From Camillea tinctor (taxonomy: Eukaryota > Ascomycota > Sordariomycetes > Xylariales > Xylariaceae), in contig MU394066.1 in NCBI GenBank assembly GCA_022578605.1, positions 310,001-374,000 on the forward strand: a stretch of DNA of 64,000 nucleotides, read 5' to 3'. Below, in pieces: positions 1 through 64,000 of this stretch. The notes under the pieces are model-generated. The model had not been told where the DNA came from. It made no database searches and worked only from the letters and a program-made list of their open reading frames with translations. The translations under genes and the position numbers were made by a program. Position 1 is the first letter of the stretch, and each line of letters opens with the position of its first letter.

Positions 1-110
1 CGCCGGCACTACACATGGTCAAACAGAAAGTATCATAGCCCCGGCCGCAAGTTTCTTAGACCTCTTCGAAATGCATCATACGGTAGTAGCCTATAATAAC
101 GAAAAGCATA

Positions 111-2533
111 TTACTGGACACCGAAATGTTGTTCGGTGCAGCTATCTAGCCAGCCTTTTCTAACTACCTGGCCCCTGCCAACCCTTTCATATACCGGCTG
201 CTGGTTCGGTTTGATAATACTGACTTCTAGCAGCGCTACAAATTCCACGACTTCTTCCTCGCTATAGTCGAAGCCCATGACTCGGTTGACCAAGGGGCTA
301 CCCAGGGCTCCGCTCGCTTGGTGCCGCACAATAGCTGCGCAAGTGAGAGGCAGCGGGGAGCTCCGTCTTGGGGGTTCTTTGTCGGGCACGAACCACCCGA
401 TGATTTGGTGATGTCTCTCATCACGAAGGACTCGTGTTCTTTGCGGGAGCGATAGCCGCCGTTTAACTGTGGTATAGCTTCCTGAGTCCCCTTGGCGGGG
501 GACGAGGATTTCCTCCCTGTGCACACCAGAGCCCAAGACATGAATTAGGTCGTCGTTGTCTTCCCAGCCATTTGCATCCAGGTTCTCGCAGGCGATAGCT
601 TTTCCTACGAGCGTTCTCAGTGAAAGAATATCGCAGGAGCTTCCTTGCCGGCAGGGCAGTCCATTTCGTTCCCTGGTCCTCCTACATTCGGGTGCTGTTG
701 TGTAGTGAATGTTCTTCACAAAATACAAGGCGCGCCTTTGCATGGGGATGGGTACAATCGATCTGTAGGTCACCGCACCGCTGGAAGAGGCCCAGCTCCA
801 CGAGGGGGCATGGAAATCCGAATGGAGTATAGGATTCCCCTCGTTCTCTACCCGCCACAACAAGTTCAATCCGGCCTCGTCGCTTAGAACGCCAGCAAAG
901 ATAGGCCGTTGAATCCTGGCCTGAACTATCTCACACAGACCTAATATGGCAGCTAACCTGTCCTCGATTTTAGTAAGTTTGCACCCGCTGTACTCCGCGA
1001 TGATAGTCCACCAGAATTCGAATCTCCCAGGTACACAATCCTCCCCCTTCCTGAAAGAGCAGGCCAGCCGCTCTAGCTGGCCACCAAGAAACGCTCTCAT
1101 AGGCGAGCCGTCTTTTACAATGTTCTCCTCGTCATAACCGCGCTCGTGGCACTCCCAGAAGATTTTCCTCCCGGTGTAGTAAATTATCCTTCGCGACAGC
1201 AAGCGCTCTTGAAACACCCATCCGCGGCCGTACCATAGCGTATACTGCATCGTGAAAAACAGGCCCTTCCACCGTGGCCGGAGCACGATATCTTTATTTA
1301 GCGGACGCCCAGAGAACGGGATTTCCTGGAAGGTTGTTTCTCCGGTCTCCTCGTCTGTGTAGATCGCATCGTCGGGTCCAGGAGGCCACTCGCTTTCCTC
1401 GCAGAAATCGCAATCAAACCGCACAGCGAGCGGATCAGGGACCCGTGGGAGGAAAAGTCCGCGGTCCAGGCCAGTCTCGTCATCGATCGCGTCGACTGCG
1501 GCGATTGTGCAGATCGCTTGTTCAAACACGGCGCCCATGTTCTTCGCCTCTTTCTCCCAGTCGTCCCTGTCGTCCTGCACGATGCAAAGCGAGTCGATCC
1601 ACAGGTACCTCTCGGCTAGGCGCCGTGTCACGGCAATGGCGTCTCTGAAAGTCTTGGGCAGCTGATCAGTTGGCAGACGTTTCTGAAACGCCGAAAGATT
1701 CGATCTCTCGGTTTTGAGCATCCTTGCTTGGCCCCAGCGGTGGCTCAACGCTATGTACGCGCCTCTCTTGCCTGCCGTGTGCAGAAGTCTCGGTGCCTCG
1801 CTTCCATCGAGGGGGCCGATGTCGATGACCCGTGTTGGCAACATCGGGCCATTGATATCTGAATCATCGTATGTGCTTCCCCTGACGGAGGTGCGGCACC
1901 CCTCGTGATAATCTACGCAGTCTCGCAGCCAGGTGTAAAGCAAGCTATTGTTTCGCTCGCAATTTGCTTCGCCAATCTCTCGGGTCTCGATGAGGCCTGG
2001 ACGCAGGTATGTAGAGTCTGGTCAAATTACATTGTGGGCTCTTTATCTCTGTAGTTGACAAGAAGGGGAGAAAGCCATTTGGTTGAACGGGGGATGTTAA
2101 GATAGATACCTTCAGGAGCGCTCAACAAGATCGTCGTGCCATCATTGAAGCATCCACACACCTTCCCTTCCTGCGACATACGCTGTAATACCTGCCAAGA
2201 TAGGTAGTCTGGACTATCTATGTAATGCTCCGTGAGCGGAAACTCTTTCGTAAGCAGTGGATTGTGTCCAACAAGATGCTGTCGTCGGGTTACAACCGGT
2301 AACCGAAGTAACTGAGGAATAAACGCCTCGTAGTCGTTGTTCACCTCGTAAGCCTTGGGGAAAACTTGGCGACGGCTGAAAGAACAAACCATGAGTCGGC
2401 AAAACTTGCATGTTCGACCCGACTCTATAGCCTCATGATATGTCAGCGCGTGGTCGAAGCCCGTACACAGATCTACAAAGGTGATGCGTTTGCATATTTC
2501 GCAGATAGGGGATGTCAGGGGTTGCTGTGCCAT
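111..2533 (-). CDS. HET-domain (heterokaryon incompatibility) protein
   Basis: HET domains are Pezizomycotina modules that trigger incompatibility-type cell death. Exon 1 runs 2533-2031 from an ATG and carries a Cys-rich head (CEICKRI, CKFCRLM). I place an 86-nt intron at 2030-1945 (GTAATT...AATAG) because it is phase-consistent; exon 2 runs 1944-111. The product is then 778 residues. HET core motifs are seen in order: WLRDC..H..C, YIALSHRWG (about residues 231-239), LWIDSLCIVQDD (about 281-292), then a long variable C-terminal half with the usual GRGWVFQERLLSRR segment. No stop interrupts the frame, so it looks intact. The exact acceptor is uncertain; other AGs upstream do not keep the phase. 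It lies in a region with an NLR, a Helo-like protein and a second, broken HET gene. Confidence 0.85.
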
Positions 2534-2801
2534 TCCGACAGTGAAGGGCTGTGGATAGCATGATCCTTAGATGGTTTGAGCGCAACCTGCACAGATCTGA
2601 GAATAACCTAGAATTAACATTCCCTTCCCTATGAGAGCCTAACTCGAGACCACAACGGCGTCAGGTTGCTATGCGAAACTGACTGAGAGCGGGTATTCAC
2701 GGCATGTTTTGAGCCTTGCGCTATAAGCCATGATAAGGGATTCAAATATCATAGCTCCACAGTTATCTAAGCAGTCTCAACTTGAGTGATCAGCTATCAT
2801 G

Positions 2802-2873
2802 TCCCATGTAGTGTAACGGCTAACATACCGCGTTTTCACCGCGGAGCTCGGGGTTCGATTCCCCGCGTGGGAG
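2802..2873 (+). tRNA. tRNA-Glu (anticodon UUC)
   Basis: A full cloverleaf can be folded. The acceptor arms TCCCATG and CGTGGGA pair (one G-T), with discriminator G at 2873. The A box is around GTGTAACGGCTAACA, the anticodon stem is CCGCG/CGCGG with loop TTTTCAC giving UUC, and the T arm carries GGTTCGATTCC (B box). There is no intron and CCA is not encoded. An oligo-T run follows at once. Confidence 0.95.
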
Positions 2874-2877
2874 GCAC

Positions 2878-2887
2878 TTTCTTTTTT
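2878..2887 (+). terminator. Pol III oligo-T terminator of tRNA-Glu
   Basis: TTT C TTTTTT begins five bases after the discriminator base, the expected Pol III stop signal. Confidence 0.8.
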
Positions 2888-4633
2888 CATTCCTTTTCTT
2901 CTTTGAATTTTTGGAGTTGGTTGTCTCTGTTTCTCTTGTGAGCTTTCATCCTTCTTTTTGTGTGGTGGGGTTGTTTCAATATTCTCTGAGCTCAATTTCA
3001 AAACCTCGTACCTACCTAGGTAACTTTAAGAATATATGAAGTCCATGAGGTCTATGGGGAAGCGTCTATGAATAGGCAAGGTTGCCTTTAAGTAGGATAA
3101 ACGTTCCACATGGAGTGCATTTGTTTATAAATATGGAGCTTCACTGAAACTGAATGGATATTGTCCTAAACCGGAACTCATTTAACCTATATCCATTCCT
3201 ATAGAGACCGAAAAAATCTAACAGGGAGTACATACGGTATACCTACCCGGTGTACCAGAGTTAACTATGTTAGTTGTATAAGTTATCGATGTTATTATTC
3301 ATGTTCAATGTTTAAAACAGGCTTATTACATTGACGACTTACGTGAATATGCAAGTCAACTGTGAACTGATGTTATTCCTGAAGACAAAACATCTAAAAT
3401 TTGGCAATGATTCAGGTATATTGGGGAAAAGGCTGTGAGAATGATACTCTAACACTAGTCATCACTTGTTTTTTCTTTCTTACCTAAATAAATTTTCATT
3501 AAGCATATCAAAAAGCTAGAATCAAGCATGGTGCTGTGATTAGAACCCAATTTCATACCATCCATATCACCAACTTGATCATTCCTCAAGTCACGAGTCC
3601 GCAGTTGTCTGCGCATTATCGGCTACACAACCCAAGTAACTCGTATTTCACAATTACTCGCCCACTGCCTCCTTACCTGCTTTCTCGTCAATCCTATTAA
3701 TGGCAACAGGGGGGGAAACAGAGAGAAGGGCCTAACAATTTATCCTATATAGCCTATACTGATCAGACGATTAAACATGCCTCACAGTCACCACGCCCTG
3801 CGCTAAGAATCGAAAAGAAGGAAGAAGAAAGTGCCGCTTCCTGGCCCTGGAAAAGCTAGGTGCGTTTCTTAATATATATCCCTTAACACACGTTCCCCCA
3901 ATCAATCGCGGTAACCTGAATGGCATGGGGGTGTTTCCCCGGACTCCGCAACTTGGGTTTTTTGTGGGGGAAGACGCGGCCGCATAGGGCGTGTGTCGTT
4001 CTTTCTCGCCCAATCAGGAGAGGTGTGATTCGAGCAGGTTGGCTGGTTGGGGACTTCATTTATCCTGTAAAGGGGGCGACGGTATGAACTCGGCCGAGGG
4101 GACTAACTGACTGAGAGGAAGAAGGGCCCATGGACCTTGGATCCCATGAAGGAGGTACGCGCCCTCCGCTGAACTAGGAGGTGAAAGCGGTCCGTTACCC
4201 GGAATCATGTGGCCGATTTTTTCTTCCTGAACAGGAGAGGCAAGAGGATGGTTGGTGGTGGATGAGAATTACTTGCTCAAGCTCTTTTCGGGCCTCATGA
4301 TGCTGTAGTATTCCCTTTATGAGAGAAAAAAGAAAACATCAGTTACTAAACAAGGATGGAGGCGTGATGCTGCCAATGCCGAGATTGCATGCCACTTGCA
4401 CATACAGTTCCATCCCCCATCAAACCGGGTTTTCGAAATACTATCGAATTCCCATTACATCTCTCTCCGCAGTCTTTCCTTCCGCCCTATCCCCCGAAGA
4501 TCTACATAAACATATCCCCCTCTCCCTAGTCCGCCAAGGCTTCTCCCATCCTTCTTCTCCCTATCCCTATCCCCTATCCCCTCCTTTCATCACCACCATA
4601 AGCCTTTTCTTATCTAAAATAGAGAAAGAAAAA
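2888..4633. other. Intergenic region, tRNA to LPMO
   Basis: I see no supported gene. The left part is AT-rich with no long frame. The right part (about 4480-4615) is C/T-rich just before the LPMO start, as in fungal 5' leaders. Confidence 0.6.
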
Positions 4634-5521
4634 ATGCTGTTCTCCACGCTCCTCCTCCTCGGGCCCTCCCTCGTCGCCGCCCACGGCGCCGTGACGAGCT
4701 ACGAGATCGGCGGCAAGACGTACGAGGGGTACCAGGGCTTCTCGCCCGTAGCGGGCGCGCAGATCATCCAGCGGCAGTGGCCGGACTACAACCCGATCAT
4801 GACGGTGACGGACCCCAAGATGACGTGCAACGGGGGCACGTCGGCGCCGCTAGCGGCCACCGTCGCGGCGGGGCAGAACGTGACGGCGTTCTGGAAGCAG
4901 TGGACGCATCAGCAGGGGCCCGGTACGTGAACACCCAATACCTACCCCCCTTACGAGCAACTATACACACACACACACACACACAAGCCCCTACTAACCA
5001 CCCCCACAGTGATGGTATGGATGTACCCCTGCGAGAGCGGCTTCGCCTCCTGCGACGGCAAGGGCAAGAAGTGGTTCAAGATCGACGAGATGGGCGTGTG
5101 GGGCGACGCGCTCAACAGCAACAACTGGGGCACGGCGCTCATCTACGAGAACCTCAAGTGGTCGAGCCGCGTGCCGGCGTCGCTCAAGCCCGGCGACTAC
5201 CTTATCCGCCACGAGCTGCTGGCGCTCCACCAGGCCAACACGCCCCAGTTCTACCCCGAGTGTGCGCAGATCACCGTCACCGGCTCCGGCAGCGCCACGC
5301 CCAGCGGCGAGTTCTTGACTTCGATCCCGGCGTACGCGGCCCAGTCTGACCCGGGTGTTATGGTGGGTTTTCTTTTTTTTTTTTCTGCTTCCGCTTCTAG
5401 CTTGTTCGCTTGCTGTGGAGACGGGTGAGGAAGAGTTGCTAATGTGATGAAATAGGTCGATATCTATATGGGCAAGGCTACCACGTACACGCCCCCTGGA
5501 CCGAAAGTCTGGACCGGCTAA
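4634..5521 (+). CDS. AA9 lytic polysaccharide monooxygenase (secreted)
   Basis: A copper enzyme that oxidatively cleaves cellulose or related beta-glucans outside the cell. Exons are 4634-4922, 5010-5362 and 5456-5521; both introns have GT..AG ends and CTAAC/CTAAT branch sites. The protein is 235 residues. A signal peptide (1-16) ends ...VAA so the mature chain begins HG: His17 is the N-terminal histidine-brace residue. The second brace His is His92 (QWTHQQGP), and the axial Tyr is Tyr178 in PQFYPEC with the usual RHE..ALH before it (His164, Gln176). The C-terminal PGPKVW is typical. There is no CBM1 or linker. The in-frame ATG further upstream was rejected because the signal peptide starts at 4634. 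It faces an MFS transporter gene. Confidence 0.95.
4964..4985. repeat. (AC)n microsatellite in LPMO intron 1
   Basis: About eleven AC dinucleotides lie inside the first intron of the LPMO gene, upstream of its branch site (CTAAC near 4993). Confidence 0.9.
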
Positions 5522-6121
5522 GGGAGAAAATCATAAAGCGGAACTCGAAGCATGATAAAGATGCTAAGAATCCCCCGGCTTTCTGCTGCATTTCTCTAGC
5601 AAAACTTTACTGTCGTTATAAATACCGATAAAAGAAAATAAACTCGGACCGATTATGCATTGGTTTATGCATCTTTCACCTCCTCGAGACTAGTGATAAC
5701 AGTTTGAGAATGATCAAAATGAAAATGAAAGTAATTGCCAGTCTAAAACGCTTCCCCCAGCATAGTTCATACAGCCCATATTATCGCCGTAGTATTGTAG
5801 ATGATAACCTTGTGGAGTCTATTACCTTAATAAGTTGTATGAGTGGGTAGAGATGATGGTTGTTTGGCTGAAGGGTTAGATGCGGCTACATAATGAATGG
5901 GAGTTGGCTGTTATATGGTTCCCATGTTGACTATCGAAGTCTTATTTTCTTTTCTCGTTACATATGTCCATGCTGTGTACCGAGATATGAATTCATAAAG
6001 CATTATTCCAAAAGGGGGTATTGTGAAACGTGATGAGATAGAGCTAGGCGTATATATAAGTAATATCCTATGCCACGTCTATTGTTGTTCGTTTTGTTAT
6101 TAACCTTTGTATTGGGTATCT
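5522..6121. other. Convergent 3' intergenic region
   Basis: It holds the 3' flanks of the LPMO (plus) and MFS (minus) genes. It is AT-rich and no frame or RNA gene is supported. Confidence 0.6.
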
Positions 6122-7729
6122 TCATGTTTCCGTAGGTGATGCAAGCAATGGAGTCGTCTCTGCACGTGAGCCCTTTCCGCCTTCTGCATCGACAGTATCC
6201 TTTCGTGGCATATTCAAAAACTTGCCACCATCAACGTTTCTTACTGCCCAGCTCTCATCGGTCTGTGCTGAGACGAAGAACTCCTGGTTCTCCTCAAAGC
6301 TTCTTCCCCCTGTCTCAGGCGAATACTGCCAAGTCCACCAGCCTGCAAAGGCATTCGTGGCGGCAAAGACCAGGAACAACCAATATTTAAGGTTGTTGAA
6401 CATAATTGGCGTCAGGAGGGTGATTGCAAAATTGCACAGACCCCAAAGTATAACAGAAACGCTACTGCCCTGTGCGCGCGCACCCGTTGGATAAATCTCC
6501 GTAGGTATTAGCCACACTGTTGCTAGCCAGCAGATGCCAAAAATTGCTGTGGCAATGAAGAGGGTGACAGATCCTAAAATCTCGACCGCTAGGATAGACA
6601 CATGGGAGACGTCCACTGAAAGACCACCGAAGAGTGTCAGTAGAGCAAAGCAAGATGCCAGTCCTACGGAGCCCCAAACCATTAGTTTTCTCCGGCCCAG
6701 GACATCGATGGTCATCCAGGCTAGTGTCATCATTAAGAAATAGCTGATGTAATTGCCCAGTGTCACATACTCAGCGTCACGCACGCCGAAGCCGAGTAGT
6801 TCGAATATTTGAGGGCCGTAAACGGATACGGCCCCATAGCCAGTTAAGGCCTGATTAACCTGACACATTACCGTGAGCATAGTTGGATGGAATTGACCAC
6901 CACTGGGCCACAGCATATCGATGTAGCTAATATTCTCTTCACTCTCCTCCTGGTGGGCCCGATGAAGCTCATCGAGCATGTCCTCAGCCTTGACTTCGCC
7001 ATGAAGATCTACCAAGGCCTTTCTCGCATCTTGTTTTCTTTCTTTGCTGATAAACCAACGTGGTGTCTCTGGCAGCTTGTTGATGATGGAGATGAGCAAG
7101 ATTGGGAAGGCCTGCATCACCACAATTGGGATCCGCCACGCCCATTGGTTATCCTTTCCCAGAGCAACAGTGACACCCAGGTTGATCGAGAACGCCATTA
7201 GCAAGCCAAAGATGTTCATCTGGAACTCCTGTGCGAGCGCCCGTCCCCGGGCGCCGTCTTTGGACAGTTCTGAGCTGTATACCGGGATAACGGCATCGAT
7301 GCCGCCGACCCCGAGTCCCAGAATCACACGACCGGCCATCATAAAGGCCATAGCCGCGCCACCCCAAGGATCCGAACCACTGGGGCTCAGGCCAGCGATA
7401 AACATGAGAATGTTCCCAACCATGCCTGTAACTAAACAGGCCGATATGGAGGGCTTCCTCCCTTTCCGGTCAGCCCATATGGAGGCTACCACTGCACCGA
7501 CGGCGCAGCCTAGGTAGTAAATAGAGACGATGATGCCGACGACTGGAGAGCTCTCCGCTATGCCCATGGTGCGGAGATAAGAGCGATTGGTATTGATCAT
7601 GCTCATCATGCCCTGGTCGTAGCCGTACAGCGCAATGGCTGTACTGCTGAAGATGACAATCTCATGTTTCTTGGAGATGGTCGGTTTCCGGGCACTGGGG
7701 TCGTCGACCCGGGATGGAGGGAAAGGCAT
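6122..7729 (-). CDS. MFS sugar-transporter-family permease
   Basis: A proton-coupled sugar-type porter of the plasma membrane, 535 residues, intronless. Family marks seen: GYDQGMMS in the first membrane segment, DRKGRK in the loop between segments 2 and 3, a GLGVGGIDAVIPVYSSEL segment (sugar-transporter signature), PETPRWFISKER after segment 6, and PTEIYPTGARAQGSS near segment 10. Hydrophobic stretches fit 12 membrane helices with a central cytoplasmic loop. The substrate cannot be told from sequence; hexose, oligosaccharide or an acid sugar are all possible. Its convergent neighbour is a secreted LPMO, so uptake of plant-wall sugars is a reasonable but unproven link. Confidence 0.88.
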   Translation of the reverse strand: MPFPPSRVDDPSARKPTISKKHEIVIFSSTAIALYGYDQGMMSMINTNRSYLRTMGIAESSPVVGIIVSIYYLGCAVGAVVASIWADRKGRKPSISACLVTGMVGNILMFIAGLSPSGSDPWGGAAMAFMMAGRVILGLGVGGIDAVIPVYSSELSKDGARGRALAQEFQMNIFGLLMAFSINLGVTVALGKDNQWAWRIPIVVMQAFPILLISIINKLPETPRWFISKERKQDARKALVDLHGEVKAEDMLDELHRAHQEESEENISYIDMLWPSGGQFHPTMLTVMCQVNQALTGYGAVSVYGPQIFELLGFGVRDAEYVTLGNYISYFLMMTLAWMTIDVLGRRKLMVWGSVGLASCFALLTLFGGLSVDVSHVSILAVEILGSVTLFIATAIFGICWLATVWLIPTEIYPTGARAQGSSVSVILWGLCNFAITLLTPIMFNNLKYWLFLVFAATNAFAGWWTWQYSPETGGRSFEENQEFFVSAQTDESWAVRNVDGGKFLNMPRKDTVDAEGGKGSRAETTPLLASPTET

Positions 7730-8674
7730 CCTAGAATTGGACTAACCACTACACTTATGGGGATGTTGGGAGGAAGCAGATAGGAGTAAAGAAGAAAAAG
7801 AATTAAGAATTAACCCCCGAGAAATACCGACTAGGTTAGGTCTGGGGATGAAATAAGATGCGAGACGAAAAGAAAGTGCAGATCACATCTTGGAATTGGA
7901 GCAAGCCTTAAGCAAAGAACCTTGTAAGCTACCTACCTCCTTCCTTCTCAGATGTGAAAGTCACGAGTTGAACGATCTACACTCAAGGTATGACGCACAT
8001 AGAAACAAAGAGGGTAACTGTTATGGGGGTAAGAACTGAAGTGGACCTGCCTCCCCCGATCTTTCGACCTAGCCAAAGGTACTATTTTCTCAGCGGCTAG
8101 ACAGAGAAAGTGCAGGATGGAGACGTCGGTGATCGTAGGCGTGGCTTCCATCGCGAGTGGTCGTCTCACATCGCAGAAGATGCGAAATGTGGAAAGGGAA
8201 GTTGTGGAGGGGACCCACATTCATTGATTCGACCAGGATGACGGGCGTTTTTCCATGGATCATGGGTTCGCCTATCGAGACCCTGCCCCGCGATGGTGAC
8301 ATCATCGTATCTCCGATCACATGGAAACTTTAATCGAGTATTGTATGTACCTAGTTTCCTGCAAAACCATTATAGTATATAGTAGTATAAGGTAATCTAT
8401 AGCCTTTACTTACATCAACACATATGGAGGGGTGAAGGGTTATTAGTTACCGACTTGTAATTAGAACGTCTTTCCTTTTTGTCTTTATTTAGATCTGTAA
8501 ATCCCTGCACGGTATCTTGGTACTAGGACCTTAACCATAAGGTTAATTATCAGAGTAGTCAGCCATTCATAAGTATTGTATCTATAAAAAAATAAACTTG
8601 TCAATAGAAATATTGATAACATATTCGAATAGTAACTATGAAACATGTATTACATGGTGTCTGTCGAGGTAGTA
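7730..8674. other. Intergenic: MFS promoter side and NLR 3' flank
   Basis: No gene is supported. Short frames on the minus strand (about 7948-8320) lack any recognisable feature. Confidence 0.55.
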
Positions 8675-11617
8675 CTAGAAGACACTATCGGGCATTTCCA
8701 CATGTCCGCCAAGCAACCTTATTACTCCTATGTAACATGCCTTGTGAAACCTTTGGGTACTGTTATGATATGCTGCTGTTGCTAAACTCAACGGTGTATC
8801 TCCGTGTTTCGTTCTCGCGTTCATGTCGGCCCCGGCGTCGATTAGCACTTGCACTATTTCCTCATGGGCTCCTCTAGCCGCTAAGTGTAATGGTGTTATA
8901 CCGAAACTATTTTCCGTTTGATTTTCAGCCGGTTTCAGTGGTCTCGTGATGTGCTTGCCGTTATGAATTCTTTTCAATATGACCTCACGCGTATAATCAC
9001 AACCAGCTTTGATATTGACATTAGCTCCATGCTTTATGAGCAACGCTGCCATCTCTTCGTCACCGCCCTTAACTGATTTAAGAATTGGTGTCATCCCGTA
9101 TTTGTCTTTCGCGTTAACGTCAGCCCCATGTTGAATCAGACACTTCACTGCTTCGAAGTGGTTTCTCCACGCTGCTGAAAACAGGGGTGTCTCTCCACGA
9201 TTATTGGTTGCGTCAATAGTGGCACCATTGTCAAGCAACATCTGCACTATCTTTGGATCTGAATGTTGTGATACATAGTGTAGCGCTGTATTACCGTATG
9301 TGTCTTTCGCGTTAACATCAAGTCCATGGTCTTCTATCAGCATTTGTTTGAGGTCTTCTTCGCCATGTATGGCTGCGTTGTGTAGTACTGTGACCTTGTC
9401 TTTATTTTTCACGTGCACATCGGCTCCAGAATCTATTAGCATTTGGACAATGTTTTTTTTGCCACCACGTGCTGCGTTGTGTAGTGCTGTATTCTTCATT
9501 TTATCTTTTGCGTGAATGTCAGCTCCAGCGTCTATTAGCAACTGAACAAGATCGCTTGAAGACGATCTTGCGGAGGTTGCCCTGTGCAGTACTGTCTCCC
9601 CTCGGCGTGATTTCATATTGACGTTAGCGCCATGCCGGACTAACCATCGTGCCATTGACCCAAGATCGGGATCTGTAGCTATTACGTGCAGCACAGCAAG
9701 CCCATTTTGATCTTGTGCGTTAATATCCGCTCCGTACGTTTTAACTAGCAACTCCACGATTTCTTGGTGTCCCTCAGTGGCTGCATAATGTAGTGCAGTC
9801 TGTCCTATGTTGTCTCTCTTATCTACAGATCGTAGACGCCAAATGGACAAAGGTGCCCTGCGAAGTAGCAGGTGAACCCATGGGGCAATTCCAAAATAAC
9901 AAGCTAGGTGTAAGATTGGTGATAGTGCATCATCATAGGTATCTGAAGTTCGAAGGTTATAAGCTGTCAACCATTTATATCGTAGCGGAGAATTCTTCTG
10001 GAAGAATGGGCCTTGGGGATCAAACAGCTCGTTCGCACGTGTTGAAGAGCACCTTGCATGCTGGGGCCAGTAGAGAATTGCGTACTGCAATAGAGGAGGG
10101 TTGTCCAGTTTTCCGTACAGATCCTCTGTTTCGAGATTGCTACATGCAATGCAATCAAGACAAGACCGTGCCAGCTCTAAATGTGCATTCTCTGGTTCAA
10201 CGCGAAACTCTTCCAGGACTTCATTGTCGTCAGGTCCCTTCCGCAGTAGATAGTCTCTCGCCGACTCATGCACTAGGCCAACTTCGTCTACTATCTTTTT
10301 ATCACGTCCCCGGCGATTAGTAACACGTTTCCTTAGCACTTTAAGGAATGGACCGCACATGGTGAGATAATCGTGAATAGCATCCTCCCTATTAAGCCCT
10401 GGAGGGGCTTGAAGCCGAACGGCATCTGCTAGCTCTAGTAGCGTTAGAGGGCGAGCTGCCACTACAACCCAGCGCAGAATCGAAGCAATCGTTTGTCTTC
10501 GACTAGCCTCAATTTGGAGTAACATTCGACTATAAATTGCGGGCAGTCCTTTTGGAATATCACGAAGGGCATCCAGCACCTCTGTACGCGTCCGCTTCTG
10601 GGACAGCTCGTTCATAACGAAACCAACCCATAGGAAAGTCCGTTCGGAGCGTTGTGAAAGGCTCTCATGTACGCTTGCGCGGAACTCATCATCGAATCCC
10701 TCTATTCCTCTCGATAGCTCTTCAACTTTGGCTGAGATAAACATTTCAATATCGCTAGCAACTTGTTCTTCGTGGTCAGGATCAAGTTTGATCCGTGAAC
10801 AGCTATGTAAACCATGCACATCACGACTCACAATCACCAGCTTAAACAGTTGGTTGATTGGCTGCGAATCTTTCGAGTACATGCTGACCAAACTTGATAT
10901 TAACGTTCTTCTTGAATCTTGATCGCATTCATCGAGGCCGTCTAGCACACATAAAGTTTTACCCAGCGCACCATCTTGAACAATGTCCTTGAACATCATC
11001 CAGAGGGCTTCCAGAGAATTCACCGTGCTCTTGGCCTTTTCTGGTAATTCGAAGGATGGCAACACGTATTTGGCCAACTTCGGACGTTTCTTTAAAATCT
11101 GGTACAGGAGTCCCCGAAGGATAGAGACAGCGCTATTGCGCGTGTCATGCTGATGACTACAAAAGTAGAATATGACCTCGGTGTTTTCTTCATCCTTCGC
11201 AATCATTTCAAGGTGTTCAGTGAGGAAGATGGAAAGCATTGTCTTTCCTTTACCAGGACCCCCAGAGATCCAGAGAGGGCGTGTATCACCGCCTACCCAG
11301 GATAGATAGCTCTCATTTTTGGTAATCCATTCGCATGTTCCATCTGTCCTCGATCCTTTAGCACTTTTAAGTGCCTCTCTGTCAACGTAGGGATCGGTGA
11401 GGAAGAGGGCGTTTAGGCATTCGCCCAATTTTCCTACCAAAATGTCAGTGACTTTATAATATATTAAAGGTTATGGGTAAGATGGACTGAAAAACGGACC
11501 TTGGGGATTTGTAGAGGAGCCGAAGTATACGTCTCTAGCAGACCCCGCAAAGGCCTGTGAGCCATTTTGTGCAAACACTTCGCTGATGTGCTGATTAGAC
11601 AGTGGATTGCTAGACAT
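8675..11617 (-). CDS. NLR-type protein: N-terminal amyloid-like motif, NACHT, ankyrin repeats
   Basis: Predicted intracellular receptor/STAND NTPase. The large frame has no in-frame ATG, so I rebuilt a first exon. ATG at 11617, exon 1 11617-11500, a 66-nt intron 11499-11434 (GTCCGT...GGTAG), exon 2 11433-8675: 958 residues, phase-consistent. Order: residues 1-40, rich in N/Q/G/S, with motif NQHISEVFAQNGSQAFAG at 8-25; then GECLNALFLTDP, the usual lead-in to NACHT; Walker A GGPGKGKT at 97-104; Walker B LCVLDGLDECD near 200-210; about nine ankyrin repeats from roughly 575 to the end (GQTALHYAA, NTALHNAA, GETPLFSAA, ITPLHLAA). The N-terminal segment matches the C-terminus of the divergent Helo-like neighbour, which suggests a receptor/executor pair. 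The start could lie slightly further upstream. Confidence 0.85.
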
Positions 11618-12188
11618 AATGCTAGATATCTGTGTTCATCAAGATATCTTCGTACGAGTAGAATCTGATGATACAAATCTTGCATCCCTCCTATAGTCAT
11701 TTGTTCTTTATATCAATGCCACATAGAAGGAAATAAGATATGTAGGTGATAGAAAAAGCAGGCCCATGGAGTATCCTCGTTATCTAGATATATGTATACA
11801 TATCTTGGAAGGATCCCCTCTTCTAGAGATCCTCCCCCAATCATCATTTCTTACAGCCTACTGATTTTTTATCTTTTCTCCATCCACATTGGTATGTAAC
11901 TTTATGCCCAATAAATCCCAAGATACCCCACAGCTCCGAGTCCATCGGAGTGGATGACAATCGAGCACTAAATATTCGGTGAGAGGATTGTAATATACTA
12001 TTGGGTCGATGCAAATACGACTGGAGCATTATGGTAGCATCGGGATATTGGCGTTGGGCTTCCAGTTTTCAGCTCTCAGACGATGGCTACCCAATTTAGA
12101 TATAGGACGACGTAGATATCATTAGGTACCCCTCTTCTCGAGAAGGACGAATTCCGTTTTTGAATTGTGCACTTTAAGGTTGAGTCTC
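11618..12188. promoter_or_regulatory. Shared divergent promoter of NLR and Helo-like genes
   Basis: These 571 bases separate two start codons pointing away from each other. There is no credible frame between them. Fungal receptor/effector pairs are often arranged this way; co-regulation is inferred. Confidence 0.55.
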
Positions 12189-13164
12189 ATGGATCCCCTC
12201 AGTATCACCGCCAGTGCTATTGGCATTACCGGGTTCGCCACATCCAGTATCGTCCAGCTTCATGACTTTATCAATAGTCTCACCGACGCAAAAGATGTAG
12301 TGCAGGATATCGCCTCGAATTTGCAGGGTATAGAACGTTCACTGGCGACACTCGAGACATTATGCATTTCCGACGAAACGACTTCTGCGGCAGCCAAGGA
12401 AGATCTAAAGAAGGCTGGCGTTGCGGAGGCTGTTAACAGGTGCGGTGATGCTTGCAGTGATTTCACTAAGAACCTCGAGAAGTGGACAAAGCACTCTAGC
12501 ACCAAGAAACTATCCCTTAGAGATCGTTTCTTAGTAGGCGTATGGAATAAGGAAAAGATCCGTACATTTAAATCCCAAGTGCGATCTTGCGAGGCTATCG
12601 TACAGTTTGCCGTCGTGAGCACTCAACTGTGAGTATTCTATTTGCGTATTTCAATTATTCATACCTAATGGATAAGCTAACCTTCCTGAAAGCGCAGTGC
12701 AACTACGGTTAGAAAAGATGTCCGAGACGGAAAGGGAGAATGTGAACACGCAATTGCAATCCCTCAAAACAAAGATCCAGGAGCATCTCGATCTTATCAA
12801 ACAGCAGAAAGATGAAGCCGAAGAGCGCAAGCGAGAGCTTGAGGAAGAGTCAGATGACGAAGAAGATGGCGGTGCCCAACGAACCTTAGCCATCAAGGAA
12901 ATTGAAAAACGATTACGCCTTCTAGAGACGGATCAAGTTTCATGCGGAGTTGTGTTTTCGCAACTTCGTTCAAAAGAGACCGGCCAGGAGATTGGCAACG
13001 TGATAACCACTGATGATTCTAGAGCTTTAGTAGGTCTGCCGGAAAGTGTCGTCGGAAAGATCAATCAGCGTATTAGAGATGTGACAACTCAGAATAAATC
13101 TGCTGCTGTTGTGGGGGTCTTTGACAGGAATGTTAGCATGAATGGTTTCTGGAAAACATCATAG
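12189..13164 (+). CDS. Helo-like N-terminal-domain protein with C-terminal amyloid-like motif
   Basis: Exon 1 12189-12628, intron 12629-12692 (GTGAGT, CTAAC branch, CTGAAAG acceptor; the later GCGCAG would break the phase), exon 2 12693-13164: 303 residues. The start MDPLSITASAIGITGFATSS and following helices fit the fungal Helo-like/azaphilone-cluster-L N-terminal family (PF17111-type). A charged coiled coil follows at about 150-215 (QLRLEKMSETER to EEESDDEEDGG). The C-terminus carries VGLPESVVGK and then NQRIRDVTTQNKSAAVVG at 271-288, ending FWKTS. This last segment matches residues 8-25 of the adjacent NLR. By analogy with HET-S/NWD2-like pairs it may be a membrane-acting cell-death executor; that role is inference. 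Confidence 0.8.
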
Positions 13165-13605
13165 AGAATATTAGATACTATGCTGTTGGATATATCGATC
13201 AAGAAAAGACGTATAAGGCCTACAAACCCAAGTTAGTGCATGCTCTCAAACAGCACAATTATCTCCTTGTGTTCTGCCAATGTCCTACTAAGGTTACTTG
13301 ATAGATGCAAGGGATTTCCATGTTCAGTGAAAGCAGTGACCAATCCCGCATAGGCACTCTTCGGTTTACACGACAATTCCACCTCTAGAGACTGGGCCGC
13401 CTAGTAGGTAATTTTGCTAGAATGTTCGTTTTAGAGCATTGGCCTCTTATAGTACCGTGCTAGACATCAATAGGTTAGTCAGCTTCCCAGGAATAATGGG
13501 TATTGAAATGGAAGGGAAACGCGACGCGGTTGAAATCTTTTCCCGTCTCGAGATTCATGCCACTAGTTTAACCCCTACAAAACTAATATCCACCACCTTG
13601 GAACG
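13165..13605. other. Intergenic, Helo-like to DUF7726-like gene
   Basis: Nothing supported. An open frame at 13439-13657 overlaps the next gene's first exon in a different frame and does not join in phase to any later exon. Confidence 0.5.
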
Positions 13606-15248
13606 ATGCTCGGAATTTGGCAGCAGCGCGAAATCTTTGAGGTCAGAGAAGCCTTGATAACTCCTTCACTAAGCCAAACACATTTACCTAGGACCTAGGT
13701 GCTATGAATACTTGCTTACCAAACATACAGGCTAAGGCTAAAGACCAGCTGATAGCACGGCTGAAGGAACATGGCGCCGTTTTAGATGACGACGTGGAGG
13801 CTTTCAAGTGTGATGCTATTGCCTACTACCGGAAGGACCTGCAGGCTAAAGGACGCCACCCCATGATGATTAGGGATAAAAGGCGGAGGCAGCAGGAAAT
13901 AAAGGATACATTTGACAAGATATCTCTATACTACTTCACCCCTACAGTCGTCAACCGTATCGAATCCCACGTGCCCAATGGCCGTCGTATTCAAGTCTAC
14001 GAGAAAGTGTTCGAAGGCATTTCAGAATCGGACTCGTTCGGATCACGAAATAAGCCAGTCTGTAACCCACGTGGGATACCAGAGACACCTTTTTCAGTCT
14101 CTAAAGCCGTAAGACCGACCCCTGATAACACTATTTTATGGGTTCATGATCACTCAAAACTAGCGATATAGGCGCCAGGGTCTGTGAAATCTAATGCCGA
14201 GCTGATAGATAGTCTTGCGTTAGCAACTAACATGGAAGCCGGTGATACGGTCGGAATACGCAGCCATATCACATTTTTGGATTCCATGAACAATGAAGGC
14301 CTGTCTGGGGGGATGAGGGGTAGCGTGGGACTTGTGAGCGGTGGTAGATTAAACCGAGACCACATGCTGAGCGATGTACCAAATCACTATGTCAGAGACC
14401 GTCTGATGGCTTACATAAATGGCGAGCTTGAGGAAAGCAAGAGGGACGCTGCGCGCGCTGCTGTCTTCCCTGACCTGACTCCCAGCGAGGTGGAGCAATA
14501 CTCTGCGCTTATTGCCAAGAAACGGGAGGAGGATGAGCTTGAGGTGACTAAAGGTAAGTTCACTAATAGACCTACCATCACTAACATGTGAAGAAGAAAA
14601 AAAGAGAGCCGATCTTAGGCGAAGCAACAACCGACTAACAGGAACCTCTCAGCCAACCAGCCGCTTGATAAAGAGTCGAAAGAAAGGATTCGCCAAACCC
14701 GCGCGATGCAGAGCATCGACCACGAGATTGACTTGACGCCCCGTCCCGGGCTCCACACCCGGAACTACAACCGCCTTTCGGCGCCGAAAATCCGGCGCTC
14801 TGTAATCACACCAAATGTGGCACACGCGGGGGCTGCGCAGCTCGCGTTGGATATCGGCACCGACATCGACCTCGACTGCGACCAGGTGCGGGCCATGATC
14901 AAGCGCTTCACGTGCGAGGGAGAGTGGTACATTGACGAGTTCCGCTGGGCCTTGGGCGCTGTCTCGCGCGCGACTATGATTTCCTTCCTTGAGATGCGCG
15001 GCCCCGAAAAGGGCAAGAGGAGTGTCGTGTACGAGCTGGCGTGGGAGTTCCTCAGGACGCGGGAGCGCCTGGGCTTCCCGATCGAGTGGTCTGACGTCTA
15101 TCCGCCCTGCAACAGTTCGGATGGAAGTAGCGAGGATGAAGGAAGCGATGCTGGGGATAACCGCGGTACAAAACGCTCGGGTTCTGGAGAGGACCGCGAG
15201 GCTAGTACGACTAGGAAGCGTGCGAGAACTAGAAAAACTGCTGCTTAA
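13606..15248 (+). CDS. Four-exon protein resembling the fungal DUF7726 family, possibly nuclear
   Basis: Exons 13606-13641, 13731-14108, 14172-14553 and 14653-15248 join in phase to 463 residues. Introns begin GTCAGA, GTAAGA and GTAAGT and end CAG, TAG and CAG; a GACTAAC branch is seen before the last. N-terminal: KDQLIARLKEHGAVLDDDVE, a SAP/lid-like stretch. Centre: charged and helical. Towards the C-terminus, a block beginning LDCDQVRAMIKRFTCEGEW and running through EFRWALG, FLEMRGP and YELAWEFLRTRERLG looks like the DNA-binding-like DUF7726 fold. The tail is acidic then basic (TKRSGSGEDREASTTRKRAR), a possible nuclear signal. Function is unknown. It is co-directional with the Helo-like gene, 442 bases downstream. 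The 12-residue first exon is the least certain part. Confidence 0.6.
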
Positions 15249-16386
15249 AGCCCAGCAGGAAACCCGCTACATGATGAGGCTTGGAGAGTAAAAGACGTTG
15301 ATATAGAATGGACAATTAGATGACTGCAAGGCTATTTCATATAACCTATGATAGAAATTACATTCGAGAGACCTGCTAATCGAACAGGGGTCTTAAGGAG
15401 AAAACCACAACAAAGCCCACTCTCAAGCATAAGAGGCTGCAAGGACATGTCGAGTTCCCGATGATGCCACCCTCCACAATAATACCGAAAGAAGTTTAAA
15501 GGGGAGCGTCGAAGCTCTTTCCCCGCAACTTTGGGGGAGGACAAGAAAATATCATGTCCATATTAGTATATTATTTCTATGCCCCCTGAAGTATTTACTG
15601 GGTATGTATGGATTTCTGCTGGGATTATAAGATATATGATAAAAAGGTTACGCAAGGGGCTAGCTAGTCCGTCATTTCAGCATTTGCATGTGATATCTCA
15701 AGCTGCCTGGTATGTGATAGACTATTATCTTTGCGTTTTGCCTTCGTTAGATTCATTATACCATCAAAGCCTTTTTTTAATTCCACTAGATTCCAGTTGC
15801 TAACGAGGTTTACACCTATGCCTCCCAAACTAGTAGAGTTAATTCACATATATTTCCGCTAGCATACGCAAGTATAAGACAACATCTCAATGACGCCTCC
15901 TCGAGGGGCTCTGACCATAGATCAAAAGGAAGCAAAAATAATAGGCCAAGCTACCAGCATGTCAAGAAAAGATACCCTGCTTCTATAGGCTATGCACCCT
16001 GGAGGCCAAGGTTACTATATGAAATAATACAGTGATTGTGCAACCACATTATATACTACATCGCATCTCTATACGTCAACCATCCTATATAACTTACAAG
16101 CGCCGCCCTCATGACGGCCAACTAGGGGAACTTTAAACCTACTCCGAACCCACTAGGGCCTTTCCTTTAGGAAGCTGGGGTATGTGTCTCTTGATAACAA
16201 TTATCGCAAGACTGTGAATGGATATATCGTGCCCCCATGGTGTTCCCCGCTTCCCTTCTCTATCTATATCAAGAGATAAACTTTCTTAAGCCGAGTCCCC
16301 TCTCCTCTTTCTGTATAAAACGGCATGTTCCGTAGTGACTACTCGCCGTTGTAGTATCGTATCAATAGCATAAAGCTCAACTAAAA
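15249..16386. other. Intergenic, AT-rich
   Basis: No gene seen. The right end carries the promoter of the paraoxonase-like remnant. Confidence 0.55.
16314..16320 (+). promoter_or_regulatory. TATA-like box of the paraoxonase-like gene
   Basis: TATAAAA lies 67 bases before the ATG at 16387 and follows a C/T-rich tract, the usual layout of a fungal Pol II promoter. Confidence 0.5.
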
Positions 16387-17721
16387 ATGACGCATTTCCT
16401 ATACTTCACCGTGGCGGTGCTTGGCTCCCTCGCCGCGCTGCTATATCCTCAGACAGGGCGCTATAGTCCTGGGAGCCACCCGGCCGCTCGAGTCGTGGGT
16501 TAACGTACACGGGCTCGAGAACCGGGTCATAGAAGATACCGTGGCGTGCGAAGATGTGCATTTCCATGCCACTAGCGGCATGTTATATTTGGGATGTATG
16601 GGCGATATCGCAAAGGCTTCGGGCTGGTTTCCTGGGTAGGTCATATGTCTATCTCTTTCTTGTTTTTGCCTGTTTATTGCCATCCTTGGTCTTCCCTTGG
16701 AACCCCCCGGATGCCAAGAATGAAAAGGAAAAAGGAGACTCATTAGCTACCGATCCTAGCGCCGACGCTCTAGAACGCCCGGAAGATCCTGCATACGGCA
16801 CAATTGTCGTAGTTGACACAAAGGCACGTGGGATCCCTCGTATACCGCATATTCCTCAGCTAACACCACCCACCATACCGCATGCTCCAGACTCTTAAGT
16901 CACAGAAACTCGACCTAGTAGGGTTCTCGGGTCCGTTTGTAACCCACAGGATATCGATCTACTCGGCACCCACAGACCCCAACAGCGTGTACATCTTCGC
17001 CGTGAACCATATGCCGAACCCGGCGTGGCCCAAAACCGCCTCCCGCATCGAGATCTTCACGCACACCATAGGCAGCACCACGGCGACTCACCTGCGCACC
17101 GTGACGCACCCCCTGATCCGGACCCCCAACGACCTGCTCGCGCTCTCGGAACACGAATTCCTCGTCACCAATGACCATCACTACCTCGAGGGGCCACCGC
17201 TCCCCGGAACCGAAGCCAACGCCACCATCGCACTCAACTCCATCCCCAACAACAACAGCCTCGGGTGGGGGCCCGGCGGACAGGTCCTCGTCTCGGACGC
17301 GTATGGCGGGGGCCTCTACTTCGCGGGCCTGCCCGACGCGCGACAGCGGGTCGCCGTCTCCCGCCGGCTGCAACCCGAGTTTCTTCACCGACACCCCCGG
17401 GGAAGGGGGGGAGGGATTACAGCGGGTACGTGCTCGCGGGCGCGGGGCGGGGCGTCGACTTCATGCGAAGTTTCAAGGACCCTACGGGCCGGACGCGGAT
17501 GCCGAGTCTGGTGTGGTACGTGCCGGCAGGCGCGGGGCGGGGGGCAGGGAAGCCGTGGGTGCTGTTCGCGGATGATGGGACTAGGCGCGACGACGGCAGT
17601 TATGGTCGCGATTGATCCCCGGGAGAATGTGGGGAGGAGGGAGTCGTGGCTTTTTGTTACGGGGGCGGGGGCGCCGCATATGCTGGCTACGCGGATTGGT
17701 CTAGAGAAGGCGTTGGGATAA
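16387..17721 (+). pseudogene. Frame-broken paraoxonase/arylesterase-like gene
   Basis: Intact relatives are six-bladed beta-propeller esterases/lactonases with an N-terminal membrane anchor. Pieces appear in order but in changing frames: anchor MTHFLYFTVAVLGSLAALL (from 16387); ACEDVHFHATSG (about 16545); NPPDAKNEKE..GTIVVVDTK (about 16705-16820); a long piece from 16882 with GFSGPF, YIFAVNH, RTPNDLLAL and LVTNDHHY; NPSFFTDTPGEGG (about 17370); RDYSGYVLAGAGRGVDFMRS (about 17410-17470); VMVAIDPRE..APHMLATRIG to the stop at 17721. Some early shifts could be introns, but I found no phase-consistent splice pairs, and the last three breaks (17370-17610) lie in G-rich runs with no splice sites. Decay or base-call errors are the alternatives. 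Confidence 0.7.
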
Positions 17722-19783
17722 GCGGAGGAGAGAGAAGGGGGGAGACAGGGAAAGTAGGATTAAGATAGGTGAGCAAGGAGGTGAAGCGAGCGTGGAATGT
17801 GTGCCTAGGTTGGTAGAATTATCTTGATACAGTGAGTCGTTGGTTCGGTTTCGGGCATCTGGGTTTGTATTCCTTCACCTCTTTCTTTGTCAGTACACAT
17901 AATAATATACTATCTCAAGGAAGTTTCTCCCTAGCTTGAAATCCCTTTTGCGCCGGGGTCCCCCAAATCTATACTAATACTTCATGCTCCCTTTTGTACC
18001 TCACCGAATGTTAATTAGGTACATGAGACTTAATGAAACTTATCCTGGCTAACATTTCCAACACTGTATCTGTTCGATCTTATATATAATCCTCGTTATA
18101 TTTATCTTTAATGTCCTCATTCTCCTTGCAAGTAGTCTTTCCAATGAGTTGAGCTTTATCTCGGTATATATAGTACTACTGCTCGTCTAAGATAACCTAG
18201 AGTAATACGAATTCTCTTCTGACTTCAGCTTGTTATCAAATAGGTGCTTATGAAGGCACCTCTCCATAATGACTTAGGTAGCACCTATCAACCCTTATAT
18301 TCTAGGTTAGTTAGGTATCATAGTTTGGCTTACGCATATATATATATATATTACAAATTTCATATGGGACGCCTTATGGGTTCCTGTGCCTCTAAAATGG
18401 CGAACCACTGTAAACCAAAAGGGGTCATATATACTCTAAGGACGCCAGGAAAGGTCTTGTATCAACTATTATTAGTCTTCGTAGTGACAACTTACTTTAC
18501 CCTTGATAATCTAATTAGGAAAGAAAGATACTCCGCTAACACAATATCCCTATACCGAAGACAAGGAAGTCGTTTTGGCGACAACAAAATTGGTATAGAG
18601 GGTGTAGACGGCGTAACGTAAAGTACAATGTCGGCGGAAAATGAAGAGACCGTTTAAATACATAGTATTCACTCCTCCAGGAATTCTGCTCTACTTATTC
18701 ACACAATTTCGGTATCATTCGACCTTTTGGTAGGCCCCAATCATGAAAGAAACCTTCTGGTATCGTCTTATCAATACGTCTATAAGATACCCCTAACCAA
18801 GTTAGGACAATGAGCTTCAGGTATCTAGAAGGATATAGCTACATATACTAATCCGTAACTGCGCTAAGGTATAATCAACACATGACAAGAACATGATTCG
18901 CGAAAACGAGGTTATATATCAAGATCGTTCCTCGGAAATGTCTTAGATATTTTTGAAGCTTTCGAGAAGCCAGGGTGCTTCGTGACATTCTGGTAGGACT
19001 TTCTATTGCAATGCAGCATTTCATAAGCTACATGATGCTTGTTTCTTCTGGGAAGTTAGTAGCCAGTGTCAATCTATATAACGAATGCATTCGACCCTCG
19101 TTGGCGGTCCCTTTATATTGATCGGTAAAGAGAAGGGAAGGTAGACGGGATTGCTACATATAGCGGTTCCGACTTTTGCGAGCACCTGCCCGCAGCCAAA
19201 CTGTTAGTAAATGCTTGCCGGCGCGTGATTTAGATGAGGCTAATATGAGGATACATATATTGTCCGGCTTGTATTTCCGAGCTAGGGCTATGGTAGTCCA
19301 ATGATGACTCTTGAATGTCGAGTCCCCTCCCTTGAGGCGGGGAGTTATCACAAAAAGGATTAAAAAGCATCTAGTCCTGGTTCGGGTTGGTGGCAAATTT
19401 CCCCAACGCCCAGAAGGAAGCGAATCCTATTTCTTGTGCCTCCTAACCAGTAGAATCGACTATCAGTGATTGTCTACATGGGGTCGACGTCCAAATAGAT
19501 ATATCATGGGGTACTTGGCAGTTTGAGGAGAAAGCAGGATTTGAGGGGGTGCATCTTGCCGATTGGCGAAGACCACGATCAGTTGAGGGAGTCATGCTGC
19601 AGCACAGCCCAAAAAGTAGTTATAATATGTCATAGCCTCATAAGTCAGACGCTGCGGTCCTTCATCTGCCCAACCTCTGGCGGGAGGTAATCCTCGAGGC
19701 CTTGGGGGGGTCGAGGTCCTTCCCCTCTCCTTTACAGCTTCACGATTTATGGACTCAGCTACTGTCAGAGAATAGGTGATGCG
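17722..19783. other. Intergenic, AT-rich
   Basis: No supported gene. A 125-codon frame at 18244 has no recognisable features and includes a (TA)n run near 18339-18350. Confidence 0.55.
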
Positions 19784-21228
19784 ATGGACGAGGAACTTGA
19801 CATTATATTAAATCGCAACAGCGGATTTAGATGCACCATCATCGATGCACGATCACACGTTCGGCTATTGCGAATTTCAGGTGGTGCTTCGTTGACCGAT
19901 ATGCAATACGACCTCGAGATTGCAGATTTGGCGGACCTGCCTTCAACACAATACAGAGCGCTTTCCTATACTTGGGGCCATATAACCGGGTTGGACGACG
20001 TCGGTGTGATTGAAATAGGAGGAGCATCGTTGGTTATTCGTCGGAATTTGTACGACTTCTTACGCACGGTTGTCAGTAAGAATGAGTTTGGCTTGTTCTT
20101 TATCGACACCATCTGCATGAACCAGCTAGATCTTGACGAGAGGCGTTTTCAAGTCCAAGAGATGGCGCACATCTACCGCTATGCAAGCGAAGTCATAGCG
20201 TGACTGGGATTTCCAGAACTGGATGAACAATTAGATAATGTACGATGTCTCAGTCAGGTAAAGGGACAGGGGATGTGTGCAACTTGGACGACCCAGCACT
20301 GGGAGGCTTTTACTCTAGATATCTAAGTTACCACGACTATTGGAGTCGCGTCTGGGTTGTACAGGAAGTGCTGCTGGCGTCGAGGATGACAGTCTGGAGT
20401 GGCTTTTTCACTTTCCCATTGTCTATTTTCGCAGGTTCTTCTCCACCCGCACCGACCTCCACACCGAAGATCACCTTCGCTAACGATGATAACGGTTGCC
20501 CACGATCGATACTAAGGCCTTCATCGCAGAGATTATGCAGCCCGGCGGAGAAGGTTGTATCCCACAGGACCCGTCAAATGCTCCTCCCGGGCACGGATGT
20601 GCTGGCTCAGGGGACGGAGGTTGGTACGCTGGAAGAGATGACGTTCGCGTTGAGGAGCAACTCATCAACCGTAGTAGAAACCTATCAGTCGACTGTGATG
20701 GACCCCCTCTACGAGGTCGTGCGAAAGTTCGGCGGGCTCCGTTGCTCCGATGCGAGGGATAAACTGTACGGCTTTCTTGGCATAATGAACGAGTACGCAA
20801 GAGCTCAAGTGAAGCCAGATTACACCCAAGACGTGAGATTTGCTTTTTACCAAGCACTGAAGATTGGTACCCACGAGATCTGCACCGAGGAGGCCGGTCT
20901 AGCCAATATCCAGCACCCTCCCCACGTGGAGAGATTGTATGACTACGTCAACTATTACCGCGACGCGCGCGATGCGTTTGGGATCGATGATATAGAGGGT
21001 CTGCCGATTCTACGACACTTTATGGGAAAGCTACAACTACACTATGAGACCAATATCGCAACTGGCATTGCCGAGGCGCAGCCGCAGCGGCATTTTCTCT
21101 GGCGCGATGCAGAGGTCGGGGTATACCCCGACTTCAAACAGTTGAGTCGATCAGCAGAACCTGTAAAGCCCGTATACAACGTAGGATGGCCATGGAGGTT
21201 TCACCATAGCCAATTTCGACTTCTCTAG
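19784..21228 (+). pseudogene. HET-domain gene broken by a stop and a frameshift
   Basis: The first segment (from ATG 19784) contains HET core motifs YRALSYTWG, LFFIDTICMNQLDLDER and MAHIYRYASEVIA, then TGA at 20201-20203. Translation past the stop continues with LGFPELDEQL; HET proteins usually have VWLG here, so TGA most likely replaces TGG. The rest (DYWSRVWVVQEVLLA, then SDARDKLYGFLGI near 20750) lies in a different frame from about 20245. A GT at 20263 exists, but no acceptor restores the phase. The protein would normally be around 450 residues or more. A G-to-A change giving TGG to TGA is compatible with RIP-type mutation, but one site proves nothing. Confidence 0.7.
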
Positions 21229-24200
21229 AAGTTGCGGGTTAATTTCGCATCCTGACAAGCTCCCCCGGGTTGGAAGAGCGCTAACCTGGCCCCAGTTTGA
21301 GTCCGTCAGAAGGCCGTCTTTTCCTCGACGGCCGTGCGGTACCACTTATAACATACCTATTGACCAGTGAGAACTATCTATCGCCGTTGCTGTTCTGTTC
21401 TGAGAGAAGAACATCATGATCCTCCTTCGAGTATGGTCAAACTAGAGTTTAGCACCGCCCCATGCCCATGGGGAGACACGGACCGATTTGAGTAATCGTT
21501 CCCCCTTTTTTTTCCCCCTCGATCATCGATTCAACTCTAGTTCATCTGATGGATACATCGATTTTAGTGGCTCTATGCACTTTTGCATCTGCATTGGCGA
21601 CGCGTATAGTATAGTACAGCAAAGCGATAGCACATCCACCACAGAAAAGAAAACAGACTGGTATCTACCTAGCCTACGGAGGAAATTACGCTGTGGTTAA
21701 GGTATTCCCTATCTGCTTATAGACAATACTTGTTATCAAATACCTTACTATCACTTCGTAGCATCCCCGATCGCAGTCGCTCTCATCGACGATCTAGAGC
21801 ATTAAATCAGATCACCAAAGGTTCTCCATATACGTACTTAGGTAACCAACCGCTTGAAGTTCTGGGTCGCGGGAGGACAAGTTGATAAGCGACCTTATAC
21901 TACACCATAACACATACCACATACCACATAACACAGACCACAAGTGAAGAACAAACGGTCGCTATGTTGAGTCCTTGAGTAAACGACTTGCGAGAGAGTA
22001 TTCAACATCTTCCCGAATCACGAATGAAAAAAGAAAAAATTTACTCGACCATTACCGTAAGTAAGAACGCCCGCAGCCTGTCTGGTCAGCTCGCTACGAC
22101 ATCCTAGACAATTTAGGTATTCAACAAATAATGAATCCTGAATCCATCCAATTGCTAGTGCAGCGGGATATGCATCAGTGAGATCATCTCTCCATTTCCA
22201 TTTCGCATTCTGGACAGAGAACCAATCCCAGCGAGAAGAATACCGTTTATCCTTGTCAGAAACCTGGACCCCTGTGGGCCCCCTTTTTCTTATACATTAC
22301 CCACCAGAAGTTTGGTTAAAAAGTGCGGCATATCTGTTTAGGTGTTATTTTAATCAGCATTGTCGTGTTATTTATCGGATGGCTACATTATTTTTACTGG
22401 GGAATACTGGAACCAGGACGAGAGACAAAGAGAAAGAAAAACCCGGCGCTATGTAGCCAGTTAGGCTAATGCCAATGCCGTAGCGGCCAGCCACATCAAA
22501 GAATAAACAGGTCTTTCATAACACTGGCATGTCTCTCTCGCCGGTTGTATGGATTTGTTTTCTTCTCCCTAGGCAAATAACCAAAACAAAAAAAAGGCAT
22601 GTGCCACTGCAGATAGGAGGTCTAGAGTGACGACCCCTCGAGCCCCTCCATAACCATACTTTGCCTACTTTCAGCCCTGCGCCTGTGCTGCGTGATGACG
22701 ATACAGCCTATATCGTCTAATCGCCAGCTGCCGTATTGCGGTGTGAATCCGTGTGAACCATGTACGAACAGGCTAAGACATCTCCGAATTGTCAACTAAG
22801 TAGAGCAACCTGACACAGAGCGATGCTACATGGCGCCAACGGATCGTCTTACCACAGATTCTATACATCCGGACGCCTCCCTTGTCTCCCTTACCACCCC
22901 TCCTTCTCCCGCTACGTACTGTACATTATCTGCACAAAATACAGGGTTATCATCCAGGGCTCCAGTTGCGGTGAAGCTTGCCAATTGCGTTGGCCATTCT
23001 CGACTGGTTCGCCGTCCTGCTGGTGTTGTCTAAAAGTAACTTGCTAGTCGGCAGGATGGCGAAGAATGGTGTGAGTATTGTGCTTCGCGGTGGATACCAA
23101 CTTCAAAGAACGAGCTATACTCATGCAGATCCTTCACATGCATTTGGAACGGGGGGCTTGCAAGGTTGGCTTCTTATGACGTAGGCATCAGTGAGCCGCA
23201 TCCAACGAACCTCCCGACTTGCGGATCCGGATGGAGCCGCGAGACCAAGACCTGCAGGGTTCGGTCAGTCTTCGCAGTCTTCACTGTACTTTTTTTTGTG
23301 CTGAATCTGCATCAAGGCTCCACGTCGTGCATAATATTATGTACCTAGATATGCGCAGCCAAGGTGGGTAGCCGCCGCGCCGCTGCCGGCTTAAGCGATC
23401 TTCAGACTTGTCATGTCCCTCCCCTCTAATTGATCTTGCGTTGAATACGGACCATGCCGGTAGAGGGCCCCAGGAAGGCTTGCCGTCCTACTGCTAAGGC
23501 TTAACCATTCGTCAGAGGCAAGTAAGGGGGGTGCTAGGTACAGGCATGTGTACCGGAGTGTACAGGCAGGTAACAAAAAGCAACAAGCATGTGTCTTGGT
23601 CAGAGAGAGCTACATTCTTCTGATCACCAGGCCGGCTCAGCAGAGAGAAGTCAGAGACACCTAGACACCATAAAAGCAAATACCCGGTAATTCGACTACT
23701 GTCTGACACACAAAGATAGCACACCCTTTCCTTTTTTCGAACTTGCAGATACCCATTTGCCAATGGTGTGTGCCGGTACCTGTCTTATCAACCCCTATCG
23801 GAAAATTGCGGACGACACTTGGACGCTAGGTTGTTGTTGTAGCGTCGTCAAGCTGCTTCCCGTGGGGCGGTGGGACTTGACTGATACAGCTAGACTTGCA
23901 TATCTTCCCAGCCAGGCATGCAGGAAAACAGGAGACAACTGGAGAAGGACCCATAGTGGTTGAGACCCATTGGGAAGCATCTGTGCGATGAGGTCGGCGT
24001 AATAGATATCGCGCCTCGCATGAGTGATGTCAGAAGGGGGACATCCTGGCCGAGTGAACTTTGGTTGCGAGGCAAGCGAGGCAAAACGGAATCTCGAAGC
24101 AGCGCCGTGTTGATGCCAGCCAGGGTTGGCTAGAGTACATACCTAAGTTGGAAAGGGAGGTGGGAGAGAAGGTTGACAAAGACGGTGGATCACTAAGGAC

Positions 24201-24445
24201 TACACCAGACTCGTACGGGATGGCACAAATATACAGGAAGCTCAAAGGTATAAAGGATGGCCATCATCTCCCCCAGAATTAGCTGGAGGTTACAATCCAC
24301 CCCCAGACTTCTTCTCCTCTTCGATCCACCTCTTACCCATAAAACACGCGAGAACCAGACCGCCGGGCAGTCGATCTTCTTAAAGCGCAAAAACTTGTCT
24401 TTTTCCCCTTCTACTCGTCTTTATTCCACTAGCAATACCACCAAA
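21229..24445. other. Intergenic, 3.2 kb
   Basis: No gene supported. Short overlapping frames at 22823-24245 have no family marks. A C/T-rich leader (24290-24440) precedes the aldo-keto reductase start. Confidence 0.55.
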
Positions 24446-25390
24446 ATGGCACCCGCAGTCTCCATCGAGCGTGCCGCCACTCTGGCCATCAAGAAGGTCA
24501 ACAAGCCCACCCGCAAGGATTCGGGTTACCAGTCCCCGTCTCCCATTGACTCCCCTCGTCTGACCGTCAAGCTCAACGACGGCAACGAGATTCCCCAGAT
24601 CGCCCTCGGTGTCTACAAGGCCCCTAACGGCCAGGAGACAGAGGATGCAGTCATCGCGGCGCTGGACGCTGGTTACCGTCACATCGACTCGGCGGCCCGG
24701 TACGCCAACGAGGAGGCCTGCGGCCGTGCCCTCAAGAAGTGGTTCGAGAAGACGGGCACCCCCCGTGAGGAAGTCTTCGTCACCACCAAGCTGTGGGATG
24801 CGGACCACGGCTACGAGGCCACCTTCAACGCACTCTGCGACTCTCTGGCCAAGTTCCAGCTAGACTACTTTGACCTCTACCTCATCCACTCCCCCTCAGA
24901 CGACAAGGAGAAGCGCCACGAGTCCTGGAGAGCTCTGGAGACTGCTCAGAAGCTCGGCAAGGTCCGCTCGATCGGTGTCTCCAACTTCGGCGCCAGCCAC
25001 CTCGATGACCTCCTGGCTGAGGCCAACGTTGTCCCTGCCGTCAACCAGATTGAGGTGCACCCGTTCTGCCAGCGTCAGGACCTCGTTGAGAAGTGCCAGC
25101 AGCACGGCATCGTCATTGAGGCCTACTCCCCTCTAGCCCGCGGCAACAAGCTCGAGGATCCCCGCATCGTCAGGATCGCTGAGAAGAACGGCAAGACCCC
25201 GGCGCAGATCCTGATTAACTGGAGTGCCGCCCGTGGCAACGTCGTCCTGCCCAAGTCCCTCACTGCCCACCGCATCAAGTCCAACATGGAATCGCTCGAC
25301 TTCACCCTCTCGGCTGAGGACATGGCCGAGCTCGATGCTCTAGGATCGGAGAACTACGTCACCGGCTCTCTCCACCGCTCCAAGGACTGA
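24446..25390 (+). CDS. Aldo-keto reductase (cytosolic, NADPH-dependent)
   Basis: Reduces aldehydes/ketones to alcohols with NADPH. 314 residues, intronless. The start at 24446 has the good context CCAAAATGGC; the frame is open upstream, but that extension is leader-like. The catalytic tetrad is visible: Asp81 (GYRHIDSAARYANE), Tyr86, Lys115 (TTKLW), His148 (LYLIHSP). Cofactor-binding marks follow: RSIGVSNFG, then VNQIEVHPFCQ, AYSPLA, and PKSLTAHRIKSNM near the C-terminus, where Lys-Ser and Arg bind NADPH phosphate. It resembles yeast Gcy1/Ypr1-like AKRs; the natural substrate is unknown. The codon use (C-ending) indicates good expression. Confidence 0.93.
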   Translation: MAPAVSIERAATLAIKKVNKPTRKDSGYQSPSPIDSPRLTVKLNDGNEIPQIALGVYKAPNGQETEDAVIAALDAGYRHIDSAARYANEEACGRALKKWFEKTGTPREEVFVTTKLWDADHGYEATFNALCDSLAKFQLDYFDLYLIHSPSDDKEKRHESWRALETAQKLGKVRSIGVSNFGASHLDDLLAEANVVPAVNQIEVHPFCQRQDLVEKCQQHGIVIEAYSPLARGNKLEDPRIVRIAEKNGKTPAQILINWSAARGNVVLPKSLTAHRIKSNMESLDFTLSAEDMAELDALGSENYVTGSLHRSKD

Positions 25391-28300
25391 ATTACTCGTC
25401 CTGAGCTACAAGAGAGAAAAATTAAGCTGGTCTAATAAAAACCTTTCCCTTCTTTTCTCCCTCCGCCCATCCCAGGATGATCCCCTCCTTCTTCCCAACA
25501 CCATAAAATCACACCGATCGCTTTTACGCAAGAAAGATGAGAAAAGACTATTCTCTACGGGGCAAATCTTTTCCACGACTACTCGTTCATTTTTCTGAAA
25601 ACTAGCGACCAAACAAGTACACGGTATAGAATGCATACCCGCCACTACACCACAATACACTCATCCCGCCCGGTTTGATTTTTTGAGTATGACGAGACAG
25701 ACAAGGGAAGCTTTCGGCATGGACAAGAGGAAGAGATGATGCATTACCAATCATAGTCTTATATTTTTGTTGTTTTCAAGCATCGAGTATACTTGTTTTT
25801 TCTTTTTTTTATAAAGGCGCTACAGAGGCTTACAATGCCTATCCATTATATCTTAACTACAATCATGAAGTAGATGAATAGAACGAGGAGAATGAAATAA
25901 ACCATAAACTTGTTATATAAATTATGTTCACCCTCAAGTTCACCGTGCATAGAATATTGATGCATTCATTGAATAAAAGTCGAAGTGCAAAACAATGTCC
26001 CATGTCAGTAGTTTGTATCGTAATAGTCCTGTTATTAATTCACTAGCCTTAATAAGTGCGCATCAAATGCATTTTCTTAATTCATGTGCGACCATGACTG
26101 AGTTGGGTTGTGTTGTGTAGGACGGTCGCAGTTGAATAATCAACTTCACGATCCATCTTGGTGGTTGAGATGAAGTTCACATTGAGTTTTTAGTTCCTCT
26201 TTTTTTTTCCTGTCATGTGTGTCGTTACCCCAGACTGGGGGTGGCCAAGGACCAAAAATAAATTATCGTGAGATGCATGTACGTGATTCAGATCTAACCC
26301 TCTCGCCCGGGCGTCTGTTCAGCGCCCCCCGGCCACGTGGGTGCGTAACCTAACAACTTACCCCCCAACGTCGGGGTTCACGATAGTCGCAGGACCGACG
26401 AACAAACTGGTGGAGAGAGAACTGGGTGGACCGCTTGCACAACACACACATACCTACACTAGGTAGGTTATGCACACTTATATGCAAGACTTATACAATT
26501 ATACAGACAATTCATAACTGGCTTACACACTGGAGATCGACATCTCACATGTTTTTTGCATAAACATACCCACACATACACAAGTCCATAAATTAAACCA
26601 GGTGGCTCTGTGTCACTACTACTCTTATCTACCTACCTAGTACCTAACTGACAACTGCTACACTATGTACCATAGATACCAATTCATACCAGATGATTTC
26701 AAAAGTCTGACAAAAGCCGTCAAGAACCGAGAAACAAGATTTGAATTTAGTACACATATGTACAAAACTCGATTCTCGACTCATTTTTGCAAAATTTGTT
26801 ATTATCCCTTACCGAGAGAACGATGTCATAAGAGAAAAAATTTCCTTTATCAAAGTAGCTAGCTTCGATGCAAAGTACAGGACAGCTCTTAAGAAACAAA
26901 ATACTGAATCGAGAAACTTTTTTCTTGATTAATGCAACTTTCCTCCAAGGTTGTATGTATGTAGGTGGTATGTGGTGGCGAGTCAGTTTATCGGGCGCAG
27001 TACAGTAGTGTACACTACATATGTATGGATGGATGTACGCTAGGCTATTAAAGCTGGATAGAGTGACAATGACATATGTAGTACGCTAAAAACAACTCTT
27101 GGTTTTCAGGGGTTCTTAAACTTGGGTTTGATCGACAACTACTACATATCTATAGTATTGTCCTATACATACAACATACTAATACTTCCCAGTACATAAT
27201 GTACGCACATTGATACATATTACCTAAACATCTCCCGATGCTTTTTCCAGATACATACATGCATACGGCAGCTTACATCTAACCTAACCTACATAATTTG
27301 CTGCAAGGGTCTAGTAGGCCGGTAGGTATTATTTCCGTCTGCCTGGCTTTGCCTTACCTACCTACCTATGTAGTTGAAGGTTCCGCATAGTCAAACCAGG
27401 TAAAGTAGGTAACCTACCTACATACTTAGAAAGAACCCCGCCGCACGATTCTCAACTAAAACAGCGCGTATATGTACGACAGCCAGGCACTAACAGAACC
27501 TACATATATATGTAACTACATATGTATCAATATGCTTAATAGTGCTTTTTTTGTCGCAACTCTACATCCGGAATTCTATACTCCGCACGTAACTATCAAT
27601 ATACGTAGGTTACCTAGTTGATGTTGAATTGAGACATTTTTCTTATTCAATCAAAAGGCAAGAAAAAAAAAGCAAATAAGTAACATAGCAGCATAGTAAC
27701 CTTCTTTTTGTATGTAATTAAAAAGAAACAGAAAGACAGGATGGGAAAATACGAAAACCCTTAATCCCAGTAATGTAAACCCTAGCGACATAAGTTAACT
27801 TAGCAGATGCTAGTAATTGCCTTAGCTAGTTTGGCAAATACCGCCGAGTTAGTATAGTTGCGTATAATTGGTAGAGAATATTGAAACTTATGTGATATCT
27901 ACCCGCTCCCCCCTGGACGCCAAAAAGACGTATACGTACATTCTGAACGACACTTTTGTTGAACATTGAACTAGAGAGATACTATAGTCTTACCTAGCGT
28001 GTCTACCTTGACAGTTTAAAGCGGGTTGCCTGAATCGATCTCGTATATCGTTTTTTCTCTCTTTCTCTCCATCTCTCAATTTTCCCCCTTAAAAATGTTT
28101 TTTTTCTTAAATAAAACAAATCTTAACCTATAGTAGCGTACAATGTTGAAAAAGGTTGATGTTACATACATGTATATTATATGATATTAAACAAGTTCAC
28201 GTTACCTTCTTGTTTATGTCATGCTTTGCTCACGTCATCTACCTACCCACCTGGGCACTCAGCACACATGTGTCTTTTCACAACGCAACGCACTGACGTG

Positions 28301-29612
28301 ATATTCCACTTTTTTCTTTTCAGGGTCCATCTTTTTTTTTTCTTCTTCTCTTCGTTGTACGTACCCTACACTACGCTACGTATCGGGAATACATGCGTAC
28401 GATAATATACACTGCCCATACGTGATATGTGGTGTATGTATGCACGGTGTCCACGTCTGTATGCAACCATAACCAAAACCAAACAAACGCCGTCTCTTGT
28501 CTATGTATGTATGTATCTACGTAGATATGTATCGAGTTCTCTTCCCTCCATCACCTCTATCCCCCCACTCGCCTGGTACATAAACAACAAGGAGGTAACC
28601 TATCAAAGTTCCTCGGGTCGAATATACGTATGGTATCACCTTCCTAGGTACCTAGTTACATATCTACATATATACATACGAGGATGCTGATGCTGATAAT
28701 GGCGGGATAATGAAGGGTGAATACAACCCTGGTTTGACCATTTTTGCATGCCGCGGCCCGATTCTCCAAAGAGGTCCTTGAGATGGTTAAAAAGACCAAA
28801 ACACGAAAAAAACGAACAAAACTACTTAGGTACATATATACATATTTACTTATGTAGATTTCTAGGTGATAGGTAGAATATTGCGAGAATTTTGGCGCCA
28901 TATACGACTTAACGACCCATCCCCATGCCTCATCCCAGTATTTCCCTTGCCCCTTTTCCTTTCGGCCCCCGGCTTCGGCAAATCGACTTTGTGCAACGAC
29001 GGCCGGTGATGGAGGGATGATGGGCGGGCGCGCTCCGGGGTTTTCTCGATATTCACGGTATTGGCAATTTCGGTGTAATACCGACCCGGGCGGGCCTCCT
29101 AGGCGACAAAAAAATGCCGTGCCAATGTTACGACAAGTATTTTTTTAAATTATTTCCATTTCTCCGGAATCTCCCTACTACTCTAATTCCTTGTCTTTTC
29201 TTTGAGAAAACTCTTAACCAGGTAGGTGTTACGGTTTGCTCTAGATTAGCTAGGTTGTAACCTTGGTATGTACGATCGATGATTGCCTACATGCTCCCCA
29301 GAGAAAAAAAAATGGACAAGCTCGATCGATCGCGATCAGCGCACACCAATGCCAAAAGTAATAATAGCTGATGGTAAAAAGCAGGTAGGTAGGTACAGTA
29401 GTTCTTGTTTTAGGTCCAAGTCGTTTTCGTAACTACCCACAGAAAAAGACACCGCGCCGTCACTCCATATTCATACCCACATCTCTCTCCACGCTCCCCC
29501 CCTCCTCCACCTGTATTGTAGATACCTAGCCTGACATCCCCTACCCTACCCAATCGTAGGCATAGTCTCCCTCCCTACGTTTCAGCCTCTCACGTTCCCC
29601 CCCCATCCTCCT
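25391..29612. other. Intergenic, 4.2 kb, AT-rich
   Basis: No gene or complete mobile element seen. It is rich in TACCTA/TAGGTA, TACATA and ACATAC words (for example 27355-27430 and 29383-29395) and poly-A/T runs. It could be an old, eroded insertion, but I can identify no terminal repeats. Confidence 0.5.
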
Positions 29613-30024
29613 CTAGTCAACCCACCACTTCACCACATGCCCCTGGCACTCCATCGTGCCCTCCGCCGCGAACGAACCGCCCGAACCCCCAAACCGCTGC
29701 GACACCTCGTCCAAGACGTCGAGGATATCCTGCGGGCGCATCGTGACGACGAGTCTAGGCACGCTGTTCGTCGACGCGCACGAGCCTCTCGCGTCCCCGC
29801 CGCCCAACGCTCCAGGTCCATCACATATTCCCCCCGGGCTCTGGATATCCCCGCCGCACGTGGCCTGGCACTCGGCCGCTGTGGTCCCCGCCACGGACCC
29901 CGTGCGTCAGCGTCGTGCAGTGCCCCGGGTCGGCTTTGTTGCCGGCGCAGATGTCGGCGGCGAGCGCGGCGCGGCTGGAGAGCAGGAGGAGAAGGGGGGA
30001 GAAGGTGCTGGTCGTGGCGCGCAT
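29613..30024 (-). pseudogene. Small secreted Cys-rich protein with one frame break
   Basis: ATG at 30024 begins a signal peptide (MRATTSTFSPLLLLLSSRAALAA), then DICAGNKADPGHCTTLTHG. The frame then shifts at the C-run 29898-29901 (GGGG on the coding strand). One base fewer gives HGSVAGTTAAECQATCGGD and continues to the stop at 29613, a product of 136 residues with seven cysteines in the mature part. No intron can explain the break: a GT/AG pair here would be only 20 nt. It looks like a secreted effector-type or cell-wall protein of unknown family. Either a recent null allele or a homopolymer base-call error. Confidence 0.6.
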
Positions 30025-31465
30025 GTTGGCTCTCGTACTTTGAGGGCGGGGGGGTGTGAAGAGTTTCCTTTGGTGAACCCTTTTTTTTCTTTTTCTGAGT
30101 TTGTTCTATCGGTGAGTCGACCTAGCGGTTGGTGCTTGAACGGTGATGATTCTCAAGGTGAAAGACTTATGGATGATGGCTGCTCGGGCGGAGGGGCAAT
30201 AGAATCCTTCCCACTAAGATCCAGTCATCTTCAGCCTTTTATATAGTGTCGTTTCTGTTTCTCTGTGTCTCTAACCCCGCAGGTCTGCTTCGACTTAAGA
30301 TTGTTCACTTGGTGGTTGCAACATTGTGCCATTTAGCGGGGAGGAGGGATCCTTCCCGCTCCTCTAACATGTTTGTGGTTGTTAGTTGTGACTGAGTCGT
30401 GATCTGTCGAGTGTGGCCGAAGAACATCATCATCAACTAGGTATCCCTATTAATAAAGCGGTATGAATCGATAGTAATTCGGTAGTTATCTAACGTCGTG
30501 ATGCAGTGCAGGTAAGGGCGACTTAATGTAATCTCGCGGCTACTGTTGATTATAAGTCAAAGCAGGGTTGGCACGGAATATACACACAAGTTAAGGTCAG
30601 TGTTTAATATAGAGAATCAACTGCGCAGGGTATAATCGCTGCAACTAGTAATAGATAAATATATCCCAAATACCGATTTTTAGGTTTCTTAACTTAGTTG
30701 CCGCCAATCATCATGATCATAGCAAACTCTCGCGACGTGGGGGGCTCGAAGACCAGCATTCCAACCCTAAGTGCGGTCCGCAAACGTAGCGGTGATGTGT
30801 GAGGGATCCAAGCAAATTAAGTCAAGTATCGGTTAACTAGTAAGGGGAGCAACAATACTCCCATTGTTGCTCATACAATATTTGCTAACTGCGACTCCAG
30901 ATCGACATCGTCACATAACCTGCAGCGAGGCTCGTGTATCCTTTGTTTGATAACATCGCAATCGTGCTTGCACGGTGGGCGTGATTCGTACGGCTTACAG
31001 CCGCACCTGTAGACAATTAGGATTTTGCACATCGTTTCGATGGTTTGTATAGAATCTGTGTGTTCGAGTAAGTCGAGATGATTATTGTATTATTCCGGTT
31101 TCGAGCCGATTCCCCACTGGTGTATGAGGTTGAGAAGAGCTATGTTCGTGATATCCGCCTGGTGTATATATGGCAACAAGACTGATTTTTTTTGGACATG
31201 AAATCGAGAAAAGGTCTCCGTACTCGCTCAGCGAGCAAACTTCTTATATATCTAAGCAGCAAATGTTTTAATTTTGTAGCGAGAAAGTCTTTTTTAAATA
31301 AATAGAGTTACGCAAATATTTTGTGAGCGAGTTTTAAAATGTTGTTTGGATAGAATGGTACACATTTTCTCCGCCTGAATGAGTGTGACTCTAGGTTCTC
31401 TAAAGGGCGAGCGAATTCCAAAGTTTCTTGTCCTATAGTATCGCTATGAGTAGTTCTTGCTGATT
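30025..31465. other. Intergenic
   Basis: No supported gene. The first 200 bases are the leader/promoter side of the secreted-protein gene. Confidence 0.5.
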
Positions 31466-31687
31466 TTATTTCACCAGATCCCGAATTCGTTCCCGGATAT
31501 TTGGCCTCGGCGGATACTGGCAAATAGCCGTTCTTCTGGTCGGATTCACCACTTTAACTTCGTAGTAGCATATATCGCAGAGTATGCGTTCTGGGTCGAG
31601 TTTATTGACAACGCCAGCTCTACAGGGACTCAACTTTCCCGGAGACTGATTTCGACATTCGCATTGACATGGTCTGGGCTTGGGCAT
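31466..31687 (-). CDS. Possible small Cys-rich protein (weak)
   Basis: A 73-codon frame from an ATG, with cysteine spacing MPKPRPCQCECRN ... CDICYYEV that could bind zinc. I know no family for it, there is no signal peptide, and it may be chance. The frame extends upstream without ATG, so a spliced gene is possible. Confidence 0.2.
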   Translation of the reverse strand: MPKPRPCQCECRNQSPGKLSPCRAGVVNKLDPERILCDICYYEVKVVNPTRRTAICQYPPRPNIRERIRDLVK

Positions 31688-31942
31688 TATTGGTAAAATT
31701 AGGTATAAAGTACTTACTAAAATATTTCCTCCTCTGAGTATGTCAACCAGAGTGAAGCTGTAACGAGTAGTCAAGGTTCATGCATAATGACTCGGGGGTT
31801 GTGGCATAGCGGCCGAGGACTCGGGTCTCTTTGTTTCCAAATTGAAGAAAACCGTCGTGAGATAAGTGCAACAAAGACACGGCGCGGTTGCGGCGACAAA
31901 GGCATGTCGATTACGGTAATCGGTTGATTGACACGATTAATC

Positions 31943-32485
31943 TCAGACATCCAACGCAGGCCCTTTGTCGCCGTAGATTGGATCCTTCTCAAACCAAGCC
32001 AAATTCCCAATGTTCTTCACTTTAGCATCCTCCTCTTTCTTTCCATAGCACATATCCCAATGATATCCTAGAGGATAGCTCCCCACCATTTCGAATCCGC
32101 CATTTACCGTCATGTCGTCCAGGAGCCTGTGTCCCACGCCAGCGGGGATGATTAATACATCGCCCTTCTCAACCACCTTCTCGACTCTATCCGGGTTTTC
32201 CTCCCCGCCAAAACAGAGCTTTGCCTTTCCATGGCTAATGCATAGCACCTCGTGAGTCGTCGAATGAAAGTGTGTTGTGCTGTACATCGTAAATCTCCAT
32301 TGGGGTTCCACGACCCCTATCGAAGTGAGATGTGATTCTATCGCCGACGTTGTGGCCGTCGCTCGGGGAAAAGCCTCATGGTAGTGTAACAGAGGCTTGT
32401 CTATGGTATTTGGAATGAAGTTGTATGCCGGGATATGGTGTCTGGAGACACGTAGCGACGAAAGGGGATTCGGATACAGGGTCAT
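31943..32485 (-). CDS. Cupin-domain protein (YjlB-like)
   Basis: 180 residues, intronless, single cupin barrel. Motif 1 is HFHSTTHEVLCISHGKAKL (metal-binding His, His, Glu) and motif 2 is GDVLIIPAGVGHRL. The later GYHWDMCYGKKEE segment and length match the bacterial/fungal YjlB-type cupins of unknown function. There is no signal peptide, so it is probably cytosolic. It has no close neighbours and stands in a gene-poor stretch. Confidence 0.85.
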   Translation of the reverse strand: MTLYPNPLSSLRVSRHHIPAYNFIPNTIDKPLLHYHEAFPRATATTSAIESHLTSIGVVEPQWRFTMYSTTHFHSTTHEVLCISHGKAKLCFGGEENPDRVEKVVEKGDVLIIPAGVGHRLLDDMTVNGGFEMVGSYPLGYHWDMCYGKKEEDAKVKNIGNLAWFEKDPIYGDKGPALDV

Positions 32486-35400
32486 CTAGACAGGTATGGC
32501 GGGAGGGATGCACTGGCGTGGGACAGTAAAATGGATGTGAGTTCCACGGGATAGAAATAGGGATGATATGAACGGAGGTTAGACGAGGTGATCGTAATGG
32601 ATCGATTGTCTATGACATATACGACGTAAAGTCGAGCTCATCAATTGGATGAGATGAGATGAATTCCACGTCATTCGAATTATATGTCAAATGATCTACG
32701 TAAATGTGTGTAGATCCCTGATCAATCACGAACCAATCATCAAACCGATACAGAGCCTTACTGCCTTATAGGGAAACCTTCGTAGCAAATGCTCCTAGCG
32801 AATTAAAATTGAATATGTGCGGACTTCCATGGCAGGCATAAGGAGCAGGTGAAGTTGATGGGAAGAGAACAGAAAGAGGGATAGTCCAGAAAGTACGATT
32901 GTCTACTCCTTATAAAGGGGGTTGGCAGGAGTCCACTTCCGAATACCTGAAGTATTCGTGCCAGAAACAATAAATCATAAGGGACATATGCCAAAGAGAG
33001 TGTTTTATGTATAGGTAACTATATCACAAGTAGTTACACTTCTAGTTCGTCGCACAACAGCAACGTGATCACCTAAGTCCTTTCTAGGCTTGAGATCGTG
33101 ACATTTCGTATTTATATAATTCTCACCATGGGAATATCGAGAGGTATATGACGAATTAATCTCTTGCTCGTCACTATGACTAAACATCTAACCCGACATG
33201 CTACATTTCCGATCGTAGCCAAGGTCCTGGAAGCATGCCGCTCAGACTATATGAACTAGATACCACGTTACTGGAGAGATGTTGTCACGATGCACACAGT
33301 ATGAGAGAGAATGAAGCGGGGATATAATAGTGGTTGCGCAAAGCACCATAACTAATAGTTCAATGCTATTCTGAGACACGTGCATACAAACAATCCATCT
33401 GTTTATAGACGACCACAATACCTCCAAGTCCAAGCCTTTTCAAAGGACCTCCATTCTCAGATCCACTCATCGGATTCTCTCGCATGCAGATGATCCTGCA
33501 ACAGATTGTGTACCAACAGGCACATGGTAGAGTTAACCCCGAGTTGGTGATGTTAAGATGAATACTCAATGCTCAGAATCATGTACCTAATCATCCGGCA
33601 GCAGCAGTCGTGAAGAGAGGTGACGAGATTCAAGCAGTGCAAGTCGGAGCCATTCGAGCATGCACTATTGTGTAATTCATCCGTAAGGAACAAGGGTTAG
33701 GAAGACGAATATACCATATACTTCGATTCATATAGGAGTTCCTATATCTCTCAGAACTGGCCTTAAGTCTTAGATGATCTCTAACTGATTCGCTATCTTG
33801 ACGGTTGGGTACGCTTGGTTCTAATTCATGATGGTCGGCACTTGTTGGATATCTAACGAAAGCTTTCACTCGAGAAAAGAATATATAATACGCTAATATG
33901 TATAGGTATCTAGAGTTAAAGAGAATATCAACTAATCTGCATACTTTAGGATCGTCGCGACTAGGGCCTTATGACACCGATCTATCCTCAACCATGATAG
34001 GACATGAAGAGTTCCCGGAGGTTTGTGCGCTCGGCAAGAAGGCTTCGGTGAAGTGATTATAGGTTTGGACGCAGACCAAGGACATGCGGTTCATCTTTTG
34101 TGGTCTAAGTTTCTCTTAGGTTATTCTTTTCAAGAAAAAGCTCTTGCGCTTATCTAGTCAATAGAATTCTCTCGCTAATAGCAGAAGGACAAGGCCTTAT
34201 TACAAGGAGTACTATACTTCTACAGATCTAGTCTGTAGACTACTTTTCTATTCAGGATACACCCCTTTAATATGACTATTAAAAAAATTATTGGAAATTA
34301 GATTATTCCGAAATTGTTATTGTCTCTAAGTTGCTCTGGTTCTGCGACGTCAACGTCACTGCTCCCGGGGCTGCTCCTTGGGGATAGGCTATGCTATGAG
34401 CTTTCAGAATCAGGGCTGTATGTTACCACACCATTAAGATTCCTACGGGGAATGGCAAGAGTACTCCCTTTCCTCGTGAAATCTCATGTCTTGTTGTGTA
34501 TCCCCCTTGGGAATTCCAACATTCGGGCCGGAATTTCTGTCCTAATATTACCTATGGGACGCTTACGTAGGGAATCTTTCCGTGGGATAATTAAGGTCGA
34601 TAGCCTTGTCTTCCTATAAACATTGACAGAGGTATAGAAGAGAATATCATAAGAAATCCGTAGGTTATCAAGTGGACTTAACTTTTGACCAGCAGTCGCG
34701 AGCGCTTTCTTTTTCTTAAATAGAGAACTCATAGAACAAGGGGAAAATCTCTGTGTGAGAGTTCGAAGGTTGGAATCTGGGTGTTGTCTCCAGAGAACTC
34801 TCCCTCGAAGACTCCGGGCGCTCATGACTTCATTATACCTTTGTTACTGTGGGAATTCATCTTGTAGCGCTATTTGCCTCCAGGGGATCATCTCTTAGCC
34901 CGTAATAATTGCTTACGAGTAAGGCAGGTGTCTTAGGTAGCTGTGGCTCTTATAATTTGCGCAACAACTAGGTACGTTACACGCCAAACGCAAATTAGGT
35001 GGTTAAATAATTCACTTGTCCTTGTAAGAAATACGTATTATAAGGCTGTATCAGAGATTTCAGTCTGAAGATTGTTATGTCATGTCACTGACATTTTTGG
35101 TTTTCGAAAATATTATATGATTATTTGATGTGAAAAGGGGTAATAAAAGTAATATTTCGTATATATTCCTATGATATACATAGTTTTAGTTTCATATAAC
35201 AATGAAGTGCAAAGAAAACAATACGCATGATATAAAAATAGCGAGCCTACACATGCACCTTCGTTCAACACTGCAGACACGGAGCATCGCAACTCGATAT
35301 CTATCTAAGATAACACTGGGTAATAATCTGCGTTAAGAACGATGTATTAGACTATGGGATGCATGACAGTGCATACCCCTCGAGAGAACAAGGGGAATGT

Positions 35401-37425
35401 TCAATGCATATATATAACGGCATTAGATATAGTTATAGCTCGAGTCTCCTGTAGAGTATCTCGGTTCACTAATCTCTTGCTAGGACTCTCGTAACAATTA
35501 CTACATTTTGCAAAGCAACCAAGTAGACGGTGGATTGGGAAATACAAGAAAGGGAGAGATTAGCAACTGCCACCTCGTTAAGCCGTAGTTTTGCGTTAAC
35601 ATTTCTTAGCTTCGGGGAAATCTTAGTCATTGCTATGCGAAGACCTAGAACTAGATATATATGGTGATCCAGTCCCTATATATACAAATGATCTCTCTGT
35701 CTGTTAGTAAACCTTATATCCTGGGATCCCTGTGCTGGCTTCTCGGTCCCTAGACTTCGAGCTTCATCGTAATCATCAGGCATACAGTTATAGTCCCTGA
35801 CATATGAAGAGGCTATTGATACGCCCGGGATATGGTATGCTAGGATAGTTGTAGTTCTAGCTCCTTCCTAGTAGCACGAATATCATCAGCTAAATCTAGT
35901 ACCGGGAATGTAGTGATCTAGACCTCATGGCCAGTCATTCATATGCGAATGTGCTAATGCTACCCAGGAGCTCTACAATCTAAGCATATTTTCCGAGAGT
36001 GCTACACGATCCCCCCTCTCCCGCGTTGAGTATGGGAATGTTTGTATCTATAAACATCTTGTATACCAAGATACGACTTTGCATTCTCCTGTCTTTGTTA
36101 TATACAAGGTAACAGCGGTTTGCTTTATACTTTATGTGCCTAGTTCCTCTTCAAACGATGCGTACGCTGATCTATTTACCACCGGAATAATGATGGCGGT
36201 GTATTTGACACGATATTTATGATCCATATCTATCGGCTTGGGGGGGGGGGGGGTTACCACCGTACTAGCTCACAGGGCTCTTGAAACGATATACATAGTA
36301 AATGAACTATGCTCTCCAGTCATACCCCATGAATTGAGACTAGATACCTCTCGGAATGACGGAAACTACGAGACCCCGAAATTTAAACATCACTCGCTGC
36401 ACATCTCTCTGATAAACATCAGTACCTAGGGTATCCAGTATGTAGAGAGGGATCTGCTATGCTCGGATGATTTCTAATCATCGCTGTTGAGTAGCTGAAT
36501 TCTTGTTGTTGTTCTTATTGCTAAGTATAATAGTGGATTATCATTAGAAGAAGGGAATGATAAGTAGGTGAGGTAGGTAGTTGTCTCGTATTCGTACTAT
36601 AAAACATACCAAGATATTTACGCTATGATTATAGCGTAGGATGCATCCTCACCATGGATCAGATATCTAACCGGCAGATATACGCGATTTGGAGGTGTAG
36701 ATATGTTACTATTGCCTATCTAGGTAGTGTTACAGTTTATAGATGCGGAGGAGGGGAGAAAATACTCTATAGTCTAATCATTGATTTTAAAAAGGGGGGA
36801 GGAGGGGGAGAGGAAGGGGTCAAGCCACGAGTTTAGTACTAGTGTTTCCTGCATGTGATGTGGCTTGTCGAATTCGTATTCGCATTCTGGTTTGGCGAAA
36901 AGATTAGCTCAGGGGCCAACTTTGACATTGAAAGCTTGTGTAATGGAAAGGTGTTGTTGTTCTGGAAGGGACTCATCCCTGTCACCGCTAAGAAGTAATG
37001 CAGGTTCAGCAGGACGTGATTGGTGACAAGTTGCTGAGCTAGGCGGTTTAAAGTTAGCAAGCTAGCGGATATTGCTATGAGAACGGGAATCTAAGTTTAA
37101 TTGGCGATGCCGAAAGTCAATTGGCATTGAATAAGTGCCCCGGTCCCTTTTTTTTTTCTCTTTCCCTTTTCTTCCCTGCTACTTTCTGCAACGCGATCAC
37201 GAACAAACTTTACTTTCTTTCCATTCCTTCTTTTTTTATTGTTCACGATTAATTCCTCCTGACTGTTGGACTTCCCGATTGCGAATACGATCTGTATATC
37301 TACTTATATAGGATCTCTCGAAACGAAAGAATCCTTCAGAAAGCAGGGTTTAGTTTAATCTGTATACACAACATATTTTATAAGTAAAGAAGTTCGTCGG
37401 TCACCGTCAAACGAAATCATTCAAC
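32486..37425. other. Gene-poor region, 4.9 kb
   Basis: No supported gene. AT-rich, with short frames only; opposing ones at 34314-34619 and 34484-34825 have no features. A G14 homopolymer lies at 36240-36253. A C/T-rich leader before ERG6 begins near 37150. Confidence 0.5.
36240..36253. repeat. G14 homopolymer
   Basis: Fourteen consecutive G residues in intergenic DNA; the length may be unreliable in the assembly. Confidence 0.85.
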
Positions 37426-38842
37426 ATGGCATCCCTCAAATCCGGACTCGAGATGCAGGACAGAGAACGAGACGCCGCCTTCAACAAGGCCATGCACGGA
37501 AATTCCGCCCAGGCACCTGGTGGTATTCGTGCCATGTTCAGCAAGGGCGCCGATGCGAAGAAAGCTGCTGTTGACGAATACTTCAAGCACTGGGACAACC
37601 AAGCTGCGAAGGACGAGACCGCTGAAGACCGAGCCGTAAGTTCGACATAACCCTTTTGTCTCTCTTATTCTCTCCAGAGCCACACTTACTAATTGGTTAT
37701 CGAACACAGAAACGCACAGCTGAATATGCGACTTTGACGAGACAGTAAGTCATGAATTTGCTTTATCGAACCTCCTGCACCTGCGCCCTTTCCACACACC
37801 GACAGGCCCAAACATCTCCTTTATACACACAATACCTACCTGACCTACATTCTAACATATCTACAGCTACTACAACCTCGCCACTGACCTGTACGAGTAT
37901 GGTTGGGGCCAGTCCTTCCACTTCTGCCGGTACGGCAAAGGCGAGAGCTTCTATGAGGGCATTAAGCGACATGAACACTACCTAGCTCACCAGATAGGCA
38001 TCAAGGAGGGCATGAAGGTGCTTGATGTTGGTTGTGGTGTTGGTGGACCTGCCCGAGAGATCTCCCTGTTCACCGGCTGCCACGTCACCGGCTTGAACAA
38101 CAACGACTACCAGATCGAGCGTGCTTTTGCATATGCGAAGCAGACGGATCAGAGGAACCAACTGAACTTTGTCAAGGGTGACTTTATGGTGAGTGCTTGC
38201 TCGCTGCGTTGATACTTTCCTGTCGCATTTTCTCTTATCCCCGTGCTAATTAAACATGCACAGCAAATGGACTGCTTCGCGGACAATAGCTTCGACGCTG
38301 TCTACGCCATCGAGGCCACCTGCCATGCGCCCAACCTGGCGGGTGTCTACAGCGAGATCTTCCGTGTGCTCAAGCCCGGTGGTGTCTTTGGTGTTTATGA
38401 ATGGTTGATGACGGATGACTACGACAACGACAACCTGGAGCACCGCGAAATCCGACTGGGTATTGAGCAGGGTGATGGCATTTCCAACATGGTGACCATC
38501 AAGGAAGGTCTTGAGGCGATGAAGATTGCCGGATTCGATATGCTGCACCACGAGGACCTTGCAGACCGCCCTGACGAGATCCCCTGGTACTGGCCGCTTG
38601 CTGGCCGGTGGAAGTACTTGCAGTCTTACTTCGACGCTTTTACCATTGCACGCATGACATGGTGGGGTCGTACGATCGCCCACAACCTTGCCGGCTTCTT
38701 GGAGATGGTAAAGATCGCACCGGCGGGCACGAAGAAGACGGCGGACAGTCTAGGTGTCGCTGCCGACTGCCTGGTCGCCGGTGCTGAGAAGCACCTCTTC
38801 ACGCCCATGTACCTGATGGTTGGGCAGAAGCCAAAGCAGTAG
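37426..38842 (+). CDS. ERG6: Sterol 24-C-methyltransferase
   Basis: Transfers methyl from S-adenosylmethionine to C-24 of zymosterol/lanosterol-type sterols in ergosterol synthesis, at the ER or lipid droplets. Exons 37426-37635, 37710-37744 (35 nt), 37867-38188 and 38264-38842 give 381 residues, the usual length. The sterol-binding signature [14 protein letters not shown] lies at 91-104 and SAM motif [11 protein letters not shown] at 133-142. Further marks are [10 protein letters not shown] and the C-terminal [26 protein letters not shown]. All introns are GT..AG and phase-consistent. It stands alone, not in a cluster. Confidence 0.97.
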
Positions 38843-40287
38843 GCGGATATATACCTTCTTGTTGATACCTTTATAACTTTGTCACGAGCGGAACGGGGAA
38901 ACACAAAACAACAAACCAATGGATAGAACATGGGAACGACGTCAATAATCAAAATCGCCTATTATAATAATCGGCCATGAGAGTATACACTGTCCGCGAT
39001 GATGGGGCCTTTTTCATAGGCGTAAGGCCTTGGATGGTGGGACTTATATAGGCCTTCTTCGGTGTAATATAATTGAAGAGTACATTTGCTGTTTTGCATT
39101 GCGTGGATTCAGAATAAGATGAAAAATAAATAATAATAATTTACGTACGTGAGGATATTATTTCGGTGATCTCGTAATGTTGTCTAGGAGATAGATACCT
39201 AAGCCTATATACATAGGTTAGATGGGTATATAATGAAAATAATTCGTCTTTCGAAGTGCTAACCTTGTATTTTTGTTGCATTTATATGTGTTAACGATCC
39301 ATGAGATGATACTTCCAAATAATATAGAGTACTGGTATCCTTATAACCTTCGTTTAAGTAATAAAAAAAGAGTAGTGTGTAATATCAACATGTGTCCTAG
39401 GTTAGATGTTATGTACCTAGGTACCTAGGTAGATAATACCTATCGGGTTTCTAAGAGCGGACCCCCAACGGGACAAGATAAGCTCCCGATAGGTATATGT
39501 ACATACATAGGCACTTATATCACAGTATAGAAGCCCCTCATTCAGTATATTGGTGAGGGGCCAATGTCATTTTAGAAACACCAATTGGTGCACAGCACTT
39601 AAAAGATAGTTAGTTCTTTTTTTTTTCTTGACTAGAGTTCTCACATTAACGATACTTGTTGGGTGCAGCTTGACAGAAGTCTACCTACAATGTACTGAAT
39701 GTAGTAATTGATATCGGTGTATATGCAAAATAATTGTTATTGGTTCAATTGTAAGTGGTAGCTTAGGTAAGGTAAGGCAAGGCAAGGGACCTGAAGTTGT
39801 AAGTTGTATGCTTCTTCGGGGAAAGTTGAAGGTGGGTCTGACGATTCAATCAATCAGATCTCCCGAAGGACTCTTACGCTAAACCTTTACTGAACTAGTG
39901 AACCAATTCAACCCAACAAGCTTGTTCCTATTCCCTCCGGTGCACTAAAAAAAAAGTTGGGAAGGAACTTATGCATTGCTCCGATATCAGCAATCAGCAA
40001 CTAAAAAATCACTCTTTTTTTTAATTTTTTAACCTTTTTCTCTCTCTCATCATCATCTTCTTTTTTTGACCCCGTCGTCAGCCCCGAAACATCCTTTCCC
40101 TTTCCCTCTCCCTATTTTCTCTTACTCTCTAGATTACCCTCTACTCTCGAGACGGCCGGAAACCCCTCAATTCACGTTTATACTTTCCTTGTCTCAGACT
40201 TCACATATCTAATACCCATTTATATCCCCCATTCCCCCCGTCCCCCCGTCCCCGGAGAAACAGAGGCAACAGAAAATAAAAATAAAA
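38843..40287. other. Intergenic, ERG6 to PDB1
   Basis: No gene seen. Contains tandem ACCTAGGT words at 39414-39432; a strong C/T-rich leader (40030-40260) precedes the PDH gene. Confidence 0.55.
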
Positions 40288-41592
40288 ATGTCCCGCTACC
40301 TCCGGCCCGCCTCTCGACTAGCGGCTTCAGCTCGCATAGCGGCAGCACCCCGAACCCTTCCCCGAATCACTCCCGCTGCTACCTCCTTCTCCCTCTCCCA
40401 GCGACGCACCTTTGCCGATGTCAAGGGCACGAAAGAGTACACGGTCCGAGAGGCCCTGAATGAAGCTATGGCCGAGGAGCTCGAGGCAAACGAGAAGGTC
40501 TTCATTCTGGGTGAGGAGGTGGCTCAGTACAATGGCGCATACAAGGTCACCAAGGGTCTGCTGGACCGCTTCGGCGACAAGAGAGTCATCGACACTCCCA
40601 TCACTGAGAGCGGTTTCTGTGGTCTGGCCGTTGGTGCTGCCTTGAGCGGTTTGGCACCTGTGGTGAGTAATTACCTGGCTCTTATACCCAAGTTTTCTTC
40701 TTTTCTCTTATATTGAAGTTGCTCCTATATCAAGTTGGCTCCTATATCGGCGTGAGGCCGTGGCCAGATCTTGAATTCGAACAGTTAACATGAACAATAA
40801 GACTAATTGCGCCCTATCTTACATCATACATAGTGCGAGTTCATGACCTTCAACTTTGCCATGCAGGCCATCGACCAGATCGTCAACAGTGCCGCCAAGA
40901 CCCTCTACATGTCCGGTGGTATCCAGCCCTGTAACATCACCTTCCGCGGCCCCAACGGCTTCGCCTCCGGTGTCGCCGCCCAGCACTCCCAGGACTATAG
41001 CGCTTGGTACGGTTCCATCCCCGGTCTGAAGGTCGTCTCCCCTTGGTCTGCCGAAGATGCCAAGGGCCTGCTGAAGGCTGCCATCCGCGACCCCAACCCC
41101 GTCTGCGTTCTCGAGAACGAGCTGATGTACGGCGTCTCCTTCCCCATGTCCGAAGCCGCCCAGAAGGACGACTTCGTGATCCCCTTCGGCAAGGCCAAGG
41201 TCGAGCGCCAGGGCAAGGACGTCACCCTGGTGTCGCTCTCCCGCACCGTCGGCCAGTGCATGGCCGCCGCCGAGGCCTTGTCCAAGACGTATGGCGTCGA
41301 GGCCGAGGTCATCAACCTGCGCTCCGTCAAGCCCCTCGACATCGAGACCATCGTGCAGTCGGTCAAGAAGACGCACCGCCTTATCTCGGTCGAGTCGGGC
41401 TTCCCCTTCGCCGGCATGGGCGCCGAGATCCTCGCCACCACCATGGAGTACGCCTTCGACTACCTCGACGCCCCCGCCCAGCGCATCACCGGCGCCGAGG
41501 TCCCCACCCCCTACGCCCAGGGCCTCGAGCAGATGAGCTTCCCCACCGAGAAGCTCATCGAGGACTTCACCGCTAAGGTCCTAAGGGTATAG
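40288..41592 (+). CDS. PDB1: Pyruvate dehydrogenase E1 component, beta subunit (mitochondrial)
   Basis: With E1 alpha it decarboxylates pyruvate using thiamine diphosphate in the mitochondrial matrix. Exon 1 40288-40662, a 171-nt intron 40663-40833 (GTGAGT...ATAG), exon 2 40834-41592: 377 residues. An Arg/Ser/Ala-rich presequence (about 1-40, [10 protein letters not shown]) is followed by the E1 beta core: [92 protein letters not shown], and the C-terminal domain ending [17 protein letters not shown]. It is intact and strongly C-biased at third positions, as expected for a highly expressed gene. Confidence 0.97.
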
Positions 41593-42260
41593 AAAGGGAA
41601 ACCCAGTTTCGAAAGGCTGGGAAATAAAATAAAATATATGAAATGAAATTCAAATCAAAGGGAAGAGGGGCTTACGTACGAGTTAGAAAGGATGGGTACG
41701 AGGATACGGCCGGGCGGTAGATGAGGTGCGCGATGGGACATGGATAGATGTGCGGAACGTGTTATGCAATTGTACAATAATAATTACGGCACGGAGAGGT
41801 AGGGGGGTAAGGGGGGGAGCAAACAAGGGGAATAGTCTTCATCAATCGGGATTTATTTAGACTTTTATGTAGGCATATTTCCACGAAAAAAAAAAGACAT
41901 GCATGGGGGTTTTTTTTTTTGCTTTGCTTTGCGCGCGAGAAACAGATAAACTCAACTTTTTTTTGTAGAGTATGTTCATAGGAGGTAGGGCGATGGAAAG
42001 ATATTTGAAGGATAAATCTCCCTTTTTTTCCACATCTTAAATCAAGAAAATAATTTTTTTTTTCAGATTTACAGTTTCTCGTTTCCTTTTTTCCTCTTTT
42101 CTTTTCTTTTTTTTTGTCTCTGGGAAGTTGGGACTTTGTGTCGAGGAGTGAGGATTTTGGAGTTGAGCGGGGATTGGACTTGACTTGACTTGGCCTGGCC
42201 TGGGTTAGGTTAAGCAGGGGAGGGGAAGGGGTATATGGGTGTGTTAGGTGGTTGTTCATA

Positions 42261-42510
42261 GGAAGGGAAAGGGGAAGGGGGATAGGAGAGGGAGAGGGAG
42301 AGGTGTGGAGGGAGGAGGGGGGAAGGAAAAGGGGAAAGGGGAGAGGAAAGGAGGGAGGGAGAAGAGAGGGGATAGGAAAAGAAAGGAGGTTGTGAGAGAT
42401 AGGGGGCTAGGCTAGGAGTGACAAGGGAGAAACGAGGGGGTGGAGGGGAGGGGAGGTTAGAGGCAAGAAAGAATGGAAATGGGGGGACGGAAGGTAGGTG
42501 GGTAAGGGGA
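42261..42510. repeat. Purine (G/A)-rich tract
   Basis: About 250 bases almost without C or T on the plus strand at 42261-42389 and G-rich beyond, with many runs of 3-6 G. Such tracts can form triplex or G-quadruplex structures. Confidence 0.75.
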
Positions 42511-44290
42511 TCAAGGGTCAGAAGGGGATAGGGTTATGTCAGTGGTGTAAAGAAGTAGGAGGGGTTTGGAAAGTGATAAGGGGTAGGTAAAGGAGAGTAG
42601 GCAAAGTAAAGATACGGAAAGTAGAGACGAGTAGGTAAGTGGTATGTAAAGAGGTCGGACGCGTGTGAAATCATTATCAGACATCCATCGTCCATATATT
42701 AGAAGAAAAGAGACGGCGACGCGAGGGATGGTCAAGAGGAGAGAGAAGAGGAAGGGGGCAGGGAAGTAGGTGGACTACTCAAGTGCATGGAAGAAAACAA
42801 CCCAGGCCCTCATTGTGCGTGTAGGTAGACTGTATACAGCAGGTCGGCATTCAAGAGTTAGGTACGCCTATAAAGCCCTATCCTATCCAAATAGACCGTA
42901 ATCCTGGCACTACTGACTCCTGGCATGGCTACGGTAAGTATAATGACTAGCTCACCCAGGTGCTGAACTAGGTAAGCTACATTCTGGTGGTTTGGTTCGA
43001 TGGCTGGCTGACTGTCCAGTTTTGGTTTTGATCTATATACTAGGTGTACGCGCGTATGTGCTCATAACCCAGCTGTTTATATACGCTATGTACGTACGTA
43101 CCGAGCCTGTCAGTATACACGAGATAAATGCGTGCTTAACGTATACATGGCCTATGGACGTATATGTGTGTAGATATATATGCTGGGCCCAAGGGCGAGC
43201 GGATAGATATACATGTAAAGCGAGGTTATATCTTTTCTTTCCTTTTCTCCTTCGTGCCTGTTATCTGCTTTACACTAGGGACACTCGGATGATCTCATGA
43301 GACTCTCAACTCGATCTAGTGGGTTTACACACCCTGCTGCTAAGTATGTATGCACGGAGAAGGGGTCCGCCCCAATAGCTATGAGGTTCTATGCCCAGGT
43401 CTAGTACGTACGTAGGTTGTAATGGGTGGCAAGGTGTAAAACTGAACATATACTATAGACTATATTCACCTTGATTTTTCCTTGACTTGGGATTGGCTTA
43501 CTTTCAATCCCTTGCCTTACCCTGCGTTTTAGCATCTGGTCTACCGTCCTTGTTTTACCGGGCCTGACCTTGCTCGCTCCGGCAGTGGCAGGCAGGTTAC
43601 CGTAGGTAATCCTGGTCTTGGGTAGGGTAAGTTTAAACTTCGCTAGCTGGTGATGTGCATCATAAAGAGAGTTGACTGGTTGGTGTAGGGATATTGGCGA
43701 TCTGTTAGTTACGACGTCTTAGAATCAACGCTTTCTTACACCCCCTTAGGGTGCCTACAATACCTTCTCTTAGTATATCAAAGACTAGTAATGGGCCCTG
43801 TGTAGCTAATGTAAGCCCCCCATCCTAGGTCTATGTTTCAGCTGCGAAGGAAGTAAAAGCTAGGCTAGGCAAGGTAGCTAGGTATAGCATCGATACAGAG
43901 TGGATAGGTCAGTAGTATGATATCGGAGGTGAGGGAGACGAAGACGGAAGGGTGTTTTACCTACTACTCCCTGAAGTGACGATGGTGGTGGAGGGAGATA
44001 TGTGCCTAGAGAAGGAACCGGGTCCAAAGGCATCTATAATAGGACATCAAAAGGGGAAGAAAGAAAAAGCAAATACGAAGACGCAGGCCCCGCGCGCGCT
44101 GGTCTGGCGGTGGCGGCTTCATCGCCGTCGGCACCGTTGCTCGTCTTCGTCACCGCCGGCAGCGCCGTAGCCGACGAATGTGTTATGCCATTGGTTCTGT
44201 CTCCTCTTTACCCCCTCTATCTCTTTTGCACTCTTCCCCTCCTTCCCCTCTCCTTCTACCTTGACTACCTAGTATACCCTCTCCCCGGGG

Positions 44291-44311
44291 TTTTTTTTTT
44301 TTTTTTTTTTT
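44291..44311. repeat. T21 homopolymer
   Basis: Twenty-one T residues following CCCCGGGG. Confidence 0.85.
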
Positions 44312-44362
44312 GGACAGATATTGTGCTGGGCTGAGTAACTGAATAGTCCAAAGGAAGGTGAC

Positions 44363-44390
44363 CTAGGTAGATAGGTAGGTAGGTAGGTAA
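44363..44390. repeat. (TAGG)n microsatellite
   Basis: Tandem TAGG/TAGA units; the same word recurs in many intergenic stretches of this window. Confidence 0.8.
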
Positions 44391-45336
44391 GTTTGAAGGG
44401 CTGAAGGATGTCAGATTTCACCTGCATCTGCCAATGCGGCAGGGCCTGTCCGTCAACTTTGTTGCTTTGCTTTTTCTTTTCCTCCCCTCTAACCTTAGAC
44501 GGACCCGATTATCAGCCAACAGAATCGAGCCCCGCGCGCACGAACAACCCATGTCTCGGGAAGGGGGATAGGCCTTGGCAGCGAATTCCGGGCCGGTGAT
44601 AACTTGTTTTTCTTCTTCTTTCTTTTAATGGATATGGGGGTTGCCTTTTTGGAGAGTAAAGAAAGGGGTTTTTTTTCTAGGAAAATCGGACCATATCGGT
44701 ATCGGTATCCCGGACTCGCATGGGCATTATATGCATATTGACTAACAGGTATGTATGTAGTAACTATATGTACTTCGACCACGCGGTGACGGACGAATTA
44801 TCGGTTGCAGCAACGGTGGAGAAGGGACTGGAGATATAGAGAGACACAAAGAACTAAAAACAACCAGGAAACAAAAGAAAACGAAGAGAAAAGAGACACG
44901 CATCGGAGAAAAAAAAGAGAAGGCGAGAAGAAAAATACTGATAATAACTTTAACGCATAAAAAAGGAAAATAAAAAAGGAAACTCTTATGGCTGACCAAT
45001 AAGAACACGCCGGGTCGCTCCATTTGGTCAAATCGGAATTGACAGGTAAGAAAAGCAAAGAAAAGGCCGGAAAAGACCAGGGGAAAAGAAGATGGGATGG
45101 GAGAATTGTCGAATAGAATCGACGACGGCATTTGCTCAACTGCAACGGCACACAGCACGGCACGGCATTAACATATATCATCATGACCAGTAGGTGTCAA
45201 ACATTCCTATCAAAGAAAGTCCTAACCGTAGGTAAGCAGTGTCAGCGTATGTGTAATGTCCTGTGTCCGGCGGGACAACTTTCGTTTGCTTTTTCTTTTC
45301 GGTGTATCGCGAGACACACTGCTGCAGGTTGTACCC

Positions 45337-45342
45337 TATGTA

Positions 45343-45373
<31 letters not shown>

Positions 45374-45382
45374 GTATATGTA
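45337..45382. repeat. (TGTATG)n microsatellite
   Basis: About seven units of TGTATG with slight variation. Confidence 0.85.
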
Positions 45383-48083
45383 AGTTATATAGCATGTACA
45401 TAGCTTGGAAGCTATCTACAAGGAAGATTTGGTGGACTTCCATCCCCACTTGGTCAACCAGTCTTTCTCCGCTTATTCCTACTTCCCCTAAACCTGGTCT
45501 CTCTCCTATTCATCCTAACTTGTTCTTCCTTACCCCTCGTTGACGGAAAGATAGGTACTTTCCGAAGGTAAACTAGAAATGGAGGGAGATCAGATAGACA
45601 TTCTTTTCATTCCTTCTCTAGTCTGTATGGTCCATGTATATATATATGTATCAATGTATCGTTGTATGCGCTATGTATACAGCTCATACTGCATGGCGCA
45701 TGACATCGTCAACCCTAACTCATTCCAACTTAACGTATGACATGATGTAAAGACACAGACACAGGTTACATACAGAAAGGCAATCGAATAAGTAACCCCG
45801 TGGCGCAGCACGTTTTTCTCGTCTATTATGGCCTCTACGTTATAATTAGAGAGAAGCGATCGAAAAGCAGAAACTCGGGTAAGAAGATTAGAATACTACT
45901 CCTCTCTGTACATGGCATTGATAACATAAGATCCTAGATTAAATCCATGAGTTAAGCCTTACTACTATTGTAAGTATCGTGTAGTGTATTTCAGCAAGGG
46001 TCCTCTTTTTTTTTAATTTTTCCCCACACGCGGCACGGTTCGTTCTTCTTTTTCTAGAACCGGGCATGATCAAAATCTCATGACTTTTTTTTTGGTTCTA
46101 AATACTTGTTTAAACTAACTAGCTAGGTTAGCTTTCTTGTCGTTTTCATTTTTTCTTCCCTCCCCCCTACCTAGCCTCCTCCTTACTTTGAGCGACCTTA
46201 CCGGACTAAATGCTATTACACCACGCTATAGTACTACATAAAGTCCGGTTATTGGTTAGTCCCGTCGGACTAGCCTAGGTAAAGATAAGTTCCCATACCC
46301 GATACGTAGAAGGAACGTGTATATCATGCCTCGTTTTGTTCCGCTGCTACCTACACTACATGAGTCTAGACAAGAGACGTACGTAAACGTACATGCATAC
46401 ATATAGTGCACATCAACTACTAAGGTTTACATATCAGAGAAAGGGAAAAAAAAAGACACTACAGATGTACAAGACGCACAACTCCCGTCCGTCCCGGCCG
46501 GTATTGCTTGGAGAAAAGGAGGAGAAGAAAAAAAGAACCCCTCGCTAAAAAGGTAACATAACTAACCATTGACTGCATTTTGACATCTACATGACGCTTG
46601 CGCCGTGCCGAGCGAACGAATCTCCATCGTCGCCCTAAAACAGATTACCACCAAGAGAAAGACCGAAACAAATGGAAAAAAAAAAAAGGGATAATGATTA
46701 TGTACTGCCGCATCCTTCTCAACATCACATGCGCGGCGTGGTTATAAGCTTCCATTATATACGGAACCTACATATCTTTACATATCTCATACGTTTCTTT
46801 TTATTCTCCCTTACCTAACTTTTAAACCCCCATCCTAACTAACCTAACCCTCGCCCACGCGGGCGCCCCGTTTCGTCATCATCGTGGTGATTCGTAATTT
46901 TAGACCTCCGTGTTCCAAGGACATGGGTGAGGGGGGGAAGGGGGATACTATCAAGACAAAGAAATAATAATAATAAACGAAGTACATAACAGGGTAGATA
47001 GAAAAAAGAGACAGGGAAAATAAGAGACAAGAGAAAGTGGGTTTTGATTTGGTTTGGTTTAGTTTAGTTTTTTAGTTATTTCTTCAATGCACTGGTGATC
47101 CTCCTTCTCTCCATCTCTCTCCGCCCGCCCCCATTCTTATTCCTCTCGTGTCTCTTAGTCTTCTCCCCGTTCTATCAATAACACACTCATACACACGCAC
47201 CCCTTGTCGGCCCCGTCTACTTTTTAGTCTCCATAAACCGTTTTTGGGGCTGTTCCCTTTTTTATTTTTTCCTTTTACTAGTGTAGTCTCGTCGGTTTTT
47301 TTATTCTTTCTAGAAAAAGACAAGGGTTCCCCCCGTTCTCCCATCCCATCTTGACTATTCTTTTGGTTCTATCCTCTTTTAATTCTTCTTCGTTTTTATA
47401 CATATTCTCGGGTAGGCCCCGCTCTCTATATCTCATCTCTTTCCTCTTTCTTCCTTTCTTTTTCTTTCTTGGCCTCTATTTATTTCTCGGCTATAAGCTG
47501 CACGTATCCCACCTGCTGCTGCTGCTGTTATTACCAGGGGCTTTTTTTATAAAGTGTCAACACGCAGCAAGGACGGAAAGGAAAATAAGAAAGAGTCGTC
47601 TTTGTCTGTCTCTTTCCCTACGTCACCTTCCGACTTGTGCGAATCCGAACCAGGGGTCGAGAAAAGGAAAAGAACAGAAGGGGAGGAGAGGGGGAAATAC
47701 CAACTGAAAACGACTTCGTTGCTTAGACCTGCCGAAACTCAGAGGGAAGGGAAAGAAAGGAAGAGACACGGAACCAAAACGGAAGGGAAGGAAAAAGGAA
47801 GATCGATCCGAGGGAACAACTAGAAAGGGAATCCACCCCACCACTACCACAACCACCGTTGGCCGCCGCCTCCGAATCCGCGCCGCAACTATAACCACCA
47901 CTTACACCACACCACACAACCACGTATCCGGCTCGTACTTACATACCTACCTTTTACTGGTCACTTTTATTTTATTCTTCATCTTACCTTCTCGCCAACC
48001 AGGACCATCGCAGAAAAAAAGTAACAGGACAGACTTATTTCTTTATTTTTTTTTTTCTCTCTAGAAAGAAAAAAAAAGAAACA

Positions 48084-51000
48084 ATGGCGGACCAGCCGAC
48101 GACTTCAGCGACTAGCCCGCCGCCACCACCTACCGTGAGTACCACTGCTACTGCCGCCACTGCTCAGCACCAGGAGACGCAAGGAGACGTAGAAGAAGAT
48201 GCGGAACCAGCGCTCATCGCCGCGCCGGTGCCTGAAGATGAGGTACGCCTTTCGTCGCTTGCTTTCGCAGAAGAACGGGGTGTATGTATACCATGATGCT
48301 AGAGAAGGAGTAAAAAAAAAGAGAAGGGAAGATGTTCCTTGTTTCTTTCTTTTCTTTCTTGATTTCATTCCTCGCTTTTTATTTTTATTTTCATTTAAAA
48401 AAAATGGTAGGGGGGTTGGGGTGCGTGTGTATGTTTCAGGAAGACGGATGAGAGGAAGGGGTAAGGATATGAGAGGACTGAAGAGGATAAGATGAATGAT
48501 GCATTGAGATGAGAGATGAGTTGTCATATGCGGGACGTGCGCAGAACGAAGACGAGAACTACGTTTTCACGACGGCACATCGCATTGCATCATATTTCGT
48601 CGTATCTCATCACGATACTAAGCGCGTCGAGTGGTGCGTAACAGTGTCACTCCTATCCTCTCCTCCTATCTTATCCCCCTCCCCTTTTCTTTTTTCCGAT
48701 GAAAAAAAATACACTAAGTTCGGGGGTTGTATGTGTGTAAGGGGAGTGAGAAGTGATGAAAGGGAAAATGAAAAGCATGAGGATAAGATGAGGAATGGAA
48801 AGAAAAAACCTGGAACTCGGGAACCTTGCTTGCGAGAGGGAGAAAGAGAAAGAGCGAAGACATCTGTACGGAAGCTAACCGTGATCTAGCTCGACGAAGA
48901 AGATAACGACGATGGGGACTCAGCGTTAGGGAGTGATGCGTAAGTCATTCCCCCCTTTCCTCGTATATCTTTCGTCTGCACACACCGTCTCAGACACGTC
49001 GTATCCATCACCTCTTCCACACGTACTGTCTTGCACGTGATAATCTCGTGCGCCGCGAGCGCTTAGGGGACGGGAATGGGCGGACCGGTGTGAGGAAGGA
49101 TGGGGATGGCAACGTTGCGATAGATCTGGCTGACCATGCTCGGTGAATATAGCGCCAGCAGCACCAACTCAATCTCGGCGAGCATCATGGAGTACCGCAC
49201 CATCCAGGGCCGAACGTACCACAGCGAGCGCCACAACTCGTCGTACTTCACGCCTAACGATGACCAGCAGCTGCAGTCGCAGGATCTCACGTAAGTCAAC
49301 CCTCCCCCCTTTACGCTTGTGGGTGTTCTCTCCTCCCGAGCTGTACGTTGGTTGGAGCCCAGGATCTAGCCCGGAGCTTGGTGTGGGGAAGGTGTTATTC
49401 GATACTGAGAGGGAAGGGGAACGGTGCGGGGAGGGGGGAACAGAATATCAAATGAACGAATGGGACTAACTGGTGTGAACTAGTCACCATTATCTCATGG
49501 TGCTGCTCGACAACAAGCTCTTCCTCCCGCCGATTAAGGGTGAGGACCTGCAGGTGAGTTCCCTCTAATCTAGCCACCCGAAGACAGGGGCTCTCGCTCG
49601 TAGAGGCCACTAGATAGATATATCCGGGTCGGCACCTCAGAGTGTTGAATGGGTGTTAATTCTATATCTTTCTCGTAGAAAGTATTAGACGTAGGAACAG
49701 GTTCAGGTATGTGCATACCCCTCTCCCATCTCTACCTACTATCGGCGTGATGAGATACTCGTGAGTCTTGGATGGCGTGCTAACCCAGACGTAGGAATAT
49801 GGGCGATGTAAGTCATAACCATCACCATTACTACCCTTTACCATACTTCAAACCTTACTATGCGTCCACCCTCAAGGGAGTTTCCAAAACGAAAAAAAAA
49901 AGAAAAAAAAATAAAGAAAAGGAGAAAGCAATCACCAAACTAACCTTCTCCCCCCAGCGACCTAGCGGACCAATACCCGCACACCGAGATCATCGGCACC
50001 GACCTCTCGCCCACGATGCCGCTCTGGGTGCCGCCGAACGTGAAATTCGAGATCGACGACCTGACGCAGCCGTGGACGTGGGCGCCGGACCAGTTCGACC
50101 TGGTGCACGCGCGGTACCTGTTCGGCGCCGTGGCCGACTGGACCGAGCTCTTCCGGCAGGCGTACCGCGTGTGCCGCCCGGGCGGGTGGTGCCAGTCGGG
50201 CGAGGCCGACGTCGAGATCCTCAGCGACGACAACACCGTGCCCCCCGACGGCGCCATGAACACCTTCTGGAACATGCTCTACCGCGAGGCCGGCCGCAAG
50301 CTCGGCGTCAGCTTCCAGGTCATTAAGGAGGGCCTCCAGAGGAAGGGCATGGAGGAGGCTGGGTTCGTGGATATTCAGGAGGTTAGTTATAAGGTATGTC
50401 GTCCTTTTGTTTTCTCTTTTTCTATTTATTTTCCGGGATTTTCCTTCTCTTGTCATTTTTTCTCCCTCTTGCTCCTTTGGGGGCCGCTCTTCGGGTTGGG
50501 GTCGTTACGGTCTGTGGTTCGAGGGCCAGGCGAGGTGGTGGTGTTAGAGGTAGGAGAGTTTGGGAGGGAAGGGGAGATAAAAGGGATAATATATTTGTGG
50601 AAGAGTGGGCGTCCTCATGTGTTTGCTCCTTGGCTTCACATGTCGTTAGCCATTGGTACAAGTGCGCGGGTGTGGGGGTCATGCAAGGGGCCAGAAGATA
50701 TGGTGGATATATTCTGAGAGCGAGGAACATACGAAGGCAACAGCAGGGAGCAAGGGATACCTTGCGTTGTTATTCTTTTTATCCCCGCCACTGGTGCTGC
50801 TTGCTGCGGTGCGATGTTGCACCGCAGCGGGTGTCCGCGTAGATGGGTAGGCCATCATGTGATGGATGACGATGCAGGCGTTTCGTGGCTTGTCCGTTAT
50901 ATTTAACGGATTCCAGTGGCAGATCATACTGTGCACACATGTTCGGTCGAGTCGTATGCTAACGCATCTTTGCTTGTTTGCAGATACCCTGCGGTGCCTG

Positions 51001-51328
51001 GCCGCAAGACCCAAAGCTCGCCGAGGTCGGGATGTACCTCCAGGCGACTATGCTGAATGATGTCGAAGGTAAGTTGGATAACTGACTATCCTGCGAATTC
51101 CCTGAATTGCCTCCTTCTTTCCCCTTCCCCAGAGCTATTCGTCTCTTACATACTGTCCTTCCTAACACGTGTGATATAGGTTACACGCTCTTCCTCTGGA
51201 ACACCGTCATGGGCGAGAATGCACCAGGCTATCAGGAGCACCTCGCGTATATGCGTCGAGAGCTTAAGAGTAGGCGCATTCACGGCTACATGAAGGTCCG
51301 ATATGTGTGGGGCCGGAAACCAGAGTAG
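48084..51328 (+). CDS. LaeA-like SAM-dependent methyltransferase (TAM domain)
   Basis: Related to the LaeA family of nuclear regulators of secondary metabolism. Nine exons join in phase to 375 residues: 48084-48242, 48890-48939, 49153-49290, 49484-49553, 49679-49706, 49795-49807 (13-nt microexon), 49958-50393, 50984-51068, 51180-51328. Order: Pro/Thr/Ser-rich then acidic head (EEDNDDGDSALGSDA); YRTIQGRTYHSE; HHYLMVLLDNKLFLPPI; SAM motif I KVLDVGTGSGIWAIDLA at about 140-156, split over exons 5, 6 and 7; IIGTDLSP and WVPPNVKFEIDDLTQPWTW; then RPGGWCQ and the C-terminal HGYMKVRYVWGRKPE. Introns 1 (647 nt) and 7 (590 nt) are long for a fungus. A true LaeA orthologue versus one of its many paralogues cannot be settled here. 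Confidence 0.9.
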
Positions 51329-52500
51329 GATCATAGGGAGTATGGTTGGATATATCGGAAACCCTCGGGTTCCAGGAGTAGGAAACAACCGTATTTGGCT
51401 TTTCAAGGATAAGAGGTTGTTTCACATGATGATTTTAGACTAGCACTTGATGATATCAAGTTTCGAGGAGCAGGCATGGCGCACACATGGTGGGTAGTCC
51501 ACCCAGATACACACATACACATATGCATATATGATGGCTAAATACCATCTTGAGAGTGGTGGGGATGGTTGTACATATCAGACAGGTGCAGGAAAGTAGC
51601 AGGGGCAAAGCATCAACCATAGGAGTTTTCTACAAAAGAGAAAAAAGGAATACGCGGAAGCTTGTGCGAAAGGAGACAACACAGAATTATAGAAATGAGG
51701 AAGAGAAAAAAGCAAAATAAGCACAGCAAGAACCAAGGAGCAGCACAAATGTGGTTGATCGGTTTTCTTCTTTCTTCCCCTTCCCTTTTATTTCCTTATT
51801 CTCACTTGATGAAGTCATGAGCTTATGATGAATACATACCTAATAATACACGCATGGATGACCACCATCACATAACCTCATATGTTTCTTGAGACTGGAT
51901 TCATTGTGCTAGGTACGCAGGGTTATTCATAGTGAAAAGAATAATTGATGGTAGGGGGCCAGCCCATGCTGAAGATATTGCCTGCCATATGTATATGAAG
52001 CCTTCGTAGGTGCCTGTCCACTCTGTGGTTCTTAGCTATGGGAAGACGCGAGGTTCAAGATGTCCCCCTTTCCAGAACTTGAGAAGGCTGTCATAGATAC
52101 TTCCTCTCCTTTGGGGTTGGGAGTTAGTAGTCGTTCAGAGCGAGTCCTGACCTGTCAGTAGAGATCACAGCCTGTAACTGCAAGTGGTAATTCAGGAAGG
52201 TCCAAAGAATAAAGAACATATTGTACCTGAAAGAGCTGCCAAACATCTAAGGTAGTAAGTAACCTAGGTACATTCCTACTAGCAAACTACATTTACGCGT
52301 GAATAATGTAACCCCTCATACGCGTCCTCCTGTTGTGGACGTGTGCCCCTATTGTGAACGCGAACCTAACGCGTTGCTCCTAGGAAACTGGTGTTTGCCC
52401 CCTCTTCTCAATAATCAGTCAACAATAGAACAATAGGATAACATGGAATCAGGTACCTACGTACCTTGAAAACACACACAAACACTCGTGTGCCTTTTGC
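51329..52500. other. Intergenic
   Basis: 3' flank of the methyltransferase gene, then AT-rich DNA with no supported gene. Confidence 0.55.
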
Positions 52501-52620
52501 TATATAAACCCTGCCGATTCCCATGCTCTCTTCTTTTTTGATTCCTACCTCCTTCACCTCTTCAACCTCCTCTAACCTTCACTCATAAATAATTTCCTAA
52601 TCATACCCTCTACCATTTAA
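52501..52620 (+). promoter_or_regulatory. Pol II-type promoter of the hairpin-rich locus
   Basis: TATATAAA at 52501-52508 is followed by a long C/T-rich tract (about 52526-52600), the arrangement seen at strong fungal Pol II promoters, where transcription starts within or after the CT block. No protein-coding gene follows for 5 kb. Confidence 0.5.
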
Positions 52621-52641
52621 TCACATCCTAATATCATAAAT

Positions 52642-52670
52642 TAATCCTAATCCTAATCCTAATCCTAATC
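52642..52670. repeat. (TCCTAA)n short tandem repeat
   Basis: About five TCCTAA units at the start of the hairpin locus. Not the telomeric CCCTAA. Confidence 0.85.
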
Positions 52671-53657
52671 ATAACGAGAATGAGAGAAACTGGTTAAAGG
52701 GCCTTTCTTAATTACGGCATGTATTAAGAAAGCCCTTGTGGCCACCTTAAGCCTATCCTGAACACTTTTGTGTTTAAGAAAGACTGCGTGTCTCTGGTAA
52801 GTTCACTACCCATTTCACACCTCGATCCACTCTGTCATCCTCATTGTCATTGCTATAATTAATAGGCATCCTACCTTTCACAAAAGCTGGCTAACCACCT
52901 ATAAGGGTCGCTTCCTAAATGGCGCATGCCTCCTAATCACTGGCTCACCGAAGCACAACGTATGTCGCGCCCAATATCTGTGCATAAATATTGGGTCGCA
53001 ATATTAACAATGATCTAGTTAACCTTCTGCTTCGGTAGTCATAATAATAACCCTCAATATAGGTGTCATTTATGCGCCGAGGGGTTGTTGGTGGCCTTGG
53101 CCAGCAGTTGGGCGGTCTCTACGTTCGGTTTCATCGGAAGAGCGCGTCGATGGTTCGCCCAGCTGTTTGCCCGGGTTACCAACACCCTGATTCTGTACTG
53201 GCAACAGTCGCCATGCGCTGGAGCCCAGGTAAGTTCTAGTTCTTTCCTTTATTGTATGATGGTGTTACATTTCTCTGTTGAACCTTGTGCTAACTATGGA
53301 ATCTGAAAGCGAATTCATAACTGGTCCTACAAGTATGCCCTCCATATTCTCCTTGCCGAAACGAACCAGTGACGCCGACATTAACGCTGTACATGATATT
53401 ATACCCCCTACCTACAGGTCGCTAACCTGCTTTTCTCCAGGTCGCCATAATCAAACCTAAATTCTAATCAAACAGGGGGTTGCCTTCCATAAGGTCGGCC
53501 TCTCCTTCTAGTGAGTCCTCAAGGAGCCTGCCATCTGATAATACGGATGAAAGAGGTCTAACATATGACTAACGCTTGTCTCTCCGAACTAGAATTGGGC
53601 TATTAGAATAGGGATACTGGGGCCTCCGGTATTCCCAAACAACTTGAACGAAAACCC

Positions 53658-53792
53658 AGAGCGATCACATTACCGGTACTGTTGGGATTGCCCCCGAGAT
53701 GATCGCTCTAGTCATTCTCGCCGCGTATGGCTGCTTGCCATGCGCTGCGAGGAATGAGCCGGCGAGTTATACGAGGGACAATCCCAACAGTA
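53658..53792 (+). repeat. Interlocked hairpins of the array
   Basis: Three overlapping pairings are possible: AGAGCGATCA (53658-53667) with TGATCGCTCT (53700-53709), perfect; 53677-53694 with 53775-53792, 17 of 18 matching; and 53713-53731 with 53737-53756 around a five-base loop. The first and second pairings cross, so alternative folds or a pseudoknot are possible. Confidence 0.75.
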
Positions 53793-54001
53793 TAGGCAAT
53801 GGGGTAGCCATGGAGCTCATAACCATAAGACCCGGCATGGAGGAGTGATGGCGTCACCATCATTGATCCCGTAGGGCCCGGTGTGTGGGGGGTGGCATAC
53901 CTCTCATCACCAGCCCGCCCGATAATTAAGGGTCCGCCTAAGGAGAGCCGGCTTGGGGCCAGTATTGCCCCCCTAAATTCATGATCACGCCAGTCAGAGA
54001 T

Positions 54002-54098
54002 CCAAGACCATGGCTTAGATGTGGATTCTCTGCCATGCATCCATGACCGATATCCGTCGAATGAATGGGAGAGAATCCACATCTAGTTGTGATCTTGG
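54002..54098 (+). repeat. Hairpin, 15-bp perfect inner stem
   Basis: AGATGTGGATTCTCT (54017-54031) is the exact reverse complement of 54070-54084. Pairing continues imperfectly outward (CCAAGACCATGG with GTGATCTTGG). The loop is 38 nt. Confidence 0.85.
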
Positions 54099-54222
54099 GA
54101 GGATAAGGAAGACCGGATGTATGGGGGATTCCTCTGCCTCCCCTAACGAAATCCCCGTAGTCCCTATCCCAGATAATGGCGGGCCCTGATGCTTTCGGCA
54201 GCTCGCCAAGGACGCCGGCCAC

Positions 54223-54293
54223 GACTGGCTTCTACCTCACTCGGTTCGAGCGCCTTCAGGTTGTGGTCTGTCGGAGTGAGGTAGGAGCCAGTC
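54223..54293 (+). repeat. Hairpin, 20-nt arms, 19/20 paired
   Basis: GACTGGCTTCTACCTCACTC (54223-54242) pairs with 54274-54293; the single mismatch is a T opposite G on the other arm. The loop is 31 nt. Confidence 0.88.
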
Positions 54294-54391
54294 GGCTGGT
54301 CTCATCGAGCCGTCCTCGTACCGCTCCTTCGCTTCTTGGAAGTTGGACGGAGGGAACCGGATTCCGGCGATCGAGTATCGCACCATCCATC

Positions 54392-54445
54392 CGGTCCTTC
54401 CATTTCATCGGCTTACCTGCTTGGTATGATGAAATGGATGGACCG
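54392..54445 (+). repeat. Hairpin, 18-nt arms, 17/18 paired
   Basis: CGGTCCTTCCATTTCATC (54392-54409) pairs with 54428-54445, leaving an 18-nt loop. Size and shape resemble a small-RNA precursor. Confidence 0.88.
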
Positions 54446-54605
54446 TAGACATGTTCATGGAGAACGGTAATTCTTTGATGCTTTGGTGGATTTGGTCCCT
54501 GTAAATGGGCGACAAGGAAATGGGGTAGGAGGACGGTGATGAGGAAAAAGTCGCAGGGAGAGACGAGGTGTAGGATATGAACGAGGTATTGCTTTCCTGG
54601 TTAGC

Positions 54606-54708
54606 GTTGTGTCTGAGTCGAAAGAAGAGACGATATATATGGAGAAGAAGCTGACCTCTCGTTACCCGTTCTCTGTATGTATCGTCTTTTTTTCTACTCA
54701 GACACAAC
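54606..54708 (+). repeat. Hairpin, about 30-nt arms
   Basis: Arms 54606-54635 and 54680-54708 pair at about 26 positions with one bulge; GTTGTGTCTGAGT is perfect at the base. The loop is 44 nt. Pairing extends a little outward (CTGGTTAG with CCAACCA). Confidence 0.87.
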
Positions 54709-54861
54709 ACCAACCAATATGAAGGGGAAGTACGAAGGCAGTTCTGTGGTCCCGGACCCAGATATATACTAGTACTATCTGGTCCAATAACGGAAAGCCG
54801 GGGTCGGTGAGGCATTCGCCGGCCTCGTAGTTAAGCGATCCTACGATCGCTCCTGGGGAGA

Positions 54862-54947
54862 AGAGATTGCCACCTGGCATCCTATGTCGTTAAGAAGGGC
54901 GATGTATTCCCGTTCTTAACGATACATGATGCCAGGTGGCAACCTCT
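54862..54947 (+). repeat. Hairpin, 35-nt arms, 31/35 paired
   Basis: Arms 54862-54896 and 54913-54947, loop 16 nt. Perfect blocks are TTGCCACCTGGCATC and TCGTTAAGAA. This is the longest stem of the array. A perfect 7-bp hairpin AGCGATC-ctac-GATCGCT (54834-54851) lies just before it. Confidence 0.9.
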
Positions 54948-55667
54948 TGTTTCCCATAAACATACTTTGGTGAGAAGAGATAGGCTTCGGCACTTCCTAA
55001 TATTCATGATCTTGTTGGATAGGGTTCACCATTATGCTTAATCCATTCATGTTCCGAGAGAAAGAAAAGTTAGGGGAAGTAGTTATGATATTCTGTATTG
55101 CCTAATGTGGTTATTACCGAGATTCCTTCTCGGGGCCCCTTAAAAGTGGAGTGTGGAAAGTGAGATTGCTTGTAGAATTTTATATCAAATAACCTAGATG
55201 TTTCTTGAAGGGTCGTGACCGCAGAATTGACGAGCGGTCCTAAACGGGATGGAGGTGGCTTCAGATCTATGATCTCGGAGGTACCCTAGGTACGCAGTGT
55301 CAGGCTCTAGTATATTCATAAATGCCGTTTTATGTCATACGATCCCGCTGTTCATGTCGTGGAATGATGCATGTCTTGTAATTACATGATCTAGGTAAAT
55401 TCCAAAGGCCGGTGATGCATCAGGTCATCTCAACGAACCTATAACCGCTGTGGCTACTTGTATTGCTCCGCTGCTGTGGCCTGGACTTGTCGCCGCATGG
55501 TTATTGCGACATACATTGAGTACAAGTGCTTACTCTCTGAGACCTACGGTTCTACACTAGGTATCTGAATACTTAGACGCTCGGTATATCGAGTACAAAC
55601 TCGGGCCGCGATTCCATTCTCGGTTGCTGGATCTCTAATCTATGTAAAGTGTCTCGGAATACCCATG

Positions 55668-55740
55668 CAGCCATATCAAGTTACCTCTCCCCGGTTTTCA
55701 TGGAGATATCTACCTCGACGGATCTAAACTGATATGGCTG
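55668..55740 (+). repeat. Outlying hairpin
   Basis: CAGCCATATCAAGTT (55668-55682) pairs with AACTGATATGGCTG (55727-55740) with one bulge. It may be the far end of the hairpin locus or unrelated. Confidence 0.7.
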
Positions 55741-57573
55741 TGGTGTCATGTGAAAACATGCTTCTATACTACTTTTGATCAGTAATGCAGGATCTTTTCA
55801 CGCATTACGTCCTGGTGATGGTAGACTTCTTAGAGAGCGTATTCTGTTGGCTATTTGGTCAGAAAACTAAATATTCCCACTCCAAATTCAGAGTCTACCT
55901 ATCCATAGGTCACATAGGTTAACTTGCGTGCCACCATACATATCTGCATATACATAACCTTATATATATTTAGATATGCATAGATTTACCTACAGTATGC
56001 TGTGCAATACACGCTGAAGGGACCGTGTGCATGCCTCGATAGATTACTATCTATCCTCTACCTTATTGAGGAAGGATGAGCTCTGGTATCCTCGCAGCAA
56101 AGGACAATACCTTAACATTCATAAGAGCCTTTCTCCCCGCTATCGGTAACGCAGGCAGCGTTTGATTCTATGACTGCAGCATAGGTCTCAACCGGCTGTA
56201 ACCAGTAAGATCAAAAATTACAAGCCACTCGCCTTGATAAACATCTACTTTCGAAGATGTGGTGGCAAAAGGGATATTTACAACTTGAGCACAGATTATC
56301 TCACACTTAACAAAATAAAAGAAAACGTAGGTAAAGAGATAGATAGATAATCCAATGATGATCCTGATTCCCATCTCCCATCCCCAACTCCCTAGAGACA
56401 AGAGGCTTACCTAGGGCGTAAGAACTCGCCAGGTCGGCCAATAAGCCGCCTAGCCCTCCTTTCCCGGAGGGTTCTGAGTAATCGACCGCCATCTATACTT
56501 TCCAGAACATCTCACATCTCGACCGGGAATCCCTTCAGTCATTCGTATCCATGTGAGCTCCGCAACAACCAAAACATGCGATTGACCGATAACATTTCAT
56601 TCTGTAACTAGAAGCTTTTAACTTTATCATCAATCTTACTTCCCCCCACCCCCTCTCTCCTTATCTTCCCCAGCATGCAAGCCTCGTCCTTCTCTCACTG
56701 GATAGTCACGTATCGAGGTAGGCTATTCAGTGATGAGACACCCCGCTTTACCTTGACCGATGGGCTGGCTACCCCAGATTTTGCGCCATGCTAAGGTCCT
56801 AAATTTAGGGAGAGTAAACTAGGGGGAACTGGTGTATAGAAAGACAAAAGGCCGGAGCGTTTGGATACCAGCGGGGGACTATAATTAACCAGAGGACCGG
56901 GGGAGGTGGGAGTGGGAGTGGAAGTCCGAGTGATATTTCTATTGGCCCCTTCCCTCTCTCGTGTCTAGGACCGGCTCACAGATTGGGAACCCAGGTATAT
57001 CATCTTTGATTCTCATCATCATCGGACTTTGCTACCTTTGTAGGGGGCTTAAGACATGTATGATTGTGGCTTTATATGAGACGCCATAGGGCTATATGTC
57101 GAACCGGTCTGATGGGAACAAGGAGGGAGGAGGCAAAAGCTAGATGGGGATTGGGTCGTCGAGCTAGAAAATGCAAGAATATCTACCACGCACGGTTACC
57201 CGCATATCACCGAGGATAGTTTCATCTACTTCCGGTATTTGATGCGCATAGTATGCAGTCAGCCGGTGTTGTTACTAAGGCCAGTGCTTGCTGAGGGGGT
57301 AGGTAGTAGGAAGGAGAAACCTCCTGGATATCAGAGTTGGCCGTCAATCCATTCAATGGCAAGATGTAGATTGTGTATGCTCCTCGATCCGATCTCCCAT
57401 ATCAGACGGGACAATATCAAGAAAGTGGTTGTTCAACACATATATATAGTACGCGTATCTCTCAAGCATTACATACACCTGACCCCTTTACCCTCAATCC
57501 ACGACCAAGAGATTTCCTTCCCTAGAGCCCTATCCCTGTATAACCACGCCAAGATACCAAGACTCTCAACACC
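55741..57573. other. Intergenic
   Basis: No gene supported. TATATATA near 57441 and a C/T-rich leader to 57570 are the likely promoter of the reductase gene. Confidence 0.55.
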
Positions 57574-58844
57574 ATGAGCTCAGACACGCAGTTCAAAGGC
57601 ACCATCCTCGTCACCGGCGGTGGTGGCTACCTCGGCGCCCACATCGTCGGCGCCGCCCTCGAAAAGGGCTACGCAGGTGTGGCCCTTCCCCCTTTAACCC
57701 TCCCCCCCTAGCTAACCTCCCTCCAGTCCGCCTCACGGCCCGCACCCCAACCTCCGTCTCCAGCGCCATCGCGCAGCACCCCGCGCACTACTCCTCGAGC
57801 GGCCAGCTCACGGGGTACACCGTAGCGGACATAACCTCTGTGGAAGCGTTCGCGGCCGTGTTCCGCCCCGCCGGCTCCCCCGTAAGCGGCATAATCCACA
57901 GCGCCTCGCCCTTCAACCTGAGCCCCGTGTCCGCGGAAGCGGACCTCCTCGTGCCCGCGGTGCAGGGCAGCACGGCGGTCCTCGAGGCCGCGGTGCGCTA
58001 CGGCGGCGGGGAGGTGTCCCGCGTGGTGGCCACGTCGTCGTTCGCGGCGGTGTGCGACCCGGCGCGCGGGCGGCGCCCGGGGTACACATACACGGAGGCG
58101 GACTGGAACCCGGTTACGTGGGAGGAGGCGGCGGCGCCGGGGGCGCCGCGGGGGGTGGCGTATGCTGCTAGTAAGGGGCTAGCGGAGAGAGCTAGTACGT
58201 TTCTCTCTCTCTTTACCTTTTCGCGTTCTCCCTTTTTTTCATCTTCTCTGCCCGCCTTTTAACCCCCCCTCCCCCACAAATACCAGCCCACCATCCACAG
58301 CTAACAGCCCGCTTTCCCAGTGCGCACCTGGCTCGCCTCCCAATCCCCCCAGCCCTTCACCCTCACGACCCTCTGCCCGGGGTGGATCTTCGGGCCCTAC
58401 CTGAACTCGCCCGTGCCTTCGCACCCCTGCGAGTCCATCCGGCAGCTCTTGCTCCTGCTATCCCCCTCCCCTAATCCGACCTCCTCTCCTCCGCTGCCCC
58501 CCTTCGACTTCGCGCTATCCGCCGACGTCACCGACGTCGCGCAGGCGCACGTGCGCGCGCTGGAAGTCGAGCCCGCGTCCGCGGTGGACGCGCGGTTCAT
58601 TCTCGGCACGGAGCTCCGGTACGGGGCCGCGGCGCAAGCAGCGCGGGACGCGTTCCCGACGATAAAAGGGCGGTTTGCGGATCCGCGGGAGGGGGAGGCG
58701 GAGGAGCAGAAGGAGGGGGGTGTGTATGCGGTGGATGGGTCGGCGGCGGAGAGGGTGCTGGGGGTGAGGTATACGGGGTTGGGGGAGACGGTTGTGCGGA
58801 CTTTTGAGCAGGTGTTGGGGCGGGAGAGGGAGGTGAAGGTGTAA
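57574..58844 (+). CDS. NAD(P)-dependent epimerase/ketoreductase (extended SDR)
   Basis: Extended short-chain dehydrogenase of the dihydroflavonol/cinnamoyl-CoA/methylglyoxal-reductase type. Exons 57574-57676, 57727-58194 and 58321-58844 give 364 residues. Introns: 50 nt (CTAACC branch, CCTCCAG) and 126 nt (GTACGT, TTTCCCAG). Cofactor motif VTGGGGYLGAHIV sits near residues 13-25, IIHSASPF in the middle, catalytic YAASK about residue 184, then TLCPGWIFGPYL and a substrate-domain tail. The first intron splits the Rossmann beta-1/beta-2 region. The gene is GC-rich. Substrate unknown; it may serve carbonyl detoxification or a secondary pathway. Confidence 0.88.
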
Positions 58845-59259
58845 GGGAGGAGGGGAGAATACGGATGGGGGATGGATGAGAGAGGGTGTAGGAAGCCTGG
58901 AATTGCTATGCGTACCGGTGGATATCGCACAATAGTTGCGCAAGAGATATTAATGAAAGAAAAAACAGACCCCTTTACTCATCTAACCTGAGCCCTTTTC
59001 TCATATCTTCCAATGCTTTCCAAGGGCTCATCCATGCCTGCTTGCGAAGTGCTTCTATTCGTATACCCCCGGCCGTCTATCTGTTTATGTACAATATCTA
59101 CCTAGGTAGGCGATGTACGTATTTCCTGTCACCAACCTGACGTATACCCTTGAAAACCACCACGACCAGCCATCAAGACGCAGCACCACCAACAAGCCCC
59201 CCTATTGAGCTATCATCAGCTACTCCCCTTCTCCATATTTATGTAACCCCTCCCTCTAA
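58845..59259. other. Short convergent intergenic region
   Basis: 3' flanks of the reductase (plus) and the next gene (minus). Includes a CTACCTAGGTAGG palindrome-like word near 59099. Confidence 0.55.
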
Positions 59260-59646
59260 TCACCCCTCCTCCTCCTCCTCGCCCTCCGGCGGCGGCGACG
59301 CATACCCGGTGGGTCCCACCTGCAGTGCCAGGCTAAGGTTACCCACCATCGTATACAGCAAACCCTTGTAGCGCATAACCAGCGTCTCGAGCCTCTCGAC
59401 GTTGTCCTCCATCATATACCCCATGAGGTCCACGCGCAATGCCGCCGCATTGGGCGAGCGTGCAAGCGCCTTGATGAAGCAGCGTTGCATAGCGATGTAC
59501 TCTTTCAGGAAGTTCATCTCGTTGATGATGGCGACGATGCGATCGTATACGGTGACCGGTTGTGGGGCGGGTTGCTGGGCTATGGTTTGGGATGCTGATG
59601 TGGTGGTAGACTGTGGGGTGGAGGGGGTGGAGGGGGAGGAGGCCAT
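59260..59646 (-). CDS. Small hypothetical protein with helical core
   Basis: 128 residues, intronless. A Ser/Thr/Pro/Gln-rich head (1-30) is followed by a well-formed helical middle (VYDRIVAIINEMNFLKEYI, then NAAALRVDLMGYMMEDNVER) and a Pro/Glu tail (PPPEGEEEEEG). No signal peptide or membrane segment. I do not recognise the family; the compact amphipathic helices suggest a subunit of a larger complex. It is transcribed in the same direction as the glycosyltransferase-like gene upstream. Confidence 0.65.
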   Translation of the reverse strand: MASSPSTPSTPQSTTTSASQTIAQQPAPQPVTVYDRIVAIINEMNFLKEYIAMQRCFIKALARSPNAAALRVDLMGYMMEDNVERLETLVMRYKGLLYTMVGNLSLALQVGPTGYASPPPEGEEEEEG

Positions 59647-59904
59647 TTTGGGTAGTGGTGAGACTGCCGGTGGATATGCCGTGTCGGGAGAAAAGAAGAA
59701 TGATAGAATAGTCTAAGAGTGTTGCTTTTCTAGAAAAATAGACGTGAGATATACCGGGTATTTTTTTTAAAACTCAACCAATGCCCTATTGTATGCTGTT
59801 TGCTTGACGAAACAATGCTCGTAATCGATGGTTGCCGAATCCGATATGTGATGATTCAGAGGAAGCAAGCAAGTCAAGCTCATATTTCAAGACAAGCCAT
59901 TCCC

Positions 59905-61173
59905 TCATCTCTCACCTTCCCCCTCCTCCTCTTCCTCTCGCACCTCCCCTTCTCTTTCTTTTTCATCATCATCAGAACGCGGCAACTCCATCCTCCCCTC
60001 CATCCACAGCGCTTTCTTCCTCCTCTCGCCCTCTTCTCCCCTCCACTTCCTCCCATTCAAGTGCCTCAAGCACAGCCCCCTTCCCTCATCCGGGTAATAC
60101 AGCCAGCACGCCCACTTCTCCCAGTTGCCCGCCTTCATCTGCTCGCGCGCGCGGTGGCCCACCGTGTCCTCTATGAACGCGCCCCGCGGCATCGCCAAGC
60201 GAGAGGAGAACACGCGTGATAGGTAATGCGCGCGCGACGCGAGGTGTGGTTTGTCGTGCCAGAAGAAGAGGGGTGTGAGGGGGATGGTGGTAGGGGTGAG
60301 GGTAGGAGTGGTGCTGTCATTCCCGTCCGACGACGGAACCGAAACGACAAACTCCCGCTTCAGCCTTGCCGTCAGCTCCCTCAGCGCCGGGAACTTGATC
60401 ACATGCGCGGACACGGCATACGAGAGCATGCGCACGGAGGGCACGCACACGTACCTAACCGGGGGACCCTTTTTCTTTACTTCCCCTTTCTCCCCCTCCC
60501 TTTCCCCCTCCTCCCCTCCTCCTACAACCCCATCTCCATCCTCCCCCCTTCCAACCTCAACCTCATCTTCCCCTTCACTCGCCCTCATAACCTCCACCAG
60601 CCCCCTGAGCGGCACATCCGCGACGAGCGGCCAATCATGCTGCTGCACCCAGACATACGGCGTCCTGGCCTCCCTCAGCGCCTCGCGGACGGCAAGTCCG
60701 AACCCCAGCCGCCGCTGCGGCTCGATGAAGGTGACGCGTCCGCGGTGGGAGCGGGTGATCCGGTAGGGGACCTCGTTACCTTCTACGCAAGGGGATCCGT
60801 ATTCGGCGGTTTTGTGGTCTACTTCTACTTCCTCATTCCTCCTCTTATTGTCCTCTTCCTCCCCCTCCCCCTCCCCATCCCCACGCCCCCAAACCCTCCC
60901 GCACAAGCCCCTCACATTTACCCCATACTCCCGTCCCTCCCTCGCTCTCCCCTCCGTAACCCGTCCCTTCTTTAGCCTCTCGCTCGCCGCAACAGACTCA
61001 TGCGTATCCAGCACCACCACGACGCTGCACTCTCTTACCAGCGGTGCGCAGTGCGTGCGCAGCGAAGAGACGATCGCGTCGAGTAGCTCGGTAGAGGGGC
61101 TGGAGGGGGTGGGGGAGGTGGTTATTATGAGGGTTACGAGGGAGGCGAGGGGGATTGTTGGGGGGGAGGACAT
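59905..61173 (-). CDS. Glycosyltransferase-like (GT-A type) fungal protein, uncharacterised
   Basis: 422 residues, intronless. The first block (LVTLIITTSPTPSSPSTELL..VRECSVVVVLD) looks like beta-1 of a GT-A Rossmann-like fold. A long charged insertion follows (about 80-130), then RVTFIEPQRRLGFGLAVREAL and TPYVWVQQHDWPLV, where the D-containing motif is where nucleotide-sugar enzymes bind metal. Near the C-terminus are FFWHDKPHLASRAHYL and PRGAFIEDTVGH. No signal or membrane helix is visible. Acidic and Lys/Glu-rich low-complexity segments (about 205-235 and the last 40 residues) are unusual. Assignment rests on motif layout only. Confidence 0.65.
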   Translation of the reverse strand: MSSPPTIPLASLVTLIITTSPTPSSPSTELLDAIVSSLRTHCAPLVRECSVVVVLDTHESVAASERLKKGRVTEGRAREGREYGVNVRGLCGRVWGRGDGEGEGEEEDNKRRNEEVEVDHKTAEYGSPCVEGNEVPYRITRSHRGRVTFIEPQRRLGFGLAVREALREARTPYVWVQQHDWPLVADVPLRGLVEVMRASEGEDEVEVGRGEDGDGVVGGGEEGEREGEKGEVKKKGPPVRYVCVPSVRMLSYAVSAHVIKFPALRELTARLKREFVVSVPSSDGNDSTTPTLTPTTIPLTPLFFWHDKPHLASRAHYLSRVFSSRLAMPRGAFIEDTVGHRAREQMKAGNWEKWACWLYYPDEGRGLCLRHLNGRKWRGEEGERRKKALWMEGRMELPRSDDDEKEREGEVREEEEEGEGER

Positions 61174-62210
61174 GGTGAGGGTGAAGGTGGAGGCGGTGGC
61201 TCTTTATATGTGTGCACCACTCCTCCCTTTTCTTCCCCTTGTTTTCTCTTCCTTTCTCTTTTTCCCAATTTACACATACACACATGCACATATGCGCATA
61301 CCATCCAACGGATTAAATCCAATGTATCATGAAAAGCAAAAAGAAAGTTAATAAAGAAAAAAGAGAGAGAAAAAAATGGTTATCCGTGTCTAAAACCCAG
61401 AGAGGTTTACCCCTTCCGTACTAGGTATAATCGCTCGACTCGCAATAAGTTACAATGTAGAGTGAGGAAAGAAAATAAAAGAAAAGATTCAGCTTCATTC
61501 GATTTCCTTATCTCCTCTCCAGCTGCTGCCAGTTGCGAAATGCCGCAAGCACCTTAGTATCACCAGTATCACCTATGCAGTACTTCACTTGCAGGTCCCC
61601 CTGAATCCACTAACCCGGTTTACCCCAGATTCAGAATAAGCCCCTATTCCAAAAGTCAACACCAAACACCAAGCACCATTAAACACCAATGCTTCAATCC
61701 ACAGAGTAAAAACATTCATATCACAGTCAAATCAACAAGACTCATAAAAGTTCAGTTCAAAGATTTTTTTCTTCCGCTGCAATTCATTCGAATATATAAT
61801 CATGTTATACATCAAAATCAATCGATGGCCTTTCCTCCCACACCTTGAAAAGTGTCTCGCGTGGTTCGTTTAAAAAGAAGTCTTTATCTTTTCTTCTTCT
61901 CTGCGCCAGGAAGAGATATCAGATCCAGTCAAGTTAGATAAATCTTGAAAAACGCTTCCCTTGCCTTCCTCCTTTCCGTAAATACAGAAATAGAAACCAA
62001 CCACGGACACATCATCATGTCAGTGTAGTATATATAATTTCATACCGGACGCCAGTGGGTTTTCCCCCCTCTTCCGATGCCCTCCCCTTTGCCCCCCTTT
62101 TCCATGCTTTGAAGTATTTTCGAAAAGCAAAAGAACCTCATGGAACCTCCACGCCGGAAAAGAAATAAACCCTTTTGCCATCCCTTCCCTTTGAACTGGT
62201 CATATAAAAC
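61174..62210. other. Intergenic: promoter of the GT-like gene and HacA 3' flank
   Basis: A C/T-rich segment lies at 61210-61270 (plus strand). The rest is AT-rich and probably includes the 3' UTR of the HacA gene. No further gene seen. Confidence 0.55.
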
Positions 62211-63912
62211 TTAAAAGTAAAGCCTGAAACGCTTCCCGCTATTCATTTCTGTCATATCTCGCTTCCGTTTTTTGGAAGCTACTAGTATTGTGGTTGTAGT
62301 TGTTGATGATGGTACATGGTTTTGTGTTGATGTCTCCTCAGGGACTGATGAACTGGGTCGGGAACTTAGACCTTTCGCTACTGACAATTTACGTTCTTCG
62401 ACTCGAATAGCCCACAGGAGTGTGAGCAATACCTCTCGAGACGGTAAGCTGGTGCCTTCCGGCCACATCTGCGGTCCACGGCTACGATCACCCTTGATAC
62501 CCGGGGATCCACTGGTCAGCTCCTCGACCTGGTCATCGCATCCCTCAGACACCAACCGCAATAACTCCATCGTCGCATCCATGAGTGGACGCGCCAGGAT
62601 GGGGCTGCTGGTTAAAAGTTTCTGAAGAGATTTGATTCTCAGAGTCGAAGAGGCTGAAAGTGGACTCGGGCTCTTGGGCGATCGAGTCGCTTCCCGCGGC
62701 TGTGCCCGAAGCGGCGCCGCTAACATCATCGCTGAGGAATTGATCGAAGTCGAATCCCGGAAATTCGGGGGTAGCGTCACCAACCAGATGATTGTACTCA
62801 AAATTGAGGGGGTCGGATGCAGGGCTAAATTGGTCTTGAGCGCCCCAGTTATCAGCGTCAAAGGACGACGACAGGCTGAAATCAGCACCGAAGAGACTGT
62901 CAGCAGGGTTTGAAGCTGCAGGAAGAGTGACAGTGCTGGAGGCGACGGTTGTCGCGAGGCCAGCCACGACTGCGGCACTTCCACCGACGGACACTGCAGG
63001 TCGCACAACACCGCTGCTGGATGTTGTGTCGCGTCAGTGGAAGTGGGCGCAGGCGAGGAGGCCTTCGCGGGGGTCTCAGTTGTCGTCGAGGACTCGTTGA
63101 CGTCTGGGTCGGAGACGGGGTTCAGTTCGGGGGACAGCGAGGCAGGGTCGACGGTGCCGTCCTGCTCGGGCATGAGGATGAAGTCATTCATCATGCCGGG
63201 GTTGCCCTGCGAAGTACCTTCGGTAGAACCAAATAGGGGCTGTGACAGAGTAACAGGGGAAGGCTGGAAGGCATCGAGGGGCGAGGCGCTTCGGCTAACA
63301 ACACCAGAATCGCGGCGGAGCTTGGTAAGCTCCTCCATCAACATCACGTTCTGCTTCTGCTGGTTCAGCAGAGCAACCTCGAGTTGGGAATTCCGGCGCT
63401 CTAGAGCCTCGACTTCTTGTCGCTTGCGCTCACGGGAGGACTGGGCGGCACGGCGATTACGGAGGACTCGCTCGACTCGGCGCTGTTCCTTCTCGTCTTC
63501 GGTCTTGGCGCGTTTTCTAGAATACGGGGTAAGCAGAGGGATAGAGAATATTTACAAAAGCAGTCTAGTCTTACCTCGGCGGCAAGTTGGTCTTGGGCTC
63601 GGGGAGGACTTGACCCCACGACTTTCTCTTCTTGGCGGGCTTCTTCTCGGTAGACTCGGTAGCCGGAGCAGATGGAGCGGGACTCGAAGCAGGCTGAGAG
63701 GCAGCCTTCTCATCACCGGCATACGACTCGGGAGTCATGACACTCTCTAGAGGGTTCATAGTGGAGGGGGAGAAGAGAGATGGGTAGATGTCGCCTGGTG
63801 CCGACATGAAAGACTCGGCGGGAGAAGCCTCGATCTTGACCTCGGGAATCGATACCGTCGGAGTGGTCGATACTGTGGGTTGTGATGGTGGTTGGCTTTC
63901 CCAGGTGGCCAT
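62211..63912 (-). CDS. hacA: HacA/Hac1-type bZIP regulator of the unfolded protein response
   Basis: Exon 1 63912-63575; spliceosomal intron 63574-63517 (GTAAGA...TCTAG). The bZIP basic region RRVERVLRNRRAAQSSRERKR (125-145) and heptads at 151, 158, 165, 172 and 179 follow. The N-terminus has KIEASPAESF and DIYPSLFSPSTMNPLESVMTPES, typical of fungal HacA. Without Ire1 processing the frame runs to 62211 (547 residues). Removing the 20-nt intron 62997-63016 shifts to the other frame, ending at 62545, for 429 residues with a Phe/Asp-rich activation tail (FPGFDFDQFLSDD). Both frames stay open over 62545-62996. The unspliced tail ends KKRKRDMTEMNSGKRFRLYF. Activated on ER stress by Ire1; targets chaperone and secretion genes. 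Confidence 0.95.
62985..63028 (-). promoter_or_regulatory. Ire1 twin stem-loop and 20-nt unconventional intron
   Basis: On the coding strand CAG^CAG opens and CTG^CAG closes an intron at 62997-63016, matching the CNG^CNG Ire1 rule. The first cut lies in a loop closed by CACAACA/TGTTGTG (63022-63028 with 63004-63010). The second lies in a loop closed by CGAC/GTCG (63000-63003 with 62985-62988) or, alternatively, GAC/GTC with the 7-nt loop CTGCAGT. Because CAG repeats at both borders, cutting three bases later gives the same mRNA. Confidence 0.92.
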
Positions 63913-64000
63913 CTTTGATAGGAGTCTTGTGTGTATATAGGAGGACTTTTGTTTGGTGGTTTGTCTTGTTATTGGTATTTTCTTATTTCTTCTAGTTTCT

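Follow-up and report, generated by a model that had tools for sequence, protein, structure and literature searches.

A divergent gene pair of Camillea tinctor most likely constitutes an amyloid-signalling receptor/executor system of the HRAM kind, with HRAM2 as the most probable subclass, which would act by NLR-templated conversion and killing by the HELL domain (probability of about 0.85). The pair was found in a window of 64,000 nucleotides (contig MU394066.1) and consists of a NACHT-ankyrin NLR gene on the minus strand, with a predicted product of 958 amino acids, and a two-exon gene on the plus strand that codes for a HELL effector of 303 amino acids. One copy of a short motif (r0) is located in the receptor and two copies (r1 and r2) in the effector. 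The features of the locus are the following, with coordinates of the window:

8675..11433, minus strand: NLR exon 2, with the NACHT domain and ankyrin repeats, including the stop codon (8675-8677)
9182..9805, minus strand: ankyrin repeats, NLR residues 583-790, from the domain search (best-scoring stretches, with more towards the stop)
10823..11341, minus strand: NACHT-type nucleotide-binding domain, NLR residues 71-243 (Pfam NPHP3_N, E 1.4e-37; NACHT, E 7.1e-7)
11434..11499, minus strand: predicted NLR intron, 66 nt, GT..TAG (splice model)
11500..11617, minus strand: NLR exon 1, carrying the N-terminal motif, with ATG at 11617 (splice model, reading into the 921-aa frame)
11543..11596, minus strand: r0, receptor motif NQHISEVFAQNGSQAFAG, NLR residues 8-25
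11618..12188, no strand: divergent intergenic region, 571 bp between both start codons (gene models)
12189..12628, plus strand: effector exon 1 (gene model; protein identical to P0001)
12189..12858, plus strand: HeLo-like (HELL) domain, residues 1-202, spanning the intron (Pfam PF17111, E 4.2e-20)
12629..12692, plus strand: effector intron, 64 nt, GTGAGT..AAG (in agreement with the deposited protein P0001)
12693..13164, plus strand: effector exon 2, including the stop (gene model)
12982..13035, plus strand: r1, first effector repeat GQEIGNVITTDDSRALVG, residues 244-261
13063..13116, plus strand: r2, second effector repeat NQRIRDVTTQNKSAAVVG, residues 271-288
13117..13161, plus strand: C-terminal tail VFDRNVSMNGFWKTS, with aromatic residues (read from the sequence)

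Rechecking of the gene models has confirmed the coordinates and the residues (NLR 8-25 and HELL 271-288) given in the first-pass annotation. The effector has 100% full-length identity with the deposited C. tinctor protein P0001, and its match to PF17111, a family named PigL_N in the current Pfam release and Helo_like_N in PMC9815663, reached 72.5 bits with a cut-off of 27.2. The tail VFDRNVSMNGFWKTS is found at a place that matches the aromatic loop described for HET-s (PMC4518210). The Camillea NLR was absent among the best 120 of 818 homology matches, taken best-first and with the top one listed 51% identical, so that it may not be annotated as modelled here. This absence would fit a pair that is real by descent but in which the motif does not work in C. 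tinctor or one gene is decaying. Such a decay is considered very improbable because the NLR frame stays open for 921 amino acids downstream of the intron and preserves both P-loop and Walker B, r0 retains I5, V8, A16 and G19, and the effector is intact and deposited.

The nine identical residues out of 18 between r0 and r2, aligned without gaps, and the R-[N/D]-V continuation with one gap, both reported in the first-pass annotation, are present in the letters of the two sequences. When the first 40 amino acids of the NLR were compared with the last 95 of the effector, the top-scoring ungapped 18-mer had a BLOSUM62 score of 39; in the shuffled-sequence control that had been proposed, none of 3000 composition-keeping shuffles reached this value (mean 14.9, sd 4.3, maximum 35), and nine identities in an 18-mer were attained by 1 of the 3000. 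The effector tail also contains the second copy r1, which had been missed previously; the best self-match of this tail has a score of 34, a value reached by 4 of 3000 shuffles. A profile of the effector repeats (68 rows, including r1 and r2 of the window) was scanned against all stop-to-stop frames of 25 or more amino acids in the six reading frames of the window, 1634 in number. The effector exon ranked first with 37.3 bits, as expected because the repeats of the window belong to the training set, and the first exon of the NLR ranked second with 7.4 bits, followed by a frame with 4.3 bits. Comparison of the receptor profile with the effector-repeat profile by hhalign gave a probability of 91 and an E-value of 9.4e-7. 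A single copy each of r0, r1 and r2 was found in the C. tinctor genome.

Seven other NLR/effector pairs were considered as contig-linked, a linkage deduced from equal-sized contigs and the same species name rather than from gene order, with consecutive locus tags only in P0002/P0138 and two long contigs (3.08 Mb and 0.95 Mb). The best motif match was in register in all seven, and thus the motif recurs in pairs of other fungi, a co-conservation whose absence had been named beforehand as an argument against the pairing. In six pairs no more than 5 of 1000 shuffles reached this match, and in P0017/P0128 32 of 1000 did so. The effector-repeat profile gave 0.1 bits for P0089 and -1.7 bits for P0128. 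Three more pairs lie on a presumed same contig (P0099/P0223, P0113/P0240 and P0125/P0243), the effector being a first-exon fragment. Scores of at least 4 bits with the effector-repeat profile were obtained for 15 of 67 homologous NLR N-termini versus 1 of 1360 shuffles; these 67 were taken from the best 120 of 818 matches after dropping 53 with fewer than 25 amino acids before the anchor, many of them metagenome frames without exon 1. Cognate r0/effector combinations were only modestly distinguished from swapped ones (0.032 of 40320 permutations, phylogeny not being controlled). The motif is short, and the value for P0017/P0128 could be read as chance or as low-complexity convergence of two Q/N/S/A/G-rich ends; this explanation is hardly credible in view of the 3000 shuffles, the second rank among 1634 frames and the in-register recurrence in the linked pairs. 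The match beyond shuffles and its recurrence, together with an N-terminal NLR motif, a C-terminal HELL motif and divergent genes, support at the sequence level the receptor/executor pair of the NWD2/HET-S kind that had been proposed for this locus.

Assignment of the motif to a class was based on the HRAM pattern described in PMC4518210: hydrophobic residues at positions 5, 8, 16 and 18, T or a hydrophobic residue at position 10, and G19, with two C-terminal repeats in the effectors separated by a loop of 6-18 residues. Read directly from the window, r1 and r2 have I5, V8, T10, A16, V18 and G19, and r0 has I5, V8, A10, A16, A18 and G19. Positions 1-21 correspond to residues 243-263 in r1 and 270-290 in r2, with an intervening loop of 6 residues. 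Conservation was analysed in an alignment of 34 rows chosen from 73 effector homologues for tails with both repeats, in which Ses_B-type tails, fragments and tails that are shortened or have diverged (such as P0010, P0028, P0030, P0033, P0037 and P0049) were omitted; two further alignments (13 and 16 rows) were hand-picked subsets. In the 34 rows, I5 and G19 were present in both repeats without exception, Q3 in 30 rows for r1 and 29 for r2, T10 in 33 and 34, A at position 16 in 33 and 28, and V at position 18 in 33 and 31, respectively. The r1/r2 pairs of HRAM effectors show charge complementarity at the outer positions 4, 6, 7, 11, 12 and 13 (PMC4518210), and opposite versus same charges were counted here in 28 versus 0 rows at position 4, 6 versus 0 at position 7, 14 versus 0 at position 12 and 3 versus 0 at position 13, with none of either kind at positions 6 and 11. 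Of 59 relatives with 235 or more amino acids, 34 of which had served to train the profile, 39 reached at least 5 bits for two repeats.

The published keys of HRAM2, a subclass described in 2015, are Q at position 3 and no Q at positions 16 or 18 (PMC4518210), and the Q3 of the present motif points to this subclass. According to the same source, r0 tends to group with r1 and not with r2 in HRAM2; in the eight pairs of this analysis r0 was closer to r2 in five and to r1 in three, a departure from a trend and not from a definition.

The first-pass annotation had considered that the motif was not the classical HET-s repeat and might be undescribed, perhaps a class tied to Helo-like domains. The first part holds, inasmuch as Pfam PF11558 (HET-s 218-289) was not reported for the effector at E-values up to 10 and the motif is not canonical HRAM1; this model matches only 38 of 155 published HRAM effectors, and a PF11558 search of the C. 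tinctor genome itself was empty, with the search controls likewise silent. The second part is not supported in view of the HRAM pattern, Q3, the double repeat and a best structural match to HELLF, and the association of HRAM motifs with HELL domains is already published (PMC4518210, PMC7889193). A signalling class outside HRAM would be compatible with the lack of a reported PF11558 match, the weakness of the HELLF match, the absence of the preferred R/K at position 15 of r2 and r0, and the conservation of the six-residue loop, in which P263, S265, V266, V267 and G268 are nearly or fully invariant, though among closely related rows; HRAM loops are called unconserved in the 2015 paper (PMC4518210). 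It is nevertheless regarded as improbable, since all the shared HRAM keys are present in the published numbering and Q3 is itself a published subclass key (PMC4518210). In addition, the effector family includes proteins of Corynespora cassiicola (P0013) and Westerdykella ornata (P0020), both in the HRAM2 species list of PMC4518210; P0013, with 299 amino acids, is within the length cut of that survey, which, as far as its entries for C. cassiicola go, gives two HRAM2 and no other HRAM. The HRAM motif being of an already described type, the locus represents a new example of a known system and not a new kind.

The best match among solved structures was the HELLF prion domain (PDB 6EKA), weak (E 0.033; 0.023 with the profile) and with both repeats in register; the next PDB matches, with E-values of 0.13 and 0.17, have other folds, and HET-s entries were absent from this structure-sequence search at E-values up to 10. 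In the AlphaFold2 model of the effector (mean pLDDT 80), the chain forms a bundle made only of helices as far as residue 243, followed by predicted strands at 250-252 and 257-263 and at 277-279 and 284-290, two sets offset by 27 residues, which is the distance from r1 to r2. Folding of the tail by itself, without an alignment, produced a model of poor quality (pLDDT 45.9) with mixed strands and a helix. Foldseek found no match to the effector model at E ≤ 0.001, the MLKL executioner domain appeared at rank 50 (E 1.2), and the VIA-align rows were within the helical-bundle background. In the literature consulted, structures are described for HRAM1 (HET-s) and HELLF, with none for HRAM2.

Several known systems resemble this locus. 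HET-S/NWD2 of Podospora anserina (HRAM1) also has adjacent genes, one r0 in the NLR N-terminus and two C-terminal effector repeats (PMC4344463, PMC4518210), but HET-S carries a HeLo domain and NWD2 WD repeats, whereas the present effector has a HELL domain and the NLR ankyrin repeats; HRAM1 also has N at position 3, where Q is found here, and no PF11558 match was reported in the present case. HELLF/FNT1 of P. anserina, assigned to HRAM5 (PMC7889193), shares the HELL domain, the C-terminal r1-r2 and a single-motif NLR encoded next door, but its repeats have Q just before G19, a position mostly occupied by V here, and it should therefore not be taken for granted that the present motif would cross-seed with HELLF. 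HRAM2 systems share Q3, the hydrophobic positions, G19, two effector repeats and one NLR copy (PMC4518210), and differ from the present pairs in the r0-r1 trend. In HELLP/PNT1 of Chaetomium globosum an NLR likewise triggers a HELL executor by means of an amyloid motif common to both (PMC5485727), in that case a single pseudo-palindromic PP motif, unlike the double HRAM repeat described here.

By analogy with published NWD2/HET-S and HELLF, the ankyrin repeats of the NLR would sense a cue and the NLR would oligomerise, gathering the N-terminal r0 motifs into a beta-solenoid rung. This r0 template might then convert the r1-r2 region of the HELL protein, and the HELL domain thus freed would damage the membrane and cause cell death. 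Ligand sensing, oligomerisation, amyloid folding, templating and membrane killing are all proposed on the basis of these published systems.

One clade of the HELL family of the window has mostly PP-type tails (Pfam Ses_B). Its members belong mostly to Penicillium, Aspergillus and Talaromyces, and their HELL domain is about 47-62% identical to that of the window. The corresponding PP motif is present at the N-terminus of P0166, an NLR from Penicillium that belongs to the same receptor family, and a joint change of trigger in receptor and executor may therefore have occurred. Tentatively, and at somewhat less than even odds, the amyloid trigger has been exchanged within one orthologous HELL family, in which most members have a double HRAM and one clade a single PP, maybe jointly in receptor and executor.

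An intact receptor/executor pair of C. tinctor (Xylariales) is thus added to the HRAM systems. Its practical value lies in r0, r1 and r2 being clear, each in single copy and HRAM2 by the published keys, with effector and NLR relatives across several Pezizomycotina orders available for comparison. If the exchange of triggers is true, the family would offer matched executors differing mainly in the amyloid trigger, which would be useful for studying signalling specificity.

A motif shared by the N-terminus of the NACHT-ankyrin receptor (NLR) and the C-terminal tail of the adjacent HeLo-like (HELL) effector had been claimed in the first-pass annotation, and the match between NLR residues 8-25 (r0) and effector residues 271-288 (the second effector repeat, r2) was present exactly so, with 9 of 18 residues identical. 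The shuffle control also upheld it, since the score of the best ungapped 18-mer (39) was reached by none of 3000 double shuffles, and nine identities were attained in 1 of 3000. A second effector copy, the first repeat r1, is located at residues 244-261, and comparison of the effector tail with itself gave a top match of 34, with 4 of 3000 shuffles as high. At the named 18 positions, scores were 39 for r0-r2 (9 identical), 33 for r1-r2 (8 identical) and 27 for r0-r1 (6 identical). When a profile made with the effector repeats of 34 relatives, without any NLR sequence, was run against the 1634 six-frame frames of the window, the NLR first exon ranked second, after the effector exon itself. Both genes are divergently oriented, with starts 571 bp apart, and the predicted features are the following:

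11500-11617, minus strand, NLR exon 1 (predicted gene model)
11434-11499, minus strand, NLR intron (predicted gene model)
8675-11433, minus strand, NLR exon 2, from 11433 to the stop at 8675 (gene model)
12189-12628 and 12693-13164, plus strand, effector exons (gene model)
14706-15248, plus strand, DUF7726 frame of 180 aa downstream of the effector (Pfam PF24852, E 6e-21)
6122-7729, minus strand, sugar transporter on the other flank of the NLR (Pfam Sugar_tr, E 1.4e-87)

The NLR product (958 aa) matches Pfam NPHP3_N (E 1.4e-37) and NACHT (E 7.1e-7) and contains ankyrin repeats. The effector product (303 aa) matches PF17111 (E 4.2e-20), named PigL_N in the Pfam copy searched and Helo_like_N in PMC9815663, and is 100% identical to a deposited protein of Camillea tinctor (Xylariales). 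The Camillea NLR was not found among the best 120 of 818 NLR matches. As r0 is encoded by the short first NLR exon (11434-11617 with its intron), gene callers skipping this exon would conceal the motif; the same problem is told for het-eN in PMC3321046.

The suggestion that this motif represents an undescribed class was not borne out, because it fits the published pattern of the HET-s-related amyloid motifs (HRAM), defined and numbered by Daskalov, Dyrka and Saupe in 2015 (PMC4518210). According to that source, HRAMs have G19, hydrophobic residues at positions 5, 8, 10, 16 and 18 and sometimes T at 10; position 3 is N in HRAM1, Q in HRAM2 and H in HRAM3, and Q at 18 or 16 is the key to HRAM4 and HRAM5. 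Effectors carry two copies separated by a loop of 6-18 residues and the adjacent NLR carries one. In this numbering, r1 and r2 read Q3 I5 V8 T10 A16 V18 G19 and r0 reads Q3 I5 V8 A10 A16 A18 G19, with a loop of 6 residues between r1 and r2. Among 34 aligned effector relatives, selected from 73 matches for carrying both repeats, every row has I5 and G19 in r1 as well as r2, Q3 occurs in 30 (r1) and 29 (r2), and neither position 16 nor 18 is mostly Q. Charges in r1 and r2 are opposed at position 4 in 28/34 and at position 12 in 14/34, with no like charges, which agrees with the covariance described between HRAM repeats at positions 4, 6, 7, 11, 12 and 13 (PMC4518210).

By the published keys the subclass would be HRAM2, and since HRAM2 is already defined in PMC4518210 the locus is an added example of a known system. 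Counting against HRAM2, r0 is closer to r2 than to r1 in 5 of 8 NLR/effector pairs, the opposite of what PMC4518210 describes for this subclass. Corynespora cassiicola has two HRAM2 entries and none of another HRAM subclass in Table 1 of that survey, and the effector-family member of this species (P0013, 299 aa) is probably one of them. Strong conservation across the 34 relatives is seen in the r1-r2 loop (effector residues 263-269, 13039-13059, LPESVVGK region), unlike HRAM loops, called unconserved in the 2015 survey. The names HRAM4 and HRAM5 are apparently interchanged between papers: Podospora has one HRAM4 in the 2015 table (PMC4518210), and HELLF is HRAM5 in PMC7889193 and PMC5485727.

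An AlphaFold2 model of the effector built with 34 sequences (mean pLDDT 80.3, pTM 0.74) is helical up to residue 243 and has strands at 250-252, 257-263, 277-279 and 284-290 (block pLDDT 80, 69, 72 and 80). The first two strands recur as the last two with an offset of 27, the r1-to-r2 distance; the model was read as secondary structure, and r1 and r2 may stack as rungs. The tail folded alone without alignment gave a poor model, and Foldseek and VIA-align searches with the effector model returned only helical-bundle background. Among PDB sequences, the top match of the tail was 6EKA from Podospora anserina, presumably the HELLF prion domain, with both repeats in register; its E values of 0.033 (phmmer) and 0.023 (13-row profile) are followed by rows at 0.13 and 0.17, respectively, so that this match alone is suggestive, not significant.

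Recurrence was searched in the 73 effector matches and the best 120 of 818 NLR matches, a pair being an NLR and an effector on equally long contigs of the same species. At least seven further pairs were found by this criterion, and in 7/7 the top-scoring 18-mer shared by NLR N-terminus and effector tail was in register (r0 against r1 or r2); in Corynespora and Monosporascus it lies on the same diagonal, displaced towards the C-terminal side.

Further pairs, with shuffles scoring as high per 1000 and the effector-repeat profile score
Monosporascus GIB2: 2/1000; 7.6 bits
Corynespora cassiicola: 1/1000; 0.1 bits
Karstenula rhodostoma: 32/1000; -1.7 bits
Periconia macrospinosa: 5/1000; 3.9 bits
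Xylaria grammica: 3/1000; 9.6 bits
Xylaria scruposa: 0/1000; 15.0 bits
Nemania FL0916: 0/1000; 15.5 bits

In these seven pairs the profile gives weaker support than the 18-mer shuffles. Scores of at least 4 bits were obtained with 15 of 67 usable NLR N-termini (from the best 120 of 818 matches) versus 1 of 1360 shuffles, and hhalign of the receptor profile against the effector profile gave a probability of 91 (E 9.4e-7). True pairs scored 243 versus a mean of 216.8 when re-dealt (0.032 of 40320 permutations), a difference driven by three Xylariales pairs with relatedness uncontrolled. Eight Trichoderma NLRs of the same receptor family (P0121, P0122, P0127, P0130, P0139, P0140, P0147 and P0148) share another N-terminal motif, approximately R/Q-I-H-Q-G-N.

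By analogy with NWD2/HET-S (PMC4344463, PMC4518210), binding of a cue by the ankyrin repeats would open the NACHT protein, and NLR oligomers would gather r0 copies, which could adopt the amyloid rung fold and template r1-r2 of the HELL protein, with the freed HELL domain attacking the membrane.

The same HELL family also includes tails of the pseudo-palindromic (PP) amyloid-motif type, Pfam Ses_B. In a 59-row tree built from the HELL region, 17 rows form a group (support 97/96, among homologues P0035-P0056) in which 13 tails are Ses_B-like by pattern and three are other, two of these with a visible PP core; the remaining member, P0037, has an HRAM-like tail. Both tails searched with Pfam (2/2) match Ses_B above the cut-off, and their letters are similar to the PP consensus that PMC3321046 cites. 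The tail of P0044 is neither PP-type nor HRAM-like. A loose PP core was found in 11 of 58 effector tails and in one of 120 NLR starts (best 120 of 818), that of P0166 from Penicillium robsamsonii, an NLR of the same receptor family. The tree requires at least two switches between HRAM and Ses_B-like tails; with a very long outgroup branch and a bootstrap that had not converged, their direction is uncertain. As judged from sequence, one clade of the HELL family mostly carries a PP-type tail in place of the double HRAM repeat, and the PP start of P0166 hints that receptors may have changed their trigger too.
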